Under the pieces are notes generated by a model. It saw only the letters and a list, made by a program, of their open reading frames with translations, was not told where the DNA came from and searched no databases. Made by a program: the position numbers and the translations under genes. From positions 62,001-126,000 of the forward strand of contig CADECF010000011.1 in assembly GCA_902825775.1 (NCBI GenBank): a DNA stretch of 64,000 nt, read 5' to 3'. Origin of the DNA: an uncultured Lysobacteraceae bacterium (lineage in GTDB: Bacteria; Pseudomonadota; Gammaproteobacteria; Xanthomonadales; Xanthomonadaceae). This document shows, in pieces, positions 1-64,000 of the stretch. Positions within the stretch are counted from its first letter, which is position 1, and each line of letters begins with the position of its first letter.

Positions 1-312
1 GATGCCGTCCTGCACTAGCAAGCCATCGCGCGGCGTAGCCAGACCCGCTTCGAGCACGGCATGTGCCGTGCCGACGCTGGGGTGGCCGGCGAACGGCACC
101 TCGCGGCGCGGGCTGAAGATGCGGATGCCGTAGCTGGCATCCGGCGATGCGGCCGGGAATACGAAGGTGGTTTCGGGTAGCCGCGTCCAGCGCGCGATGG
201 CCTGCATGGCCTCGTCGTCCAGGCCTTGCGCGTCCAATACGACCGCCAGCGGATTGCCGGCGCCTGGGCGGTCGGCGAAGACATCGACTTGCGCGTAGCG
301 GCGTGGGGACAT
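1..312 (-). CDS. PhzF family protein, N-terminal part (cut by window edge)
   Basis: The reverse strand reads an open frame from an ATG at 312 to the window edge, 104 codons. The start (MSPRRYAQVDVFADRPGAGN, then PLAVV) and the later ETTFV motif are typical of the PhzF phenazine-biosynthesis-like isomerase/epimerase fold; the Glu of ETTF corresponds to the family's catalytic acid. Family members are about 260-300 residues, so roughly a third is visible. Most PhzF homologues outside phenazine clusters have unknown substrates, and no phenazine genes are nearby. It diverges from lysAC over a 74 bp gap. Confidence 0.8.
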   Translation of the reverse strand, partial: MSPRRYAQVDVFADRPGAGNPLAVVLDAQGLDDEAMQAIARWTRLPETTFVFPAASPDASYGIRIFSPRREVPFAGHPSVGTAHAVLEAGLATPRDGLLVQDGI

Positions 313-386
313 GCTGGGGGGCTTCCGGGGTGGGCTTCGTCTAGAATTGCGCGTTCGCGCCCGATGCCCGGGCGAGCAAGCATTCT

Positions 387-2999
387 ATGTCCTCCGTCAT
401 CTCTTCCGATCGCTGGATCGTGCTCAAGTTCGGCGGCACCTCGGTGTCGCGTCGCCATCGCTGGGACACCATCGGCCGGTTGGCGAAACGGCGTGCGGAC
501 GAAAACGGCGCGCGCGTGCTTGTTGTGGTGTCGGCGCTGTCCGGCGTGACCAACGAGCTTCAGGCCATCGCCGATGGTGCGCCGGGCCTGTCCGCACGCA
601 TCGATGCGCTGGCCGACCGGCATCGCGCTTTCGCGCAGGAGCTCGATCTCGACGCCGACACGGCGCTGGGCGAGCGCCTGGCCGCCTTGAAAGCGCTAGC
701 CGCCGATCCGCGCGCCGCATCGCGGCCGTTGGAGTGGCAGGCCGAAGTACTGGGGCAGGGCGAGCTGATGTCGTCGACGCTCGGCGCCGCCTACCTGCGC
801 GCGCAGGGCTTCGATTTCGGTTGGTGCGATGCGCGCGACTGGCTCGATGCGATCGCGCTGCCCAATCAGAACGCCTGGTCGACTCGGCTGTCGGTTTCCT
901 GCCGGCGCGAAGCCGAAGGCGACTGGCGCCGCCGTTTCGCGACGCAGCCGGCGCCGATGCTGCTGACGCAGGGCTTCATCGCGCGGCATGCGGATGGCGG
1001 CACCGCCATCCTCGGCCGCGGCGGTTCGGATACCTCGGCGGCGTATTTCGGTTCGCTGCTCGGCGCGCAGCGCGTCGAAATCTGGACCGACGTGCCCGGC
1101 ATGTTCAGCGCGAATCCGCGCGAAGTGCCCGATGCGCGCCTGCTGACCCGGCTCGATTACGCCGAAGCGCAGGAAATCGCCACCACCGGCGCCAAGGTGT
1201 TGCACCCGCGTTCGATCAAGCCCTGCCGCGACGGCGGTGTGCCGATGGCGATCCTCGATACCGAAAAACCCGATCTGCCCGGCACCAGCATCGACGGCGC
1301 GGCGCTCACCGTGCCGGGCGTCAAGGCGATCAGCCGGCGCAACGGCATCGTCCTGGTATCGATGGAAAGCGTCGGCATGTGGCAGCAGGTCGGCTTCCTG
1401 GCCGACGTGTTCGAGCGCTTCAAGCGCCATGGCCTGTCGGTGGATCTGATCGGTTCGTCCGAAACCAACGTGACCGTGTCGCTGGACCCCAGCGAGAACC
1501 TGGTCAGCACCGATGTGCTGGCCAAGCTGTCGGCCGATCTGGCCGAGATCTGCCGGGTGAAAGTCATCGCGCCGTGCGCGGCCATCACTCTGGTCGGCCG
1601 CGGCATGCGTTCGCTGCTGCACAAGCTGTCCGATATCTGGGCCGCGTTCGGTAAGGAACGCGTGCATCTGATTTCGCAATCGTCCAACGATCTCAACCTG
1701 ACCTTCGTGATCGACGAGGCCGATGCCGACGGCCTGCTGCCGCATCTGCACGCCGAGCTGGTGCGCGGCGGCGCGATGCCGGTGCAGGACGCGAGCGTGT
1801 TCGGCCCGAGCTGGCGCGAGATCGTGCAGGGACCGGCGGCGCCGGCGCCCGCGCCGTGGTGGCGCGCGCAGCGCGAGCGCCTGCTGCGCATGGCCGCGCA
1901 CGGCACGCCGCGTTACGTCTACAACCTGGGCGTGGTCCGCGAACGTGCGCGCGCGTTGAACGGCGTGACCGCGATCGACCGGCGCTATTTCGCGCTCAAG
2001 GCCAATCCGCATCCGGACATCCTGCGCACGCTGCAGGCCGAAGGTTTCGGTTTCGAATGCGTGTCGCAGGGCGAAATGCAGCACGTGTTCAGCGTGTTTC
2101 CGCAGTTCGACCCGGGGCGCGTGCTTTTTACGCCAAGTTTCGCGCCTCGCGTCGAATACGAAGCCGCGTTCGCGCGCGGCGTCACCGTCACGCTCGACAA
2201 CGTCGAAGCCTTGCGCAACTGGCCGGATGTGTTCCGCGGGCAGCGGATCTGGGTGCGCCTGGATCTGGGCCGCGGCGAAGGCCACCACGCCAAGGTCAAG
2301 ACCGGCGGCAGCGCATCGAAATTCGGCCTGCCGGTGGCGTCGCTCGATGCCTTCGTCGCGCGCGCGCGCGAACTCGACGTGCGCATCGTCGGCGTGCACG
2401 CGCACCTGGGCAGCGGCGTCGATCTGCCCAAGCATTGGCAGCAGGTCTATGCCGAATTGGCCGGCTGGGCCGACAGCATCGGCACCGTCGAGATCATCGA
2501 TATCGGCGGCGGTCTGCCGATTCCGTACAAGCCCGACGCGAGCCCGTTCGACATCGCCGCCTGGGCGGCCGGCCTGGCCGAGATCAAGGCCGCCTATCCG
2601 CGCTTCCAACTGGCGATCGAGCCGGGCCGTTATTTGGTAGCGGAATCGGGCGCGCTGCTGCTGCACGTGACGCAAGTGGTGGAGAAGGACGGCGTGCGCA
2701 GGATCGGCGGCGATGCCGGCATGAATGCGTTGATGCGTCCCGCGCTTTACGAGGCGTACCACGGCATCCACAACCTGTCGCGCATCGACGATGCGCAGCG
2801 CATCGAGTTCGACATCGTCGGCCCGATCTGCGAATCCAGCGACGTGCTCGCGCAATCGCGTCTGCTGTCCGCAGCGACCGCGGAAGGCGACGTGCTGCTG
2901 ATCGCCGATGCCGGCGCCTACGGTTACGTGATGGCCAACCATTACAACCTGCGCGACCTGCCGCACGAGGAAGCCATGGACGAGGATATCGTCCAATGA
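387..2999 (+). CDS. lysAC: Bifunctional aspartate kinase / diaminopimelate decarboxylase
   Basis: 870-residue fusion of the first and last enzymes of lysine synthesis. Residues about 8-450 are an aspartokinase: VLKFGGTSVS at the N-terminus, GRGGSDTSA, then ACT-type regulatory repeats with SSETNVTVSLD and SQSSNDLNLTFV. Residues about 480-870 are a PLP-dependent diaminopimelate decarboxylase: YFALKAN with the PLP lysine at about K538, GVHAHLGSGV, DIGGGLPIPY, EPGRYLV and GPICESSDVL. This fusion is known from Xanthomonadaceae. It joins aspartate phosphorylation and meso-DAP decarboxylation in one cytoplasmic polypeptide, with the ACT region the likely site of lysine feedback. A TAGAAT -10-like hexamer lies at 342-347. 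The stop overlaps the next gene by 4 bp (ATGA), so it heads the operon. Confidence 0.95.
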   Translation: MSSVISSDRWIVLKFGGTSVSRRHRWDTIGRLAKRRADENGARVLVVVSALSGVTNELQAIADGAPGLSARIDALADRHRAFAQELDLDADTALGERLAALKALAADPRAASRPLEWQAEVLGQGELMSSTLGAAYLRAQGFDFGWCDARDWLDAIALPNQNAWSTRLSVSCRREAEGDWRRRFATQPAPMLLTQGFIARHADGGTAILGRGGSDTSAAYFGSLLGAQRVEIWTDVPGMFSANPREVPDARLLTRLDYAEAQEIATTGAKVLHPRSIKPCRDGGVPMAILDTEKPDLPGTSIDGAALTVPGVKAISRRNGIVLVSMESVGMWQQVGFLADVFERFKRHGLSVDLIGSSETNVTVSLDPSENLVSTDVLAKLSADLAEICRVKVIAPCAAITLVGRGMRSLLHKLSDIWAAFGKERVHLISQSSNDLNLTFVIDEADADGLLPHLHAELVRGGAMPVQDASVFGPSWREIVQGPAAPAPAPWWRAQRERLLRMAAHGTPRYVYNLGVVRERARALNGVTAIDRRYFALKANPHPDILRTLQAEGFGFECVSQGEMQHVFSVFPQFDPGRVLFTPSFAPRVEYEAAFARGVTVTLDNVEALRNWPDVFRGQRIWVRLDLGRGEGHHAKVKTGGSASKFGLPVASLDAFVARARELDVRIVGVHAHLGSGVDLPKHWQQVYAELAGWADSIGTVEIIDIGGGLPIPYKPDASPFDIAAWAAGLAEIKAAYPRFQLAIEPGRYLVAESGALLLHVTQVVEKDGVRRIGGDAGMNALMRPALYEAYHGIHNLSRIDDAQRIEFDIVGPICESSDVLAQSRLLSAATAEGDVLLIADAGAYGYVMANHYNLRDLPHEEAMDEDIVQ

Positions 3000-3490
3000 G
3001 CCCTAAAAAAGCCTTGGTGCTGGCCAGCGCGTTCACCGCGGCGGCGCTGGTGGCGATCGCTTACGTCGGCATCGGCGCGGTCAGCGGCGCGCCGTGGTCG
3101 GAGTGGCCGTCCAATGCGCGCTCGGCGCTGGGCATCGCGCCCGCCGCGGCGATGACCGCCGGCCTTGCGGCGTGGCTGGTGATCGGTTGGCGCGAAGGCG
3201 CGGACCTGGATCGCAAGTGGACGCCGCTCGGCATGGCGTTCAAGACGGTGGCGCTGGCGTTTCTCATGTTTCCGGTATTCGTGCTGTTCTGCCTGGTGAT
3301 CGCCGAATCGATCGGCCAGGCATTCGCCGCGGCGCCGGGCACGTTCCGCGAAGCTTGGGTATGGATGCCCTCGATCGCGCTGTACGCACTTATTTTCGGC
3401 GTGATGCTCGGCGCTTTGCCGGCGCTGGCGACCGAATTCTTCCTTTGCCGGCGTTACCTGCGGCTGACGACTACGAAATGGGGCGGTTGA
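2996..3490 (+). CDS. Uncharacterised inner-membrane protein in the lysAC-murL operon
   Basis: 164 residues with about four hydrophobic segments: near residues 7-28, 47-65, 80-105 and 122-145. There is a short basic C-terminal tail (RRYLRLTTTKWGG). I recognise no family or catalytic motif. The start ATG overlaps the lysAC stop by 4 bp and murL begins 4 bp after its stop, so it is almost certainly co-transcribed with the lysine and peptidoglycan-precursor genes. A role in envelope precursor metabolism is inference from position only. Confidence 0.75.
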   Translation: MSPKKALVLASAFTAAALVAIAYVGIGAVSGAPWSEWPSNARSALGIAPAAAMTAGLAAWLVIGWREGADLDRKWTPLGMAFKTVALAFLMFPVFVLFCLVIAESIGQAFAAAPGTFREAWVWMPSIALYALIFGVMLGALPALATEFFLCRRYLRLTTTKWGG

Positions 3491-3494
3491 TTCG

Positions 3495-4850
3495 ATGACG
3501 TTCGACAGGGATTCCATCCGCGCGTTCCGCTTCACCGGTTGCGATTTCGACGCCTGCAGCGGCATCGCGCGCCTGGGCTATGCTTTCGACGACGGTCCGG
3601 AGCTGGTCGAAACCATCACCCTCTCGGGCGCGCCGTTCGCGCTCGGCGGCGCGCGCGCGCAGGCTGCGGAAAAGGCGCTGCGTCTGCTGCACCTGATCAC
3701 CGGCGTCAGCTACTACAAAGCGGCGGTGCCCGAGGAAATCCGCATCGACTCGTACGGCATCGATGCCGACACGGCTGCGTTGATGGAAGAGCTCTACCTC
3801 AACGGGCTGGGCGAATTCGCTTATCGCAACGGCCTGAATCTGCATGGACGCATCCGTTTTCCGGTCGCCGACAGCGGCATCGGCGCCGATGCCGCGCCGC
3901 TCGGATTGCGCAGGCACGCCCTGGTCGCGATCGGCGGCGGCAAGGATTCGCTGGTCAGTATCGAAGCGTTGCGCGCAGCGGGCGTCGACCAAACCGTCAC
4001 CTGGGTCGGCGGTTCGCAATTGATCAAAGCCTGCGCCGAACGCACCGGCCTGCCGACGTTCAACATCGGCCGACAGCTGGCGCCGGAATTGTTCGAATAC
4101 AACCGCCAGGGCGCGTACAACGGCCATATCCCGGTCACCGCGATCAACTCGGCGATCATGGTGTTCGCCGCGGTATTGCTCGGCGTCGACCAGGTGGTGT
4201 TCTCCAACGAGCGCTCGGCCAGTTACGGCAGCCTGATCGAAGGCACGGGCGAGGTGAACCACCAATGGTCCAAGGGATGGATCTTCGAACGCGATTTCGG
4301 CGGTTATGTGCAGCGCCGCATCGCCGCCGACCTTCACTACTACTCGCTGCTGCGGCCGCTAAGCGAGCTCGCTGTGGCGCGCCAATTCGCCAAGACGGAT
4401 CGCTACGACGCGCATTTCTCCAGTTGCAACCGCAATTTCCACCTGCTCGGCGAACGTCCGGCCAGCCGCTGGTGCGGCGTGTGCCCTAAATGCCATTTCG
4501 TGTTCCTGGCGCTGGCGCCGTTCATGCCCAAGCCGCGATTGGTATCGATTTTCGGCCGCAACCTGCTCGACGACGCCGCGCAGATTCCGGGTTACGACGC
4601 GCTGCTCGAATTCCAGGACCACAAGCCTTTCGAATGCGTCGGCGAAGGCAAGGAATCGCGCGCGGCGATGGCGACGCTGGCGCAGCGTCCGGAATGGCAG
4701 GAAGACGCCATCGTCGAGCGTTTCGACCGCGAGATCCGGCCGCAATTGAACGCATCCGAACTCGACATCGCGCCGCTGCTGGCGATCGACGACGAACATC
4801 GCGTTCCGCCCGCGCTGTGGGACAAGCTTCGTGCGTATTTCACAGCTTGA
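3495..4850 (+). CDS. murL: UDP-MurNAc-L-Ala-L-Glu epimerase MurL
   Basis: 451 residues. MurL inverts the L-glutamate of UDP-MurNAc-L-Ala-L-Glu to D-glutamate, an ATP-dependent step described from Xanthomonas oryzae that replaces the usual glutamate racemase MurI. Visible motifs are a PP-loop-like [10 protein letters not shown] near residues 145-154, the conserved [11 protein letters not shown] block, and a Cys-rich segment [10 protein letters not shown] near residue 328. The strongest support is context: murD2, the ligase that makes its substrate, follows directly with a 20 bp overlap. The PP-loop alone could suggest a QueC or asparagine-synthase-like enzyme, but the length and the murD2 partner favour MurL. 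The ATG at 3495 is 4 bp past the preceding stop. Confidence 0.9.
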
Positions 4851-6216
4851 AGGCCGGCGCGTCGCGCTGTGGGGTTGGGGCCGCGAGGGCCGCGCTGCGT
4901 ATCGCGCGATCCGTTTACGCCTGCCGCAGCTGCCGCTGACGCTGTTCTGCAATGCCGATGAAGCCGCCGAAGCGCGCGCGGCCGGCGATGCCGCGCTGAG
5001 CGTCGAAACCGATGCCAGTGCGGGTCGCTTGTCGGCCTTCGATATCGTGGTCAAATCGCCAGGCATCAGCCCTTACAAACCCGAAGCGATGATCGCCGCG
5101 CACGAGGGCGCGCGTTTCGTCGGCGGCACCGCGTTGTGGTTCGCCGAGCGCCCCGATGCGCGCACGATCTGCGTCACCGGCACCAAGGGCAAGAGCACCA
5201 CCACCGCGTTGCTAGCGCACCTGCTGCGCGCCGGCGGACATCGCACGGCCTTGTGCGGCAATATCGGTCTGCCCTTGTTGGAACTGCTCGACGACGAGGC
5301 CGAATTCTGGGCGATCGAGCTTTCCAGCTACCAGACGCGCGACGTCGCCGGTTCCGGCGTGCGTCCGCATATCGCCGTGGTCACCAATATCTTCCCGGAG
5401 CATCTGGACTGGCATGGCAGCGAGCAACGCTATGTCGAGGACAAATTGGCGTTGCTGACCGAAGGCAAGCCGCGCCTCGCCGTGCTCAATGCGCAGGACC
5501 GAAGACTCGCCGCGTTGTCGTTGCCCGACAGCGAGGTGCGCTGGTTCGGCCGCGAGGATGGCTGGCATCTGCGCGGCGACGATCTGTTCCGCGGCGGCGA
5601 TTTCGTATTCGACACGCGCCCGGTGGCGCTGCCCGGCCGACACAATCGGGGCAATCTCTGCGCGGTGCTGACCGCTGTAGAGGCGCTGGGGCTCGATGCC
5701 GCCGCGCTGGCGCCGCTGGTGCAGGGCTTCGTGCCGTTGCCGCATCGGTTGCAGACCCTGGGTGTGCGCGACGGCATCGTCTACGTCAACGATTCGATCA
5801 GCACCACGCCGCATGCGAGCCTGGCGGCGCTGGAGGTGTTTCGCGGGCGCCGGGTCGCGATCCTGCTCGGCGGCCACGACCGTGGTATCGATTGGACCGA
5901 ATTCGCGCTCGCGATAGGAGCCAATGCGCCCGCAGTCGTCGTCACTTTGGGCCAGAACGGTCCGCGCATCCACGAACTGCTGAGCAATGTGGCGCGTACC
6001 GCCGGTTTCCGGCTGTCGAGCGCCGACGATCTCGAACAAGCCGTCGCGCAGGCGCGCGCCGCGCTGGCGGGCGAGGGCGTGATTCTGCTATCGCCGGGCG
6101 CGCCGAGTTTCGGCCCCTATCGCGACTACACCTATCGCGGCCGGCATTTCGCGCAGCTGGCCGGCTTCGATCCGGATATCATCGCGTCGATCCCCGGCCT
6201 GGGCATCTCTTTGTAG
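4831..6216 (+). CDS. murD2: UDP-MurNAc-L-alanine--L-glutamate ligase MurD2
   Basis: 461-residue Mur ligase of the MurD type. The N-terminal Rossmann part carries WGWGREGRA and VKSPGISPY; the central ATPase has [11 protein letters not shown] near residues 114-124, then [17 protein letters not shown] and the substrate-domain [19 protein letters not shown] lies in the C-terminal domain. In Xanthomonas MurD2 adds L-Glu, not D-Glu, to UDP-MurNAc-L-Ala, after which MurL epimerises it. Paralogy with canonical MurD makes the motifs alone ambiguous; the overlap with murL decides the call. The TAG stop (6214-6216) lies inside the end of an intergenic palindromic repeat. Confidence 0.9.
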
Positions 6217-6334
6217 AGCGGAGCTCTCGCTCTTGTGGGAGCGGCTTCAGCCGCGAGCTTTTCCTTATCGGAATCGAGAGCTCGCGGCTGAAGCCGCCCC
6301 TACATAAAAGCAGCGGGGCAAGCCCCGCTCTACA
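6212..6334. repeat. Nested intergenic palindromic repeats (outer TGTAGAGCGG type, inner TGTGGGAGCGG type)
   Basis: Outer ends are TGTAGAGCGGAGC (from 6212) and GCCCCGCTCTACA (to 6334). Between them sits an inner pair of another family, TTGTGGGAGCGGCTTCAGCC (from 6233) and GGCTGAAGCCGCCCCTACA (to 6304). Each half is itself a small hairpin. This looks like one repeat inserted in another. The outer left end supplies the murD2 stop codon. Confidence 0.85.
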
Positions 6335-6381
6335 AAAGCAGGCGCTTGCCGGGTCGCGCCATCACTCGGGAGATTGCCGCT

Positions 6382-7173
6382 ATGCGCCGTTCGCTACTCG
6401 CTGTCGGGTTATCGCTGTGCTCCGTTTCAGCCTCCGCCGCCATGAAATCCGAACCGATCGAATACAAGGTCGGCAACGACGCCTTCAGCGGATATCTGGT
6501 CTACGACGATGCCGGCAAGGACAAGCGTCCCGGACTGGTGATGGTCCCCAACTGGATGGGCGCGACCGAAGACTCGGTGGAAAAAGCCAAGAAGATCGCC
6601 GGCGACGATTACGTGATCCTGATCGCCGACGTCTACGGCAAGGGCGTGCGGCCGAAGGACAGCAAGGAAGCCGGCGAACAGACGCGCAAGGCCTATACCG
6701 ATGGCGGCACGACGCTGCGGGCGCGGGCGCAGGCGGCGGTGGATGCGCTGAAGGCGCAGAAAGAAAAATTGCCGCTCGACGACACCAAGATCGGCGCTTT
6801 CGGTTTCTGCTTCGGCGGCTCGGTGGCGCTGGAATTGGCGCGCTCGGGCAGCGACATCAAGGGTGGCGTGGTCAGCTTGCACGGCGGCCTGGAAGGCTAT
6901 GTGCCGATCAAGGACAACAAGGTCAACACGCCGGTCCTGGTGCTCAACGGCGCCGACGACAGCGGCGTGACGGACGAAAGCATCGTCGCGTTCCAGAAGG
7001 AAATGGATGCGGCCAAGGCCGATTGGCAATTCGTCGATTTCAGCGGCGCGGTGCATTGCTTCACGCAGCCGGAATCCAATAGTCCGCCGAACTGCGTCTA
7101 TAACGAAAAAGCGGCGAAGCGGGCGTTCCGGATGATGGACGATTTCTTCGAGGAGCAGTTCGCGGCGAAGTAG
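6382..7173 (+). CDS. Secreted dienelactone hydrolase family protein
   Basis: 263 residues from the ATG at 6382, chosen because it opens a signal peptide (MRRSLLAVGLSLCSVSASAA) and has GGGAG about 10 bp upstream; a start at 6346 would bury that signal. The mature part is an alpha/beta hydrolase of the dienelactone hydrolase family with a cysteine nucleophile, GFCFGGS (C143), an acid in NGADDSG (about D192), and a histidine in AVHCF (H225). The Cys-Asp-His triad is complete. Family members hydrolyse esters or lactones; the substrate cannot be told. A periplasmic location follows from the signal. No pathway genes are adjacent. Confidence 0.85.
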   Translation: MRRSLLAVGLSLCSVSASAAMKSEPIEYKVGNDAFSGYLVYDDAGKDKRPGLVMVPNWMGATEDSVEKAKKIAGDDYVILIADVYGKGVRPKDSKEAGEQTRKAYTDGGTTLRARAQAAVDALKAQKEKLPLDDTKIGAFGFCFGGSVALELARSGSDIKGGVVSLHGGLEGYVPIKDNKVNTPVLVLNGADDSGVTDESIVAFQKEMDAAKADWQFVDFSGAVHCFTQPESNSPPNCVYNEKAAKRAFRMMDDFFEEQFAAK

Positions 7174-7180
7174 GCTTTTT

Positions 7181-7330
7181 CCTCTCCCCAACGGGGAGAG
7201 GATGCCCGGAGGGCAGGAGAGGGGCGCGAGCGTAGCGAAGCGTGCTTTTGCTTTTAATGCGGATGGCGTGAAAAGCCGGACCCTCTCCCTGGCCTTCGGC
7301 CTGTCCCTCTCCCGCAAGCGGGAGAGGGAA
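7181..7330. repeat. Dispersed intergenic repeat, CTCTCCC/GGGAGAG type
   Basis: About 150 bp between two convergent genes. It starts with the hairpin CTCTCCCCAACGGGGAGAG and ends with CCCTCTCCCGCAAGCGGGAG. The middle contains GCGAGCGTAGCGAAGCGTGC and TGGCCTTCGGCCTGTCCC. A near copy with the same middle blocks lies at 42731-42873, also between convergent genes. Confidence 0.8.
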
Positions 7331-7342
7331 AAGCGCACGCCG

Positions 7343-8341
7343 TCAGCTTTTCCTATCGACGGCGTAATGCGCCAGCCCGCGCAACGCGGCGACGCCGTCG
7401 TTGTCTTCGAGGCCTTCCAACGCGCGTTCCGCCGCATCGGCGTATTCGTTGGCGCGGGCGCGGCTGTACTCGAGGCCGCTTGTCGCATTGATCGCGGCCA
7501 GCACTTCCGGCAGCGCCGATGCGTCGCCGTTCTCGACGACTTCGCGCAAACGCGCGGCGATCTCGGCCGGGCTATGCGCGATCGCATGGATCAGCGGCAG
7601 CGTGGCCTTGCCTTCGGCCAGATCGTCGCCCAAATGCTTGCCCAGGTCGGCTTCGTCGGCGCTGTAGTCGAGCACGTCGTCGGCGATCTGGAAGGCGTAG
7701 CCCAGGGCCATGCCGTAATCGTGAAAACGCTGCTGCATCCCGGCGTCCGCACCGGCCAGCAGCGCGCCCAGCCGGGTGGCGGCGGCGAACAACACCGCGG
7801 TCTTGCGTTCGATCACACGCAGATAAGCGGCCTCGTCCGTATCCGGATTGCGCACGTGCAGCAGCTGCAGCACTTCGCCCTCGGCGATCGCATTGGTGGT
7901 ATCGGCCAGGATCCGCATCACTTCGATCCGATCGAGTTCCACCATCAGCTGGAAGCTGCGCGAATACAGGAAATCCCCGACGAGCACGCTCGGCGCATTG
8001 CCCCACAGCGCATTGGCGGTCTTGCGGCCGCGGCGCAGGTCCGATTCGTCGACCACATCGTCGTGCAGCAGGGTGGCCGTATGGATGAATTCGATCACCG
8101 CGGCCAGCTGGTGCGCGTCGGCGCCGGCATGGCCGAGCGCGCGCGCGGCCAGCAGCAGCAGCATCGGCCGCAGCCGTTTGCCCCCGGCGGCGACGATGTG
8201 CTCGCCGATCTGGTTGACCAGGACCACGTCCGAGGCCAGGCGCCGCCGGATCAGGGTGTCGACGGCGGCCATGTCGGGACCTGCCAGGGCCTGGATTGCG
8301 GTCAGGTCTAGCGTTCGCAGGCGGGAAGACGCGGAATCCAT
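7343..8341 (-). CDS. ispB: Octaprenyl (polyprenyl) diphosphate synthase
   Basis: 332 residues. Trans-isoprenyl diphosphate synthase that extends farnesyl diphosphate with IPP to make the ubiquinone side chain. Both Asp-rich motifs are present: DDVVDESD near residues 94-101 and DDVLDY near 221-226, with GGKRLRP upstream and FQIADD before the second. Length fits the IspB class. I chose the ATG at 8341; the frame extends to a TTG at 8368 that would sit on the likely promoter. It diverges from ssb, and a minus-strand TATAAT (8373-8368) lies just upstream. The octaprenyl length is family inference. Confidence 0.92.
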
Positions 8342-8367
8342 GGGGCGGCCGGGACGAAAAGAGGGCA

Positions 8368-8373
8368 ATTATA
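8368..8373 (-). promoter_or_regulatory. Probable ispB -10 hexamer
   Basis: Reads TATAAT on the minus strand, 26 bp before the ispB ATG. No good -35 is visible at standard spacing, so this rests on the perfect -10 in a GC-rich background. Confidence 0.4.
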
Positions 8374-8451
8374 AGAGCGGGCGGCGCCGTACAATTCAGA
8401 TTAGACCGACCTGCGGTCGCGATATCGGCCTACGGCCCTGGGGAGCGCGGC

Positions 8452-8457
8452 TATAAT
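8452..8457 (+). promoter_or_regulatory. Probable ssb -10 hexamer
   Basis: TATAAT 48 bp before the ssb ATG. A similar TACAAT with the same TTCA flank lies at 8390-8395. No clear -35 box is seen. Confidence 0.4.
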
Positions 8458-8505
8458 TCAATGATGCGGCCCGATCCGGGCAGGCACAGATTAAGGACGG
8501 CAAGA

Positions 8506-8985
8506 ATGGCCCGCGGCGTAAACAAAGTGATCCTGGTCGGCAACCTCGGCAACGACCCCGAAACCAAGTACACCCAGGGCGGCATGGCCGTGACCACGAT
8601 CAGCTTGGCCACCAGCAGCGTGCGCAAGGATAAGGACGGCAATACCCAGGAACGCACCGAATGGCATCGGGTGAAGTTCTTCGGCAAGCTCGGCGAGATC
8701 GCCGGCGAATATCTGCGCAAGGGCCGCCAGGTGTACGTGGAAGGCTCGATCCGCTACGACAAGTTCACCGGCCAGGACGGCGTCGAGAAGTATTTCACCG
8801 ACATCGTCGCCGATGAGATGCAGATGCTCGGCAGCACCGAAGGCCGGGGCGCAGAGCGCACCGAGCGCAGCAGCGGCGGCAGCGAGCGTCCATCGCGTCC
8901 GGCGCCCGCGCAGCGCCGCGAACCGTCGCAGCCGGCATCGCAGCAGGGCATGGACGATTTCGCGGACGACGACATCCCGTTCTGA
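8506..8985 (+). CDS. ssb: Single-stranded DNA-binding protein
   Basis: 159 residues. Begins [19 protein letters not shown], the standard start of the OB-fold (residues about 1-110), followed by a flexible Gly/Ser/Pro/Gln-rich linker and the acidic tip DFADDDIPF. That tip is the docking site for replication, repair and recombination partners. The ATG at 8506 is preceded by AAGGA at 8493-8497. SSB coats single-stranded DNA at forks and repair sites as a tetramer. Linker and tip are intact. Confidence 0.97.
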
Positions 8986-9062
8986 TCCCGCGCCGCGGTC
9001 CGCCGCGGCGTTCGGTGGGCGCATTCTGCGCCGCTGGTCACATCTCCGGCACGATGGATGCG

Positions 9063-9102
9063 GACACTGACCAATGTCGGTGTCTGGTTCCCGCCAAGGG
9101 AA
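9063..9102. promoter_or_regulatory. Double dyad upstream of the beta-helix gene (copy 1)
   Basis: Two back-to-back inverted repeats: GACACTGAC (9063-9071), 4 bp, GTCGGTGTC (9076-9084); then 3 bp; then TTCCC (9088-9092), 5 bp, GGGAA (9098-9102). It ends 34 bp before the ATG at 9137. The same architecture with the same spacings occurs at 12350-12389, upstream of the sensor-kinase gene. Confidence 0.6.
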
Positions 9103-9136
9103 TCAAAATCGAGCTTCAGCGTTCGGGGAGAAGATC

Positions 9137-10801
9137 ATGCGTAAGGATTTTCGCGTCGTGTGGGCTTTGGCTTTCGTGCTCGGATCGCCCGCGGCACTGG
9201 CCGCGACCTACACGGTCGGCCCCAGCGGCCGGCAATACACGCAACTGTCGGCCGTGATCAACGCCAGGAACCTGGCGCCGGGCGACCTTATCCTGGTGGA
9301 CGGCAATGCCACCTATTCGGGCGGAGTGGTGCTCGACGAAGACGACGGCGGCGCGCCCGGCAACCCGGTGACGATCCGCTGGCGCCGCGAGCCGGGCGCT
9401 TCGCGGCCGGTGCTGACCGGCGGCACGCACACCATCAAGTTCCAGCAGTCCGACCACGTGGTGCTGGAAGGCTTCGAAATCCGCAACGCCTCGAAAACCT
9501 GCGTCTTCAGCGAGGCCGACGATATCACCGTGCGCGACAGCGTGATCCACGACTGCGACGAACACGGCATCCTGGGCGCCGACGAGAATTCGGGGTCGTT
9601 CACGCTGGAATACAGCGAAGTATTCGACGCCGGGGCGGGCAGTCAAAAACATCCGATCTACATGCAGTCCGACGAAGTGGCGCATCCCGGTTCGGTCTTC
9701 CGCATGCGTTTCAATTACGTCCACGACGGCAATGGCGGCAATCTCCTCAAGAGCCGGCACGAGCGCAACGAGATCTATTACAACTGGTTCGAAGGCGCCG
9801 CTTTCCAAGAAATCGAGCTGATCGGCCCCGATTGCGAAACCCAGGCCGGCAGTTGGACGCCCGGCTTGAAGACCGAGAATTCGGACGTGGTCGGCAACGT
9901 CATCGTGCATACCGGCGACGGGGACAACGCGATCCGCATCGGCGGCGATCTCAACGGCCGCAACATGGGCCATGTGCGCATGGTCAACAACACGATCCTG
10001 ATCGACCGCTTGGGCGGCGCCAATGCCGTGCTGGTGCAATTGGGCCAGGGCCGGCTGGAGATGCACAACAACCTGATCTACCAGAACAGCGGCACGGCGC
10101 CGGCGATCGTGCGCGAGAATCCCGCCAGCGCGCACGAGGAGCCGCCCGCTTGCCCGCCACTCGATCTCGAGCCTTGGGCCGACGGACGCAAGGTCACCGG
10201 CACCAATAACTGGGTGCAGAGCGGCGCAAGCAACGTGCCGGCGGAATGGACCGGCACTTTGAAAGGCCTCGATCCGATGCTGGCCAATATCGCCCAGCGC
10301 AATCTGCGGCCCGTAGCCGGCAGCCCTGTGCTCAACAAGGGCAATAGCACTCCGCCGGCGCCCGCTGGCGCGCCGTTCCCGACGCCATTGCTCGTCGCGC
10401 TGGCCGACCCGCCTGTTCAAGTCAAACTCGCCATCGGCAATTGGCGTCCGCGAACGGCCGCGGGCGGACTCGATATCGGCGCGTTCGAATCCGTCAAGTC
10501 GAATGAGCCATCGCCGCGCGAAGGTTCGCAGCCGTTTATTCCGCCGAAGCCGCCGGCGCTGGGCGCATCAGCGCCCGCACCCGTTGCCGCGCGGCCCGAA
10601 TCGGCGCCTGCGCTACCGGCGCGGACGGACAACCCGACGCTGCCGCTGTCCACGCCGCGCGCGATTTCGCGCACGGCATTGCCGACCCTGCCTTCGTCAG
10701 TGTCCTGGTCGTGCCTGCTGCAGTCGCCGCCTTCGGCATGGAGCCTGCCGATCGATCTGTACCTGCGTGCGAGCTGGTGCGGAATGGATCCTTACCGATA
10801 G
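9137..10801 (+). CDS. Secreted right-handed parallel beta-helix protein with Pro/Ala-rich tail
   Basis: 554 residues from the ATG at 9137, preceded by GGGGAGAAG. The signal peptide is MRKDFRVVWALAFVLGSPAA LA. Residues about 25-450 have repeated short strands with Asn ladders (HVVLEGFEIRNA, DITVRDSVIHDC, HVRMVNNTILID, RLEMHNNLIYQN), typical of right-handed beta-helix proteins such as polysaccharide lyases or pectate-lyase-like folds. Residues about 455-535 are low-complexity Pro/Ala. I see no clear lyase active site, so the activity is unknown. An extracellular or periplasmic carbohydrate-active or adhesive role is possible. The double dyad just upstream links it to the kinase at 12458. Confidence 0.8.
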   Translation: MRKDFRVVWALAFVLGSPAALAATYTVGPSGRQYTQLSAVINARNLAPGDLILVDGNATYSGGVVLDEDDGGAPGNPVTIRWRREPGASRPVLTGGTHTIKFQQSDHVVLEGFEIRNASKTCVFSEADDITVRDSVIHDCDEHGILGADENSGSFTLEYSEVFDAGAGSQKHPIYMQSDEVAHPGSVFRMRFNYVHDGNGGNLLKSRHERNEIYYNWFEGAAFQEIELIGPDCETQAGSWTPGLKTENSDVVGNVIVHTGDGDNAIRIGGDLNGRNMGHVRMVNNTILIDRLGGANAVLVQLGQGRLEMHNNLIYQNSGTAPAIVRENPASAHEEPPACPPLDLEPWADGRKVTGTNNWVQSGASNVPAEWTGTLKGLDPMLANIAQRNLRPVAGSPVLNKGNSTPPAPAGAPFPTPLLVALADPPVQVKLAIGNWRPRTAAGGLDIGAFESVKSNEPSPREGSQPFIPPKPPALGASAPAPVAARPESAPALPARTDNPTLPLSTPRAISRTALPTLPSSVSWSCLLQSPPSAWSLPIDLYLRASWCGMDPYR

Positions 10802-10900
10802 CGGCTCATCCGTCGTCCATGCGGCGATAGGCAGCCGCACTGCTGCCTCTGCTTTCGAGAGTCGGCAAAGGCGGGGCATCCAGCGACTTTACCCCGGCTT

Positions 10901-11095
10901 TGTAGAGCGGGGCTTGCTCCGTTTTGTACCGTCATCCCAGCGAACGCTGGGACCCATTTCCCTGCTGCCCTTCAGCCGTGATCCCGGCGAAAGCCGGGAT
11001 CCAGGCCCGGGACGGAGCCTGAGCGCAGTGAGGCAGGTTGCAAGAAGCCAACAAGCAAGAGCAGCGGAGCAAGCCCCGCTCTACAAAACAAAGGC
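10901..11095. repeat. Composite palindromic repeat between convergent genes
   Basis: Fills most of the 394 bp gap 10802-11195, where I see no gene. Outer ends are TGTAGAGCGGGGC (from 10901) and GCCCCGCTCTACA (to 11095). Inside are hairpins of a different type, ATCCCAGCGAACGCTGGGA and ATCCCGGCGAAAGCCGGGAT, resembling a second repeat family inserted between the two outer halves. Confidence 0.8.
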
Positions 11096-11195
11096 AACGG
11101 CACTGTATACCGGCGTTCGCCTGGTTGACGGCTTTAAGGGCAAGAACAGCGGAGCAAGATCATTGAGCCGTGCGTGGATGATCCGATGCGTCGCA

Positions 11196-12116
11196 TCAAC
11201 GACGATCGCCGGCATCCGTCTCGCGCGCCACCGGCGGCAGGCTGCGCAGGAACAGCCATATCGAATGCAGTTCGGCATCGCTCGCCTGGCCGACCGCGCG
11301 CCAAGGCATGGCCTTGCCGTCGAGTTCGCTGCCGTCCGGCCTGCGGCCGGTTCGCATCGCGACGATGAAATCGCGTTCGCTCCAATCCGCAAGGCCGGTC
11401 GCATGCGGCGTCAGATTGGCGGCTGGCGGCATGCCCGGGCCGCCGTGATCCATGCGTCCGCCGGCGAAATCGCCGCGATGGCAGCCGGTGCACAACTGCG
11501 CGGCGTGACGGCCGTATTCGAGCGTGCCCAGCGACGGCGGTGCGGCGACCGCGCTTTGCGCGTGATCGATGGTCTCGGCCGAAAGGAAGCCGTCCAGCTT
11601 GCCGCCGACCAGCAATGCGCGGCCGATCGGTCCCATCGCGCTGTCGGGCAATTCGTGCCGCACCGGCGCCAACGTGGCGAAATAGGCCGATAGCGCATCG
11701 ATTTCCTGCACGCTCAGGCTGGCGAATTCCTTGGACGGCATCATCAGCAACGGCCGCGAATCCATGTCGACGCCATGATGCAGCGCGCGGAACATGCGTT
11801 CGCGGATGGAAGCCTTTTCGTGCCCGGCCGGCATACGCGTCAGGTCGTCGCCGACGACGCGCGCGAACGGCATTTCGTCCAGCAATACTTTTCCGCCGAA
11901 GTCGTCGCCATGGCAGTCGGCGCAGCCGCGCGAACGAGCCAGATGCTTGCCTTGCGCGGCGAGCGCCGGATCCGCCGTCGCCGGCGCGACATGAATCGCG
12001 TAGTCCTTGCGCAAACGCGTTTCGCTCAGCGCGTACACGAGAGCTGCGGCGAGCAAACACAAACCGAGAAGGACTCCGGCGCCGTACAGCGCTCGACGTA
12101 CGATTTTTCCAGTCAT
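11196..12116 (-). CDS. Membrane-anchored diheme cytochrome c
   Basis: 306 residues. An N-terminal hydrophobic segment (residues about 9-29) anchors or exports it. Two c-type heme sites are visible: CADCH near residue 65 and CTGCH near residue 211, each in its own cytochrome-c-like domain. Met ligand candidates include LLMMPS and MPW. Domain layout resembles the cytochrome c subunits of alcohol, aldehyde or gluconate dehydrogenases, but no dehydrogenase gene is adjacent and the partner is unknown. It acts in periplasmic electron transfer. It ends close to a palindromic repeat at a convergent junction. Confidence 0.85.
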   Translation of the reverse strand: MTGKIVRRALYGAGVLLGLCLLAAALVYALSETRLRKDYAIHVAPATADPALAAQGKHLARSRGCADCHGDDFGGKVLLDEMPFARVVGDDLTRMPAGHEKASIRERMFRALHHGVDMDSRPLLMMPSKEFASLSVQEIDALSAYFATLAPVRHELPDSAMGPIGRALLVGGKLDGFLSAETIDHAQSAVAAPPSLGTLEYGRHAAQLCTGCHRGDFAGGRMDHGGPGMPPAANLTPHATGLADWSERDFIVAMRTGRRPDGSELDGKAMPWRAVGQASDAELHSIWLFLRSLPPVARETDAGDRR

Positions 12117-12457
12117 GGGGGCATGCGGCTGCTATGCAGGCGTCGGGGCGACGCCTGCCGGGGGATCGAGCATCATGGCGGTCCGCCGCGCGGCATGACA
12201 CCGCAAAACGATAGGCCGTAGGGGTAACGCAGGCCGGTGCCTGTGCGATTCGATGCGGCCAGGCAGCGTTTCGGACGTTTTCGGCGTGCTCCGTCGCGGC
12301 AATGGGCGGGTCCGCGCCTGTTTTGGATGAGGAGCCGTCCCGGCAGGGGCATACTGACTTTGGTCAGTGTCCGATACCCACCGGGGGTACGCGCCAGCGC
12401 CCTGCCTGCTGCGTACCATGCCTACGGCCCGCCCGCGAATGAACGCTGCGAATCGCA
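12117..12457. other. Divergent intergenic region, cytochrome c / sensor kinase
   Basis: 341 bp without a credible gene. It holds the double dyad at 12350-12389 (listed separately). I see no good sigma-70 promoter and no dispersed repeat. Confidence 0.6.
12350..12389. promoter_or_regulatory. Double dyad upstream of the sensor-kinase gene (copy 2)
   Basis: CATACTGAC (12350-12358), 4 bp, GTCAGTGTC (12363-12371); 3 bp; TACCC (12375-12379), 5 bp, GGGTA (12385-12389). Spacings match 9063-9102 exactly. The second dyad differs from copy 1 in both arms together (TTCCC/GGGAA against TACCC/GGGTA), so symmetry is kept. It ends 68 bp before the ATG. Confidence 0.6.
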
Positions 12458-14128
12458 ATGTTGGCTTCCGCTACCGCTACCGCTAACGACATCGGCACGC
12501 AGCTCGAGTTGCTGTCGCAGATGATCGAGGAAATTTCCGGCGAGCTGGCGCTGGAGCCGTTGCTGTGCCGGATCGTCGAGCGCGCCTGCAAATTGATCGG
12601 CGCCGACGACGGCGTGATCGGGCTGTATGTGCCCGAGCTGGACGCCATCCGCACAGCGGCGAGCTACAACATCCCCCACGACGAACTGCGCGCGGTGCTG
12701 GCGCGCGGCCACGGGCTGACCGGTCGCGTGTTGGAACTGGATGCGCCGCTGCGTTGCCGCTACGGCGACCTGCCGTATCCGAGCAGGACCGCGGCGCGCG
12801 ATATGAACATGCTGGGCATGCCGATCCGCGCGCGCGGCAAGCTGATCGGCGTGTTCGGCATCGGCACCTGGCCGCCGCGCGTGCTGGATGCGCAGGCGCA
12901 GGATCTGCTCGATCTGTTCGCGCGCCATGCCGCCATTGCCATCCAGAACGCGCAACGCTATGCCGAAGAACATCGCCGCGCGTCGCGCTTCGCATTGATC
13001 GCTCGCGTCGCGGCGATCGGCGCGACCGGCCCGGATCTGGAGAACCTGCTGCAGCAGGCCGCCGACGCCATCCACGAAACCTTGGAATATCCCAACGTCG
13101 ACATACCGCTGGTCGATCTGGACGACCCGGAAACTTTGGTGATCAGCGTGCGCGGCGGCGACTACAAGCGCCTGATCCGGCATACCGATCGTCTGCCGGT
13201 GGGGCAGGGCATCATGGGCGCCGCAGCGCGGGAGCGGCGCGTGCAATTGGTGAACGACGTGGCCAGCGACCCGCGCTACGTCACGCCGCCCGGCGTGCGC
13301 AAGCCGCTCGCCGAGCTGGCGATACCGATCGTGCACGGCGATGCGGTGTTGGGCGTGCTCAATGTCGAAGGCGATCGCGCTTTCGACGAACTCGACCGCG
13401 CCAGCCTGGAAATCGTGGCCGAACACCTGGGCGTGGCGATCGTCAACGCGCGGCTGTACGAGCGTTCGACCCAGGTGGCGTTGCTGGAGGAGCGCCAGCG
13501 CTTGGCGCGCGACCTGCACGACAGCGTCACCCAGATCCTGGCGTCGATGAGCCTGATCGCGCAGTCGCTGAGCGAAGCCTGGTACTACAACCCGGCCGAA
13601 GGCGAGCGTCGCGCCGCGCGCTTGAGCGAGCTGGCGCAACTGGCGTTCGCCGAGCTGCGCGGCCTGCTGCGCGAACTCTCGCCCAGCGACGCGCCCAGCA
13701 AAAAAGGCGTGTTCCCCGCCGTCAAGCAAGACTTGCCGGTGACGCTGCAGCGGCTGCTCGAAGCGATGGTGCCGGCGCATATCCGCCTCACCCTGGATAC
13801 CGGCGGCTATCGGCCGCAGCACCGGGCCCACGAGGAAGCGATGCTGCGCGTGTGCCAGGAAGCCGTCTCCAACGCAGTGCGGCACGCCGAGCCCCGCCGC
13901 ATCGGCATCGTACTTTCGGTCGATGGCAAAGCCATGCGCCTGCGCGTGTGCGACGACGGCCGCGGCATGCCTGCCGCCGCTGCGCCCGGGATGGGCCTGG
14001 GCAATATGCGCGAACGGCTCGCCGAACACGGCGGCGAGCTGGTGATCGGACCAAGCAAGCCGCACGGCACCCGCATCGACGCTTACCTTCCGCGTGACGA
14101 CATCGAACCTGGCAAGAGGCAAAAATGA
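12458..14128 (+). CDS. Soluble two-GAF sensor histidine kinase (NarL-system type)
   Basis: 556 residues without a membrane segment, so a cytoplasmic sensor. Two GAF domains occupy about residues 20-165 and 185-335. A HisKA_3 dimerisation domain follows, with LARDLHDSVTQ (phospho-acceptor His354). The C-terminal HATPase shows EAVSNAVRHAEP (N box) near 465-475 and DDGRGMP near 498. It should phosphorylate the regulator encoded next, whose ATG overlaps its stop by 4 bp. The signal is unknown; GAF domains can bind small molecules, heme or redox ligands, and no diagnostic residues stand out. The ATG at 12458 has a poor ribosome site, so the start is less certain. Confidence 0.9.
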   Translation: MLASATATANDIGTQLELLSQMIEEISGELALEPLLCRIVERACKLIGADDGVIGLYVPELDAIRTAASYNIPHDELRAVLARGHGLTGRVLELDAPLRCRYGDLPYPSRTAARDMNMLGMPIRARGKLIGVFGIGTWPPRVLDAQAQDLLDLFARHAAIAIQNAQRYAEEHRRASRFALIARVAAIGATGPDLENLLQQAADAIHETLEYPNVDIPLVDLDDPETLVISVRGGDYKRLIRHTDRLPVGQGIMGAAARERRVQLVNDVASDPRYVTPPGVRKPLAELAIPIVHGDAVLGVLNVEGDRAFDELDRASLEIVAEHLGVAIVNARLYERSTQVALLEERQRLARDLHDSVTQILASMSLIAQSLSEAWYYNPAEGERRAARLSELAQLAFAELRGLLRELSPSDAPSKKGVFPAVKQDLPVTLQRLLEAMVPAHIRLTLDTGGYRPQHRAHEEAMLRVCQEAVSNAVRHAEPRRIGIVLSVDGKAMRLRVCDDGRGMPAAAAPGMGLGNMRERLAEHGGELVIGPSKPHGTRIDAYLPRDDIEPGKRQK

Positions 14129-14775
14129 ACGAACAACCGATCCGAATCCTGTTGGTGGACGACCATGCCGTCGTCAGGGAAGGCCTGCGCGGCCTGCTCG
14201 AGCAACAGGAGAGCATGCAGGTAGTGGGCGAAGCCGACGATGGCCTGAGCGCTTTGGACCATCTCGCATCCGATACGCCCGACGTGGTGGTGCTGGACAT
14301 GAAGATGCCCGGCCCCAGCGCGGTGGAAACGATCGCTGCGATCAAGCGACGATCGCCGGACGTGAAGATCCTGGTATTCACAAGCTACGCGGAAGATTCG
14401 CAGGTGCGCGACGCGCTCACCGCCGGCGCCACCGGCTATCTGCTGAAAGACGCCTTGCGCGACGACCTGATCAGGGCGGTGCACGAAGTCGCCGCCGGCC
14501 GCGCTTGGCTGCATCCGCAGGCGCAACGTCAGATGTTGGATTGGATGCGGCGCCCGCCGTCGCCGATCGATTCGCTGACCGCACGCGAACGTTCCGTGCT
14601 GGGCCTGCTGGCCGAAGGCCTCAGCAACAAACAGATCGCGCGTCAGCTCGATCTCACCGAGGGCACGGTGAAGGGCTATGTCAGCCAGGTGCTGGACAAA
14701 CTCGGCGTCGCAGACCGCACCCAGGCCGCATTGCTCGCGCACAAGGAAGGCCTGGAAGCGTTGGGCCGCACCTGA
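14125..14775 (+). CDS. NarL/FixJ-family response regulator
   Basis: 216 residues. The receiver domain has the acidic pair D12-D13 (LLVDDHAVVREG), phospho-acceptor D58 in VVVLDMKMPGPS, and the lysine of GYLLKDA. The C-terminal LuxR-type helix-turn-helix (residues about 150-212) reads LTARERSVLGLLAEGLSNKQ, then IARQLDLTEGTVKGYVSQV. It is the obvious partner of the kinase it overlaps. The TACCC...GGGTA dyad upstream of the operon resembles the NarL-type TACxxxT heptamer pair, so autoregulation is plausible but inferred. Confidence 0.93.
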   Translation: MNEQPIRILLVDDHAVVREGLRGLLEQQESMQVVGEADDGLSALDHLASDTPDVVVLDMKMPGPSAVETIAAIKRRSPDVKILVFTSYAEDSQVRDALTAGATGYLLKDALRDDLIRAVHEVAAGRAWLHPQAQRQMLDWMRRPPSPIDSLTARERSVLGLLAEGLSNKQIARQLDLTEGTVKGYVSQVLDKLGVADRTQAALLAHKEGLEALGRT

Positions 14776-14810
14776 CGCGTTCGTCTGCGCGTAGGCTTAT
14801 TGCCTTGTCT

Positions 14811-14839
14811 TGTAGAGCGGAGCTTGCTCCGCTGCTCTT
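14811..14839. repeat. Single palindromic repeat unit at a convergent junction
   Basis: One half-element, TGTAGAGCGGAGCTTGCTCC then GCTGCTCTT, forming a hairpin. The inverted partner found in other copies is missing. Confidence 0.7.
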
Positions 14840-14896
14840 CGCTTTCTTGCGCGAGTCGCGCCGAAACGTGCCGGCCCAGCGATCCGGATGCCTGCG

Positions 14897-15313
14897 CTAG
14901 CGTCCGGCGAGCGGCTGCTTGAGTTTGGCGATCTCCGGCAAGAGACGCGAGCGATCGAAATAGACTTCGTTGCGGTAGATCTTTCCGGCACCGTCCAACT
15001 GCACCGTGCAGACGCCGTAAATATCCAGCGAAACCGTGCCGACCGGGATGCGGGCCCGCCATTTGTTCAAGAAGCCGTCCTGCAACGGGATCGCTTCCAC
15101 CAATGTCCACACCCAATCCGGGTTGTAGGCGAGCAACTTGCGGAAATGGGCCAGCACTGCCGGCTTGCCTTCGACGCCGGCGGGGATCGCCGGGTCCGAG
15201 TAGAACGCGTCGTCGGCATAGAAATCCGCCAACCGTTCCGGATCGTTGCCGGTCCACGCAGGCAGCCATCGTTCGGCGAAATGCCGGGCTTGCTCGGGAT
15301 TGAGATGGTTCAT
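14897..15313 (-). CDS. SnoaL-like / NTF2-fold protein
   Basis: 138 residues. The sequence (ERWLPAWTGNDPERLADFYA, then DDAFYSDPAIP and GVEGKPAVLAHFRKLL) fits the SnoaL-like polyketide cyclase or nuclear-transport-factor-2 fold, a cone-shaped small domain used by many enzymes and binding proteins. It has no signal peptide and is cytoplasmic. The function cannot be assigned: the family includes cyclases, isomerases and non-enzymatic proteins. It shares orientation with the glutathione transferase upstream but is separated by 438 bp, so it is probably transcribed alone. Confidence 0.75.
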   Translation of the reverse strand: MNHLNPEQARHFAERWLPAWTGNDPERLADFYADDAFYSDPAIPAGVEGKPAVLAHFRKLLAYNPDWVWTLVEAIPLQDGFLNKWRARIPVGTVSLDIYGVCTVQLDGAGKIYRNEVYFDRSRLLPEIAKLKQPLAGR

Positions 15314-15751
15314 CGCGCGCTCCGATCCGTCGGCCGGCGATACGGATGAAAAGCCGTTCGAAGGCGGCCGCCGGCAAAAAAACCGCGCTCGTTTCAGACA
15401 CCCATGCGCGTCGTAGTCAGGCGGAGGCGCGGCATCGGCGGAGAGGGCGCCCCGGCGGCCCTCTTACCCCGGGGGGAAGCAAGCGAGCCGCCGGAGCGGT
15501 AAGACTTTGGACTGCGACGGCTGTGCGAAAAGCGAGGACGTCGCGGCGATAAAAAAACTTCCGGCGAACCGCTCGTATAAGGGGCGGATCGCAAACGGCG
15601 GTTCGCCGGAAGCAAACGCTCGTCATAGTGGGCGGGTCGTACCGCAACGGCAGCGCCTACCCTAGATTCAGAATGAGCCAGCCGTCACAAGCGCGGTAGC
15701 GACCGGCGGCAGGGTCTGCACCCTGCCTTTGGTCGGTGCGCGACGATGCGT
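15314..15751. other. Intergenic region with no recognised gene
   Basis: 438 bp between two minus-strand genes. Short open frames here are strongly Arg/Pro-rich and look like GC-rich noise. It contains one long hairpin with a T-run on the minus strand (15551-15612). At 15724-15738 there is a partial match (CTGCCTTTGGTCGGT) to the first dyad of the motif at 12350. A small RNA cannot be excluded. Confidence 0.5.
15551..15612 (-). terminator. Candidate intrinsic terminator of the glutathione transferase gene
   Basis: Perfect 15 bp inverted repeat: CTTCCGGCGAACCGC (15558-15572) and its complement at 15598-15612, with a 25-base loop. On the minus strand it is followed at once by seven Ts (15557-15551). 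It lies 140 bp past the stop of the gene at 15752-16384. The long loop is unusual for a terminator. Confidence 0.55.
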
Positions 15752-16384
15752 TCACGCGCTAGCAAGATCGGCGCTCAAGCCTTCGGCCTCAAGCGCGGCG
15801 CGTACGCCTGCGTCGGCTTCCATGCGGCGCTTGAAGGCGGCCAAGTGGGTTAGGCCGCCCAGATCGATGATGGGGAACATGTCCGCCCAGCGCAGCATTA
15901 CGTACAGATAGGCATCTGCAGCGCTGCGAAAGCCTGCGAACCATTGGCGTCCGTCCAACTGCGCGTCGGCGCGTTCGAACATCTCGCGCAGGCGTATCGC
16001 CGCGGCTTTCTTGAGCGCGTCGTGCTGATCGGGCTCTGGCAGGAAGATTGCCGGAGCGAAGAACGTGCCGAACACCGGATGCATGTCGGTGCTGCCCAGC
16101 GCGAGCCACCGCATGGCTTCGGCGCGTTGCTTGGCGCTGCCGTCGCCGAACAGGCCTGCATGGGGATGGAGCTCGCCGATGTAGGCCAGGATCGCGATGT
16201 TCTGGGTCAGCACGTATTCGCCGTCCACCAGCACCGGCACCATGCCGGCCGGATTCAATGCCCGGAATCGGGGAGATGCGAGCGTCTCCCCGGTCATGAT
16301 TTCGATTTCGAAAGGTTGTCCGGTCCACTGCAGGGCGATGTGGTCGGCGGTCGAGCACGCGCCGGGGTAGGTCATCAATTTCAT
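15752..16384 (-). CDS. Glutathione S-transferase family protein
   Basis: 210 residues. Residues about 1-78 form the thioredoxin-like domain (MKLMTYPGACSTADHIALQW, then NPAGMVPVLVDG with the cis-Pro, and LTQNIAILAYIGE with the glutathione-binding Gln-Asn). Residues about 85-200 are the all-helical domain. The Cys-Ser at residues 10-11 resembles the beta-class bacterial enzymes that use a cysteine near residue 10. It conjugates or reduces with glutathione in the cytoplasm; the substrate is unknown. Monocistronic by context. Confidence 0.9.
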   Translation of the reverse strand: MKLMTYPGACSTADHIALQWTGQPFEIEIMTGETLASPRFRALNPAGMVPVLVDGEYVLTQNIAILAYIGELHPHAGLFGDGSAKQRAEAMRWLALGSTDMHPVFGTFFAPAIFLPEPDQHDALKKAAAIRLREMFERADAQLDGRQWFAGFRSAADAYLYVMLRWADMFPIIDLGGLTHLAAFKRRMEADAGVRAALEAEGLSADLASA

Positions 16385-16565
16385 GCGGCACCGGTTATGC
16401 GAGGGGAAAGCGATTTTCGTCCCGAGCGCTCGCGCACGGGCACCGCGATCAGAAGGATCCGGCCGCTATCCTTTGTCGGTGATGCGCGGCTGCAGAAGGA
16501 AGGTTGGCGGCGCGGTGCGAAGCTGACTGATCGATACAGGAGCCCCCTGCAGCCTTCGGTTACAA

Positions 16566-16583
16566 TTGCCAGCGAACTGGCAA
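16566..16583. promoter_or_regulatory. Palindrome upstream of rmlB
   Basis: TTGCCAG (16566-16572), 4 bp, CTGGCAA (16577-16583), within the 299 bp between the glutathione transferase and rmlB. It could be an operator for the rhamnose operon. No regulator is identifiable. Confidence 0.35.
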
Positions 16584-16683
16584 GCCAGGTATTCGGCCTG
16601 TAAATACCTGATTTTGCTGAATAAATTATGAGGCGCACCGGCCGGCCTATGCTCGCGGCGCGTCGATATGAAGGAACCATCGC

Positions 16684-17739
16684 GTGCAGACTTGGTTGGT
16701 GACCGGCGGCGCCGGATTTATTGGCGGCAATTTCGTCCTCGAGGCGGTGAGCCTCGGCATGCGCATCGTCAATCTCGACGCGCTGACCTATGCCGGCAAC
16801 CTCGACACGCTGTCGTCGCTCGATGGTGATCCCCGCCACAATTTCGTGCACGGCGATATCGGCGACCGCGCATTGCTGGCGCGGCTGCTGGTCGAGCACC
16901 GGCCCGACGCGATCGTCAATTTCGCCGCCGAGAGCCACGTCGACCGTTCGATTGAGGGCCCTGCCGCATTCGTGCAGACCAATGTCGTCGGCACCCTGGC
17001 CCTGCTGGAAGCGGCGCGCGATTATTGGAAAGCGTTGGAAGGCCCCGCCAAAGACGCATTCCGTTTCCTGCACGTATCCACCGACGAGGTCTACGGCTCG
17101 CTCGGCGACAGCGGCAAGTTCACCGAGCAAACGGCTTTCGCGCCCAACTCGCCGTACTCGGCATCGAAGGCCGCATCGGACCATCTGGTGCGCGCGTTCC
17201 ACCACACCTACGGCCTGCCGGTGCTGACCACCAACTGCTCCAACAACTACGGCCCGTACCAGTTCCCGGAGAAATTGATCCCGCTGGTGATCGCCAAGGC
17301 GATCGCGGGCGAGCCGCTGCCGATCTACGGCGACGGCAAGAACGTGCGCGACTGGCTGTACGTCGGCGACCACTGCGCCGCGATCCGCGCGGTGCTGGAA
17401 CGCGGCCGCGTCGGCGAAACCTATAACGTCGGCGGCGACGCCGAGCGGCAGAACATCGAAGTGGTGAACGCGATCTGCGCACTGCTGGACGAGCGCCGCC
17501 CACGCGAGGACGGCAAACCGCGCAACTCGCAGATCACCTATGTCAAGGACCGTCCAGGCCACGACCGCCGCTATGCGATCGACGCGTCCAAGCTGCAGAG
17601 CGAGCTGGGCTGGAAGCCGGCGCATACCTTCGAACAGGGCATCGCCGATACGGTCGACTGGTATCTGGGCCGTCAGGATTGGGTGCGGCGCGTGCTCGAC
17701 GGCAGCTACCGTCTCGAGCGCATCGGCCAGGAAGCATGA
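16684..17739 (+). CDS. rmlB: dTDP-glucose 4,6-dehydratase
   Basis: 351 residues. Second enzyme of dTDP-L-rhamnose synthesis: converts dTDP-glucose to dTDP-4-keto-6-deoxyglucose using tightly bound NAD+. Extended SDR features are [11 protein letters not shown] at the N-terminus, STDEVYGSL with the Thr-Asp-Glu catalytic set near residue 130, and [11 protein letters not shown] (Tyr/Lys pair) near residue 158. The start is a GTG at 16684 with AAGGA about 8 bp upstream. It is first of four overlapping or close genes whose products make the activated rhamnose used in LPS O-antigen or exopolysaccharide. Its stop overlaps rmlA by 4 bp. Confidence 0.96.
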
Positions 17740-18629
17740 GCATGACCCAGCGTCGCGGCATCATCCTGGCGGGCGGGTCCGGCACGCGCCTGTATCCGCT
17801 TACGCAGTCGATCAGCAAGCAGCTGCTGCCGGTCTACGACAAGCCGATGATCTACTACCCGCTGAGCGCTCTGATGCTGGCGGGCATTCGCGAAGTGCTG
17901 ATCATCAACACGCCGCACGAGCAGGCCTTGTTCAAAGCCTTGCTCGGCGACGGTTCGCAATGGGGCATGCGCTTCGAGTACGCGGTGCAGCCGAGCCCGG
18001 ACGGCCTGGCCCAGGCTTACCTGATCGGCCGCGATTTCGTCGCCGGGCAACCGAGCTGCCTGGTGCTGGGCGACAACATCTTCCACGGCCCAGGCTTGAC
18101 CGCGCTGCTCAAGCGCGCGGACCAGCGCGACCGCGGCGCCACCGTGTTCGGCTACTGGGTGCGCGACCCGGAACGTTATGGCGTCGCCGAATTCGACGCG
18201 GCGGGCAAAGTCATGGGGCTCGAGGAAAAGCCTGCGCATCCGCGTTCCAACTACGCGGTCACCGGCTTGTATTTCTACGATGGCCGCGCCAGCGATTTCG
18301 CTTCCGCATTGAAACCGTCGGCGCGCGGCGAGCTCGAAATCACCGACCTGAACCGGCTTTACCTCGACGAGGACTCGTTGCATCTCGAGCAACTGGGCCG
18401 CGGCTACGCATGGTTGGATACGGGCACGCACCAGTCCTTGCTGGAAGCGTCCAATTACATCGAGACCATCGAAGCTCGGCAAGGCTTGCGCGTGTGCTGT
18501 CCCGAAGAGATCGCGTGGAACAACGGCTGGATCGATGCGGCGCAGTTGGAGATCCTCGCCAGGCCGTTGGCCAAGAACGGCTACGGCCAGTACCTTTTGT
18601 CGCTGGCCGACCGCGGGTTCGTGCCGTGA
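17736..18629 (+). CDS. rmlA: Glucose-1-phosphate thymidylyltransferase
   Basis: 297 residues. Makes dTDP-glucose from glucose-1-phosphate and dTTP, the first step of rhamnose activation. The nucleotide-binding signature [17 protein letters not shown] and [18 protein letters not shown] is at the N-terminus, with LGDNIFHG near residue 110 and [17 protein letters not shown] near 165-180. The chosen ATG (17736) overlaps the rmlB stop; a second ATG two codons on (17742) is also possible. The family is usually feedback-inhibited by dTDP-rhamnose. Confidence 0.96.
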
Positions 18630-18642
18630 GGCACGGCGCAGC

Positions 18643-19200
18643 ATGAAGATCGTCGAGACCGATCTGCCGGGCTGCGTGGTGATCGAGCCGCAGGTGTTCG
18701 GCGACGACCGCGGCTACTTCTTCGAGTCCTTCAATCGCGACAAGCTCGCGGCGCACGGGCTGACGCCCAGCTTCGTGCAGGGCAATGTTTCCAACTCGGT
18801 GCGCGGCGTGCTGCGCGGCCTGCATTACCAATGGCCGAAGCCGCAAGGCAAATACGTATCGGTGCTGGAAGGCGAGGTGTGGGATGTCGCCGTGGACATC
18901 CGGCGCGGTTCGCCCACGTTCGGCCGATGGACGGCCGTGATGCTGAGCGCCGAGAACAAGCGTCACTTCTGGATACCGGAAGGCTTCGCGCATGGCTTCG
19001 CGGTGCTCAGCGAACGCGCCACATTCACTTATCTCTGCACCGAAACCTACGACCGCGATGCAGACGCCGGCGTCCGCTGGAACGATGCGCGCTTCGCGAT
19101 CGATTGGCCGTTGAGCGATCCGCTGCTGTCGGACAAGGACGCCCGCGCCCCGTTCCTCGACGAGGTCGCCGAAGAACGCTTGCCGGTCTACCGGCCTTGA
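18643..19200 (+). CDS. rmlC: dTDP-4-dehydrorhamnose 3,5-epimerase
   Basis: 185-residue cupin. Epimerises C3 and C5 of dTDP-4-keto-6-deoxyglucose. Conserved blocks are GDDRGYFFESF, RGVLRGLHYQ with the catalytic His, VWDVAVDIRRGSPTFG, and IPEGFAHGF. The start at 18643 is 13 bp past the rmlA stop. It is followed without a gap by rmlD, whose TTG start overlaps the rmlC stop (TTGA). Confidence 0.96.
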   Translation: MKIVETDLPGCVVIEPQVFGDDRGYFFESFNRDKLAAHGLTPSFVQGNVSNSVRGVLRGLHYQWPKPQGKYVSVLEGEVWDVAVDIRRGSPTFGRWTAVMLSAENKRHFWIPEGFAHGFAVLSERATFTYLCTETYDRDADAGVRWNDARFAIDWPLSDPLLSDKDARAPFLDEVAEERLPVYRP

Positions 19201-20099
19201 AAATATTGCTGTTCGGCGGCAACGGCCAAGTCGGCACCGAATTGCGCCGAAGCCTCGCGCCGTTGGGCGAAGTCGTGGCCACGACGCGTTCGGGCACGCT
19301 CGACGATGGCGTCGGGTGCGAGGCCGCGGACTTCGACGCGCCGGACGGCCTGCCTGGCCTGATCGAGCGTATCGCGCCCGATGTCGTGGTCAATGCCGCC
19401 GCCTATACCGCGGTCGACCGCGCCGAAGACGACGCCGAAGCCGCATTCCGCGCCAACGCCGAGGCGCCGAGCGCCATCGCTTCCGCCTGCGCCGAGCGCG
19501 GGGCTTTGATGGTGCATTACTCGACCGATTACGTTTTCGACGGCAGCGGCAAGCGCCCCTACCGCGAAGGCGATCCGACCGCGCCGCTGGGCGTTTACGG
19601 CGCCAGCAAGCTCGCCGGCGAAGATGCGGTGCGCGAAAGCGGCGCGCGCCATTTCATCTTCCGCACCGCATGGGTGTACGCCGCCCACGGCAAGAATTTC
19701 CTGCTGACGATGCTGCGGCTGGCGAAGGAGCGAGACGAGTTGCGCGTGGTCGCCGATCAGGTCGGTACGCCGACGTCGGCGTGGTTGATCGCCTACGCCA
19801 CAGAGACTGCGCTGCGTTCCCAGCGAGGCTCGGGTTTATGGCATCTCACGGCTTCCGGACAGACCAGCTGGCATGGCTTCGCCGAATCCATCGTGCGCCA
19901 ATCGCACGAGTCCGGTCTGATCGCGCGCGCGTCGAAGGTGATCCCGATCGCGACGGCCGACTATCCGACCCGCGCGGCGCGACCGGCGTATTCGGTGCTG
20001 GACAATACGGCGTTTCAGCGCGATTTCGGCATCGAACTGCCGAATTGGCATGAGGGGATGGTGCAGGTGCTGGACGAGATCGCCGGCCTGTCGCCGTAA
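19197..20099 (+). CDS. rmlD: dTDP-4-dehydrorhamnose reductase
   Basis: 300 residues. NAD(P)H-dependent last step giving dTDP-L-rhamnose. Shows GGNGQVGTEL near the N-terminus, NAAAYTAVDRAEDD, STDYVFDG, and YGASKLAGE with the Tyr/Lys pair near residue 140. No ATG lies near the correct N-terminus; the TTG at 19197 (MKILLFGGNGQVG) overlaps the rmlC TGA and gives the family's usual start, so I chose it. This completes the rmlBACD operon. A palindromic repeat follows at the convergent junction with the POT transporter. Confidence 0.94.
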   Translation: MKILLFGGNGQVGTELRRSLAPLGEVVATTRSGTLDDGVGCEAADFDAPDGLPGLIERIAPDVVVNAAAYTAVDRAEDDAEAAFRANAEAPSAIASACAERGALMVHYSTDYVFDGSGKRPYREGDPTAPLGVYGASKLAGEDAVRESGARHFIFRTAWVYAAHGKNFLLTMLRLAKERDELRVVADQVGTPTSAWLIAYATETALRSQRGSGLWHLTASGQTSWHGFAESIVRQSHESGLIARASKVIPIATADYPTRAARPAYSVLDNTAFQRDFGIELPNWHEGMVQVLDEIAGLSP

Positions 20100-20110
20100 G
20101 CGGCGCGTTC

Positions 20111-20191
20111 TTGTGGGAGCGGCTTCAGCCGCGAGCTTTTCATGTCGCAGCAGCCTCACCCGAAAAGCTCGCGGCTAAAGCCGCTCCCACG
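20111..20191. repeat. Palindromic repeat pair, TGTGGGAGCGGC type
   Basis: Ends are TTGTGGGAGCGGCTTCAGCC and GGCTAAAGCCGCTCCCAC, around a short unique spacer. Each arm folds on itself and ends with the CGCGAGCTTTT block or its complement. It lies between convergent rmlD and the POT transporter. Confidence 0.85.
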
Positions 20192-20200
20192 AAAAACAGC

Positions 20201-21928
20201 TCACTTCACGCCATGCATCATCCGCCGCAACAACGGCGCCAGCGCGAAGGCCACGACCGCGCAGCCCAAGCCGATCCACATCAGCAGTTGGAATAGGTCG
20301 GCGTATTTTGCCGCGGCCTCGGCGAAATTCAGCGACGTACCTTCGGGGATCTCGATCGAGGCCAGCTTGCCGAACTGCGCAGCCAGCGTTTCCGAATACG
20401 CGGTCGCCAGCCAGAACCCGCCCATCATCAAGCCGACCACACGTGCAACCGACAACTGAGTGACCGCGGACAAGCCGATCGGCGACAGGCACATCTCGCC
20501 GATTTCCAGCAGGAAATACGCCAACACCAGCCACCACACGCTGGCGAGCGCGCCGCCGCCGGCGCTTTGCGCCGCGGCCAGCAGCGGCAGGAAGGAGAGG
20601 CCGGCGAACAACAGGCCGATCGCGCTCTTGAACGGTTTGCTGGGATTGCGGCCGCGTTTTTCCAGCCACGGCCACAGCCAGGCGAACAGCGGCGACAGCA
20701 GCACCACGAAGAACGAACCCAGGAAGGTCAGCGAGCCGGCGGTCTGCGGCACCAGCACCACGTCGCGGAAGCAGGCGACCACCATCGCCAAGACGAACAC
20801 CCAGACCATCGCGCGCGCCAGGCCCGCATTGCCGCGATCGCTGGCGCGCAACGCGGTCACGATCAGCACGGGGCTGGCCGCCATCATGAACAGCGACCAG
20901 GGCAGGGTGCCGCTGGCGTCGCTGACCAGCGACGGAAACATGTCCTTGGTCAGCAGCCGGTCGGTGAAGGTCACCCACGAGCCGAAGCTCTGCTCGTACA
21001 AGGTGAAGAACGCGAGCACCGCGAAGATCATCGCCAGCAGCGCGATCATCTGTTGGCGTTGCACCTTGGTGCAATGGCGGATCAGGAACCACACGAACCA
21101 AGCCCCGAACGCGGCGGCGACGATGTGCATCGCGCCGCGCACCGTCCAGTTGTGCTGGATCAGCTGCCAGACGACGGCCACGCCGACGAAAGAAAGCGCG
21201 TAGATCCAAATCTCGCGCGTCAATGGCCCGACCCGTTCGCGCAATTTCGCCGGATCGCGCGGTTCGGCGTGTCCGTGCAGGTATTTCTGCCCCCAGACGA
21301 ACATCGCCAGGCCGGCGAGCATGCCGATGCCGGCGGCGCCGAAACCGTATTTCCAGCCGTAGGTTTCGCCGAGAAACGCGCACACCAGTCCGGCGAACAA
21401 TCCGCCGACGTTGATGCCGGCATAGAACAAGGTGAAGCCGGAATCGCGGCGCGGATCGTCCTGCGCATAGAGCTTGCCGACGATGGTGGATATGTTGGGC
21501 TTGAGGAAACCCACGCCCATGATGATCAGCGCCAGCGAAAGATAGAACGCCTGCAGCGCGCCTTCGTCGCGCACGATCGCGCCGTTCACCAGACGCGCCT
21601 GTTCGCCTTCGACCGCCATGCCCAAGTGGCCCAGGCACAACAGCACGCCGCCCAGCACCACGGATTTGCGCATGCCCAGCCATCGGTCGGCGACCAGGCC
21701 GCCGATCACCGGCACGGCGTAGACCAGGCCGCCGTAAGCCCCGATCAGGTCGTAGCCGGCGGCATCGCCGAAGCGGTGGTGCTTGAGCAAGTACAGCAGC
21801 AGCAACGCCTTCATCCCGTAGAACGAGAAGCGCTCCCACATTTCGGTGAAGAAGCAGACGTAGACGCCTTTCGGATGGCCCAGGAAATCCTCGCGCGCAG
21901 GGATGTCGCTATAAGTCGTGGCGGACAT
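20201..21928 (-). CDS. POT/PTR family proton-dependent peptide transporter
   Basis: 575 residues with about 12-14 transmembrane helices. The signature is clear: FFTEMWERFSFYGMKALLLL (ExxER-type motif of TM1) near residue 30, and the family block FTLFYAGINVGGLFAGLVCA near 160-180. It imports di- and tripeptides with protons. The frame runs on to 22186, but that would translate a dispersed repeat; the ATG at 21928 (MSATTYSDIPAREDFLGHPK) gives the normal start. It diverges from an OPT transporter, and an S9 peptidase is two genes away, suggesting peptide nutrition. Confidence 0.92.
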   Translation of the reverse strand: MSATTYSDIPAREDFLGHPKGVYVCFFTEMWERFSFYGMKALLLLYLLKHHRFGDAAGYDLIGAYGGLVYAVPVIGGLVADRWLGMRKSVVLGGVLLCLGHLGMAVEGEQARLVNGAIVRDEGALQAFYLSLALIIMGVGFLKPNISTIVGKLYAQDDPRRDSGFTLFYAGINVGGLFAGLVCAFLGETYGWKYGFGAAGIGMLAGLAMFVWGQKYLHGHAEPRDPAKLRERVGPLTREIWIYALSFVGVAVVWQLIQHNWTVRGAMHIVAAAFGAWFVWFLIRHCTKVQRQQMIALLAMIFAVLAFFTLYEQSFGSWVTFTDRLLTKDMFPSLVSDASGTLPWSLFMMAASPVLIVTALRASDRGNAGLARAMVWVFVLAMVVACFRDVVLVPQTAGSLTFLGSFFVVLLSPLFAWLWPWLEKRGRNPSKPFKSAIGLLFAGLSFLPLLAAAQSAGGGALASVWWLVLAYFLLEIGEMCLSPIGLSAVTQLSVARVVGLMMGGFWLATAYSETLAAQFGKLASIEIPEGTSLNFAEAAAKYADLFQLLMWIGLGCAVVAFALAPLLRRMMHGVK

Positions 21929-22007
21929 GACGGGGCCGGTTCGGGATCGGCGCGAGTATATCCGTGGGCGGAGGCGCCGGTTCCAGACGCGGGCGCATTG
22001 GCAGTGC

Positions 22008-22198
22008 TTCCCCCTTCGAAAAAGGGGGATTGAGGGGGCGAAGGCAGCCGCTTGCGAGCCGAGGCTTGCGACTGACTGAGCGCCTTCGCGTAAGCGAAGG
22101 CGGGGAATCGCGTAGCGATTTGCTCTTGATTGGCCTGCTTTCAAAAACAAGCCAAAAGCAAATCCCCCTGTGTCCCCCTTTTTCAAAGGGGGAAAAGC
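22008..22198. repeat. Long dispersed inverted repeat, CCCCCTT...AAGGGGG type
   Basis: Starts CTTCCCCCTTCGAAAAAGGG and ends CCCCCTTTTTCAAAGGGGG, with internal blocks GCCTTCGCGTAAGCGAAGGC and GAATCGCGTAGCGATT. It occupies most of the 339 bp divergent gap 21929-22267. It is the only divergent junction in the window with such a repeat. No gene is seen in the gap. Confidence 0.75.
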
Positions 22199-22267
22199 AG
22201 TCCGGCGCTGGACTTGCCGGCACCTTAGGCTTTAGCGTGTCGGGCTTCCGTGGAACAGGGATACCCG

Positions 22268-24232
22268 ATGAATACGCCTGCGCCTGGCACTCCGCAGCTC
22301 ACTTTCCGCGCCGTGATACTGGCGATCATCCTGGCGGTGGTCCTGTCTGCGGCTAACGCCTATCTGGGCCTGTTCGCGGGCCTGACCATCGCGACGGCGA
22401 TCCCGGCCGCGGTGGTGTCGATGGGCGTGCTGCGCCTGCTGGGCGGCGGCACCATCCTTGAGAACAACATCGTCCAGACCGGCGCATCGGCCGGTTCGTC
22501 GATCGCGGCCGGCGTGATCTTCACGATTCCGGCGCTGATCATCCTCGGCTACTGGCAGGACTTCCGCTATTCCTGGGTACTGGCCATCGCCGGCCTGGGC
22601 GGCCTGCTCGGCGTGCTGTTTTCGGTGCCGCTGCGGCGCAGCATGATCGTCGAGGAGCCGCTGGCCTTCCCGGAAGGCAAGGCCGCGGCCGAAGTGCTGA
22701 AGGCCGGCGAGAATCCGGGTCCCGGCCTGAAAATACTCGGTCTGGCCAGCGCGGTCGGCGCCATCGTCAAGCTGGCGGCGGAGAGCGGCTTGCGGATGAT
22801 CCCGGACGCCGCGACGGGCGCGGGCTTCTTCGGCAAATTCCTCGGTTACATGGGCACCGGCCTGTCGCCGGCGCTGCTGGGCGTGGGCTATATCGTCGGC
22901 CTGAACGTCGGCATCGTCGTCGTGTCGGGTTCGATCCTCTCTTACAACATCGCCATTCCGATCTATTACGCCTTCTTCCAGCACGCCGATCCGGCGCTGG
23001 CGGCCCAACTCGTCGGCCAGAGCGCCGCCGACGCCGCGCAAATCATCCGCGCCGAGAAAGTTCGCTATCTGGGCGTGGGCATGATGCTGGTCGGCGGTTT
23101 GTGGACGCTGTTCTCGCTGCGCAAATCGCTGCTGTCCGGCGTCAAGAGCGGCTTCGCCGCCGCGCGCAAGGGCAGCGGCGAGATGGTGGCCGAGACCGAA
23201 CGCGATCTGCCGATGAAGTGGATGCTGGTCGCGCTGGTGCTGTTCACGTTGCCGCTGCTCGGGTTGTACCAGGCCATCGTCGGCCAATGGCTGGTCAGCA
23301 TTCCGATGACGATCATCATGATCGTCGCAGGCTTCCTGTTCGTATCGGTCTCGGCCTATCTGGCCGGTCTGGTCGGTTCGTCGAACAATCCGGTATCGGG
23401 CATCACCATCGCCACTATCCTGTTCGCATCCGTCGTGCTGATGCTGCTGCTGGGCAGCGATTCGAAAATCGGCGCGGTCGCCGCGATCATGATCGGCGCC
23501 GTGGTGTGCTGCGCGGCGGCGGTCGGCGGCGACAATCTGCAGGATCTCAAAGCCGGTTACATAGTGGGTGCGACACCTTGGAAGCAGCAGCTGATGCTCG
23601 GCATCGGCGCTTTCTCCTGCGCGCTGATCATGGCGCCGGTGCTGAACCTGCTGGCGACCGCTTACGGCATCGGCCCGTCCACTCCCGAGCATCCGCAATC
23701 CTTGAATGCGCCGCAGGCCACGTTGATGGCATCGGTCGCCCAAGGCATGTTCGGTGGCCATTTGCCGTGGGACATGATCGCCATCGGCGGTTTGATCGGC
23801 GTCGCGGTGATCGCGCTCGACGGATGGCTGAAGTCGCGCAACTCCAATTTCCGCGTGCCGGTGCTGGCTGCGGCGATCGGCGTGTACCTGCCGCTGGAGC
23901 TGATGGTGCCGATCTTCCTGGGCGGCCTGCTGGCTCACTTCGTCGAACGCAAGCACAAGGTGCACCCGCACGACGAAGCCGAGCGCGATCGCATCCACCG
24001 TCCCGGCATGCTGTTCTCGGCCGGCCTGATCACTGGCGAGGCGTTGATGGGCATCGGCATCGCCGTGCCGATCGTGCTGTCCGGACGCGGCGACGTGCTG
24101 GCGCTGCCTGAAGCCTGGCATTTCGGCCAGATCGTCGGCCTGGTCGTGCTCGCCTTCGTCGGTTGGCTGCTGTACCGCAGCGCCACCAAGGTCGATACGA
24201 CCGCGGCGCCTATCGAGTCGGGTCCGAAATAG
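22268..24232 (+). CDS. OPT family oligopeptide transporter
   Basis: 654 residues, polytopic, about 14-16 hydrophobic segments. Family marks include the conserved N-terminal half (ILAVVLSAANAYLGLFAGLT), NNIVQTGASAGSSIAAG, and GGDNLQDLKAGYIVGATPWK near residue 425. Bacterial members of this clan are thought to import small peptides or related compounds; the substrate here is not shown. I chose the ATG at 22268 (AGGG 7 bp upstream) over a GTG at 22250. It diverges from the POT transporter and is followed by a secreted S9 peptidase. Confidence 0.9.
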   Translation: MNTPAPGTPQLTFRAVILAIILAVVLSAANAYLGLFAGLTIATAIPAAVVSMGVLRLLGGGTILENNIVQTGASAGSSIAAGVIFTIPALIILGYWQDFRYSWVLAIAGLGGLLGVLFSVPLRRSMIVEEPLAFPEGKAAAEVLKAGENPGPGLKILGLASAVGAIVKLAAESGLRMIPDAATGAGFFGKFLGYMGTGLSPALLGVGYIVGLNVGIVVVSGSILSYNIAIPIYYAFFQHADPALAAQLVGQSAADAAQIIRAEKVRYLGVGMMLVGGLWTLFSLRKSLLSGVKSGFAAARKGSGEMVAETERDLPMKWMLVALVLFTLPLLGLYQAIVGQWLVSIPMTIIMIVAGFLFVSVSAYLAGLVGSSNNPVSGITIATILFASVVLMLLLGSDSKIGAVAAIMIGAVVCCAAAVGGDNLQDLKAGYIVGATPWKQQLMLGIGAFSCALIMAPVLNLLATAYGIGPSTPEHPQSLNAPQATLMASVAQGMFGGHLPWDMIAIGGLIGVAVIALDGWLKSRNSNFRVPVLAAAIGVYLPLELMVPIFLGGLLAHFVERKHKVHPHDEAERDRIHRPGMLFSAGLITGEALMGIGIAVPIVLSGRGDVLALPEAWHFGQIVGLVVLAFVGWLLYRSATKVDTTAAPIESGPK

Positions 24233-24256
24233 GACTCTCAAAATTCTGGGAGAGCC

Positions 24257-24360
24257 GTAGCCCGGGTGGAGCGAAGCGATACCCGGGGGGCGCCATCGAT
24301 GAGCGATGGAAAAAGCCCCGGGTATCCCCCGGATCAAGTCCGGGGTCAACCCGGGCTACA
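24257..24360. repeat. Palindromic repeat, GTAGCCCGGGT type
   Basis: Begins GTAGCCCGGGTGGAGCGAAG and ends CAACCCGGGCTACA, with internal CCCCGGGTATCCCCCGG. It lies between the codirectional OPT and S9 genes. A sister element with the same ends lies at 55300-55375. Confidence 0.8.
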
Positions 24361-24412
24361 GCCTTCCGCAAAAGCATTCATCCATCGGTTCAATGCATCG
24401 TTTGGAGTCGCC

Positions 24413-26479
24413 ATGAAGTTACGCCACGCCATCCTTCCGTTCGCTCTCATGCTGGCCGTACCGACGCTCGCCGTCGCCGCACGCGGCTTCGAAGTCCGCG
24501 ACATGGTCAAACTCGATCGCTATTCGTCGCCGACGCTGTCGCCGGACGGCCGCAAGCTGGTGTTCGCCAAGCGCGTGCTCGACGACAAGAGCAAAGCCAG
24601 CACTTCGCTGTGGATCGAAGACCTGTTCGCGCGCGATGCCGCGCCGCCGGTGCGCTTCACGCCGGAAGGCTGGAACGTCAATTCGCCGTCGTTCTCGCCG
24701 GATGGGAAAACGGTTTACTTCCTCAGCGGCAAATCCGGCAGCTCGCAGCTGTACGCGATGCCCACGGCCGGCGGCGCGCCGAAACAGGTCACCGCGTTCG
24801 CGCTCGACGTCGACGGCTACAAGTTGTCGCCCGATGGCAAGCGCATAGCGATCGCCGCCGGTACGTTCGCGGACTGTAAATCCGATTTCTCGTGCACCAA
24901 GAAAAAACTCGACGACGAAGGCGCCAAGAAGAGCACCGGCAAGGTGTTCGACCGCATGTTCATCCGCCACTGGGATGCATGGAACGACGGTCGTCTGAAT
25001 CGCGTTTTCATCGCCGACCTGCCGTCCGGCAAGGCGAAAGCCGCTGCGAGCGCCGGGTTGGTCGGCGCCGATGTGCTCGGCGACGTGCCCTCGAAGCCGT
25101 TCGGCGACACCAGCGAGTTCGCCTGGTCGCCCGATGGCGAATCGCTGGTGCTGAGCGCCCGCAAAGCCGACCGCACCGAACCGTGGTCGACCAACTTCGA
25201 TCTGTACCTCGTTTCCGCCGACGGTAGCGGCGCGGCCAAGAATCTCACCGCCAACAATCCCGCCTGGGATACCGGCCCGGTGTTCAGCGACGACGGCAAC
25301 ACGCTCTATTACCGCGCGATGAAACGCCCCGGTTTCGAAGCCGATCGTTTCGCGCTGATGGCGATGGATCTGTCGACCGGCGCGACGCGCGAAATCGCGC
25401 CCAAGTGGGATCGTTCCGCCGACGGCATCAACTTGTCGAAGGACGGCAAGACGATCTACACCACCGCGCAGGATCTGGGCGAGCATCCGCTGTTCGCGGT
25501 CGACATCGCCAGCGGCGCGCCGACCAAACTGGTCGGCGACGGTTCGATTTCGTCGTTCGAAATCGCCGGCCCGACGCTGGCTTTCGCGCGCAACAGCATG
25601 AAGAGCGGCGACCAGTTGTTCGCAGCGGCGCCGGACGGCAGCGCGCAGCGCGCGATCACGCCCAGCGCGGGCGAAATGGCGAAAGACGCGACGTTCGGCG
25701 ATTTCGAGCAGTTCGACTTCAAGGGTTGGAACGGCGACACGGTCTACGGCTACGTGGTCAAGCCGTGGAATTACGAAGCCGGCAAGAAATATCCGGTCGC
25801 TTTCCTGATCCATGGCGGCCCGCAGGGCAGCTTCGGCAACGGCTGGAGCTATCGCTGGAATCCGCAGACCTACGCGGGCCAGGGCTATGCAGTGGTGATG
25901 ATCGATTTCCACGGCTCCACCGGCTATGGTCAGGCCTTCACCGATGCGATCAGCCAGCATTGGGGAGACCGCCCGCTCGAAGACCTGCAGAAAGGCTGGG
26001 CGGCGGCGCAGAAGAAATACGATTTCCTCGACGGCGGCAAGGCCTGCGCGCTCGGCGCCAGCTACGGCGGCTTCATGGTGAATTGGATCGCCGGCAACTG
26101 GAACCAGCCTTGGAAGTGCCTGGTCAGCCACGATGGCGTGTTCGACAACCGCGCGATGGGTTACGCCACCGAAGAACTGTGGTTCAGCGAGTGGGAAAAC
26201 GGCGGCACCGTGTTCGACAATCCGAAGGGCTACGAGAAGTTCAATCCGGTCAACCACGTCGCCAAGTTCCGCGTGCCGATGCTGGTGATCCACGGCCAGC
26301 AGGATTTCCGCATTCCCGTAGAGCAGGGCATCGCGCTGTTCCACGCGTTGCAGCGCAAGGGCGTGAAGTCCGAGTTCCTGTACTTCCCGGACGAGAACCA
26401 TTGGGTGCTGAAGCCGAACAACAGCATCCAGTGGCACGACACGGTCAACGGCTGGTTGAAGCAGCACATCGGCCAGTGA
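24413..26479 (+). CDS. Secreted S9 family prolyl-oligopeptidase-type serine peptidase
   Basis: 688 residues from the ATG at 24413 (GGAG at 24404; signal peptide MKLRHAILPFALMLAVPTLA VA). Residues about 30-420 form a beta-propeller with repeated LSPDGRKL/FSPDGKTVYF-type blades. Residues about 440-688 are the alpha/beta hydrolase: GASYGGFM with nucleophile S550, HGQQDFR with D631, and DENHWVL with H663. The triad is complete. It probably releases dipeptides or acylated residues from peptides in the periplasm, feeding the two transporters upstream; that link is inferred. A longer frame from 24266 reads through a repeat and is rejected. A strong terminator follows. Confidence 0.93.
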   Translation: MKLRHAILPFALMLAVPTLAVAARGFEVRDMVKLDRYSSPTLSPDGRKLVFAKRVLDDKSKASTSLWIEDLFARDAAPPVRFTPEGWNVNSPSFSPDGKTVYFLSGKSGSSQLYAMPTAGGAPKQVTAFALDVDGYKLSPDGKRIAIAAGTFADCKSDFSCTKKKLDDEGAKKSTGKVFDRMFIRHWDAWNDGRLNRVFIADLPSGKAKAAASAGLVGADVLGDVPSKPFGDTSEFAWSPDGESLVLSARKADRTEPWSTNFDLYLVSADGSGAAKNLTANNPAWDTGPVFSDDGNTLYYRAMKRPGFEADRFALMAMDLSTGATREIAPKWDRSADGINLSKDGKTIYTTAQDLGEHPLFAVDIASGAPTKLVGDGSISSFEIAGPTLAFARNSMKSGDQLFAAAPDGSAQRAITPSAGEMAKDATFGDFEQFDFKGWNGDTVYGYVVKPWNYEAGKKYPVAFLIHGGPQGSFGNGWSYRWNPQTYAGQGYAVVMIDFHGSTGYGQAFTDAISQHWGDRPLEDLQKGWAAAQKKYDFLDGGKACALGASYGGFMVNWIAGNWNQPWKCLVSHDGVFDNRAMGYATEELWFSEWENGGTVFDNPKGYEKFNPVNHVAKFRVPMLVIHGQQDFRIPVEQGIALFHALQRKGVKSEFLYFPDENHWVLKPNNSIQWHDTVNGWLKQHIGQ

Positions 26480-26493
26480 TCGAGCCGGAAAAG

Positions 26494-26524
26494 CGCGCCG
26501 CAGCGATGCGGCGCGTTTCTTTTT
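26494..26524 (+). terminator. Intrinsic terminator after the S9 peptidase gene
   Basis: Perfect 9 bp stem CGCGCCGCA / TGCGGCGCG with a GCGA tetraloop, then TTTCTTTTT. It starts 14 bp after the stop codon. Confidence 0.88.
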
Positions 26525-26546
26525 GCAACCAGGGATCGTCCAGCGC

Positions 26547-27797
26547 ATGCCAGAGACCAGCACCGCACTCATCACCAACGACATCGTCGTCCTCGGATTG
26601 ATCGCCGCGACGTTGGGCCTGGTGTTCTGGACCGAATCGCGCGAAACCGGCGTCTGGAAGAAGTTCTACACCTACGTGCCGGCGTTACTGCTGTGCTACT
26701 TCATTCCCGGCATCTACAACAGCGTCGGCTTGATCGACGGCAATGCCAGCAAGCTCTACAACCCGGTCGCCAGCCGCGTGCTGCTGCCCGCGGCACTGGT
26801 GCTGTTGACGCTCACGATCGATTTGAAGGGCGTCCTACGCCTCGGTCCGAAGTTGTTGGCCATGTACGCCGCGGCGTCGGTCAGCGTCATGCTCGGTGCG
26901 TTCGCAGCGTTCTGGCTGATGGGCTTGATCCATCCCGAAACGGTCGCCGGCGACACCTGGGGCGGCATGGCCGCTCTGGCGGGCAGTTGGATCGGCGGCG
27001 GCGCCAACATGGTCGCGATGAAGGAAGTCTTCAACGTCGACGAAACCACCTTCGGCCAGTTCGTGGTGATCGATGTCGGCGTCGGTTACGTGTGGATGGC
27101 GGTGCTGATCTTCCTGGCCAATCGCGCCGAGGCGATCGACGCGCGCACCGGCGCCGATACGCGGGCCATCGAAGAGCTGAAAGAACGGTTGGTCAGCTAT
27201 CAGAAACAGCATCAGCGCGTGGCCAGCCTTTCCGACTTGATGATCATCGTCGGTATCGCGCTCGGCGCCGTCGGGTTGTCGCATGCGGTCGCCGGGCCGA
27301 TCGCGGCGTGGTTCGGGGCGAACGTATCGTGGGCGAAGACGGTCAGCCTGCACGAGCCGTTCGTCTGGGTCGTCGTGCTGTCGACGTTCATCGGCCTGGG
27401 ATTGAGCTTCACCCGGCTGCGCGAATACGACGGCGCCGGCGCATCCAAAATCGGCACCTTGTTCCTGTATTTCCTGATCGCCTGCATCGGCATGCAGATG
27501 GACATCATGGCGCTGGCCGACAAGCCGTGGTTGTTCGCGCTGGGCGTGATCTGGATCGGCGTGCACATCCTGTTGCTGTACTTGGTCGGCCGCCTGCTGC
27601 GCGTGCCGTTCTTCTATTTCGCGCTGGGTTCGCAAAGCAACATCGGCGGACCGGCTTCGGCGCCGGTGGTGGCGTCGGTGTTCCATCCGTCGCTGGCTCC
27701 GGTGGGCGCGCTGCTCGGTGCGCTGGGCTATGCGACCGGCACCGTGCTGGCCTACGTCGTCGGCATCGTATTGCGCGCGATGGCCGGCGCAGGCTGA
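26547..27797 (+). CDS. DUF819 family membrane protein
   Basis: 416 residues with about 10-12 transmembrane helices. The sequence matches the DUF819 (YjcL-like) family in its Gly-rich segments TWGGMAALAGSWIGGGANMV near residue 150 and GSQSNIGGPASAPVVASVFH near 365-385. The paired halves suggest a transporter-like inverted repeat. Function is not established for the family. The ATG at 26547 is used; an in-frame TTG at 26523 lies inside the preceding terminator and is unlikely. Spacing and the terminator point to its own transcript. Confidence 0.85.
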   Translation: MPETSTALITNDIVVLGLIAATLGLVFWTESRETGVWKKFYTYVPALLLCYFIPGIYNSVGLIDGNASKLYNPVASRVLLPAALVLLTLTIDLKGVLRLGPKLLAMYAAASVSVMLGAFAAFWLMGLIHPETVAGDTWGGMAALAGSWIGGGANMVAMKEVFNVDETTFGQFVVIDVGVGYVWMAVLIFLANRAEAIDARTGADTRAIEELKERLVSYQKQHQRVASLSDLMIIVGIALGAVGLSHAVAGPIAAWFGANVSWAKTVSLHEPFVWVVVLSTFIGLGLSFTRLREYDGAGASKIGTLFLYFLIACIGMQMDIMALADKPWLFALGVIWIGVHILLLYLVGRLLRVPFFYFALGSQSNIGGPASAPVVASVFHPSLAPVGALLGALGYATGTVLAYVVGIVLRAMAGAG

Positions 27798-27804
27798 GTG
27801 CTTC

Positions 27805-27880
27805 TGTAGAGTCGAGCTTGCTCGACTGCTTCTCGCCGGACAAGCAAGATCGAAGGCAGTCGAGCAAGCTCGACTCTACG
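27805..27880. repeat. Palindromic repeat pair, TGTAGAGTCGAGC type
   Basis: Ends are TGTAGAGTCGAGCTTGCTCG and CGAGCAAGCTCGACTCTAC. Each arm forms a GTCGAGC/GCTCGAC hairpin with a TT loop. It lies at a convergent junction (DUF819 gene and ybdD). Confidence 0.85.
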
Positions 27881-27895
27881 AAAAGCGAAAAGACG

Positions 27896-28120
27896 CTAGC
27901 AGCAGCGGAAACCGCTGCGCCCGCCATAGCGGGCTTCCTGGCGCTCGCGGAAGAAGGTCGGGTAATCCATGATTTCGCGGTCAGGATGCTTTTCCAGCAT
28001 GTGCCGGACGTAGTTGTCGTAGTCCGGCATGCCGCAGCAAAGCCGCGCGGTCTGCACCATCCGCCGCCACACCCTGCGGTGGACGGCGTAGTGGTCGAGC
28101 GGGACGAGCGCGGTGCCCAT
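27896..28120 (-). CDS. ybdD: YbdD/YjiX family small protein
   Basis: 74 residues. The core [20 protein letters not shown] and the C-terminus [20 protein letters not shown] are diagnostic of the YbdD/YjiX (DUF466) family. These small proteins sit directly behind cstA or btsT genes and are reported to be needed for pyruvate uptake by those carriers in E. coli. Its ATG overlaps the cstA stop by one base (TAATG), so translation is probably coupled. Confidence 0.9.
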
Positions 28121-30201
28121 TACAGCCGTGCCTGCGCGGCTTGTTGTTCGGGCGTCAACGCCACGTACGGCGTTTCCCGGTCGCTGCGTTGCGGATTGCG
28201 CCTGGCCTTGACGATCGCGCCGATCGAATAAGCCAGCACGCTCAACACCACGAACAGGAACAGCGCGGTCAGCCCCGCGTTGATGTAGTTGTTGACCATC
28301 ACCTGCTGCATCTGGCCGAAGTCCTTGGACGGCGCGATCAACTCGCCGGCCGCGATCGCGTCGCGGTACTTGTTGGCCTGGGCGAGGAAGCCTACCGCGG
28401 GCGTGGCGTCGAAGATCTTGATCCAGCCGGCGGCGGTGGTGCAGACCAGCAGCCATACCGTCGGCACGATCGAGATCCAGGCGTAACGGTCGCGCTTCAT
28501 CTTGAACAGCACCACCGTGCACAGCATCAGCGCAATACCGGCCAGCATCTGATTGGCGATGCCGAATAGCGGCCACAGCATGTTGATGCCGCCGAGCGGA
28601 TCGGTAACGCCCTGGTACAGGAAGTAACCCCATAGCGCCACGCAGCCGCCGGTCGCGAGCAGGTTGGGCCCCCAGGCCTCGGTGCGGCGCAGCGCCGGGA
28701 CGAAGTTGCCGAGCAGGTCCTGCAGCATGAAGCGGCCCGCACGCGTGCCCGCATCGACCGCGGTCAGGATGAACAACGCTTCGAACAAGATCGCGAAGTG
28801 GTACCAGAAGGCCATCATGCCGTCGCCGGGCAGTACCGAGTGAAGGATTTGCGCGATGCCTACCGCCAGGGTCGGCGCGCCGCCGGCGCGCGAAAGAATG
28901 CTGGTCTCGCCGATCTCCTTGGCGGTCGCGGTCAGCACTTCCGGCGTGACCACAAAACCCCAGCTCGACACGGTCTGCGCAACGGTGTTGACGTCGGTGC
29001 CGACGATCGCCGCCGGACTGTTCATCGCGAAGTACACGCCCGGGTCGATGATCGAAGCGGCGACCATCGCCATGATCGCCACGAACGACTCCATCAGCAT
29101 CCCGCCGTAACCGATGTAGCGCGCCTGGCTTTCGTTGGCCAGCAGCTTCGGCGTGGTACCGGAGGAAATCAGGGCGTGGAAGCCCGATACCGCGCCGCAG
29201 GCGATGGTGATGAACAGGAACGGGAACATGCTTCCTTTCCACACCGGCCCGGTGCCGTCGGTGAACTGCGTCAAGGCCGGCATGCGCAGCTCCGGCATCA
29301 CGATGACGATGCCGATCGCCAGCGCGACGATGGTGCCGATCTTGAGGAAGGTGGACAGATAATCGCGCGGCGCCAGCAGCAGCCATACCGGCAGCACGGC
29401 GGCGACGAAGCCGTAGCCGATCAGCATCCAGGTGATCTGGGTGCCGGTGAACGTGAACGCCGGGCCCCAAGTCGGATGCGCCGCCACTTGGCCGCCGAAC
29501 CAGATCGCGAGCAGCAGCAGCGCCAGACCGACCACGGAGATCTCGCCGACCCTTCCCGGCCGGATGTAGCGCATGTATACGCCCATCAGGATCGCGATCG
29601 GGATCGTCGCGATCACGGTGAACATGCCCCATGGGCTGTCGGCCAGGGCTTTCACCACAATCATCGCCAGCACCGCGAGGATGATGATCATGATCAGGAA
29701 AGCGCCGAAAAGCGCGATGGTGCCGGGGACCTGACCCATCTCCTCGCGCACCAGATCGCCCAGCGAGCGTCCGTTGCGGCGGCTGGAGATGACCAGCACC
29801 ATGAAATCCTGCACCGCGCCGGCGAGCACGACACCGGCGATCAGCCACAACACGCCGGGTAGGTAGCCCATCTGCGCGGCGAGCACCGGGCCGACCAGCG
29901 GCCCGGCGCCGGCGATGGCGGCGAAATGATGGCCGAACAGCACGTGCTTGTTGGTGGGCACGTAATCCAATCCGTCGTTGTTGATGACGGCCGGCGTGGC
30001 GCGCGTGGGATCCAGCTGCATCGCCTTGTCTGCGATGAACAAGCCGTAGTAGCGGTAAGCGACCAGATAGATCGATACGGCGGCTGCGACGATCCACAAG
30101 GCATTTATCGGCTCGCCGCGCCGCAGCGCTATCGTGCCCAGGCAGAACGCGCCCAGCAGCGCCAGCGCGGCCCATGCCACTTTCCCGAATCCACCTTTCA
30201 T
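28120..30201 (-). CDS. cstA: Carbon starvation protein CstA (pyruvate transporter family)
   Basis: 693 residues and about 16-18 transmembrane helices. Family motifs include [20 protein letters not shown] and [20 protein letters not shown] near residues 75-115, [16 protein letters not shown] near 140, and the central [14 protein letters not shown] near 345. CstA and its relative BtsT take up pyruvate and, in some species, peptides under carbon limitation. It is followed by ybdD in the same operon. No Crp-like site was identified upstream. Confidence 0.93.
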
Positions 30202-30314
30202 CTGCGGCCCCTCCGATCGGATAAGGCAGGGTCGCGCTTGCGTCGGCGCGGGTCAATGCGCAATGCGGGAATCGGAGCGGCGGTCGGCTACGACTTTGGT
30301 CGAATGCTGTTCTT

Positions 30315-30398
30315 TTGTGGGAGCGGCTTTAGCCGCGAGCTTTTCGGCTGCTCGGACGGCCTGATGGAAAGAGCTCGCGGCTAAAGCCGCTCCCACAA
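30315..30398. repeat. Palindromic repeat pair, TGTGGGAGCGGC type
   Basis: Ends are TTGTGGGAGCGGCTTTAGCC and GGCTAAAGCCGCTCCCACAA, between cstA (start side) and corA (stop side), both on the minus strand. Confidence 0.85.
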
Positions 30399-30414
30399 GA
30401 GCTAGTTTCGCGGC

Positions 30415-31428
30415 TCAAAGCCAGCGCACTTTCTTGAGGTAGAAGTACAAGCCGGCCACGACTACCACGACGATGCCGATCAGCACGAAATAACTATGCG
30501 GCCCGTGCAGCTCGGGCATGTGGGTGAAGTTCATGCCGTACCAGCTGGCCACCAGCGTCGGCGCCGCCAGCAGTGCGGCCCAGCCGGCGAGCTTTTTGAC
30601 CACTTCGCCTTGGGCGATGGTCACCAGCGACAGGTTCACGCTCATCGCTGCGGTCAGCATTTCGCGCAGCGTGTCGATCGATTCGTTGAGCCGCACCACG
30701 TGATCGAGCACGTCGCGGAAGTAGAGCTTGGCCTCTTCGGCCACCTGTCCGGTCTGCACGCGCATCAATTGCGCCAGGATGTCCTGCAGCGGCGCCACCG
30801 CGATCCGCATCTGGGTCAGTTCTTTCTTCAGTTCGTAGAGCTTGACGATGGTGTCGCGCCGGTAGGTCTCGGCGAACACGTCGTGCTCGAGTTCGTTCAG
30901 CTCTTCGCGGAATTCGTCCACGATCGGCTGATAGTTGTCGACGATGTGGTCGAGCACGCCGTACAGGGCGAATGCGGGGCCTTTCAGCAGCTCCGGCTCG
31001 CGCTCGAAACGTTCGCGCACCTTGACGTAGGACAGCGACGCGCCGTGGCGGACGGTGACCAGGAAGCGCGGGCCCACGAACATCTGGGTCTCGCCGAAGC
31101 GCACATGGCCTTCGATCATCTGCGCGGTGTGCACGGCCAGGAAAAGCGAATTGCCGTAGGCTTCGATCTTGGGGCGCTGGTGCGCGTAGTGCGCGTCTTC
31201 CACCGCCAGATCGTGCAGGCCGAACTCCTCCTGCAGCTTGTCCAGCAACGCTTCTTCCGGCTCGTACAGGCCGACCCAGACGAAGCTGCCGTCGTCGTGC
31301 GCCAAGACGTCGCTGATATGGTCCAGGCCGATGTCGCGGCGCCGGCCTTCGGTGTCGTACACCGCGCAGTTGACCACGCAGGCGGGCAGGTCGGGCTTGA
31401 TGGCGGCATCTGCGCTCATGGCGCGCAT
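30415..31428 (-). CDS. corA: CorA family magnesium/cobalt transporter
   Basis: 337 residues. A large cytoplasmic N-terminal domain with long helices is followed by two C-terminal transmembrane segments. The first ends in the signature YGMNF (GMN selectivity motif), followed by a periplasmic loop MPELHGPHSY and TM2. CorA forms a pentameric Mg2+ channel of the inner membrane. Two starts are possible, ATG 31428 and ATG 31419; neither has a good ribosome site. The first is 7 bp past the stop of the DUF4105 gene, suggesting co-transcription. Confidence 0.93.
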   Translation of the reverse strand: MRAMSADAAIKPDLPACVVNCAVYDTEGRRRDIGLDHISDVLAHDDGSFVWVGLYEPEEALLDKLQEEFGLHDLAVEDAHYAHQRPKIEAYGNSLFLAVHTAQMIEGHVRFGETQMFVGPRFLVTVRHGASLSYVKVRERFEREPELLKGPAFALYGVLDHIVDNYQPIVDEFREELNELEHDVFAETYRRDTIVKLYELKKELTQMRIAVAPLQDILAQLMRVQTGQVAEEAKLYFRDVLDHVVRLNESIDTLREMLTAAMSVNLSLVTIAQGEVVKKLAGWAALLAAPTLVASWYGMNFTHMPELHGPHSYFVLIGIVVVVVAGLYFYLKKVRWL

Positions 31429-31435
31429 CGTGACG

Positions 31436-32614
31436 CTATCGGGCGGCAGCGGCAAGCGAACGTTGCGTTCCGAATACGGACCACAGGCCCAGGTGCAGCG
31501 GCAACAGCAAGGCGATCCAGCGCAGGTTCTGCTGCGGCGCCACCGGCAGCCAATACCAGAACAGGGCGAGCGCCGCGCCGATCGCGACCAGGGCCAACAC
31601 GCCGCGGAAGAATGCGCCGCTGTCACCTCCGCGCAACAAACGCCAGGCGCCCGGCAACAGCAGCAGGCACAAAGGGCTCAGCAGCAACAGATTGGCGTTG
31701 CGCCAGCCGGCCCAGTGATCGGTGAAACCCCACAGGAACGACAGCAGGCCGCCGAGCAGGGCGCACAGCAGCCAGAACGGCAACGCGAGCGCCGCGACGG
31801 CGCGCGGGCGGCGGCGGCCGGCCCACAGGATCGCCGCTGCGATCGCCAGGCCGGCGAGCGCATACGGCCACCATGCGCGCGGCGATTCGTCCGGTTCGGC
31901 GGCGATACGGTGCGGCAGGATCTGCTGTTCCGAAGACACCAGCGGCCTGCCGTCGGCCAGCTTGATCTCGCGAAGGCTGTCGGCGAGCCTGCGCGGCACG
32001 TAGGCCTCTTCCCACAACGACATCGCGCGATCGGCCAGCGGGCCGAAACCGATGTCGAAACCCAGCCACATCCACAATGCCGGCTTGGTCAGCCGCGTGG
32101 CTTCGCTGCGGAAGCTGTTGCCGTGCGAGCCGGCCGACAACTGGCTGCGCAAGCGGCCGCCCAACGCCTTGTCGATCGCATCGCGCACGCGCGTGGAGCA
32201 GTTGTCGAGGAAGTAATCGTAGCGATAGCGCGCGTTTTCGGGCTTGGCGTTTTCCGCCAGCGCTGCGGAGAGGGCTTGCGCCTGCGCGGCCGTCAGGTCG
32301 AGCCATTGCACGCGTACGCCGCGGCCTTCGCGACGATAGGTTTCCAAATCCTGCTCGGCCGGCAGCGCCACCAAGGCGTACCGCATTTCGCCGCGCACGA
32401 AGCGGCCGACGAAACCGGGTTCGCCGGGATCGAAGGAGCCGAAGTTGTAGGAGACAGGCGACGGCGCGGCCGGGTCGTCGACTACGATCGCATTGTGGCC
32501 GAAACGCTCCCAGAACAGTTCGCCCGGCGCCATCGTCATCACCCCGATGCGCGGCGTGGCGAAGGCGGGCAGCGCGCACAGCCAGAGTGCCAGCAGCAGC
32601 CAAATCCACGGCAA
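31436..32614 (-). CDS. DUF4105 family membrane protein
   Basis: 392 residues if started at the TTG at 32614, which opens a signal-like segment (PWIWLLLALWLCALPAFA). The N-terminal half has the DUF4105 core (MAPGELFWERFGHNAIVVDD and YDYFLDNCSTRVRDAIDKAL), a predicted periplasmic domain. The His and Cys of HNAIVV and DNCSTR resemble papain-like amidase residues, but activity is unproven. The C-terminal half has about four to five transmembrane helices. The frame stays open upstream to 32737 only by reading a palindromic repeat (32633-32701), so the longer start is probably wrong. corA follows 7 bp after its stop. Confidence 0.8.
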   Translation of the reverse strand: MPWIWLLLALWLCALPAFATPRIGVMTMAPGELFWERFGHNAIVVDDPAAPSPVSYNFGSFDPGEPGFVGRFVRGEMRYALVALPAEQDLETYRREGRGVRVQWLDLTAAQAQALSAALAENAKPENARYRYDYFLDNCSTRVRDAIDKALGGRLRSQLSAGSHGNSFRSEATRLTKPALWMWLGFDIGFGPLADRAMSLWEEAYVPRRLADSLREIKLADGRPLVSSEQQILPHRIAAEPDESPRAWWPYALAGLAIAAAILWAGRRRPRAVAALALPFWLLCALLGGLLSFLWGFTDHWAGWRNANLLLLSPLCLLLLPGAWRLLRGGDSGAFFRGVLALVAIGAALALFWYWLPVAPQQNLRWIALLLPLHLGLWSVFGTQRSLAAAAR

Positions 32615-32632
32615 TTTCGCGTGCGAGCGCCT

Positions 32633-32701
32633 TGTAGAGTCGAGCTCGCTCGACTGCTTTTCCACGTCATGCAGGAGCAGTCGAGCAAGCTCGACTCTAC
32701 A
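32633..32701. repeat. Palindromic repeat pair, TGTAGAGTCGAGC type
   Basis: Ends are TGTAGAGTCGAGCTCGCTCG and CGAGCAAGCTCGACTCTACA. It lies between the corC stop and the likely DUF4105 start, both minus strand. Confidence 0.85.
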
Positions 32702-32723
32702 GGGCGTCGTCGTCGGAACGGTT

Positions 32724-33593
32724 TCAGGCCTCGCCATGCACGCCTACGTGGAAGGCATGCACGCGGCGCGCATCGGCGCGGGCGACGCGGAAAGCGAAGC
32801 GGCCCAAGGTCAGTTCCTCGCCGGCTTCGGGCAGGTGGCCGATCGCCGCGGTGACCAGGCCGCCGATGGTGTCGTATTCGTCGTCGTCGAAATCGGCGCC
32901 GAAGCGTTCGTTGAAATCCTCGATCGGCGTCAGCGCATCGACCACATACTGGCCGTCGGCTTGCGCGGCGATCAGCGCCTGCGGATCTTCGGCGTCGTCG
33001 TGCTCGTCGTCGATCTCGCCGACGATCTGCTCCAATACGTCCTCGATGGTGACCAGTCCGGCGACGCCGCCGTACTCGTCGACCACGATCGCCATATGGT
33101 TGCGCGACAGGCGGAACTCGCGCAGCAGCACGTTCAGGCGCTTGGATTCGGGGATCAGCACCGCGGGGCGCAGCAGTTCGCGCACGCTGCCCGGGCCGTT
33201 GTCGGCCACCACGCCGCGCAGCAGATCCTTGGCCAGCAGGATGCCGAGGATCTCGTCTTTGTCCTCGCCGTGCACGGGGAAGCGCGAATGGCCCGATTCC
33301 ACCACCTGCTTCATCAGGTCCAGGAAACGGGCGTCGGCCGGCAGCGCCACCATCTGCGAGCGCGGGATCATCACGTCGCCCACGCTCATGTCGGACACCG
33401 CGATGGCGCCTTCCATCATGCGCAGGGTATCGGCCGCGATCAGGCCGTCGCCCTGCGCGTCGCGCAGCAGTTCGACCAGGTCTTCGCGGGAGGTCGGCTC
33501 GCCGGAAAGCGCCGATCCTATGCGCTCCAGCCAGCCGCGGCGTTTTTCCGGAAGGTCCGGTGCGGGGGAGCTGCTACTGTCGTCCTCGGGCAT
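32724..33593 (-). CDS. corC: CorC/YbeX family CBS-domain protein
   Basis: 289 residues. A pair of CBS domains spans about residues 65-190 (VGDVMIPRSQMVALPADARF, SGHSRFPVHGEDKDEILGIL, RNHMAIVVDEYGGVAGLVTI). A CorC_HlyC transporter-associated domain follows at about 200-285. No membrane segment is present, as in YbeX. The family is linked to Mg2+/Co2+ resistance and, in E. coli, to ribosome metabolism. It belongs to the conserved ybeZ-ybeY-ybeX order seen here as phoH-ybeY-corC; a repeat separates it from ybeY. Confidence 0.92.
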   Translation of the reverse strand: MPEDDSSSSPAPDLPEKRRGWLERIGSALSGEPTSREDLVELLRDAQGDGLIAADTLRMMEGAIAVSDMSVGDVMIPRSQMVALPADARFLDLMKQVVESGHSRFPVHGEDKDEILGILLAKDLLRGVVADNGPGSVRELLRPAVLIPESKRLNVLLREFRLSRNHMAIVVDEYGGVAGLVTIEDVLEQIVGEIDDEHDDAEDPQALIAAQADGQYVVDALTPIEDFNERFGADFDDDEYDTIGGLVTAAIGHLPEAGEELTLGRFAFRVARADARRVHAFHVGVHGEA

Positions 33594-33718
33594 CGCTATC
33601 GTGAATACGCCCGACCGGGCGATGGCTTAAGTCTAACGCGAGACGGTTGCGGGCCGGTGAAACGGCCTGGGTGGCGCGCTGGATGCCCGAGAACCCCGCT
33701 GGCGGGCGGCTTCCGGCT

Positions 33719-33787
33719 TGTAGAGTCGAGCTTGCTCGACTGTTTTTCCAGCCGAGGCAAGAGCAGTCGAGCAAGCTCGACTCTACA
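33719..33787. repeat. Palindromic repeat pair, TGTAGAGTCGAGC type, overlapping the ybeY stop
   Basis: Ends are TGTAGAGTCGAGCTTGCTCG and CGAGCAAGCTCGACTCTACA. On the minus strand the element's TGTAGAG end provides the ybeY stop codon (TAG at 33785-33783). Confidence 0.85.
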
Positions 33788-34271
33788 AAGCGTCGTAGGG
33801 GTCGGCGATGCCGAGCGCGGCCAGGATCTCGCGCTCCAGCTGCTCCATCGCCTCGGCTTCGCGGTCGTCTTCGTGGTCCCAGCCCAGCAGGTGCAGCGTG
33901 CCGTGCACGGTCAGGTGCGCGTAATGTTCCACCAGCGGTTTCTTCTGCTCGCGCGCCTCGCGGGCCACTACCGGCGCGCACAGCACCAGATCGCCCAGCA
34001 GCGGCATCTTCACGCCCTTGGGCATTTTGACGCCCTCGGCCATCTCGGCGGGAAAGCTCAGCACATTGGTGGCGTAGTCCTTGCCGCGGTAATGGCGATT
34101 GAGCGCGCGGCCTTCCTTGTTGTCGACGATGCGGATCGCGAGATCGGCCTCGAGAATGCGCCCGGCCAGCGCTGCAGCCACCCAGCGGCGGAAGCTTGGC
34201 GAAGAGGGCAGGCCGGTGCGGGGCACGGCATAACCGACGGAGACATCGAGGCGAACGGGTCCGCGCGTCAT
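33783..34271 (-). CDS. ybeY: Endoribonuclease YbeY (16S rRNA maturation, ribosome quality control)
   Basis: 162 residues. The zinc site [11 protein letters not shown] (H123, H127, H133) and NVLSFPAE near residue 69 identify it. YbeY acts with ribosomal proteins in 16S rRNA 3'-end processing. An oddity is the near-perfect direct repeat [10 protein letters not shown] at residues 81-90, which looks like a small tandem duplication lengthening a loop. The stop codon is inside the adjacent palindromic repeat. It lies between phoH and corC, the usual order. Confidence 0.95.
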
Positions 34272-34309
34272 GGGCTAGAAGCCATCCCGGGCGTCAATAG
34301 GCCTCAAGT

Positions 34310-35290
34310 CTACGCCGCTCCCGTCTCGGAGTCTTTCGCGTCGCGGGCCTCGTAAGCGTTGACGATGCGCGAGACCAACGGATGCCGCACGACGTCGCGC
34401 GATTCGAAGAAGGTGAAGCTGACGCCGTCGACGCCGTGCAGCACCTCGATCGCATCGCGCAAGCCGGAACGCACGTGTTTGGGCAGATCGATCTGGGTCA
34501 CGTCGCCGGTGACCACGGCGGTGCTGCCGAAGCCGAGCCGGGTGAGGAACATCTTCATCTGTTCGATCGTGGTGTTCTGCGCTTCGTCGAGTATCACGAA
34601 GGCGTCGTTGAGCGTGCGTCCGCGCATATAGGCCAGCGGCGCGATCTCGATCACGTTCTTTTCCAATAGCTTGATCACTTTCTCCACGCCCAGCATCTCG
34701 TACAGCGCGTCGTACAGGGGGCGCAGGTACGGATCCACTTTCTGGGTGAGATCGCCGGGCAGGAAGCCGAGCTTCTCGCCGGCTTCCACCGCCGGCCGCA
34801 CCAGGATCAACCGCTGCACGCGCGATTCGTTGAGCGCTTCGACCGCCATCGCCACGGCCAGGAAGGTCTTGCCGGTACCGGCCGGGCCGACGCCGAAGTT
34901 GATGTCGTGGGTGGCGATGGCGTGCAGGTATTTGGCTTGGTTCGGGCCGCGCCCGCGGATGGTGCCGCGTTTGACCCGGATCGCGACTTCCTGCGGCACG
35001 ACGCCATCGTCGCCGCGGCCATCGACGGCCGCGCTCAGGCGCAGGTTGATGGCGTGGTCGTCGAAAGTTTCCTCGGCGGCTTCTGCATAGAGCGCGCGCA
35101 GCAGCTTCTCGGCCCGGGCCGCGGCATCCTCGGGTCCGGTAATCCGGAAGACATTGCCGCGATTGGCGATTTCCACGCCCAGGCGCAGCTCGATCTGGCG
35201 CAAATGGCCGTCGAACGGGCCGGCCAGGTTGGCCAGGCGCTCGGTGTTTTCCGGATCGAGGGTGAAATTGCGTTGTTGGGGGTTGGGCAT
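34310..35290 (-). CDS. phoH: PhoH family ATPase (YbeZ)
   Basis: 326 residues. The N-terminal ~100 residues are a KH-like region (IANRGNVFRITGP); the ATPase domain follows with Walker A GVGPAGTGKTFLA near residues 134-146 and Walker B FVILDEAQN near 230. PhoH/YbeZ is a predicted RNA helicase-type ATPase that works with the YbeY endoribonuclease. It begins the phoH-ybeY-corC group and diverges from a TetR regulator gene over 100 bp. Confidence 0.94.
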   Translation of the reverse strand: MPNPQQRNFTLDPENTERLANLAGPFDGHLRQIELRLGVEIANRGNVFRITGPEDAAARAEKLLRALYAEAAEETFDDHAINLRLSAAVDGRGDDGVVPQEVAIRVKRGTIRGRGPNQAKYLHAIATHDINFGVGPAGTGKTFLAVAMAVEALNESRVQRLILVRPAVEAGEKLGFLPGDLTQKVDPYLRPLYDALYEMLGVEKVIKLLEKNVIEIAPLAYMRGRTLNDAFVILDEAQNTTIEQMKMFLTRLGFGSTAVVTGDVTQIDLPKHVRSGLRDAIEVLHGVDGVSFTFFESRDVVRHPLVSRIVNAYEARDAKDSETGAA

Positions 35291-35364
35291 AGGCTGGAAA
35301 GGGTAGCGCGGGGCTTGTTAAGCGAATAGCCGCGGGTAGGGCGGCTTCCAGGGGGTTGCAAATA

Positions 35365-35382
35365 ATTAATTGATCAATTAAT
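35365..35382. promoter_or_regulatory. Perfect 18 bp palindrome, likely TetR operator
   Basis: ATTAATTGATCAATTAAT, perfectly symmetric and strikingly AT-rich in this genome. It ends 8 bp before the ATG of the TetR-family gene, a typical place for autoregulation. It is also within the phoH upstream region. Confidence 0.7.
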
Positions 35383-35390
35383 ATTGTTTC

Positions 35391-36089
35391 ATGGACGATC
35401 GGACCACCCCCAAGCCGGCCCCTAAAGCCCGGCGAAAAAACGCCGCAAAGCGCGCGCTCGGCAAGCGCACGCCCGGCCGGCCCCTGCGCGATGCGCAGGA
35501 CCTGCGCCCCAAATTGCTGGATGCGGCTACGGCTTGCTTCGTGCGCGAAGGGATGGCGGCGACCTCGCTGCGCGCGATCGCCACCGAAGCCGGCGTCACC
35601 CCGGCCTTGCTGCATTACTACTTCGGCGACAAGGCGCAATTGCAGGAGGCTTTTCTGCAGGAGCGGATGATGCCGGCGTTCGGCTTGATCGGCGCGGGCG
35701 TGCAAAGCGCCGGCGACGATGTCGCCGCCACCGTCGCCGCCTTCGTCAACGGCGTCACCGAAGTGGTCAAGCAGTTCCCGTGGTGGCCGCAACTATGGGT
35801 GCGCGAAGTGCTTTGCGAAGGCGGCGCGTTGCGCGACCTGCTGGTGAAACGCATCGCCCCCGAACTGACCCGCGTGATCGCAGCACGCTTCGCCGCCGCG
35901 CAGGCGCGCGGCGAACTCAACCCCGACCTCGACCCGCGACTGCTGATGACCTCGCTAGTCGGCCTCACCCTGTTCCCGATCGCGGGCACCCCGATCTGGC
36001 GCAGCGTTTTCGACGCCGAGGACCTCGGCCTGGATGACATACGTATGCACGCACTGGCTTTGCTCGACCGCGGATTGGAGCTGAAATGA
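35391..36089 (+). CDS. TetR family transcriptional regulator (CecR/YbiH-like)
   Basis: 232 residues. A basic Lys/Arg/Pro-rich leader (residues 1-35) precedes the TetR helix-turn-helix (LLDAATACFVREGMAATSLR, IATEAGVTPALLHYYFGDK). The C-terminal part is the ligand and dimer domain. It is encoded first in an operon with an HlyD-like adaptor, an ABC ATPase and an ABC-2 permease, the same order as E. coli ybiH(cecR)-ybhGFSR. It probably represses this exporter through the palindrome at 35365-35382; the inducer is unknown. It overlaps the next gene by 4 bp (ATGA). Confidence 0.9.
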   Translation: MDDRTTPKPAPKARRKNAAKRALGKRTPGRPLRDAQDLRPKLLDAATACFVREGMAATSLRAIATEAGVTPALLHYYFGDKAQLQEAFLQERMMPAFGLIGAGVQSAGDDVAATVAAFVNGVTEVVKQFPWWPQLWVREVLCEGGALRDLLVKRIAPELTRVIAARFAAAQARGELNPDLDPRLLMTSLVGLTLFPIAGTPIWRSVFDAEDLGLDDIRMHALALLDRGLELK

Positions 36090-37066
36090 TCGCGATCCCT
36101 TCCCCCAAATTACGCACGCTCGCATTGGCCGCGATGGCCGTCGGCTTGCTCGCCGCATGCGGCAAAGAGCCGCAGCAGGCGCTCGGCACGCTGGAATTCG
36201 ACCGCATCACGCTACCCGCGCCGGTGTCCGAGAAGATCGTGCGCATCGACGTGCGCGAAGGCCAGCAAGTCGCCGCAGGCGCGCCGCTGATGCAGCTGGA
36301 ACTCACCCGCACTCAGTCGCAACTCGCCGCCGCCAAAGCGCAGGCGCTGCAGGCGCGCGCGGCGCTGCAGGAGCTGCAGACGGGCCCGCGCAGCGAGGAC
36401 ATCGCGCAAGCGCGGGCCAATTTGTCCGCCGCGCAGGCGCAGGCCGCGGACGCGCAGGCGTATTACGCGCGGTTGCAACCGCTCGGGCGCCAGAAGCTGG
36501 TGGCCGCGTCCGATGTGGACCGCGCGCGCGCAGCGGCCGGCAATGCGCAGGCGCAAGTGCGCGCGGCGCAAGCCGCATTGTTGGAATTGGAGCGCGGCAC
36601 GCGCATCGAACAGGTGGCGCAGGGCGAATCCGCGCTTGCCGCGGCAGAAGCGCAGGCCGCTTCGCAGGCCGTGACGCTGGAGAAACTCGATCTGGTCGCG
36701 CCGCGCGCGGGCCGGGTCGACAGCGTGCCCTACAAATTGGGCGACCAAGCGCCGATCGGCGCGCCGCTGGTGGCGATGCTGGTCGGCGACGCGCCTTATG
36801 CGCGCGTGTACGTGCCCGAACCGATCCGCGCGAATGTCAAAGTCGGCCAAGCCGCGCGCGTCTTCGTCGACGGCCGAGACGGCGCATTGAACGGCCGCGT
36901 GCGGATGATCCGCAGCGAAGCCAGCTTCACGCCGTACTACGCGCTGATCGGCAAGGACGCGGCGCGGTTGAGCTATCTGGCCGAGATCCAGCTCGATAAA
37001 GCTGCGGCGGAATTGCCGGCGGGTTTGCCGTTGCGGGTCGAGTTCGTCGAAGGGGACGCGAAATGA
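36086..37066 (+). CDS. HlyD-like periplasmic adaptor lipoprotein (YbhG-like)
   Basis: 326 residues. A signal ending in a lipobox, VGLLAAC at residues about 19-25, predicts a lipid-anchored protein. The barrel/lipoyl halves (PAPVSEKIVRIDVREGQQVA and VAPRAGRVDSVPYKLGDQ) flank a long Ala/Gln-rich coiled-coil hairpin at about residues 75-200. It should link the ABC exporter to an outer-membrane channel, as in tripartite efflux pumps; no TolC-like gene is in the window. A repeat of about 160 bp separates it from the ATPase gene. Confidence 0.9.
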   Translation: MIAIPSPKLRTLALAAMAVGLLAACGKEPQQALGTLEFDRITLPAPVSEKIVRIDVREGQQVAAGAPLMQLELTRTQSQLAAAKAQALQARAALQELQTGPRSEDIAQARANLSAAQAQAADAQAYYARLQPLGRQKLVAASDVDRARAAAGNAQAQVRAAQAALLELERGTRIEQVAQGESALAAAEAQAASQAVTLEKLDLVAPRAGRVDSVPYKLGDQAPIGAPLVAMLVGDAPYARVYVPEPIRANVKVGQAARVFVDGRDGALNGRVRMIRSEASFTPYYALIGKDAARLSYLAEIQLDKAAAELPAGLPLRVEFVEGDAK

Positions 37067-37100
37067 GCCCCCCTGTTGCCGGTATAGCCGTTGCTTTCAG

Positions 37101-37259
37101 CCGTCATTCCCGCGTAGGCGGGAACCCAGTGACTTTGACGTTCCACCAGATCGCTTCGAAGCCATCTGTAATATCGCGCGCCCTCACCCAACCCTCTCCC
37201 GCAAGCGGGAGAGGGCTCAAGCCGCGTCACTGGGTTCCCGCCTACGCGGGAATGACGGC
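37101..37259. repeat. Long inverted repeat inside the ABC exporter operon
   Basis: Ends are CCGTCATTCCCGCGTAGGCG (from 37101) and CGCCTACGCGGGAATGACGG (to 37259). Inside lies another repeat type, CCCTCTCCCGCAAGCGGGAG. The element fills the 211 bp between the adaptor and ATPase genes. Confidence 0.8.
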
Positions 37260-37277
37260 TTAAAGCAGAGCGCCCCC

Positions 37278-38255
37278 ATGAACGCCATCCCGCAAAACCC
37301 CACCGACCTCGCCATCCGCGCCCGCGGCCTCAGCAAGCGCTTCGGCAGCCTGCTCGCCGTGAACGAAGTCGATCTGAGCGTGCCGCGCGCCTGCGTGTAC
37401 GGCTTCCTCGGCCCGAACGGCTCGGGCAAGTCGACCACGATCCGCATGCTGTGCGGATTGCTCACGCCGACCGCGGGCGAAATCGAAGTGCTCGGCCTGA
37501 AAATTCCGCAACAAGCGGAAGAGTTGCGCCGGCGGATCGGCTACATGACGCAGAAATTCTCGTTGTTCGAAGATCTCACCGTGCGCGAAAACCTGGAATT
37601 CCTCGCCGCCGTGCAGGATATCCCCAAAGCCCAAGCGTCCCAGCGCATCGACGAACTGGTCGAGCAATACCACTTCCAGGACCGGCAAAAGCAACTCGCC
37701 GGCACGATGAGCGGCGGACAGAAGCAACGCCTGGCGCTCGCCGGCGCGGTGATCCAGAAACCCGAACTGCTGTTCCTCGACGAACCGACCAGCGCGGTGG
37801 ATCCGGAATCGCGCCGCGATTTCTGGGAGAAATTGTTCGACCTGGCCGATGCCGGCACCACCATCCTGGTCTCCACGCACTACATGGACGAAGCCGAGCG
37901 CTGCCACCGCATCGCCATCCTCGACCACGGCGTGCTGGTCGCCGACGGCACGCCGCTCGAACTCACCGCCGCGCTGCAAGGGCGCACCGTGCTGGTCGAA
38001 GCCGCGCAGCCGCGACGCGCGCAACAGGCGCTGGTGGCGGTGCCGGGCGTGCTGAGCGTGGCGCAGATCGGCAACAGCCTGCGCGTGCTGGCCGACAAGA
38101 ACGGCGACGTCGCCGCGCGCATCCGCTCGGCGCTGTCGGCGGCCGGGTTGCAGGCGCAAGTCGGCGCTTCGGAACCGAATCTCGAGGACGTTTTCGTATC
38201 GGCCACCGGCGGACGCAGCGACGACGATCGCCAGAACAAGGCGGACGCGGCATGA
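37278..38255 (+). CDS. ABC transporter ATP-binding protein (YbhF-like)
   Basis: 325 residues with one ATPase domain: Walker A GPNGSGKST near residue 45, signature MSGGQKQR near 145, Walker B LLFLDEPTS near 165, and H-loop VSTHYMDEA. The C-terminal ~90 residues form a small accessory domain. E. coli YbhF has two ATPase domains, so this is the single-domain version. It powers export through the permease whose ATG overlaps its stop by 4 bp. Confidence 0.93.
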   Translation: MNAIPQNPTDLAIRARGLSKRFGSLLAVNEVDLSVPRACVYGFLGPNGSGKSTTIRMLCGLLTPTAGEIEVLGLKIPQQAEELRRRIGYMTQKFSLFEDLTVRENLEFLAAVQDIPKAQASQRIDELVEQYHFQDRQKQLAGTMSGGQKQRLALAGAVIQKPELLFLDEPTSAVDPESRRDFWEKLFDLADAGTTILVSTHYMDEAERCHRIAILDHGVLVADGTPLELTAALQGRTVLVEAAQPRRAQQALVAVPGVLSVAQIGNSLRVLADKNGDVAARIRSALSAAGLQAQVGASEPNLEDVFVSATGGRSDDDRQNKADAA

Positions 38256-39355
38256 GCATGCGGCGCCTATTCGCGATCGTGATAAAGGAACTCCGGCAGA
38301 TGCGGCGCGACCGCATCACGCTGGCGATGATCGTCGGCATTCCGGTGATGCAGCTGATCCTGTTCGGCTACGCGATCAACCTCAACCTGCGCGGCCTGGA
38401 AACCGGCGTGGCCGACCAGGCCAACACCGCAGCGTCGCGCGCGCTGGTGATGGACATGGTCGCCACGGGCGTGATCAAACCCACCACCAGCGCGACCTCG
38501 CCGCAGGAGTTGATGGAGCATCTGCGCCGCGGCGAGATCAGCATCGGCATCGCGATTCCCGCGGATTTCGACCGCCGCCGCTACGACGGCCGCGAAGCCG
38601 TGCAAGTGCTCGTCGACGGCAGCGACACCGTCGTGCAGAGCGCGGCGATCCAACTGTCGCAGATGCCGCTGGACAACACGCCGGTCAGCAACGCCAAACC
38701 GCAACGCATCGGCGCCGGCCAGATCAGCGTGGTCAGCTTCTACAATCCGGAGCGGCGGTCAGCGATCAACATCGTGCCCGGCTTGATCGGCGTGATCCTG
38801 ACCATGACCATGGTGCTGTTCACAGGCGTGGCGATCGTGCGCGAACGCGAGCGCGGCAATATGGAACTGCTGATCGCAACGCCCGTCACGCGCTCCGAGT
38901 TGATGATCGGCAAGGTGCTGCCGTACGCGGCCATCGGCCTGATCCAGACCACGGTGGTGCTGGCGCTGGGCGTATGGCTGTTCGAGGTGCCGGTGCGCGG
39001 CGGCGTACTCGACGTGTATCTCGCCTCGATCCTGCTGATCCTGGCCAACTTGACGCTGGGGCTGCTGATTTCGACCAAGGCGCAATCGCAGTTCCAGGCG
39101 ATGCAGATGACGTTCTTCGTGTTCCTGCCGTCGATCCTGTTGTCCGGCTTCATGTTCCCGTTCGCCGGCATGCCCAAAGTCGTGCAGTGGCTGGCCGAAG
39201 TGCTGCCGCTGACGCATTTCCTGCGCCTGATCCGCGGGGTGATGCTGCGCGGGGCGAATCTGTGGGAACTGTGGCCCGACGTGCTGGCGCTGGCCGCCTT
39301 CACCGTGGTGATGATGACGCTGGCGATCTCGCGTTTTCGCAAGCGGTTGGATTGA
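38252..39355 (+). CDS. ABC-2 type permease (YbhS/YbhR-like)
   Basis: 367 residues. One N-terminal helix (TLAMIVGIPVMQLILFGYAI) is followed by a periplasmic domain of about 130 residues, then five C-terminal helices. The conserved ABC-2 region GVAIVRERERGNMELLIATP is at about residues 190-215. It is the membrane half of the exporter. E. coli carries two permeases (YbhS and YbhR); only one is seen here, so it may act as a homodimer. Substrates of related systems include cations and antibiotics, but none is shown here. Confidence 0.92.
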   Translation: MSMRRLFAIVIKELRQMRRDRITLAMIVGIPVMQLILFGYAINLNLRGLETGVADQANTAASRALVMDMVATGVIKPTTSATSPQELMEHLRRGEISIGIAIPADFDRRRYDGREAVQVLVDGSDTVVQSAAIQLSQMPLDNTPVSNAKPQRIGAGQISVVSFYNPERRSAINIVPGLIGVILTMTMVLFTGVAIVRERERGNMELLIATPVTRSELMIGKVLPYAAIGLIQTTVVLALGVWLFEVPVRGGVLDVYLASILLILANLTLGLLISTKAQSQFQAMQMTFFVFLPSILLSGFMFPFAGMPKVVQWLAEVLPLTHFLRLIRGVMLRGANLWELWPDVLALAAFTVVMMTLAISRFRKRLD

Positions 39356-39464
39356 CCGGTAGGGCAGTGCGGGGCGAGTCGATCCGGTCCGGATTGTGTG
39401 GTGCGTCATGAATCGTGTCCGTGCCGCGTGCTAACGTCCGGCCGCCGATGGCGGGGGAATCGCT

Positions 39465-41300
39465 ATGCATTGGGGTGGATGGCGCTTGTGGCAGGACGGT
39501 GTCCAATTCTGGACCTGGCCGTGGCCCGGATTGCAATTTTTACTGCTGGTCGCGGCGATGCTGGCCGTCCGTCAGGACACGCGTACGCCCGCCGCGACGG
39601 CCAAGCCTCCGGTCAGTGCGACCGCTGCCGCGGCTGCAGCGGTCAAACCGCCGCCTGGCAAATCGTCGCCGCTGCCGGCATTGGCAAAGCCGGTGGATGC
39701 CAACGCCGCAGCACGATTCTTGGCTCAGGCTACTTTTGGCCCGACTCTGGAAGACATCGATCGCGTGCGCCAGCTCGGCTACCGCGGTTGGCTGGACGAG
39801 CAGTTCGCGCAATCCGCGTCGTCCCAGTTGGTCTTCCTGAAGGCCGCCGGGCCCGATACGCAGCGCGATTGGCGGCTCGATGCCTGGTTCGTCAACGCTA
39901 TCGGCGGCCAGGATCCGTTCGATGCCGCGCTCGTCCATCGCGACCAGCTGCGGCAGCGCGTCGCATTCGCGATGAGCGAGATCTTCGTCGTGTCCGACGC
40001 ATCCTCCGACAAACTCGGTAATGCGCCGCACGGTATGACTCACTATTACGACACGCTGGCGCGAGGCGCGTTCGGCAATTTCCGTCAGTTGATCGAGGAC
40101 GTCACCTTGCATCCGGTGATGGGCATCTACCTGTCGATGCTCGGCAACCAGAAGCCCGATGCGGCGAACAACATCCGTCCGGACGAGAACTATGCGCGCG
40201 AAGTGCTGCAACTGTTCAGCGTCGGCTTGGTGCGCTTGAATCAAGACGGCACGCCGATGCTCGACGGCAACGGAAAATCCATTCCCACCTACGATCAGGA
40301 TACCGTCAAGGGTTTCGCCCACGTCTTCACCGGCTGGACTTTCCAGGGCTGTGAAGCGATGGGTTATTTCACGGACTGCTATATCTGGGACGCCGCCGAC
40401 CCTGCCTGGGTATCACGCATGGAAAGCCAGGCGGCATACCACGCCTCGGAGCAGAGTAAGCAATTGCTGGTCTATCCCGGCGTCGCGCTGCCGAACGGCG
40501 TACTGGCTGCAGGCGGCAACGCGCAGAACGATCTGAAGGCCGCGTTGGACAACATCTTCCGCCACCCCAACGTCGGGCCTTTCATCGGCAGGCATCTGAT
40601 CCAGCGTCTGGTGACCAGCAATCCCAGTCCCGGCTATGTCGCCCGCGTCGCTGCGGCGTTCAACAACAACGGCCAGGGCGTGCGCGGCGACATGAAAGCG
40701 GTGATCCGCGCGGTCCTTTTCGACGCCGAGGCGCGCGACCGCAGTTCGCAACCGCCGAATTTCGGCAAGGTGCGCGAGCCGATACTGCGCCTGACCCATC
40801 TGTGGCGGGCCTTGAACGCGCGTTCGCAGTCCGGCCGCATGGACGAGTTCTGGACCCTGGAAATGAACATCGGCCAGTCGCCGATGTACGCCCCGTCGGT
40901 GTTCAACTTCTTCAGTCCGCGCTACATGCCCACCGGCGAACTCACCGATCTCGGTTTGGCCGCGCCTGAGTTGCAGCTGGCTACCGACTACATGCTGCCG
41001 AGCACCGAGGGCTACTTCGGCTACAAGATCTTCGATGTCTATCAGGGCAATCCGGACCTGGGACCGAACGAAATAGCGATCGATCTGAGCCGGGACACGC
41101 CGTTGGCTGCCGAGCCGGCCACGCTGATCAACCGTTACAACACGCTATTCCTGTCGGGACAGATGTCCTCGAGCATGCGCCAAGCGCTGCAGACGCGGTT
41201 GGACGGCATGCCCGGCAACACCGCGGATGCGCGTCGCGAGCGGGTGAAGGAAGCGCTTTACCTGATCGTCAACTCGCCCGAATACGTGGTGCAGAAATGA
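39465..41300 (+). CDS. DUF1800 family exported protein
   Basis: 611 residues. An N-terminal hydrophobic segment (LQFLLLVAAMLAV) and an Ala/Pro-rich linker lead into the DUF1800 domain, which starts AARFLAQATFGPTLEDI near residue 82. It contains HPVMGIYLSMLGNQKPDAAN, DENYAREVLQLFSVGLVRLN and RHLIQRLVTSNPSPGYV. The family is widespread and almost always paired with DUF1501, as here (22 bp gap), but neither has an established function. Location is periplasmic or outside the cell. Confidence 0.88.
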   Translation: MHWGGWRLWQDGVQFWTWPWPGLQFLLLVAAMLAVRQDTRTPAATAKPPVSATAAAAAAVKPPPGKSSPLPALAKPVDANAAARFLAQATFGPTLEDIDRVRQLGYRGWLDEQFAQSASSQLVFLKAAGPDTQRDWRLDAWFVNAIGGQDPFDAALVHRDQLRQRVAFAMSEIFVVSDASSDKLGNAPHGMTHYYDTLARGAFGNFRQLIEDVTLHPVMGIYLSMLGNQKPDAANNIRPDENYAREVLQLFSVGLVRLNQDGTPMLDGNGKSIPTYDQDTVKGFAHVFTGWTFQGCEAMGYFTDCYIWDAADPAWVSRMESQAAYHASEQSKQLLVYPGVALPNGVLAAGGNAQNDLKAALDNIFRHPNVGPFIGRHLIQRLVTSNPSPGYVARVAAAFNNNGQGVRGDMKAVIRAVLFDAEARDRSSQPPNFGKVREPILRLTHLWRALNARSQSGRMDEFWTLEMNIGQSPMYAPSVFNFFSPRYMPTGELTDLGLAAPELQLATDYMLPSTEGYFGYKIFDVYQGNPDLGPNEIAIDLSRDTPLAAEPATLINRYNTLFLSGQMSSSMRQALQTRLDGMPGNTADARRERVKEALYLIVNSPEYVVQK

Positions 41301-41322
41301 TCGCGCAAACGAGGGCGCCCCG

Positions 41323-42714
41323 ATGAAGCGCCGCGAATTCCTCCGCAACGGCATCTACGCCGCGCTCGGCGGGGCCGGCCTGTATTCCGCGTTGGGCAAC
41401 CTGCGCCTGCTCGAGGCCACGACCCGCGCTTACGGACCGGCGGCCTTCGACGATTATAAGGCCTTGGTCTGCGTGTTCCTGTTCGGCGGCAACGATGCGT
41501 TGAACATGGTGATTCCGCGCGACGCCGCGCATTACGCGCAGTATGCGACCGCCCGCGCAACGTTGGCCGTACCGCAGTCCGCGCTGCTGCCGCTCAAGCC
41601 GCAAGCCGGCGGTGGCGCTTCCGATGGAGCGGACTACGGTCTGCAGGCATCGACCAGCGCGGAGGAAACGGTAGGGATGAGCGGCCTGCAGTCGCTGTTC
41701 AACAACGGCAAGGCCGCCGTCCTCGGCAATATCGGCACGCTGGTGCGGCCGGTGAGCAAGGCCGAATACCAGAATGGATCGGTGCCGCTGCCGCCGCAGC
41801 TGTTCTCCCACAACGACCAGCAATCGTACTGGCAGATCTCGCGCAGCGACGATGGCCGCAACCTCGGCTGGGGCGGCCGCATCGCCGACCTGCTGCACGA
41901 CGCCAATCCCGGCGCTTTCATTCCGATGACGGTGTCGTTGAACTTCGAGAGTGCGCTGGAACGGGCCGCCAACGGCAACCAGTACGTTGTCGGCACCGGC
42001 GGGCCGCGCTATTTCAACTGGTTCGAATGGGACGGCGATCGCCGCACCGCGTTCCTCAAGCTCATGGCGCAGAACCAATCGCACGCTTTCGAGCGCAGCT
42101 TCGCAGCCTCGTTCCATCGGGCGCGGGAAAACGCCGATGCGGTCGGCACCGCGTTGGATTCCTCCACGCCGCTGGCGACACCGTTCCCGGACAACTATCT
42201 TGCGCAACAGCTGAAGATGGTGGCGCGACTCATCAAAGTACGGGCTACGCTGGGCCTGAAACGGCAGATTTTCTTCGTGTCGATGGGCGGCTTCGACCAC
42301 CATGACGGTTTGCTCAGCGACCAACCCCTGCTGCTGGCGCAGCTCTCGCGGGCCATCAAGGCCTTCTACGATGCGACAGCTGAACTCGGTGTGGCCAACA
42401 GCGTCGCCACGTTCACCGCATCGGACTTCGGCCGTACGCTATCGTCGAACGGCGACGGCTCCGATCATGGTTGGGGCGGCCATCATTTCGTCGTCGGCGG
42501 CGACGTGAACGGAGGGCGGTTCTACGGAAAGATGCCGAAACTGCAGAACGGCGGCCCCGACGATGCGGGCTGGGGGCAGATCATTCCGACGACTTCGGTC
42601 GATCAGTACGCGGCGACGCTGGCGCGTTGGTTCGGTGTGGCGGATACGGATTTGGATTTGATCTTCCCGAATTTGGGTAATTTCGCCAGTCGCAATCTGG
42701 GCTTCATGAGTTAG
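41323..42714 (+). CDS. DUF1501 family protein with Tat signal
   Basis: 463 residues. The N-terminus MKRREFLRNGIYAALGGAGL has a twin-arginine motif (RREFL), predicting export in a folded state. The domain starts LVCVFLFGGNDALNMVIPRD and ends with a conserved DHGWGGHHFVVGGDVNGGRF block near residue 385. The family is related to sulfatase/alkaline-phosphatase-like folds; substrate and metal are not known. Co-transcribed with the DUF1800 gene. Confidence 0.88.
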   Translation: MKRREFLRNGIYAALGGAGLYSALGNLRLLEATTRAYGPAAFDDYKALVCVFLFGGNDALNMVIPRDAAHYAQYATARATLAVPQSALLPLKPQAGGGASDGADYGLQASTSAEETVGMSGLQSLFNNGKAAVLGNIGTLVRPVSKAEYQNGSVPLPPQLFSHNDQQSYWQISRSDDGRNLGWGGRIADLLHDANPGAFIPMTVSLNFESALERAANGNQYVVGTGGPRYFNWFEWDGDRRTAFLKLMAQNQSHAFERSFAASFHRARENADAVGTALDSSTPLATPFPDNYLAQQLKMVARLIKVRATLGLKRQIFFVSMGGFDHHDGLLSDQPLLLAQLSRAIKAFYDATAELGVANSVATFTASDFGRTLSSNGDGSDHGWGGHHFVVGGDVNGGRFYGKMPKLQNGGPDDAGWGQIIPTTSVDQYAATLARWFGVADTDLDLIFPNLGNFASRNLGFMS

Positions 42715-42730
42715 CGGCGCTGTTTCCTTT

Positions 42731-42873
42731 CCCTCGTGGGGGAGGATGCCCGAAGGGCGGGAGAGGGGACGCGAGCGTAGCGAAGCGTGCTTTTGCTCTT
42801 GCTGTCGGATGGCGCGAGAAGCCGGACCCTCTCCCTGGCCTTCGGCCTGTCCCTCTCCCTAAATGGGAGAGGG
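42731..42873. repeat. Dispersed intergenic repeat, CTCTCCC/GGGAGAG type (second copy)
   Basis: Shares GCGAGCGTAGCGAAGCGTGC and CCCTGGCCTTCGGCCTGTCC with the element at 7181-7330, in the same order. It lies between convergent genes. Confidence 0.8.
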
Positions 42874-42887
42874 TAAAAGCAGAGTTG

Positions 42888-43121
42888 CTACGCTTCGTGG
42901 CGATGCCGTTTGCCATGGCGGCGCTCGCGCCATGCGAGCGCGATCGCCAATGCGAGCAGCAACAGTGAGCCGATCAACCACGTCCAGGCGATCGCCGTCG
43001 GCTGGAATCCGCCATCGCGATGCGCTTTGCCGAAGAACTGAACCAGACCGAGGACGGCGATACCCAGAAACCACAGGCTGAGCGCGTAACGCGAGGTCGG
43101 CGATGGATTCGGTGGCGGCAT
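42888..43121 (-). CDS. Small membrane protein, function unknown
   Basis: 77 residues with two predicted transmembrane helices (ALSLWFLGIAVLGLVQFF and TWLIGSLLLLALAIALAW), an N-terminal Pro-rich leader and a very basic His/Arg tail (RERRHGKRHRHEA). I recognise no family. It lies 20 bp after a GNAT gene in the same orientation and could be last in the miaB operon. Confidence 0.6.
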   Translation of the reverse strand: MPPPNPSPTSRYALSLWFLGIAVLGLVQFFGKAHRDGGFQPTAIAWTWLIGSLLLLALAIALAWRERRHGKRHRHEA

Positions 43122-43141
43122 GGCGGCGCGTCGCTATCGGA

Positions 43142-43666
43142 TCACAACTGCTGGAACATCACGTAAGCGTCCACCGGCCCCAGCTCGGCGTGGCGGAATG
43201 CCTTCGGCAGCGTGCCCACGATCTGGAAGCCATGCTGCTGCCACAGTTTCACCGCACCGGTATTGGTGCTGACGACGAAATTGAACTGCATCGCCGCATA
43301 TCCGCTGCGCCGTGCCTCCTCGAGCGAATGCTTGCACAGCAGCGAGCCGATGCCGCGGCCACGCACCGCCGAAGACACCATGTAGCTGCCGTTGGCGACG
43401 TGGTCGCCCAGGCCGATCTGGTTCGGCGCGAGACGATACGCGCCTAGGACTTCGCCGCCGGATTCGGCGATGAAGCAGCGCGCGGGCGGCGTAGTCCACA
43501 TCGTCCGCGCCTGCTCGAAACTCAGGTCGGGCGGATAGGAATAAGTGTCGCCGCGTTCGACGATTGCCTGGAAGAAAGGCCATACCCGATCGAATTCGTC
43601 GGCCGCTATTTCGCGGATATTGGGTTCGTTGCCCACGGAAATCCCCGAGTTATGCGCCATCGGCAT
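43142..43666 (-). CDS. GNAT family N-acetyltransferase
   Basis: 174 residues. The acetyl-CoA loop VRGRGIGSLLCKHSLEEA near residues 102-119 and the beta-strand core MQFNFVVSTNTGAVKLWQQH, GF identify the GNAT fold. It resembles YhhY/phosphinothricin-type acetyltransferases, but the acceptor is unknown. The ATG at 43666 overlaps the upstream HAD gene by 17 bp; the next ATG (43657) would overlap by 8 bp. Confidence 0.88.
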   Translation of the reverse strand: MPMAHNSGISVGNEPNIREIAADEFDRVWPFFQAIVERGDTYSYPPDLSFEQARTMWTTPPARCFIAESGGEVLGAYRLAPNQIGLGDHVANGSYMVSSAVRGRGIGSLLCKHSLEEARRSGYAAMQFNFVVSTNTGAVKLWQQHGFQIVGTLPKAFRHAELGPVDAYVMFQQL

Positions 43667-43946
43667 TCAAGGGATAGACGTGCCGGCAATCGCGCCATTC
43701 GTCTACGGGCTGATCGTCGATATAGACCGTCGGCTTGGGCAGGTAACCGTCGATGCAATCGGTAAGCCCGAGTTCCGCTGCGCTGGCCCGACAATAGTCG
43801 GCGCCGCCGGAGCTCCATAAATAAACCTCGGCGCCCTCATCCTTCAACCTGCGGACGCGCGCAATGACTGCAGGAGCGGGAATGCGTTTGGTGCCTGCCG
43901 AACGCACGAGCGTGTCGTCGACATCCACGAATACGATCTTCTTCAC
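43650..43946 (-). CDS. Small HAD-superfamily hydrolase-like protein
   Basis: 98 residues. Motif I is DVDDTLV (residues 8-14), with WSSGGADY as motif II and KPTVYIDDQ as the motif III/IV region. It is a minimal HAD core without a cap and much shorter than usual phosphatases, so substrates may be large (protein or RNA) or it may be regulatory. Its ATG overlaps the miaB stop by 4 bp, and it overlaps the GNAT gene, so it is translated within the miaB operon. Confidence 0.75.
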
Positions 43947-45331
43947 GTTGCGTCGTCCATGCTCACGCGCCCGCGCAACGAATTGGACAACGCCTCGGTG
44001 ATCGCTATATCGACGAACTGCCCGATCAGCCGGGGATGGCCCGGGAAGTTCACCGAACGCATGTTCTCGGTCTTGCCGGTCAGTTCGTTCGGGTTCTTCT
44101 TGGACGGGCCTTCGACCAGCACCGACTGCACGCTGCCGACCATCGTCTTCGAGATCCCGGCCGAATGGGCGTTGATGTGGGCCTGCAGCCGCTCCAGCCG
44201 CGCGTGCTTCACCGCGTCCGGCGTGTCGTCTTCCAGATCCGCCGCCGGCGTGCCGGGGCGGCGCGAGTAGATGAAGGAAAACGACTGATCGAAGCCGACG
44301 TCCTCGATCAGCTTCATGGTCTTGTCGAAATCGGCATCGGTTTCGCCCGGGAAGCCGACGATGAAGTCCGACGAGATCGAAATATCCGGCCGCACCGCGC
44401 GCAGTTTGCGGATCTTATGCTTGAATTCCAGCGCGGTATAGCCGCGTTTCATCGCCGACAGGATGCGGTCGCTGCCGGCCTGCACCGGCAGATGCAGGTA
44501 ATTGGCCAACTGCGGCACGTCGCGGTAGGCCTCGATCAGCGAATCGCTGAATTCGAGCGGATGCGAGGTGGTGAAACGGATGCGGCCGACGCCTTCGATT
44601 TCGGCGATGGCGCGGATCAGCAAGCCCAGATCGGCGACTTCGCCCTCGCCGTACGGTCCGCGGTAGGCGTTGACGTTCTGCCCGAGCAGATTGATCTCGC
44701 GCACGCCTTTGGCCGCGAGCTGTGCGACTTCGACCAGCACGTCCTCGAACGGCCGGCTGACTTCCTCGCCGCGCGTGTAAGGCACCACGCAGAAGCTGCA
44801 GTACTTGCTGCAGCCTTCCATGATCGAGACGAATGCGCTCGGGCCTTCGGCGCGCGGTTCGGGCAGGCGGTCGAATTTTTCGATTTCGGGAAAGCTGATG
44901 TCGACCTGCGGCTTGCCGGAGTCGCGGCGCGCGCGGATCAGTTCCGGCAGACGGTGCAGCGTCTGCGGGCCGAACACCAAATCGACATACGGCGCGCGCT
45001 TGACGATCGCTTCGCCTTCCTGCGAAGCCACGCAGCCGCCGACGCCGATGATCACCGGCTTGCCGTCGGCCTTCAGCGCCTTCCAGCGGCCGAGCTGGCT
45101 GAAGACTTTCTCCTGCGCCTTCTCGCGGATCGAGCAGGTATTGACCAGGACCACATCGGCTTCTTCGACGTTGTCGGTCAGCTCCAGGCCGTCGCTCGCG
45201 GCCAGCACGTCGGCCATCTTGGCCGAGTCGTACTCGTTCATCTGGCAGCCGTGGGTCTTGATGAAGAGTTTGCCCTTGGCGGGCGTAGCAAAGGCGCGCT
45301 CGGGGGCGGCCGGCAGGGCAGTGTCGGTCAT
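43943..45331 (-). CDS. miaB: tRNA-2-methylthio-N6-dimethylallyladenosine synthase
   Basis: 462 residues. A radical-SAM methylthiotransferase that adds the 2-methylthio group to i6A37 of tRNAs reading UNN codons. The N-terminal UPF0004 domain holds cysteines C29, C66 and C100 for the auxiliary cluster; the radical-SAM site is CSKYCSFC (C174, C178, C181). A TRAM domain ends the protein. It is the first gene of a minus-strand operon with HAD and GNAT genes and diverges from the transglycosylase gene. Confidence 0.96.
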
Positions 45332-45478
45332 GGCGGTTCCGGGAGGCGGTGGTTAGTCCGCGCCGGCTGGCTGGGAATAGGCCGAATAGTGTAGTCGGTC
45401 ACGTCCGCGACGGCCCAGCGGCTGCGTTTAACAATCAAGGACTTGTGAACGTCGTCGAGAGAGGGGACACTCCGGCCG

Positions 45479-46399
45479 ATGAAGGGGGTTAGGGGACTTC
45501 TGCTATTCGTCTGCGTACTGGCGGCCGCACCGGCCGTGGCCGGTACCGTTTACCGCTGCGAAACGGCGGACGGTGCCCGCAGCTACGTCAGCAAACGCAT
45601 CCCCAACGCGCGCTGCACGCCGATCAGCTACGCCGGCGGTGGCGGTTCGACCCGCGCCAAGAAGGATCCCGCGGTGGCCTCCTGGCTGCCGCCCAAGGCT
45701 GCCGTCGGCAGTGCGACGGCGCCGGCCGTTGTGGCCGGTTCGCCGGCTTCCGGCGTCGCGCCGGCGCTGGCCGCTTCCACCGTGCCGGCCACGGCCGCGA
45801 CGCCAGCCGCCCGCGGCCCGCAATTCAATAGCGGCACCCGTTACTGCTATCGCAGCAACGGCGTGCTCAATTGCGGTCCCGGCCGTCCGCGCGGCGTGCC
45901 GCTGGCTTCGATCCGAAAGATCACCTACAGCTTCATGGAAACCTGCTTCGCCTGCGGCGCCAGGCCCGGCGTCAATTTCGGCACGCTGCGCTTGAACTCG
46001 GCGGCCTACCAGCAGGAGATCGCCAGCGCAGCGCGCGAATTCGGCGTCGAAGAAGCGATCGTCCGCGCCATCATCCATGCCGAGTCCGCGTTCAATCCCA
46101 ATGCCTTGTCCCGGGTCGGCGCACAGGGCCTGATGCAGCTGATGCCGGCCACCGCGCGCCGGTTCGGCGTGAGCAACGCGTTCGATGCCGGCCAGAACAT
46201 CCGCGGCGGCGTGCAATACCTGGCCTGGCTGCTCAAGCGCTTCAATGGCGATCTGACCCTGGCCGCGGCCGGCTACAACGCCGGCGAAGGCGCGGTCGAC
46301 AAGTACCGGGGCGTGCCGCCGTACAGCGAGACCCAGCGTTACGTGCAGCGCGTCGGCGTGCTGGCCGAACGCTACCGCGGCGGCGTGGCCAAGCAGTAG
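45479..46399 (+). CDS. Periplasmic lytic transglycosylase (SLT domain)
   Basis: 306 residues. Signal peptide MKGVRGLLLFVCVLAAAPAVA; residues 22-55 resemble a DUF4124-type start (GTVYRCETADGARSYVSKRI); an Ala/Pro linker and a Cys-containing segment (YCYRSNGVLNCGPG, ETCFACGA) follow. The SLT domain is about 185-300: AIIHAESAFNPNALSRVGAQ with catalytic E202, GLMQLMPATA, and AAAGYNAGEGAV. It cleaves the MurNAc-GlcNAc bond of peptidoglycan to anhydro-muropeptides. GAGAGGGGAC lies upstream of the ATG. It diverges from miaB. Confidence 0.93.
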   Translation: MKGVRGLLLFVCVLAAAPAVAGTVYRCETADGARSYVSKRIPNARCTPISYAGGGGSTRAKKDPAVASWLPPKAAVGSATAPAVVAGSPASGVAPALAASTVPATAATPAARGPQFNSGTRYCYRSNGVLNCGPGRPRGVPLASIRKITYSFMETCFACGARPGVNFGTLRLNSAAYQQEIASAAREFGVEEAIVRAIIHAESAFNPNALSRVGAQGLMQLMPATARRFGVSNAFDAGQNIRGGVQYLAWLLKRFNGDLTLAAAGYNAGEGAVDKYRGVPPYSETQRYVQRVGVLAERYRGGVAKQ

Positions 46400-46404
46400 C
46401 GGCT

Positions 46405-46478
46405 CTGTAGAGTCGAGCTTGCTCGACTGCTTTTGATTCTTGGCCGGCAGGAAAGCAGTCGAGCAAGCTCGACTCTAC
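46405..46478. repeat. Palindromic repeat pair, TGTAGAGTCGAGC type
   Basis: Ends are TGTAGAGTCGAGCTTGCTCG and CGAGCAAGCTCGACTCTACA, 6 bp after the transglycosylase stop and upstream of petA. Confidence 0.85.
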
Positions 46479-46552
46479 AAGGCCTGGGCGGCCCTTCCGA
46501 GCGCAAACCGGCGCCGCAACACCCCCGAAAACCGCGCTACGGCGCCAAAACG

Positions 46553-46582
46553 TTGTCGGCGGATTCAGCGTTCCGTTACACT
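46553..46582 (+). promoter_or_regulatory. Candidate promoter of petABC
   Basis: TTGTCG (46553-46558), 18 bp, TACACT (46577-46582); each box matches the sigma-70 consensus at four of six bases. It would give a leader of about 75 bases before petA. Confidence 0.4.
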
Positions 46583-46665
46583 TTGCCGTCTTTTGCGGCC
46601 GGTTCCGGGCACGGAGCGGCTCGCGGCAGCCACATAGCTACCAAACGTTTTTTGCGGAGTTCCGG

Positions 46666-47289
46666 ATGTCCAACGATGGGGTCAAAGGTCCCGAAAACCT
46701 GGGCCGACGCAGGTTCCTGACCGCGACCACGACCGTGGTCGGCGCGGTAGGCGTCGGGTTCGTGGCGGTACCGTTCATCAAGTCCTGGCTGCCCAGCGCG
46801 CGCGCCAAACTGGCCGGTGCGCCGGTCACGGCCGATATCAGCGCGCTGCAGGAAGGCCAGCGCCTGGTGCTGGAGTGGCGCGGTCAGCCGATCTGGATCG
46901 TCAAGCGTTCCAAGGCGATGCTCGACGTGCTGCCGCAGCTCGATAGCAGGCTGCGCGATCCCAAGTCCGAGAATCAGGACCAGCAGCCGGCTTATGCGCG
47001 CAACGAACTGCGCTCGATCAAGCCGGAAATTTCGGTCCTGGTCGGCCTGTGCACGCACCTGGGCTGCTCGCCGGAAATGGTCGCCGAGATCAAGCCCGAG
47101 CCGTTCGATCCGGAGTGGAAGGGCGGCTACTTCTGCCCCTGCCACAAATCGCGCTTCGATATGGCCGGCCGCGTGTTCCAGGGCGTGCCGGCGCCGATCA
47201 ACCTGCTGGTGCCGCCGCACCACTACGAGAGCGACACGGCCATCGTCATCGGCGTCGACCCCTCGCAGTCCAAGACGGGAGCGGCATAA
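46666..47289 (+). CDS. petA: Ubiquinol-cytochrome c reductase Rieske iron-sulfur subunit
   Basis: 207 residues. The N-terminus (LGRRRFLTATTTVVGAVGVG) has a twin-arginine motif and serves as the membrane anchor. The [2Fe-2S] ligands lie in CTHLGC (C129, H131) and CPCH (C157, H160), with C134 and C159 as the disulfide pair. It passes electrons from ubiquinol to cytochrome c1 on the periplasmic side. First of three genes, petA-petB-petC, making the bc1 complex. Confidence 0.97.
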   Translation: MSNDGVKGPENLGRRRFLTATTTVVGAVGVGFVAVPFIKSWLPSARAKLAGAPVTADISALQEGQRLVLEWRGQPIWIVKRSKAMLDVLPQLDSRLRDPKSENQDQQPAYARNELRSIKPEISVLVGLCTHLGCSPEMVAEIKPEPFDPEWKGGYFCPCHKSRFDMAGRVFQGVPAPINLLVPPHHYESDTAIVIGVDPSQSKTGAA

Positions 47290-47292
47290 GCC

Positions 47293-48552
47293 ATGTCCAA
47301 TCCGATCATCCGCGCAGGCACCCATCTGCTGAACTGGGTCAATGAGCGCGCACCGGCGATGATGCCGGTGTACCGCAAGCACATGACCGAGTATTACGCG
47401 CCGAAGAACTTCAACTTCTGGTACTACTTCGGCGTGCTGGCGCTGGTCGTCCTGATCAACCAGATCGTGACCGGCATCTTCCTGACGATGCATTTCAAGC
47501 CGAGCGCGGCGGAAGCCTTCGCTTCGGTCGAATACATCATGCGCGACGTGGAGTGGGGCTGGCTGATCCGCTACATGCACAGCACCGGCGCCTCGCTGTT
47601 CTTCATCGTGGTCTATCTGCACATGTTCCGCGGCCTGATGTACGGCTCGTACCAGAAGCCGCGCGAACTGGTGTGGATCCTGGGCATGCTGATCTATCTG
47701 GTGCTGATGGCCGAAGCCTTCATGGGCTACGTGTTGCCGTGGGGCCAGATGTCGTTCTGGGGCGCCAAGGTGATCATCTCGCTGTTCGGCGCGATCCCGG
47801 TGATCGGCAACGGCCTGACCGAGTGGATCATGGGCGACTACCTGCCCGGCGACGCCACCCTCAACCGCTTCTTCGCGCTGCACGTGATCGCGCTGCCGCT
47901 GGTGCTGCTGTTGCTGGTGGTGCTGCACATCGGCGCGCTGCACGAGGTGGGTTCCAACAATCCCGACGGCGTCGAGATCAAGAAGGGGCCCAAGGGCAAC
48001 CGCTGGAGCGCGAATGCGCCCAAGGACGGCATCCCGTTCCATCCGTACTACACGGTGCACGATCTGGTCGCGGTCGGCTTCTTCCTGATCCTCGCCGCCT
48101 TCATCATCTTCTTCGCGCCGGGCATGAACGGCTGGTTCCTGGAGCACGACAACTTCACCGAGGCCAATCGCCTGGTGACGCCGGAGCACATCAAGCCGGT
48201 GTGGTACTACACGCCGTATTACGCGATGTTGCGCGTCATTCCGCACAAGCTCAGCGGCGTCATCGTGATGTTCGCCGCGATCGCCGTGCTGTTCCTGGTG
48301 CCGTGGCTGGACCGCAGCAAGGTCAAGTCGCACCGTTACCGCGGCTGGATGACCAAGTTCATGCTGGGCGTGTTGGCGGTGTGCTTCGTGTGGCTGGGCA
48401 AGATCGGCGCCGGCCCGGGTACGGATCCGGTCGAAACGATCATCGGCCGCGTGCTGACCTTCCTGTACTTCACTTTCTTCATCACCATGCCGCTGTGGAC
48501 CAAGTTCGACAAGACCAAGCCGGTGCCTGATCGGGTGACCATGCATGAGTAA
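47293..48552 (+). CDS. petB: Cytochrome b of the bc1 complex
   Basis: 419 residues with about eight to nine transmembrane helices. Heme b ligands come from pairs in IRYMHSTGASLFFIVVYLHM near residues 90-110 and FALHVIALPLVLLLLVVLHI near 195-215. The Qo-site region is VTPEHIKPVWYYTPYYAML, containing PEH where many species have PEW. It carries the quinol oxidation and quinone reduction sites. It begins 3 bp after petA and overlaps petC by 8 bp. Confidence 0.97.
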   Translation: MSNPIIRAGTHLLNWVNERAPAMMPVYRKHMTEYYAPKNFNFWYYFGVLALVVLINQIVTGIFLTMHFKPSAAEAFASVEYIMRDVEWGWLIRYMHSTGASLFFIVVYLHMFRGLMYGSYQKPRELVWILGMLIYLVLMAEAFMGYVLPWGQMSFWGAKVIISLFGAIPVIGNGLTEWIMGDYLPGDATLNRFFALHVIALPLVLLLLVVLHIGALHEVGSNNPDGVEIKKGPKGNRWSANAPKDGIPFHPYYTVHDLVAVGFFLILAAFIIFFAPGMNGWFLEHDNFTEANRLVTPEHIKPVWYYTPYYAMLRVIPHKLSGVIVMFAAIAVLFLVPWLDRSKVKSHRYRGWMTKFMLGVLAVCFVWLGKIGAGPGTDPVETIIGRVLTFLYFTFFITMPLWTKFDKTKPVPDRVTMHE

Positions 48553-49303
48553 CGTCCGGAAATCGCGCATCGTGAAGAAGCTCGCCACATTCGCCGCCGG
48601 CCTCGCGCTTTCCTTCGGCGTGCACGCCGCGGAAGGCGGGGCCACCCAGCAGTCCGGCACCGACCTGGACGACCGCGCATCGCTGCAGCGCGGTGCCCAG
48701 CTGTACATGAACTACTGCTCGGGCTGCCACTCGCTCAAGTACTTGCGCTATTCGCGCATCGCCGAGGATCTGGGCCTGACCGAAGACGAGGTGATGAACA
48801 ACCTCAACTTCACCGGCGTCAAGTTCGGCGAGCAGGTGACGGTCGCGATGCCGGCCGCCGGCGCCGAGAAATGGTTCGGCAAGATGCCGCCCGACCTGAG
48901 CGTGATCGCGCGCGTGCGCGGCAGCGATTGGATCTACACCTACCTCAAGTCGTTCTACCTGGACGAAACCCGTCCGCTGGGCTGGAACAACAAACTGTTC
49001 CCGAACGCGTCGATGCCCAATCCGCTGTGGCAACTGCAGGGGTTGCAGCACGCCGAACTGGGCGAGCCCGACGCCACTGGCGAACGGCACGTGGAGAAGC
49101 TGGTGATCCCGCAATCGGGCACGCAGAACGCGGAACAGTTCAGCCAGACCGCGCGCGACATCACCGCCTTCCTCGAATACGCCGGCGAGCCTGCGGCGCT
49201 CAAGCGCCAGAGCATGGGCGTCTGGGTGATCCTGTTCCTGGCGTTCTTCACCTTCCTTGCCTGGTTGATGAAGACCGATTACTGGCGAGACGTCGAGCAT
49301 TGA
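48545..49303 (+). CDS. petC: Cytochrome c1
   Basis: 252 residues. Signal sequence, then the heme site CSGCH (C58, C61, H62). A methionine ligand probably lies in VAMPAAG near residue 102. A C-terminal helix (MGVWVILFLAFFTFLAWLMK) anchors it. It accepts electrons from the Rieske protein and passes them to soluble cytochrome c. Last gene of petABC. Confidence 0.96.
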   Translation: MSNVRKSRIVKKLATFAAGLALSFGVHAAEGGATQQSGTDLDDRASLQRGAQLYMNYCSGCHSLKYLRYSRIAEDLGLTEDEVMNNLNFTGVKFGEQVTVAMPAAGAEKWFGKMPPDLSVIARVRGSDWIYTYLKSFYLDETRPLGWNNKLFPNASMPNPLWQLQGLQHAELGEPDATGERHVEKLVIPQSGTQNAEQFSQTARDITAFLEYAGEPAALKRQSMGVWVILFLAFFTFLAWLMKTDYWRDVEH

Positions 49304-49449
49304 TGCGCGACCCTCGCAAGAACCCGTACGCCCCCGGTACGGATGACCGGACAGCCCATCGAACAGGCGGGTTTTGAGGGCGCCTGGGAACGGGTTCATG
49401 ACGACCGTCCGCAACGTGCGGACGGCGTTTGTTGGGAAAGGAGAGGTCG

Positions 49450-50088
49450 ATGATGGCCGCCAGTCCGCGTATGCGTAATGCCCTGACGTTGTTCTCATCC
49501 GTCGATGACGTGCTGTGCCACCGGGTTCGCCTGGTGCTGGCCGCCAAGGGCGTGACCTACGATTTCGTGCCCGTCGACCCGCAGAAACCGCCGGAAGACC
49601 TGATCGACCTCAACCCTTACCACTCGGTGCCGACCCTGGTCGAGCGCGAACTGGTGCTGTACGCCGCTTCGGTGGTCAGCGAATACCTCGACGAACGCTA
49701 TCCGCATCCGCCGCTGATGCCGGTCGATCCGTTGTCGCGCGCGCGCCTGCGCCTGGCGATGCTGCGCATCGAGCACGACTGGGTGCCGCAGGTGCAGGCG
49801 ATCCAACTGGGCAACAAGCAGCAGGCCGAAGGGGCGCGCAAACGCCTCAAGGAACTGCTCACCGCCTCGGTGCCGCTGTTCAAAGCCAGCAAGTTCTTCC
49901 TCAACCCGGAAATGAGTCTGGCCGACTGCGCCATGGCGCCGCTCATCTGGCGCCTGGATTCGCTGGGCATTCCGTTGCCGAAGGACGGCAAGGTGATCGA
50001 GGATTACGGCAACCGCATCTTCCGCAATCCCGGTTTCATCCGCAGCCTCACCGACGAAGAGAAGAAGCTGCGCGAAGTTCCGATGTGA
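49450..50088 (+). CDS. sspA: Stringent starvation protein A
   Basis: 212 residues from the ATG at 49450, which has AAGGAGAGG upstream (a second ATG follows directly). Glutathione-transferase fold: N-terminal thioredoxin-like domain (LFSSVDDVLCHRVRLVLAAK, NPYHSVPTLVERELVLYAAS) and C-terminal helices. SspA binds RNA polymerase and redirects transcription under stress; it lacks transferase activity. sspB follows 7 bp later, as in many gammaproteobacteria. Confidence 0.95.
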   Translation: MMAASPRMRNALTLFSSVDDVLCHRVRLVLAAKGVTYDFVPVDPQKPPEDLIDLNPYHSVPTLVERELVLYAASVVSEYLDERYPHPPLMPVDPLSRARLRLAMLRIEHDWVPQVQAIQLGNKQQAEGARKRLKELLTASVPLFKASKFFLNPEMSLADCAMAPLIWRLDSLGIPLPKDGKVIEDYGNRIFRNPGFIRSLTDEEKKLREVPM

Positions 50089-50095
50089 AGGCGGT

Positions 50096-50521
50096 ATGAG
50101 CGAAGACTCGCCACGCATGACCAGCCACCGCCCGTATCTGTTGCGGGCGTTGTACGAGTGGATCGCAGACAACGGCATGACCGCGCATCTGCTGGTCGAT
50201 GCCACCCAGCCCGGCGTGCAGGTGCCGCCGAGTTCGGTCAAAGAAGGCAAAGTGGTGCTCAACATCGCCGCGCGCGCCGTGGCGCGGCTCGAGCTGGGCA
50301 ACGATGCGGTCAGTTTCACCGCCCGCTTCGGCGGCATCAGCCAATCGGTGCTGGTGCCGATGGCTGCGGTGTTGGCGATCTACGCCCGCGAAACCGGACA
50401 GGGCATGGCGCTGCCGGAAGACGTCGGCGGCCCCGGACCGGAAGACGAGCCGCCGTCGCCGCCATCGCCGGAAGAAGACGGCACCGCCGCCAAGCGCGCG
50501 CATCTGCGCGTCGTCAAATAA
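50096..50521 (+). CDS. sspB: ClpXP protease specificity-enhancing factor SspB
   Basis: 141 residues. The core (RPYLLRALYEWIADNGMTAH and VPMAAVLAIYARETGQGMAL) binds ssrA-tagged peptides. An acidic, Pro-rich linker leads to the C-terminal tail AHLRVVK, the ClpX-docking module. It delivers tmRNA-tagged proteins to ClpXP. Paired with sspA. Confidence 0.95.
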   Translation: MSEDSPRMTSHRPYLLRALYEWIADNGMTAHLLVDATQPGVQVPPSSVKEGKVVLNIAARAVARLELGNDAVSFTARFGGISQSVLVPMAAVLAIYARETGQGMALPEDVGGPGPEDEPPSPPSPEEDGTAAKRAHLRVVK

Positions 50522-50523
50522 TT

Positions 50524-50620
50524 TTGTGGGAGCGGCTTTGTGGGAGCGGCTTTAGCCGCGAGCTTTTCCAGATTCGAAACAGCCCATCCAAAGAGCTCGC
50601 GGCTAAAGCCGCTCCCACAA
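50524..50620. repeat. Palindromic repeat pair, TGTGGGAGCGGC type, with a duplicated left end
   Basis: The left end TTGTGGGAGCGGCT occurs twice in tandem (50524 and 50538). The right end is GGCTAAAGCCGCTCCCACAA. It lies between convergent sspB and the DUF3301 gene. Confidence 0.85.
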
Positions 50621-50642
50621 AGCCGACCCTACAAAAATCAAA

Positions 50643-50963
50643 TCAGTGCAGGGTTTCGCGATCGGCGATCGGCCCGCTGAAGGACACCAGTTCGCCGCCG
50701 CGCAGCACGAGCCTGCCGACATGCCGGTCGCTGCCGTCGCGCGAATAGTCGAAGCGGAAGCTGCGCTCGAATCCCAACCGGCCGTTATGGCCGCGGCGCA
50801 GGCGTATGCCGGAAGCATGCACGCTCTGGTCCAGCCATTGCACATTCGCGGCCCGGCAGGCTTCGCGACCGAGCGCCTCGGCGCGCTCCGCGGCGGCGCG
50901 GGCGCTGTTCCATAACGCGAAGGCGATCGCTCCGACGATCATCAGCAGCAGCAGGGTAGGCAT
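50643..50963 (-). CDS. DUF3301 family protein
   Basis: 106 residues. One N-terminal transmembrane helix (LLLLMIVGAIAFALWNSA) is followed by a helix and a small beta-rich domain (GFERSFRFDYSRDGSDRHVG, RLVLRGGELVSFSGP), as in DUF3301 proteins. Function unknown; the domain probably faces the cytoplasm or periplasm next to the inner membrane. Confidence 0.85.
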   Translation of the reverse strand: MPTLLLLMIVGAIAFALWNSARAAAERAEALGREACRAANVQWLDQSVHASGIRLRRGHNGRLGFERSFRFDYSRDGSDRHVGRLVLRGGELVSFSGPIADRETLH

Positions 50964-51056
50964 GAAAGCGAGATGGCGATCCGGAAGCCGGCTTGCAAGT
51001 GTCTACCGAATCGGGCTCCGCGCAAAGCGGTCGCCGAAGCGATGCCATCGCTTTTT

Positions 51057-51124
51057 TGTAGAGCGGGGCTTGCCCCGCTGCACTTGATTCGTGAAAAAAA
51101 CAGCGGGGCAAGCCCCGCTCTACA
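51057..51124. repeat. Palindromic repeat pair, TGTAGAGCGGGGC type, overlapping a stop codon
   Basis: Ends are TGTAGAGCGGGGCTTGCCCC and GGGGCAAGCCCCGCTCTACA. Its right end, read on the minus strand, supplies the TAG stop (51122-51120) of the DUF2272 gene. Confidence 0.85.
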
Positions 51125-52391
51125 AGGGCGGCGCGGGCGGGGTTATGGGTTGGGACGCCGGCGGCGACTGCGCTGGCGCCGTCGTCGAAGGCGCAGAGGC
51201 CGGTGGCGTCGGCGATGCAGGCGGCGGTGCTTGCGGCAGCGGCGCAGGCTGGATGATCGGTTGCGCGGGCGGGGTCGATACGGGGGCCGGCATCGGCTGC
51301 GCGGGCGGTGCTTGTGCCGGCGCCGGCGTCGACGGCACAGGCCATGTCCGTTGCGGCACCGTTGTTGCCGGCGCTGGCGCGGCCGGCGCGCGCGGCAATA
51401 CCGTCGGCACGCCGGTCGCGGTCGTGGGCGATCCGTATCCCGGTTTCAGCTTGAGCAGCACGGCCCAGTTCTGCCGATTGAAATCGCAGGCGGCTTCGTT
51501 GCTAGGACTGCAACTGCCGTTGTAGGCGCCGGAATCGCCGTCGTCGTAGCTCATCGACACCGGCCGCGGCAGCACGGCGCGGCCTTGCACGTCCAACTTG
51601 AGCTTGCGCATGGTGACGCCGTTGAAGACATTGCCGCCGACCAGGCGCAGTTCGCGATCGCGGCCCACCACGATGTCGCAATGCGTATTCAACGAACCGC
51701 CGGCACCGTTCAAACGCGACGTAAGGCCTTCGTAGCCGCTGACCGACGCGCTGCCGCGCACGAAGCAGAGCAGGTCGCCCGGATCGGCGCGTTGCGTGGC
51801 CGGATCGGCATAGTAGTAAGGCCCGCCCGTCTCCGGATGGAAAGCCTGGCGGATGTAATCGTAGTGCCGCGGCGATGCGCGGAAACCCGGCACGCCCGCC
51901 TGCACCATCACGTAGGAAACGAAGGCGGCGGACCACGGGTTGTCGATGATGAAAGTGCGGCACTCGGCCTTGCCTTGCGCGAATCCGGTGGGGAACTGGC
52001 AGGCGTAGGCGCCGGGAATATTGCTTTGCGACATCTCGTACAAGGTGCCGCTGTTGCGCCAATAGCCGAGCACGCGCTGCCACGCTTCGGTGCCATCGGC
52101 CAGCGACGAATTCTCGGCCTCGGAGACGCCATAGCTGGCCAGGCGGCCATTGGCGTCGATGAAAGGCTGGTACCACATCGCATGTTCGCGCAACGCGACC
52201 GCGACGATGCGTTGGGCGGTAGTGCCGGACAGGTTCTGCGGCGGCAAGGCGGGCCGCTGCACCGGCTTGGGTTTCGGCACGGGCTGTGCGACGGGCGGGG
52301 GCGGCGGTTTGCGCACGTTCGAGCCGCAACCCGTCATCGCCAACGGAATCGCGGCCGCGCACATCCAAGTTCCGAGTCTGCCCTTCCTCAT
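51120..52391 (-). CDS. DUF2272 lipoprotein with Pro-rich tail
   Basis: 423 residues from the ATG at 52391, which has GGAG and GTGGA upstream. The lipobox is LAMTGC near residues 17-22, followed by a Pro/Lys linker. The DUF2272 domain is about 55-300 (IVAVALREHAMWYQPFIDAN, NPWSAAFVSYVMVQAGVP, DPGDLLCFVRG, HCDIVVG). The W-SAAF-S and HCDIV motifs resemble NlpC/P60- or CHAP-like cysteine peptidases, but catalysis is unproven. The last ~105 residues are Pro/Ala-rich low complexity ending in a repeat-derived stop. A DUF2272 amidase-like role at the envelope is possible. Confidence 0.82.
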   Translation of the reverse strand: MRKGRLGTWMCAAAIPLAMTGCGSNVRKPPPPPVAQPVPKPKPVQRPALPPQNLSGTTAQRIVAVALREHAMWYQPFIDANGRLASYGVSEAENSSLADGTEAWQRVLGYWRNSGTLYEMSQSNIPGAYACQFPTGFAQGKAECRTFIIDNPWSAAFVSYVMVQAGVPGFRASPRHYDYIRQAFHPETGGPYYYADPATQRADPGDLLCFVRGSASVSGYEGLTSRLNGAGGSLNTHCDIVVGRDRELRLVGGNVFNGVTMRKLKLDVQGRAVLPRPVSMSYDDGDSGAYNGSCSPSNEAACDFNRQNWAVLLKLKPGYGSPTTATGVPTVLPRAPAAPAPATTVPQRTWPVPSTPAPAQAPPAQPMPAPVSTPPAQPIIQPAPLPQAPPPASPTPPASAPSTTAPAQSPPASQPITPPAPPL

Positions 52392-52455
52392 TCCACCGCT
52401 CCATGACCGCAATACCCCCGATGTTCGCAGCAGGGCATGTGTGCGCCCCGCGAAA

Positions 52456-53319
52456 TCAGGAGGCCGGGCTCGGCGGCGGCCCCAGCTTCATCGACAGATC
52501 GATGGCTTGCACGTGTTTGGTCAGCGCCCCGATCGAGATGCAGTCGACGCCGTCCTCGGCGATGGCGCGCACGCCGGCCAGGTCGACGCCGCCCGAAACC
52601 TCTAAGGGAATACGTCCGTCGGCGATGCGAACGGCCATCTTCCGCGTCTGCGCATCGAAATCGTCGATGAGGATCCGCTCGCAACCGGCCTGCAACGCTT
52701 CTTCCAGTTGCGCGAGCGTCTCGACCTCGACGATCAGCGGCAATGAGGGATGCAGCGCGCGCGCGGCGCGTATCGCCGCAGTCAGGCCGCCGGCGGCGCG
52801 CACGTGGTTTTCTTTCAGCATCATCGCATCGAACAGGCCGATGCGATGATTGACGCCGCCGCCTACGCGCACCGCGTATTTCTGCGCCAGGCGCAGGCCC
52901 GGGATGGTTTTGCGGGTGTCGAGAATCCGCGCCCGCGTGCCGCGCACCGCATCGACATAGGCGGCGGTGAGGGTGGCGGTGCCGCTGAGCGTCTGCAGGA
53001 AATTCAACGACGCGCGTTCGGCGCTCACCAGGCTGCGCGCGCGGCCTTGCAGGGTGGCCAGCACCGTGCCTTTACCGACGCGGTCGCCCTCGGCGATGCG
53101 CCAATCGATGGCGATCTGCGGGTCGAGGGCGCGATAGCACGCGTCGAACCAGGGGCGTCCGGCGATTACCGCGTCCTGCTTGCAAAGCAGATAGGCGACG
53201 TCTTCGTTGTCGGGCAGCAGAGATGCGGTGACGTCGCCGCTGCCCAGATCTTCGGCCAGCGCACGTGCGACATCGGCTTCGACGACCGCGGCCGGCGGCG
53301 GCGAAAAATCGCGGCTCAT
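52456..53319 (-). CDS. nadC: Nicotinate-nucleotide pyrophosphorylase (quinolinate phosphoribosyltransferase)
   Basis: 287 residues. Converts quinolinate and PRPP to nicotinate mononucleotide in NAD synthesis. Conserved blocks are EDLGSGDVTASLLP near residue 23, RASLNFLQTLSGTAT, DTRKTIPGLRLAQKYAVRVG, GGVNHR and LEVSGGVDLAGVRAIAEDGV. The start ATG overlaps the stop of the Trm112-like gene by 4 bp. Other nad genes are not in the window. Confidence 0.96.
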   Translation of the reverse strand: MSRDFSPPPAAVVEADVARALAEDLGSGDVTASLLPDNEDVAYLLCKQDAVIAGRPWFDACYRALDPQIAIDWRIAEGDRVGKGTVLATLQGRARSLVSAERASLNFLQTLSGTATLTAAYVDAVRGTRARILDTRKTIPGLRLAQKYAVRVGGGVNHRIGLFDAMMLKENHVRAAGGLTAAIRAARALHPSLPLIVEVETLAQLEEALQAGCERILIDDFDAQTRKMAVRIADGRIPLEVSGGVDLAGVRAIAEDGVDCISIGALTKHVQAIDLSMKLGPPPSPAS

Positions 53320-53585
53320 CCGGCGGGAAAGCCGTCGACCTGGGCGGTCGCGATGCCTTCCTCGATCAGCAGCACCGGGATGCCGTCGTCCAGCCGGTAC
53401 ACGGTCTTGCGGTCGCGCGTGATCAGCGCTTCGCGCATGGCCTCGGGCTGCGCGCTGCCGTCGTTGCGCTTGATGCCGCCCGCGGCCACGGCGCGGTTCA
53501 GGGCCTCGAGCCCGGCCTTGTCGAGCAGCGACAGCGGCTGCCGGCTGGCGGGGCAGACGAGGATATCGAGCAGTTTCCGGTCCAT
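53316..53585 (-). CDS. Trm112-family protein
   Basis: 89 residues. N-terminal MDRKLLDILVCPASRQPLSL and C-terminal VYRLDDGIPVLLIEEG are typical of the UPF0434/YcaR (Trm112-like) family. The family includes activators of methyltransferases. Only one cysteine remains of the usual zinc set, so metal binding is doubtful. It precedes nadC with a 4 bp overlap and diverges from purE. Confidence 0.88.
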   Translation of the reverse strand: MDRKLLDILVCPASRQPLSLLDKAGLEALNRAVAAGGIKRNDGSAQPEAMREALITRDRKTVYRLDDGIPVLLIEEGIATAQVDGFPAG

Positions 53586-53613
53586 TGACGATACCGAGAC
53601 GACGTGGGGCCGG

Positions 53614-53619
53614 TAGAAT
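53614..53619 (+). promoter_or_regulatory. Possible -10 hexamer of purE
   Basis: TAGAAT, 24 bp before the purE ATG. The same hexamer followed by T-G-C precedes lysAC (342-347) and grxD (56055-56060). No matching -35 is evident. Confidence 0.3.
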
Positions 53620-53643
53620 ACGTCTTTGCGACAGGGGACGACC

Positions 53644-54147
53644 ATGTCTGCCAACCCTAACCTCCCGCTCGTGGGCATCGTGATGGGCTCCCGCTCCGAC
53701 TGGGAGACGATGCAACACGCGGCGCAGAAGCTCGAAATGCTGGGTGTGCCGCACGAAGTGCGTGTGGTCTCGGCGCACCGCACGCCGGACGCGCTGTTCG
53801 ACTACGCGGCTCAGGCGGCGCAGCGCGGCCTGCGCGCGATCATCGCCGGCGCCGGCGGCGCGGCGCACTTGCCGGGCATGCTGGCGGCGAAGACGGCAGT
53901 GCCGGTGCTGGGCGTACCGGTGCAGTCCAAGGCGCTCAACGGCATGGATTCGCTGTTGTCGATCGTGCAGATGCCGGCCGGTATTCCTGTCGCCACGTTC
54001 GCCATCGGCAATGCCGGCGCGTCGAATGCGGCATTGTTCGCGGCGGCGATGCTGTCGGCCGAACATCCGGAGATCGCGGCTGCGCTCGAGGCTTTCCGCC
54101 AGCGCCAGACCGACGAAGTCGCCAGCAACGACGACCCGCGCAAATGA
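53644..54147 (+). CDS. purE: N5-carboxyaminoimidazole ribonucleotide mutase
   Basis: 167 residues. Class I Pur[14 protein letters not shown] near residue 12, [15 protein letters not shown], and [18 protein letters not shown]. It moves the carboxyl of N5-CAIR to give CAIR in purine synthesis. The ATG at 53644 has AGGGGA upstream. purK overlaps its stop by 4 bp. Confidence 0.96.
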
Positions 54148-55286
54148 CGACGGTGGGCATACTCGGCGGCGGGCAACTGGCCCGCATGCTCGCGCTTTCC
54201 GGCGCGCCGCTCGGCCTGCGTTTTCTGGTGATGGACACCGCGCCCGACGCCTGCGCCGGCCAGTTCGTGCCGATGGTGGTCGGCGATTACCGCGACGAAA
54301 CGGCGCTGGCCGAATTCGCGTCGCGCATCGACGTGGCCACCTTCGATTTCGAGAACGTGCCGGCCGAAAGCGCGCAATGGCTGAGCGAGCGCGTGCCGGT
54401 GTTCCCGAACCCGCGCGCGCTGGGCGTGGCGCAGGATCGTTTGGCCGAGAAGTCGCTGTTCCGCGAGCTCGGCATTCCGGTGCCGGATTTCGCCGACATC
54501 GCGACGCGCGCCGGGCTGGATGGTGCGGTGGCGAAAATCGGCGTCCCGTGCATCCTCAAGACGCGCCGGCTCGGTTACGACGGCAAAGGCCAGTTCCGCA
54601 TCAAATCCGCGGCCGATGTCGATGCCGCGTGGCAATCGCTCGGCGCGCAGGCGCAGACGGTCGGGTTGATCCTCGAGGCCTTCGTGCCGTTCGAGCGCGA
54701 ACTCAGCGTGGTCGCGGTGCGCGGCCGCGACGGCGAATTCCGCGCCTGGCCGCTGACCGAGAACTGGCATGTCGACGGCGTGCTGTCGGCGAGCCTGGCG
54801 CCGGCCAAGGTCGACGCGGCGCTGGCGCAAACCGCGCTCGGTTATGCGAACAAACTCGCCGATTCGCTGGATTACGTCGGCGTATTCGCGCTGGAACTGT
54901 TCTGCCGCGATGGACAATTATTGGCCAACGAATTGGCGCCGCGCGTGCATAACTCCGGGCACTGGACGATCGAAGGCGCCGAGACTTCGCAATTCGAAAA
55001 CCATCTGCGCGCCGTGCTCGGTTTGCCGCTGGGCGATACGCGCATGATCGGCCATGCCTGCATGCTCAACTGGGTGGGCGAGATGCCCGACGCCGCGCCC
55101 GTTCTGCGCGAATCAGGCGGGCATTGGCACGATTACGGCAAGTCGCCGCGCGCAGGCAGGAAAGTGGGCCATGCCACGCTAAGGGCGGATTCGACGGATG
55201 GTTTGGCGAATGTCCTGCAACGCCTTGGCAAAGAACTCGCGCGCGAAGCGCAAATAGCCCCGGTCGTAGCGCAGCTGGAAGAGTAG
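54144..55286 (+). CDS. purK: N5-carboxyaminoimidazole ribonucleotide synthase
   Basis: 380-residue ATP-grasp enzyme that carboxylates AIR with bicarbonate and ATP. Shows [13 protein letters not shown] at the N-terminus, [12 protein letters not shown] near residue 150, and [20 protein letters not shown] with [10 protein letters not shown] near 265-285. Operon partner of purE. Confidence 0.96.
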
Positions 55287-55299
55287 GCACGGTTGGACC

Positions 55300-55375
55300 G
55301 TAGCCCGGGTAAGCGAAGCGCACCCGGGGTTCGGCCGCGACGTGCTCCCGGGTGCGCTTCGCTTACCCGGGCTAC
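55300..55375. repeat. Palindromic repeat, GTAGCCCGGGT type
   Basis: Ends are GTAGCCCGGGTAAGCGAAGC and GCTTCGCTTACCCGGGCTAC, nearly fully complementary with a short spacer. It lies between convergent purK and sodB. Confidence 0.85.
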
Positions 55376-55381
55376 GTGTCC

Positions 55382-55960
55382 TCACTTCATGTTCGACGCG
55401 ACGAAATCCCAATTGACCAGGTTCCAGAACGCTTCGACGTACTTCGGCCGCGCATTGCGGTAATCGATGTAGTAGGCGTGTTCCCACACGTCGCAGGTCA
55501 GCAGCGGCGTGTCTTCGCCGGTCAGCGGGGTGGCGGCGTTGGGCGTGCTGGCCAGGGCCAGCGAACCGTCCGGGCGCTGCACCAGCCAGCCCCAGCCCGA
55601 GCCGAAGGTGCCGACCGTGGTCTTGGTGAATTCGTCCTTGAAACGGGCGAAATCGCCGAAGGCCCTATTGATGGCGTCGGCCACCTTGCCGGTGGGCTCG
55701 CCGCCGCCGAGCGGCTTCAGACAGTTCCAATAGAACGTGTGATTCCAGATCTGCGCGGCGTTGTTGAACATGCTGCCCTGGGACTTGCGGACGATGTCCT
55801 CGAGCGCCATATCGGCGAACTCGGTGCCCTCGATCATCTTGTTGAGGTTGTCGACGTAGGCTTTGTGGTGCTTGCCGTAGTGGTAATCGAGGGTTTCGCC
55901 GGAAATATGCGGCTCCAGCGCGGTGCGGTCGTAGGGCAGGGGGGGCAGTTCTATGGCCAT
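55382..55960 (-). CDS. sodB: Superoxide dismutase, Fe type
   Basis: 192 residues. Opens [20 protein letters not shown] and has [14 protein letters not shown] near residue 28, FYWNCLKP near 72, GSGWGWLVQ near 120 and [13 protein letters not shown] near 157, together giving the three His and one Asp metal ligands. The length and GSGWGWL context fit the Fe enzyme, though Mn or cambialistic use cannot be excluded. It removes superoxide in the cytoplasm and diverges from grxD. Confidence 0.93.
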
Positions 55961-56109
55961 GGCTGGACTCTCGGTTGGGCTAGGCGGGGCCGCTCCTGGA
56001 TGCGGGAAACGGCGGGCGTCGGGCTAAACAAAAGCGGCGCAAGGCCGCAAGGTTTAGAATTGCAGTTTAACCGACGGGCCGGGCGGCCCGTCATGCAGGA
56101 GAAAGCGCG

Positions 56110-56430
56110 ATGTCTGTTATGGAGCGGATCCAGGCCGAAGTCGAAGGCCATCCGATCGTATTGTTCATGAAGGGAACCCCGCAGTTCCCGATGTGCGGCT
56201 TCTCGAGCCGCACCGTGCAAGCGCTGAAGGCCGCGGGCGTCGGCGAGATGCACACGGTCAACGTGCTGGAAGAGCCCGAGATCCGAGCCAATTTGCCGCG
56301 TTATTCCAACTGGCCGACGTTCCCGCAGTTGTTCGTCAACGGCGAACTGATCGGCGGCTGCGACATCACGCTGGAGCTTTACGAATCCGGCGAGCTGGCG
56401 CGTATGGTCTCGGAAATGCAGCGCGCGTGA
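56110..56430 (+). CDS. grxD: Monothiol glutaredoxin (Grx4 type)
   Basis: 106 residues with the monothiol active site CGFS (C29-S32), IVLFMKGTPQFPMCGFS context, and TFPQLFVNGELIGGCDITLE. CGFS glutaredoxins carry glutathione-bound [2Fe-2S] clusters and hand them on in cluster delivery. A TAGAAT -10-like box lies at 56055-56060. The SDR gene starts inside its stop (GTGA). Confidence 0.95.
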   Translation: MSVMERIQAEVEGHPIVLFMKGTPQFPMCGFSSRTVQALKAAGVGEMHTVNVLEEPEIRANLPRYSNWPTFPQLFVNGELIGGCDITLELYESGELARMVSEMQRA

Positions 56431-57170
56431 GCGCGATCGCCGCCACCGCTCCGGCCGCAGCGCTGGCCGATCGGGTCGTGCTGGTGGCGGGCGCCTATGG
56501 CGGCCTCGGCGCAGCGGCGTCCAAAGCCTGCGCGCGCGCAGGCGCCACGGTGGTGCTGCTCGGGCGCAAGATCCCGCGCTTGAATCGGATCTACGACGCC
56601 GTCGCCAAAGAAGGGCCGGAGCCGCTGCTGTATCCGCTGGATATGGAAGGCGCTTCGCCCGACGACTACGCCGAGCTCGCCTCGCGGATCGAATCCGAAC
56701 TCGGCCGCCTCGATGGCCTGCTGCATTGCGCCGCCGAATTCCGCGGCCTGACCCCGTTCGAACATACCGATCCGGCCGCCGTCGCTCGCGCATTGCACGT
56801 CAACGTCACTGCGCCGTGCTGGCTCACCCAGGCCTGCCTGCCGCTGTTGATGCGCGCCGAAGATGCGGCGGTGGTGTTCGCGCTGGACGACATCGCGCGC
56901 ATGAGCCAGGCGTACTGGGGCGGTTACGGGCTGGCGCAGCATGCGCGCGCCGGTCTGGTATCGATGCTGCATGCGGAACTGGCCAATTCCCCGGTGCGCG
57001 TGTCGGGGCTGCAACCCGGCCCGATGCGCACCGCGTTGCGCGCCACCGCTTACGCCGAAGACGGCGATCTCGATGCGCGCGATCCGGCCGAGTACGCCGA
57101 TGCGTGCGTCGCCCTGCTGTCCGCCGCCGGCGCCGGGCATCGCGGCCAGGTATGGAAAGTGCGCGCGTGA
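56427..57170 (+). CDS. SDR family protein (YciK-like) with degenerate active site
   Basis: 247 residues from a GTG at 56427 overlapping the grxD stop. The fold is a classical short-chain dehydrogenase: AGAYGGLG nucleotide loop near residues 21-28 and LDMEGAS near 71. The catalytic set is eroded: the NAG motif reads CAA (residues 101-103), the Ser position is D154 (ALDD), and YxxxK is Y167-GLA-Q171. Only the tyrosine remains. It aligns best with the YciK type by the WGGYG context. Ordinary SDR redox chemistry is therefore doubtful; a binding or regulatory role is possible. MarC follows with a 4 bp overlap. Confidence 0.85.
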   Translation: MSAIAATAPAAALADRVVLVAGAYGGLGAAASKACARAGATVVLLGRKIPRLNRIYDAVAKEGPEPLLYPLDMEGASPDDYAELASRIESELGRLDGLLHCAAEFRGLTPFEHTDPAAVARALHVNVTAPCWLTQACLPLLMRAEDAAVVFALDDIARMSQAYWGGYGLAQHARAGLVSMLHAELANSPVRVSGLQPGPMRTALRATAYAEDGDLDARDPAEYADACVALLSAAGAGHRGQVWKVRA

Positions 57171-57763
57171 CCATCGCATCGGCCGCGCTGCTGCTGTTCC
57201 TGATCCTGGATCCGCTGGGCAATATCCCCGTGTTCCTGAGCCTACTGCGCGGCATGCCGCCGCGCCGGCAGCGCATCGTGCTGGCGCGCGAGCTGCTGAT
57301 CGCGCTGGGCGTGCTGATGCTGTTCCTGTGGTGCGGCCAGTACGCGCTGGAAGCGATGCATCTGCGTCAGGAATCGGTGTCGATCGCCGGCGGCATCGTG
57401 CTGTTCCTGATCGGCATCCGCATGATCTTCCCGCCGCCGGAAGGATTGATGGGCGAGATTCCCGAAGGTGAACCTTTCATTGTGCCGATGGCGATCCCGC
57501 TGGTCGCCGGCCCGTCGGGCATGGCCGCGGTGATGCTGATGGGCAGCCAGGAGCCCGACCGCATGGGCGCCTGGAGCCTGGCCCTGATTCTGGCCTGGGG
57601 CGCGACCGCCGCGATCCTGTTTTCGGCCACGTTGCTCTACAAACTGCTGGGCCGGCGCGCCCTGATCGCCCTGGAACGATTGATGGGCATGCTGCTGGTA
57701 GCGATTTCAGTGCAGATGCTGCTCGACGGCCTCGCGCTGTATCTGCGAAGCGGATCGGCTTAA
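57167..57763 (+). CDS. MarC family integral membrane protein
   Basis: 198 residues with six predicted transmembrane helices. MarC family features are LFLILDPLGNIPVFLSLL near the N-terminus, SIAGGIVLFLIGIRMIFPPP, and FIVPMAIPLVAGPSGMAAVM. The GTG at 57167 overlaps the SDR stop. The family (MarC/YhgN/YchE) has no confirmed function; the earlier link to multiple antibiotic resistance was not upheld. Third gene of grxD-SDR-marC. Confidence 0.9.
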   Translation: MTIASAALLLFLILDPLGNIPVFLSLLRGMPPRRQRIVLARELLIALGVLMLFLWCGQYALEAMHLRQESVSIAGGIVLFLIGIRMIFPPPEGLMGEIPEGEPFIVPMAIPLVAGPSGMAAVMLMGSQEPDRMGAWSLALILAWGATAAILFSATLLYKLLGRRALIALERLMGMLLVAISVQMLLDGLALYLRSGSA

Positions 57764-57891
57764 TCCGATTTCCGTCCACGAACCAACAAGCACTTAGCGG
57801 CTCTTGTTGAGCCTGTATCGCATGCGCGATTCATGCGTGCATTTCAGTGATTTTCCAGCGTCATTTGCCTGTCATCTGCACCGGCTAACGT

Positions 57892-57908
57892 GTTAATCTG
57901 TTGTTAAC
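57892..57908. promoter_or_regulatory. GTTAA-N7-TTAAC palindrome upstream of the TonB receptor
   Basis: Perfect 5 bp arms spaced by 7 bp, in a 255 bp intergenic region before the receptor gene. It could be an operator; no regulator is known. Confidence 0.3.
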
Positions 57909-58018
57909 CCGTGCTAGGCGTCACGCCACGCGGGTCAGGGGCTGAATCCAGGTCCGTAACGCCGCTCATGCGCCGCGCGCGCCACCGCTTATCTCAAACG
58001 CACCGAGGTCAAGGAAAT

Positions 58019-61000
58019 ATGACTCACACCAACCGTGTCCGGCTGTCCAAGCTGTCGCTAGGTCTGATCGTCGCGCTCGCCGCGGCTCCCGTATTCGCGC
58101 AGAGCACGTCCGCCGGCCTGGGCGGCCGTGTCGTCGGTGCCGACGGCCAGCCGGTCGCGGGCGCGGAAGTCACGATCACGCACACCGAGTCGGGCACCGT
58201 CAGCCGCGCCACCACCGACGCCAGCGGCAACTACAGCGCGCGCGGCCTGCGCGTCGGCGGCCCCTACACGATCACGGTCAATAAGGCCGGCGCCGGCAGC
58301 GCCGCCGAGAACAACGTCTTCCTCGGCCTGGACAAGGTGTCCCAGGTCAACACCCAGCTCAAGAACGACGTCGCCACGCTCGAATCGGTGACCGTGGTCG
58401 GCACCGCCAGCGCCAGCATCTTCAGCCCCAACAAGATGGGCACCGGCTCCAACGTGACTCGCGACCAGATCGAAGCGTTCCCGTCGATCGAACGCAACCT
58501 GCAGGATTACGCCCGCCTGGATCCGCGCGTGGCGCAGACCGACAAGGCGCGCAACGAAATCTCCGTCGGCGGCCAGAATCCGCGCTACAACGCGATCCGC
58601 GTCGACGGCATCAGCACCAACGACGCGTTCGGCCTGGAGTCCAACGGCCTGCCGACGCCCAAGCAGCCGTTCTCGATGGACACCATCGACGAAATCGCGG
58701 TCGACGTCGCCAATTACGACGTCACCATCTCCGGCGGCGTCGGCGGCGTGATCAACGCGGTGACCAAGTCCGGCACCAACGAGTTCCACGGTTCGATCTA
58801 CGGCCTGTACCGCGACAACGACATGGTCCGCAAGAACGAAAACGGCAGCAAGTTCACCGGTTTCGAAGACGAGAAGACCTACGGCGTCACCTTCGGCGGC
58901 CCGTTGATCAAGGACAAGCTGTTCTTCTTCTTCAACTACGAGAAGTTCGATCAGAGCGCGCCCGGCCCGACCTTCGGTCCGATCGGTTCCGGCGCTTCCA
59001 ACATCGTCAATATCTCGCCGGAAGACATCGCCCGCATCCGCTCCGTCGCGCAGGGTTACGGCTTCGACGCCGGCAGCTACGGCACCGGCGGCGCCGATAC
59101 CACGTCGGAAGAGTACGGCTTGAAGATCGACTGGAACATCACCGACAGCCAGCGCTTCAGCTTCCGCTACGGCACCTCGGACCAGAGCGTGGCCGTATTC
59201 CCGGGCTTCGCGGCCACCCAGATCGCGCTGAACACTTACGCATACCAGCGCGATTACGAGTTCGACAGCTATACCGCGCAGTTGTTCAGCGACTGGAGCG
59301 ACAACTTCTCGACCGAAGCCAAGGTCTCGTTCCGCGACTACACCGCCGTGCGCACGCCGGTCGTCGACCGGCCGTCCATCGCAGTGCGCGTGGGCAATGC
59401 CACGGTCAACTTCGGCACCGAAGAGAACACCCACGTCAACGTGCTGGAAACCGAAACCTGGAATGCGTTCTTCGCCGGCAATCTGTTCCTCGGCGACCAC
59501 ACCGTCAAATTCGGCTTCGATTACGAAGACAACGACATCTACAACCTGTTCGGCCGCCGCACCAACGGTGTGTACGTGTTCAACAGCATCGACGCTTTCG
59601 AAGACGGCACGCCGGCTTCCTACCGTCTGTTCTATCCGACCGGCGGCAACCTGGACAACATGGCCGCGATCTGGGGCATGCAGAACCTGGGCGTATTCGT
59701 GCAGGACAGCTGGGCGGTCAACGACAACCTGACCCTGACCTTCGGCCTGCGCTACGACACGCCGATGCTGGACGACAAGCCGGCGTTCAATTCCGTCGCC
59801 AGCGCCGCATTCGGCTATAACAACAGCGCCACGATCGACGGCAACGGCCTGTTCCAGCCGCGCTTCGGCTTCAACTACACCTTCGATACCGACCGCATGA
59901 CGCAGGCGCGCGGCGGCTTCGGCCTGTTCCAGGGCGCGGCGGCCAACGTCTGGTTGTCCAACCCGTTCACCAACACCGGCCTGGGCTATACCGACTACAA
60001 CCTGTCCAGCGGGTTCACTGGTCCTTGCGCCACGGCGGACGGCCGTTGCTTCAATCCCGATCCTTCGCAGCAGATCGGTTTGATCCCGGCCGACGCGCGC
60101 ACGGGCACGCAATCGATCGATTTCGTCGATCCGGAATTGGGCCAGCCGGCGGTGTGGAAGGCCAACTTCGCGATCGACCACGAACTGCCGTGGGCCGGCA
60201 TCGTCGGCTCGGCTGAAATCGTGCTCACCGAAGTCAAGGAAGCGATTTTCTATCAGCATCTGAACCTCGGCGCGCCTACTGCCGTGGGTCAGGATGGCCG
60301 CGCGATCTACTGGGATGCGTCCGGCCGCAATCCGGCCAGCTGGAACCAGTTCGGCAGCCAACCGTCCGGCGTGTTCGTGCGCAGCCGCAATAACGCCAAC
60401 GGTGCGTTCTCCGACGCCATCATCGCCCGTCCGACCGACAAGGGCCGTTCGCAGCAGTTCACGCTGTCGGCGCAGAAGCCGTTCAACGACGGCGACTGGT
60501 TCTGGCAGGTGGCGTACACATTCACCGATGCGACCGAAGTCAACCCGTTGACCAGCTCCACCTCGGGCTCGCAGTGGGGCAACATCAATACGTTCAACCC
60601 GAACGAAGAAGTGGCGGCCACGTCCAATTACGAGATCAAGCATCGCTTCAGCGGCGCGCTCAGCTGGCGCCATGCGTTCTTCGGCGACAACAACACCACC
60701 GTCTCGCTGTTCTTCGAAAGCCGCAGCGGCCGTCCGTACAGCTTCGTGTACGACAACGACGCCAACGGCGACGGCCGCTTCGGCAACGATCTGCTGTACG
60801 TACCGACCGGTCCGGGCGATGTCCTGTTCGGCAGCGCCGCGGAAGAAGCGGCCTTCTGGCAATTCGTCGACGGCAACGACGATCTTCGCAAGTCCAAGGG
60901 CAGCGTGGTGCCCAGGAACGGCGCGCACGCACCGTGGGTGAACCAGTTCGACCTGCGCATCTCGCAGGAAGTGCCGGGCTTCTGGGAAGGGCACAAGGCC

Positions 61001-61228
61001 GAGCTGTGGGTGGATCTGCTCAACGTCGGCAACCTGCTCAACAAGGAATGGGGCCAGGTCGAGGAAGTCGCGTTCCCGCTGAGCCGCGGCGTGGTCGAGT
61101 ACGGCGGCATCGACGCCGCCACCGGCAAGTACGTCTATCGCTACAACGGCGCCGACAAGCTGAGCATCTACGACGACCGCGGCATTTCGCGCTGGGCTTT
61201 GCAGGTCGGTTTCCGCTACAAGTTCTGA
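58019..61228 (+). CDS. Oar-like TonB-dependent outer-membrane receptor
   Basis: 1069 residues from the ATG at 58019 (AAGGA 4 bp upstream). Signal peptide ends LIVALAAAPVFAQ. Residues about 30-115 are a carboxypeptidase-regulatory-like domain (LGGRVVGADGQPVAGAEVTI). The plug (YNAIRVDGISTNDAF and GGVGGVINAVTKSGTNEFHG) and a large 22-strand type barrel follow, ending in the aromatic GFRYKF. This Oar/peptide-receptor branch is expanded in Xanthomonadaceae, with substrates mostly unknown. A TonB box is not obvious. No partner genes lie next to it. Confidence 0.93.
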   Translation: MTHTNRVRLSKLSLGLIVALAAAPVFAQSTSAGLGGRVVGADGQPVAGAEVTITHTESGTVSRATTDASGNYSARGLRVGGPYTITVNKAGAGSAAENNVFLGLDKVSQVNTQLKNDVATLESVTVVGTASASIFSPNKMGTGSNVTRDQIEAFPSIERNLQDYARLDPRVAQTDKARNEISVGGQNPRYNAIRVDGISTNDAFGLESNGLPTPKQPFSMDTIDEIAVDVANYDVTISGGVGGVINAVTKSGTNEFHGSIYGLYRDNDMVRKNENGSKFTGFEDEKTYGVTFGGPLIKDKLFFFFNYEKFDQSAPGPTFGPIGSGASNIVNISPEDIARIRSVAQGYGFDAGSYGTGGADTTSEEYGLKIDWNITDSQRFSFRYGTSDQSVAVFPGFAATQIALNTYAYQRDYEFDSYTAQLFSDWSDNFSTEAKVSFRDYTAVRTPVVDRPSIAVRVGNATVNFGTEENTHVNVLETETWNAFFAGNLFLGDHTVKFGFDYEDNDIYNLFGRRTNGVYVFNSIDAFEDGTPASYRLFYPTGGNLDNMAAIWGMQNLGVFVQDSWAVNDNLTLTFGLRYDTPMLDDKPAFNSVASAAFGYNNSATIDGNGLFQPRFGFNYTFDTDRMTQARGGFGLFQGAAANVWLSNPFTNTGLGYTDYNLSSGFTGPCATADGRCFNPDPSQQIGLIPADARTGTQSIDFVDPELGQPAVWKANFAIDHELPWAGIVGSAEIVLTEVKEAIFYQHLNLGAPTAVGQDGRAIYWDASGRNPASWNQFGSQPSGVFVRSRNNANGAFSDAIIARPTDKGRSQQFTLSAQKPFNDGDWFWQVAYTFTDATEVNPLTSSTSGSQWGNINTFNPNEEVAATSNYEIKHRFSGALSWRHAFFGDNNTTVSLFFESRSGRPYSFVYDNDANGDGRFGNDLLYVPTGPGDVLFGSAAEEAAFWQFVDGNDDLRKSKGSVVPRNGAHAPWVNQFDLRISQEVPGFWEGHKAELWVDLLNVGNLLNKEWGQVEEVAFPLSRGVVEYGGIDAATGKYVYRYNGADKLSIYDDRGISRWALQVGFRYKF

Positions 61229-61254
61229 TCGGAAAGCGCTTTCGCACCAAGCGC

Positions 61255-61280
61255 AAACGGCCGGGGAAACCCGGCCGTTT
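61255..61280 (+). terminator. Terminator hairpin after the TonB receptor gene
   Basis: Perfect 10 bp stem AAACGGCCGG / CCGGCCGTTT with a GGAAAC loop, followed by CCGTTTG. The U-tract is weak. Confidence 0.65.
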
Positions 61281-61330
61281 CCGTTTGTGGGCCGCTCTGC
61301 GTTACAGTCGTCTTCATGGAGAACAGCGAC

Positions 61331-62710
61331 ATGAAAGAACCCATCGTCACCCTGCCTACCGTCGACGCTCGTATCTATCCGCGCGGCGGCTTGGACGTGC
61401 TGTCCCGCGACGAGGTCGCGCGCCTGCGCGACGCTTCCAGCGGCGGCATGCACGATCTGCTGCGCCGCTGCGCGTTGGCGGTGCTGACCAGCGGCAGCCC
61501 TTCCGACGATCCGCGCGCGGCGCGCGAGTTGTATCCGGATTTCGACATCCAGGTACTGCAGCAGGACCGCGGCGTGCGCATCGACTTGCTCAATGCGCCG
61601 GCGATGGCGTTCGTCGACGGCGAGATCATCCGCGGCGTCGCCGAACTGCTGTTCGCGGTGGTGCGCGATCTGGCTTACACCGCCATCGAGTTGGGCGAGC
61701 GCAGCAATTACGACCTGGCGACATCGCCGGGCATCACCAACGCGGTATTCGGCCTGCTGCGCAACGCGCGCATCCTGCATCCGGCCGACCCGAATCTCGT
61801 GGTGTGCTGGGGCGGGCATTCGATCGGCCGCGACGAATACGTGTACACGAAGCAAGCCGGTTACGAGCTGGGCCTGCGCGGCCTGGACATCTGCACCGGT
61901 TGCGGCCCGGGCGCGATGAAGGGGCCGATGAAGGGCGCCACCATCGCCCACGCCAAGCAGCGCAGGCGTACCACGCGCTACATCGGCATCACCGAGCCGG
62001 GCATCATCGCCGCCGAATCGCCGAACCCGATCGTCAACCATCTGGTGATCATGCCGGACATCGAGAAGCGGCTCGAAGCCTTCGTCCGCATCGCGCACGG
62101 CATCATCGTGTTCCCCGGCGGCGTCGGCACCGCCGAAGAGATCCTGTACCTGCTCGGCATCCTGCTGCGCGAGGAAAACCGCGAGCTGCCGTTCCCGTTG
62201 ATCCTCACCGGACCGGCCATCGCCGCGCCGTACTTCGAGCAGATCGACCAGTTCATCCGCTTGACGCTGGGCGAGGCGGCCGCTTCGCGCTACGAGATCG
62301 TGATCGGCGATGGCGCCGCCGTTGCCCGCAAGATGGCGCAGGGCATCAAGCGCGTGCGCGAATACCGCATCGCGCAGAAGGATTCGTTCTTCTTCAACTG
62401 GGCGCTGGAAGTGCCGTTGGAATTCCAGCAGCCTTTCGTGCCCACGCACGAAGCGATGGCGGCGCTGGACCTGCATCACGGCCGCAAGCCGCACGAACTG
62501 GCCGCCGATCTGCGCCGCGCTTTTTCGGGCATCGTCGCCGGCAACGTGAAGGAAGACGGCATGCGGCGCATCGAAGCCCACGGACCCTTCGATATCCACG
62601 GCGACCACGACATGATGCGTGCCCTGGACGCGCTGCTGCGCGCCTTCGTCGAGCAGCGGCGGATGAAGATCGCGGGCGAATACCGGCCGTGCTATCGCGT
62701 CCTGGCCTGA
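61331..62710 (+). CDS. ppnN: Pyrimidine/purine nucleotide 5'-monophosphate nucleosidase
   Basis: 459 residues from the ATG at 61331, favoured by GGAG 9 bp upstream; an ATG at 61316 adds five residues. The LOG-type nucleotide site is VFPGGVGTAEEILYLLGILL near residues 258-280, with CTGCGPGAMKGPMKGAT near 195. E. coli PpnN (YgdH) cleaves nucleoside monophosphates to base and ribose-5-phosphate and is stimulated by (p)ppGpp. Flanking N- and C-terminal domains are both present, so it is the full-length form. TACAGT at 61303-61308 may be a -10 box close to the start. Confidence 0.92.
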   Translation: MKEPIVTLPTVDARIYPRGGLDVLSRDEVARLRDASSGGMHDLLRRCALAVLTSGSPSDDPRAARELYPDFDIQVLQQDRGVRIDLLNAPAMAFVDGEIIRGVAELLFAVVRDLAYTAIELGERSNYDLATSPGITNAVFGLLRNARILHPADPNLVVCWGGHSIGRDEYVYTKQAGYELGLRGLDICTGCGPGAMKGPMKGATIAHAKQRRRTTRYIGITEPGIIAAESPNPIVNHLVIMPDIEKRLEAFVRIAHGIIVFPGGVGTAEEILYLLGILLREENRELPFPLILTGPAIAAPYFEQIDQFIRLTLGEAAASRYEIVIGDGAAVARKMAQGIKRVREYRIAQKDSFFFNWALEVPLEFQQPFVPTHEAMAALDLHHGRKPHELAADLRRAFSGIVAGNVKEDGMRRIEAHGPFDIHGDHDMMRALDALLRAFVEQRRMKIAGEYRPCYRVLA

Positions 62711-62897
62711 TCTCCGCCGGCCCTGGAACCGCTGCGCCATCGCCGGCGCTGCGCCCGTCCGGCAGGGGCTGTGACGAGTCGCACGAATCCAGATCGCGCC
62801 CGTCTCCTTTTCGTGACCGCCCGTCCGTCAGGGCTTGCATCGACTGGCGCCAGGCTGCAGCCTGACGCCGTCTCCCCGGGGAAGGGTGGCTCCACCT

Positions 62898-63416
62898 ATG
62901 TATTCGATCCGCGCCAAAGGTTTCACCTTGGTCGAGCTCATGACCGTGATCGGGATCGTCGCGATCATGGCGGCTATCGCGTTTCCTAATTTCACGAGCA
63001 CGATGCGCTCCAACCGCGTGGCCACGTCCAGCAACGAGTTGCTGGCCACCCTGGCGCTGGCGCGCAGCGAGGCTGTCCGTTCGGGCGGCGGCGGGGTCTG
63101 CGCCAGCGACAACGGCACCGGTTGCTCGGGCGACGACTGGAATGCCGGCTGGATCGTCTGGACCGACGGCAACGGCAACCGTGTCAAAGACGGCGACGAG
63201 CCGGTGATCCGCTATGTCGAAGGCAATCCCAAGCTCCTGGTGACCAGCAGCACGGGAACGATGACGTTCGATGTCCGCGGCCGGATCAGGGAAGGCGAGC
63301 AGACCATAGACATTACGCCGGACGACGCCAAGCCGGATGACGAAGACATCTTCAAACGTTGCGTCTACATCAGCCCCACGGGCCAGACGCGCGTCGCCAA
63401 GGAATCCTGCCCGTGA
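62898..63416 (+). CDS. fimT: Minor type IV pilin, GspH/FimT type
   Basis: 172 residues from the ATG at 62898 with AAGGGTGG upstream. The prepilin signal SIRAKGFTLVELM has the peptidase cut after KG and Glu at mature position 5, followed by the hydrophobic N-terminal helix. A GspH/FimT beta domain follows, with paired cysteines (VCASDNGTGC, RCVYIS...ESC). Minor pilins prime pilus assembly. It is first in an operon with pilV and pilW and overlaps pilV by 4 bp. Confidence 0.92.
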   Translation: MYSIRAKGFTLVELMTVIGIVAIMAAIAFPNFTSTMRSNRVATSSNELLATLALARSEAVRSGGGGVCASDNGTGCSGDDWNAGWIVWTDGNGNRVKDGDEPVIRYVEGNPKLLVTSSTGTMTFDVRGRIREGEQTIDITPDDAKPDDEDIFKRCVYISPTGQTRVAKESCP

Positions 63417-63898
63417 GAACGACATCGCGCCGCCTCATTCCGAATTTGGGCCGCCGTACGGCGGGCTTCAGCTTGCTGGAAGTGCTGATCGCCCTGTTGG
63501 TGCTCGCCTTTGGCCTGCTGGGCTTCGCCCTTCTGCAGACCATGAACCTGCGCTTCACGCAGAGCGCCAACTACCGCACCCAAGCCACCAATCTGGCCTA
63601 TGAGCTGCTCGACCAGATACGCGCCAACCGCTTGGTTGCGAACGACTACACCAAGATCACCACGGCCAGCTTCGCCGGCATGAAGGCGGCGCACTGCCCG
63701 CAACTGCTGGGCGAGGTGAAGATCGACGACAACATGGCGCGCTGGCGCTGCGAAGTGATCAGGAATCTCGGCGAAGGCGCGACGGCGGTCGTGCTGGTCG
63801 CGGCGGACAACGAGGTGACCGTGACGATCGAATGGAACGACCAGCGTTGGGTGGCTGCCGACACTACCACCGATTTCACAGTGAGCACGCGGCTATGA
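63413..63898 (+). CDS. pilV: Type IV pilus minor pilin PilV
   Basis: 161 residues from a GTG at 63413 overlapping the fimT stop. The prepilin motif TAGFSLLEVLIALLVLAFGL is typical of PilV. It carries a C-terminal globular domain with paired cysteines (AHC...WRC). It overlaps pilW by 4 bp. Confidence 0.92.
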   Translation: MRTTSRRLIPNLGRRTAGFSLLEVLIALLVLAFGLLGFALLQTMNLRFTQSANYRTQATNLAYELLDQIRANRLVANDYTKITTASFAGMKAAHCPQLLGEVKIDDNMARWRCEVIRNLGEGATAVVLVAADNEVTVTIEWNDQRWVAADTTTDFTVSTRL

Positions 63899-64000
63899 AG
63901 CAGATCAAGCATCCCAATGCGCGCGGCGTGTCGCTGATCGAATTGATGATCGCGCTGCTGATCGGTTCGCTGCTGATACTGGGGTTGGTGGAAGTTTTCG
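63895..64000 (+). CDS. pilW: Type IV pilus minor pilin PilW, N-terminal part (cut by window edge)
   Basis: The first 35 codons run to the window edge: prepilin leader MKQIKHPNARG, then VSLIELMIALLIGSLLILGL with Glu at position 5. The place after pilV and this N-terminus fit PilW. PilX, PilY1 and PilE-type genes would be expected beyond the window. Confidence 0.85.
   Translation, partial: MKQIKHPNARGVSLIELMIALLIGSLLILGLVEVF

Follow-up and report, generated by a model that had tools for sequence, protein, structure and literature searches.

NarL of Escherichia coli recognizes an operator made of two heptamers of the TACYYMT type, which are placed 2 bp apart (a 7-2-7 arrangement). The response regulator considered in this study belongs to the same family (PDB 1a04, E 2e-41), and its nearest solved structure is that of DevR/DosR from Mycobacterium tuberculosis (3c3w, E 6.9e-45). 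According to the papers cited here, the DevR/DosR operator has a GAC-N4-GTC core within TTSGGGACTWWAGTCCCSAA (PMC2275270), and DosR uses primary and cooperative secondary sites and regulates its own expression (PMC3029386). DosS and DosT are described as two-GAF kinases that both serve the one regulator, whose base-contacting residues are Lys179, Lys182 and Asn183 (PMC4082495); one lysine contacts both A12 and G13 (PMC5999986). For OsdR of Streptomyces coelicolor, a 16-nt box, AGGGCCGATCGGCCCT, is described in PMC5069765.

The locus analyzed here lies in a 64-kb stretch of DNA (hereafter the window) and includes the following features.

9063..9084, plus strand: dyad 1 of the beta-helix site (GACACTGAC-N4-GTCGGTGTC), proposed operator of the regulator
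9088..9102, plus strand: dyad 2 of the beta-helix site (TTCCC-N5-GGGAA), possible secondary site
9104..9109, plus strand: candidate -10 element CAAAAT, read from the sequence, 23 nt past the 14-mer of dyad 1
9137..10801, plus strand: exported-looking beta-helix protein of 554 aa (Pfam Beta_helix; signal peptide recognized by eye)
12350..12371, plus strand: dyad 1 preceding the kinase-regulator operon (CATACTGAC-N4-GTCAGTGTC), a putative autoregulatory operator
12375..12389, plus strand: dyad 2 of the kinase gene (TACCC-N5-GGGTA), centre at about -44
12414..12419, plus strand: candidate -10 element TACCAT, read from the sequence, 46 nt past the 14-mer of dyad 1
12458..14128, plus strand: sensor kinase of 556 aa with two GAF domains, HisKA_3 and HATPase_c
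14125..14775, plus strand: NarL-family response regulator of 216 aa with the recognition helix LTEGTVKGYVS, which would bind the two sites

A HisKA_3 kinase thus adjoins a REC-GerE regulator (Pfam HisKA_3, HATPase_c, Response_reg and GerE), which is the composition of a NarL/FixJ-family two-component system. The original prediction had placed double-dyad sites at 9063-9102 and 12350-12389, and both were found there with identical spacing. The extended 9-bp arms that it had described were seen at site 1 (8 Watson-Crick pairs and one T.G pair), but not at site 2, where Watson-Crick pairing is limited to 2 of the 4 outer positions. Relative to the inferred transcription start, dyad 1 would be centred at about -42 at the beta-helix gene (9063..9084) and at about -65 at the kinase gene (12350..12371). 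Counterparts of the candidate -10 elements are present in two other genomes: CAGAAT, with the spacing found in the window, at the beta-helix genes of G032 and G099, and TACCAT in G032 and TACGAT in G099 at the kinase gene. A scan for consensus promoters returned nothing at the beta-helix site or the kinase site, and a scan for consensus terminators found none.

The window contains GAC-N4-GTC-N11-CCC-N5-GGG at two places, whereas 100 dinucleotide shuffles gave 0.01 occurrences on average. CTGAC-N4-GTCRG and TWCCC-N5-GGGWA are each confined within the 64 kb to the two sites, the minus-strand matches being the same palindromes re-read. A genome search with the whole motif, which had been suggested as a check, gave 2 matches at up to 3 mismatches in 3.76 Mb; its backwards control gave 0 matches in the same genome. 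Dyad 1 alone at up to 3 mismatches showed no genomic enrichment, with 62+62 matches vs 68+61 for the backwards control, and a genome-wide scan using dyad 1 by itself is uninformative. The genomes sampled for comparison numbered 297 from the family, 348 from the order and 369 from the class. G119 and G126 each contain one match at 3 mismatches, which we regarded as chance.

Three genomes of the genus possess the kinase gene as well as the beta-helix gene, and in each of them dyad 1, in the form ACTGAC-N4-GTCRGTGTC, is conserved upstream of the two. In G099 these genes lie on separate contigs, and dyad 1 is found upstream of each. A fourth genome of the genus has neither gene and no motif. The distance from dyad 1 to the start codon of the beta-helix gene is +74 in the window, +74 in G032 and +70 in G099. 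At the kinase gene, dyad 1 is likewise kept in G032 and G099, so that the orthologues carry an inverted-repeat site upstream of their own operon, a trait of the NarL/FixJ family. The alignment between the window's genome and G032 upstream of the kinase gene starts just 4 bp ahead of the motif and has 102 identical positions in 112; the more distal 229 bases yield only a match of 13 bases. A divergent cytochrome c gene (11196-12116) still lies beside the kinase gene in G032. The idea that the site serves chiefly this gene was rejected, for G099 has a TonB receptor gene at that place and the site stays by the kinase gene.

Dyad 2 behaves differently. We called dyad 2 symmetric when 4 or more of its 5 pairs were Watson-Crick. 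It is so at both the beta-helix gene and the kinase gene in the window's genome and in G032 (4 sites), and at none of the remaining 12 sites in the comparison. The beta-helix dyad 2 is kept in G032 (4/5 pairs), but not in G099; at the kinase gene, just an ACCCACC-like left part is found in G099, G014, G067 and G100. The TACCC...GGGTA form had been likened to a NarL-type heptamer pair; we rejected the NarL-heptamer reading for this lack of conservation, and it is dyad 1 that is conserved instead. The weaker half-match proposed at 15724-15738 does exist, but has 4 mismatches to the 21-base consensus, and it is absent among the model matches in its own genome. The region around it can be aligned with G032 over 95 bp (74%), where the half-site letters are changed. 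In G099, a similar sequence (12.1 bits) lies 3' to the regulator gene, so we count the half-match neither as a site nor as a chance match.

The expected conservation upstream of orthologous kinase genes held within the genus; outside it, four kinase loci (G014, G067, G100 and G509) have clear sites and two (G307 and G316) have weak ones, while no site was found at the kinase loci of the remaining kinase-positive genomes. With a matrix built from the six same-genus sites, the four clear loci outscored all 308,526 background positions, whereas the G252, G283, G297, G310, G514, G307 and G316 loci scored no higher than background. The G299 locus scored 15.2 with the same matrix, inside a ppsA-like coding region. 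When a matrix from six kinase-associated sites was run over 30 beta-helix upstream regions, the top four all came from kinase-positive genomes. Model R2, trained on the sites of G000 and G032 only, recovered the kinase site of G099 (E 0.0014), but not the linked sites in G014, G067 and G100 at E<=5; its matches in the kinase-negative genomes G029, G072 and G010 had E values of 0.33-0.79. The sites outside the genus adjoin exported-looking proteins from families other than beta-helix. Since the distant search was centred on kinase loci, the linkage between motif and kinase outside the genus is biased, and the resemblance among the 16 sites partly reflects selection because several of them were found by similarity.

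It should be considered whether another regulator, for example one of the CRP/FNR family, binds the sites and, from outside, governs both the beta-helix gene and the kinase operon. The FNR box is TTGAT-N4-ATCAA, and dyad 1 shares the N4 spacing of such boxes; besides, a motif adjoining a regulator gene is no proof of the identity of the binder. However, the motif accompanies the kinase and regulator within the genus, the recognition helix of the NarL-family regulator is identical in all 14 intact copies, and the clear distant sites stand at kinase loci, biased as that search is. We therefore consider control from outside unlikely.

The original prediction had named an RNA structure as the alternative. 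Such an RNA would form a pair of hairpins in the 5' leader of each gene. Two hairpins do fold on each plus strand (z -3.8 at site 1 and -1.6 at site 2), and the T.G pairing at site 1 is compatible with RNA. Against this, Rfam gave 0 matches in 8000-17000 at E up to 5, and a covarying helix was not apparent, with pairing not clearly above shuffles in either 9 sites (79.0% vs 77.8% shuffled; 185 of 500 shuffles equally high) or 16 sites (73.6% vs 71.0%; 64 of 500). The consensus is also antisense to the gene in G014 and at the weaker site preceding the CHRD gene of G100, and the candidate -10 elements would lie downstream of the motifs. Structured RNA is thus disfavoured and seems very improbable. 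Least probable of all is that the two copies, alike and just 3.3 kb apart, are a recent duplication or a chance resemblance without common function, because G099 has dyad 1 before both genes at unlinked places; the copies also diverge strongly outside the half-sites.

We favour, with a probability of roughly 0.72, the reading in which dyad 1 serves as operator for the NarL/DevR-type regulator (14125-14775), which would act on the beta-helix gene as well as on its own operon, much as originally predicted. The compared sequences show that dyad 1 is conserved before the two genes in the genus, that it co-occurs with the kinase and that the recognition helix is invariant; from these we infer binding by the regulator, and by this regulator as the sole binder. 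The GAF-GAF kinase would phosphorylate the regulator, and a dimer of the phosphorylated form would bind CTGAC-N4-GTCRG. At the kinase-regulator operon it would act through dyad 1 near -65 and also through a second, weaker site near -44. At the beta-helix gene it would use dyad 1 near -42, overlapping the -35 region. Activation rather than repression, the promoter positions and a cooperative use of dyad 2 are presumed. For an unnamed two-component system, this reading supplies an operator that can be tested, predicts an exported target and makes an autoregulatory loop likely.

More tentatively, and with somewhat less than even confidence, the order might harbour a portable module, in which a GAF-GAF kinase, a regulator with the invariant helix and one operator are combined with an exported repeat-rich protein that is swapped per lineage (parallel beta-helix, choice-of-anchor Q type or CHRD/RTX beta-roll). 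Extra kinases without an adjoining regulator gene, with operator-like copies in their own promoters, might feed the same regulator. If the pattern holds in other families, the sensor-regulator-operator set would be retained as one exported protein replaces another, and such proteins could be sought by means of the operator. Searches of one open-licence paper library showed no paper of apparent relevance on this motif, on CHRD or choice-of-anchor Q targets, or on such a Lysobacter system.

The locus differs from each of the known systems closest to it. The best NCBIfam models for both proteins are those of MadRS, but the scores (MadS 101.7 bits, MadR 178.4 bits) are far under the equivalog cut-offs of 500 and 300 bits. 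The 7-2-7 arrangement of NarL is seen in neither dyad, dyad 2 being 5-N5-5 over 15 bp and dyad 1 CTGAC-N4-GTCRG. DosS-like haem sensing is unsupported: His149, the haem ligand in GAF-A of DosS, aligns with valine in GAF2 of this kinase, and GAF1 had zero DevS matches at E<=0.01. Lys179, Lys182 and Asn183 of DosR align with Gly, Lys and Gly, so that two of the three contacts are glycine here. The DosR lysine that touches A12 and G13 is retained, and all 16 sites have the matching G without exception. Like DosS and DosT, this kinase has two GAF domains. Dyad 1 has the GAC-N4-GTC core in common with the DevR/DosR operator GGGACTWWAGTCCC, but its outer bases are CT/AG instead of GG/CC, and whereas DevR/DosR controls dormancy genes, the proposed targets here are exported proteins.

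Both sites lay where the original prediction had placed them and with identical spacing, each consisting of dyad 1 (CTGAC-N4-GTCRG) and, at a fixed distance, dyad 2 (TWCCC-N5-GGGWA). The features concerned are as follows.

9063-9102, site 1, upstream of the beta-helix protein gene
9137-10801, beta-helix protein gene
12350-12389, site 2, upstream of the kinase gene
12458-14128, GAF-GAF-HisKA_3 kinase gene
14125-14775, NarL-family regulator gene, overlapping the kinase gene

Each dyad, in the form originally described, was restricted to the two sites within the 64 kb, and the GAC-N4-GTC-N11-CCC-N5-GGG skeleton was counted twice in the window versus 0.01 times in shuffled sequences. No scattered copies of the full motif appeared: at up to 3 mismatches, only the two window sites were found in the whole genome of the window (G000). 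Among 297 family genomes the motif matched in four, with two matches each in G000 and G032 and single ones in G119 and G126; the single matches, each at 3 mismatches, were taken as chance.

Within the genus (four genomes compared), the expected conservation upstream of orthologous kinase genes was borne out, dyad 1 being kept in G032 and G099. G032 has the two genes together with their sites, and as in the window they lie close to one another. The alignment of its kinase upstream region with that of G000 starts 4 bp before the motif and extends over 112 bp at 91%; the 229 bases more distal of the kinase contain just a 13-base match. In G099 separate contigs carry the kinase, at 80% identity, and the beta-helix gene, at 64%, and dyad 1 lies upstream of each, as ACTGACTAAAGTCGGTGTC at the kinase and as CCTGACTTGCGTCGGTATC at the beta-helix gene, where it stands at +70 relative to the start codon versus +74 in G000 and G032. 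G072, the fourth genome, lacks the motif at 3 mismatches and has neither a kinase orthologue (the best hit reached E 9.6e-14) nor, at E ≤ 1e-20, a homologue of the beta-helix protein.

Three extra GAF-GAF kinases, 56-60% identical to that of the window, were found in G000 and G032.

G000:C2:151511-153121 (locus L039), extra GAF-GAF kinase
G000:C4:285349-286971 (locus L040), extra GAF-GAF kinase
G032:C1:70254-71858 (locus L041), extra GAF-GAF kinase

Each has a dyad-1-like site ahead of a candidate -10 element: CTAAC-N4-GYCAG, 20 nt before TATATT, on contig C2 and in G032, and CTGAC-N4-GCGAG, 24 nt before TAGCAT, on C4 (inferred positions). No regulator gene was found in the 12 kb fetched around each, nor in the stretch fetched for the G310 kinase. 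These extra kinases may feed the same regulator as the window's kinase. Elsewhere, tblastn detected 15 regulator copies at kinase loci, of which 14 are intact, all with LTEGTVKGYVS; the remaining one, beside the first kinase of G283 (L037), is broken. A YadA-head protein gene is divergent from that kinase (G283:C4, about 3957-8231).

In wider searches the kinase was detected at E ≤ 1e-100 in 8/297 family and 8/348 order genomes, two being common to both lists, and at E ≤ 1e-95 in one of 369 class genomes, G000 itself. The kinase-positive set comprised 15 genomes, including a Luteimonas MAG (G297, locus L019). With a 33-column matrix built on six sites of the genus, 16 loci, each spanning the kinase gene and 4 kb of either flank, were scanned against a background of 308,526 positions, the highest of which scored 14.5. 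Six loci exceeded every background position: G014 (17.3), G067 (20.3), G100 (23.6), G509 (19.5), the G000 C4 kinase (16.4) and G299 (15.2), the last match lying in a coding region read as ppsA-like and being probably due to chance. Within the background were G252 (9.1), G283 (10.0 and 7.3), G310 (10.5), G514 (7.7), G297 (8.4), G307 (7.7), the G000 C2 kinase (14.1), the extra G032 kinase (13.9) and G316 (10.3, at a position other than its weak site before a CHRD-type gene). Outside the genus, the expected conservation held clearly at G014, G067, G100 and G509 and weakly in G307 and G316, but not at other loci. ACCCAC(C/T) occupies columns 27-33 in G014, G067 and G100, outside the pattern by which these sites were first found.

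Genome-wide searches were made with three site models. The top matches of R1, trained on 9 sites, were those same sites, as expected by design, followed by G000:C1:318100 at E 0.061. This unlinked site (318100-318131; L098 1501-1532; 16.2-16.5 bits) coincides with the 5' end of a frame for a membrane protein on the minus strand, from which a transporter-like gene diverges. R2, trained on the four G000 and G032 sites and run on 20 genomes, 13 with and 7 without the kinase, recovered the G099 kinase site at E 0.0014; its sole match in G509 (E 1.25) was 1.4 kb away from where the kinase matched. It did not detect the linked sites in G014, G067 and G100, and kinase-negative G029, G072 and G010 gave matches at E 0.33-0.79. 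R3 (16 sites, 9 genomes) matched in 8/15 kinase-positive versus 0/15 kinase-negative genomes at E ≤ 0.1, a largely circular result, and in 11/15 versus 5/15 at E ≤ 2.

A beta-helix homologue (E ≤ 1e-20) occurs in 37/297 family genomes, and for the 30 with a returned locus we scored the 350 bp ahead of where the match begins. The training set of the 22-column matrix, six sites associated with kinase genes, contained no beta-helix promoter of the window's type; the G067 site in it lies upstream of an exported protein of another kind. The top four regions, all kinase-positive, were G032 (28.5), G000 (24.3), G099 (13.0) and G283 (10.0); the highest kinase-negative region scored 8.5, and kinase-positive G252 was 8th at 7.2. 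With G000 and G032 set aside, as they constitute the observation itself, two of three kinase-positive genomes hold the first two of 28 places, for which the chance is 3 in 378 by our own count of combinations.

The distant sites lie near genes for exported-looking proteins, export being judged by eye from N-termini here and in the window. In G067 the first base of the site lies 101 nt ahead of the start codon for a 377-aa protein that has a choice-of-anchor Q domain and whose gene diverges from the kinase gene. The G509 site is 81 nt before a homologue of this protein (47% identity over 309 aa), which itself matched nothing in Pfam or NCBIfam. The G014 site separates the kinase gene from the divergent gene of an 870-aa CHRD/RTX-repeat protein; the best G100 site is downstream of the regulator gene, and a weaker one (13.2 bits, 9-site matrix) precedes a CHRD/RTX protein 72% identical to that of G014. 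Weak sites stand 132 nt (G307) and 131 nt (G316) before a CHRD-type gene, so named on Pfam evidence from G316; the kinase and regulator genes follow this gene. The best R3 matches in G310 (E 0.88) and G299 (E 0.67), unlinked to the kinase and outside the training set, are both intergenic; they adjoin minus-strand genes for an RTX-repeat protein (G310; Pfam HemolysinCabind, 74 bits) and for a beta-propeller protein, lipoprotein-like by eye (G299). Beside the latter gene, far from the kinase, is an intergenic palindrome, ACTGACTTTGGTCAGT (L131, G299:C1:5360568-5360593). Weak matches inside reading frames in kinase-positive G310 (C2), G299 (C1:4975851) and G100 (C123) count against the exported-neighbour pattern; the same was true of both control matches inspected (G012, G017).

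The symmetry claimed for dyad 2 stood at the four sites that G000 and G032 have at the beta-helix and kinase genes, with 4-5 of 5 pairs being Watson-Crick, but not at the other 12 sites (0-3 of 5). Since its equal offset at both window sites is unlikely to have arisen by chance, we read dyad 2 as a candidate lineage-limited secondary site; cooperative binding of secondary sites by DevR is described in passages of PMC3029386. Counted from candidate -10 elements, the dyad 1 centre would be at about -42 for the beta-helix gene, and for the kinase dyad 1 would be centred at about -65 and dyad 2 at about -44; consensus promoter scans found no promoter. Motif-like sequences of unequal strength and distance also occur downstream of the regulator gene in G099 (L036 10794-10826), G100 (L072 5311-5343) and the window (15722-15742). 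REP-like inverted-repeat stretches (TTGTAGAGCGGGGCTTGCTCCG and its complement, by eye) lie downstream of the beta-helix gene (about 10900-11090) and of the regulator gene (about 14800-14830).

The plus strands of both sites give two hairpins when folded, as a structured RNA would, but the sites match no Rfam family, pairing across sites is not clearly above that of shuffles, and in two cases, G014 and the weaker G100 site, the consensus runs antisense to the gene for the exported protein; the G509 site is too symmetric to assign an orientation. We therefore disfavour the RNA explanation. The sites are most likely the DevR-like operator, here predicted, of a two-component system that would control its own operon and the exported beta-helix protein. 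Such control by the regulator, as originally proposed, remains the most likely reading, with dyad 1 at both genes on separate contigs in G099 and the recognition helix LTEGTVKGYVS identical in all 14 intact regulator copies.

The searchable open-licence literature yielded no account of the system or of the operator; the kind of system is already known. DevR is the closest solved relative of the regulator. Passages of the DosR papers give Lys179, Lys182 and Asn183 as base contacts (PMC4082495), Lys182 touching A12 and G13 (PMC5999986), and TTSGGGACTWWAGTCCCSAA as the type of site (PMC2275270); the numbering of A12 and G13 along this 20-mer is our assumption. The regulator retains the Lys182 equivalent, and all 16 sites, several of which were found by similarity, have the matching G. 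The equivalents of Lys179 and Asn183 are glycine, and the outer operator bases differ. This combination of kept and changed positions fits a DevR-like dimer with altered specificity.
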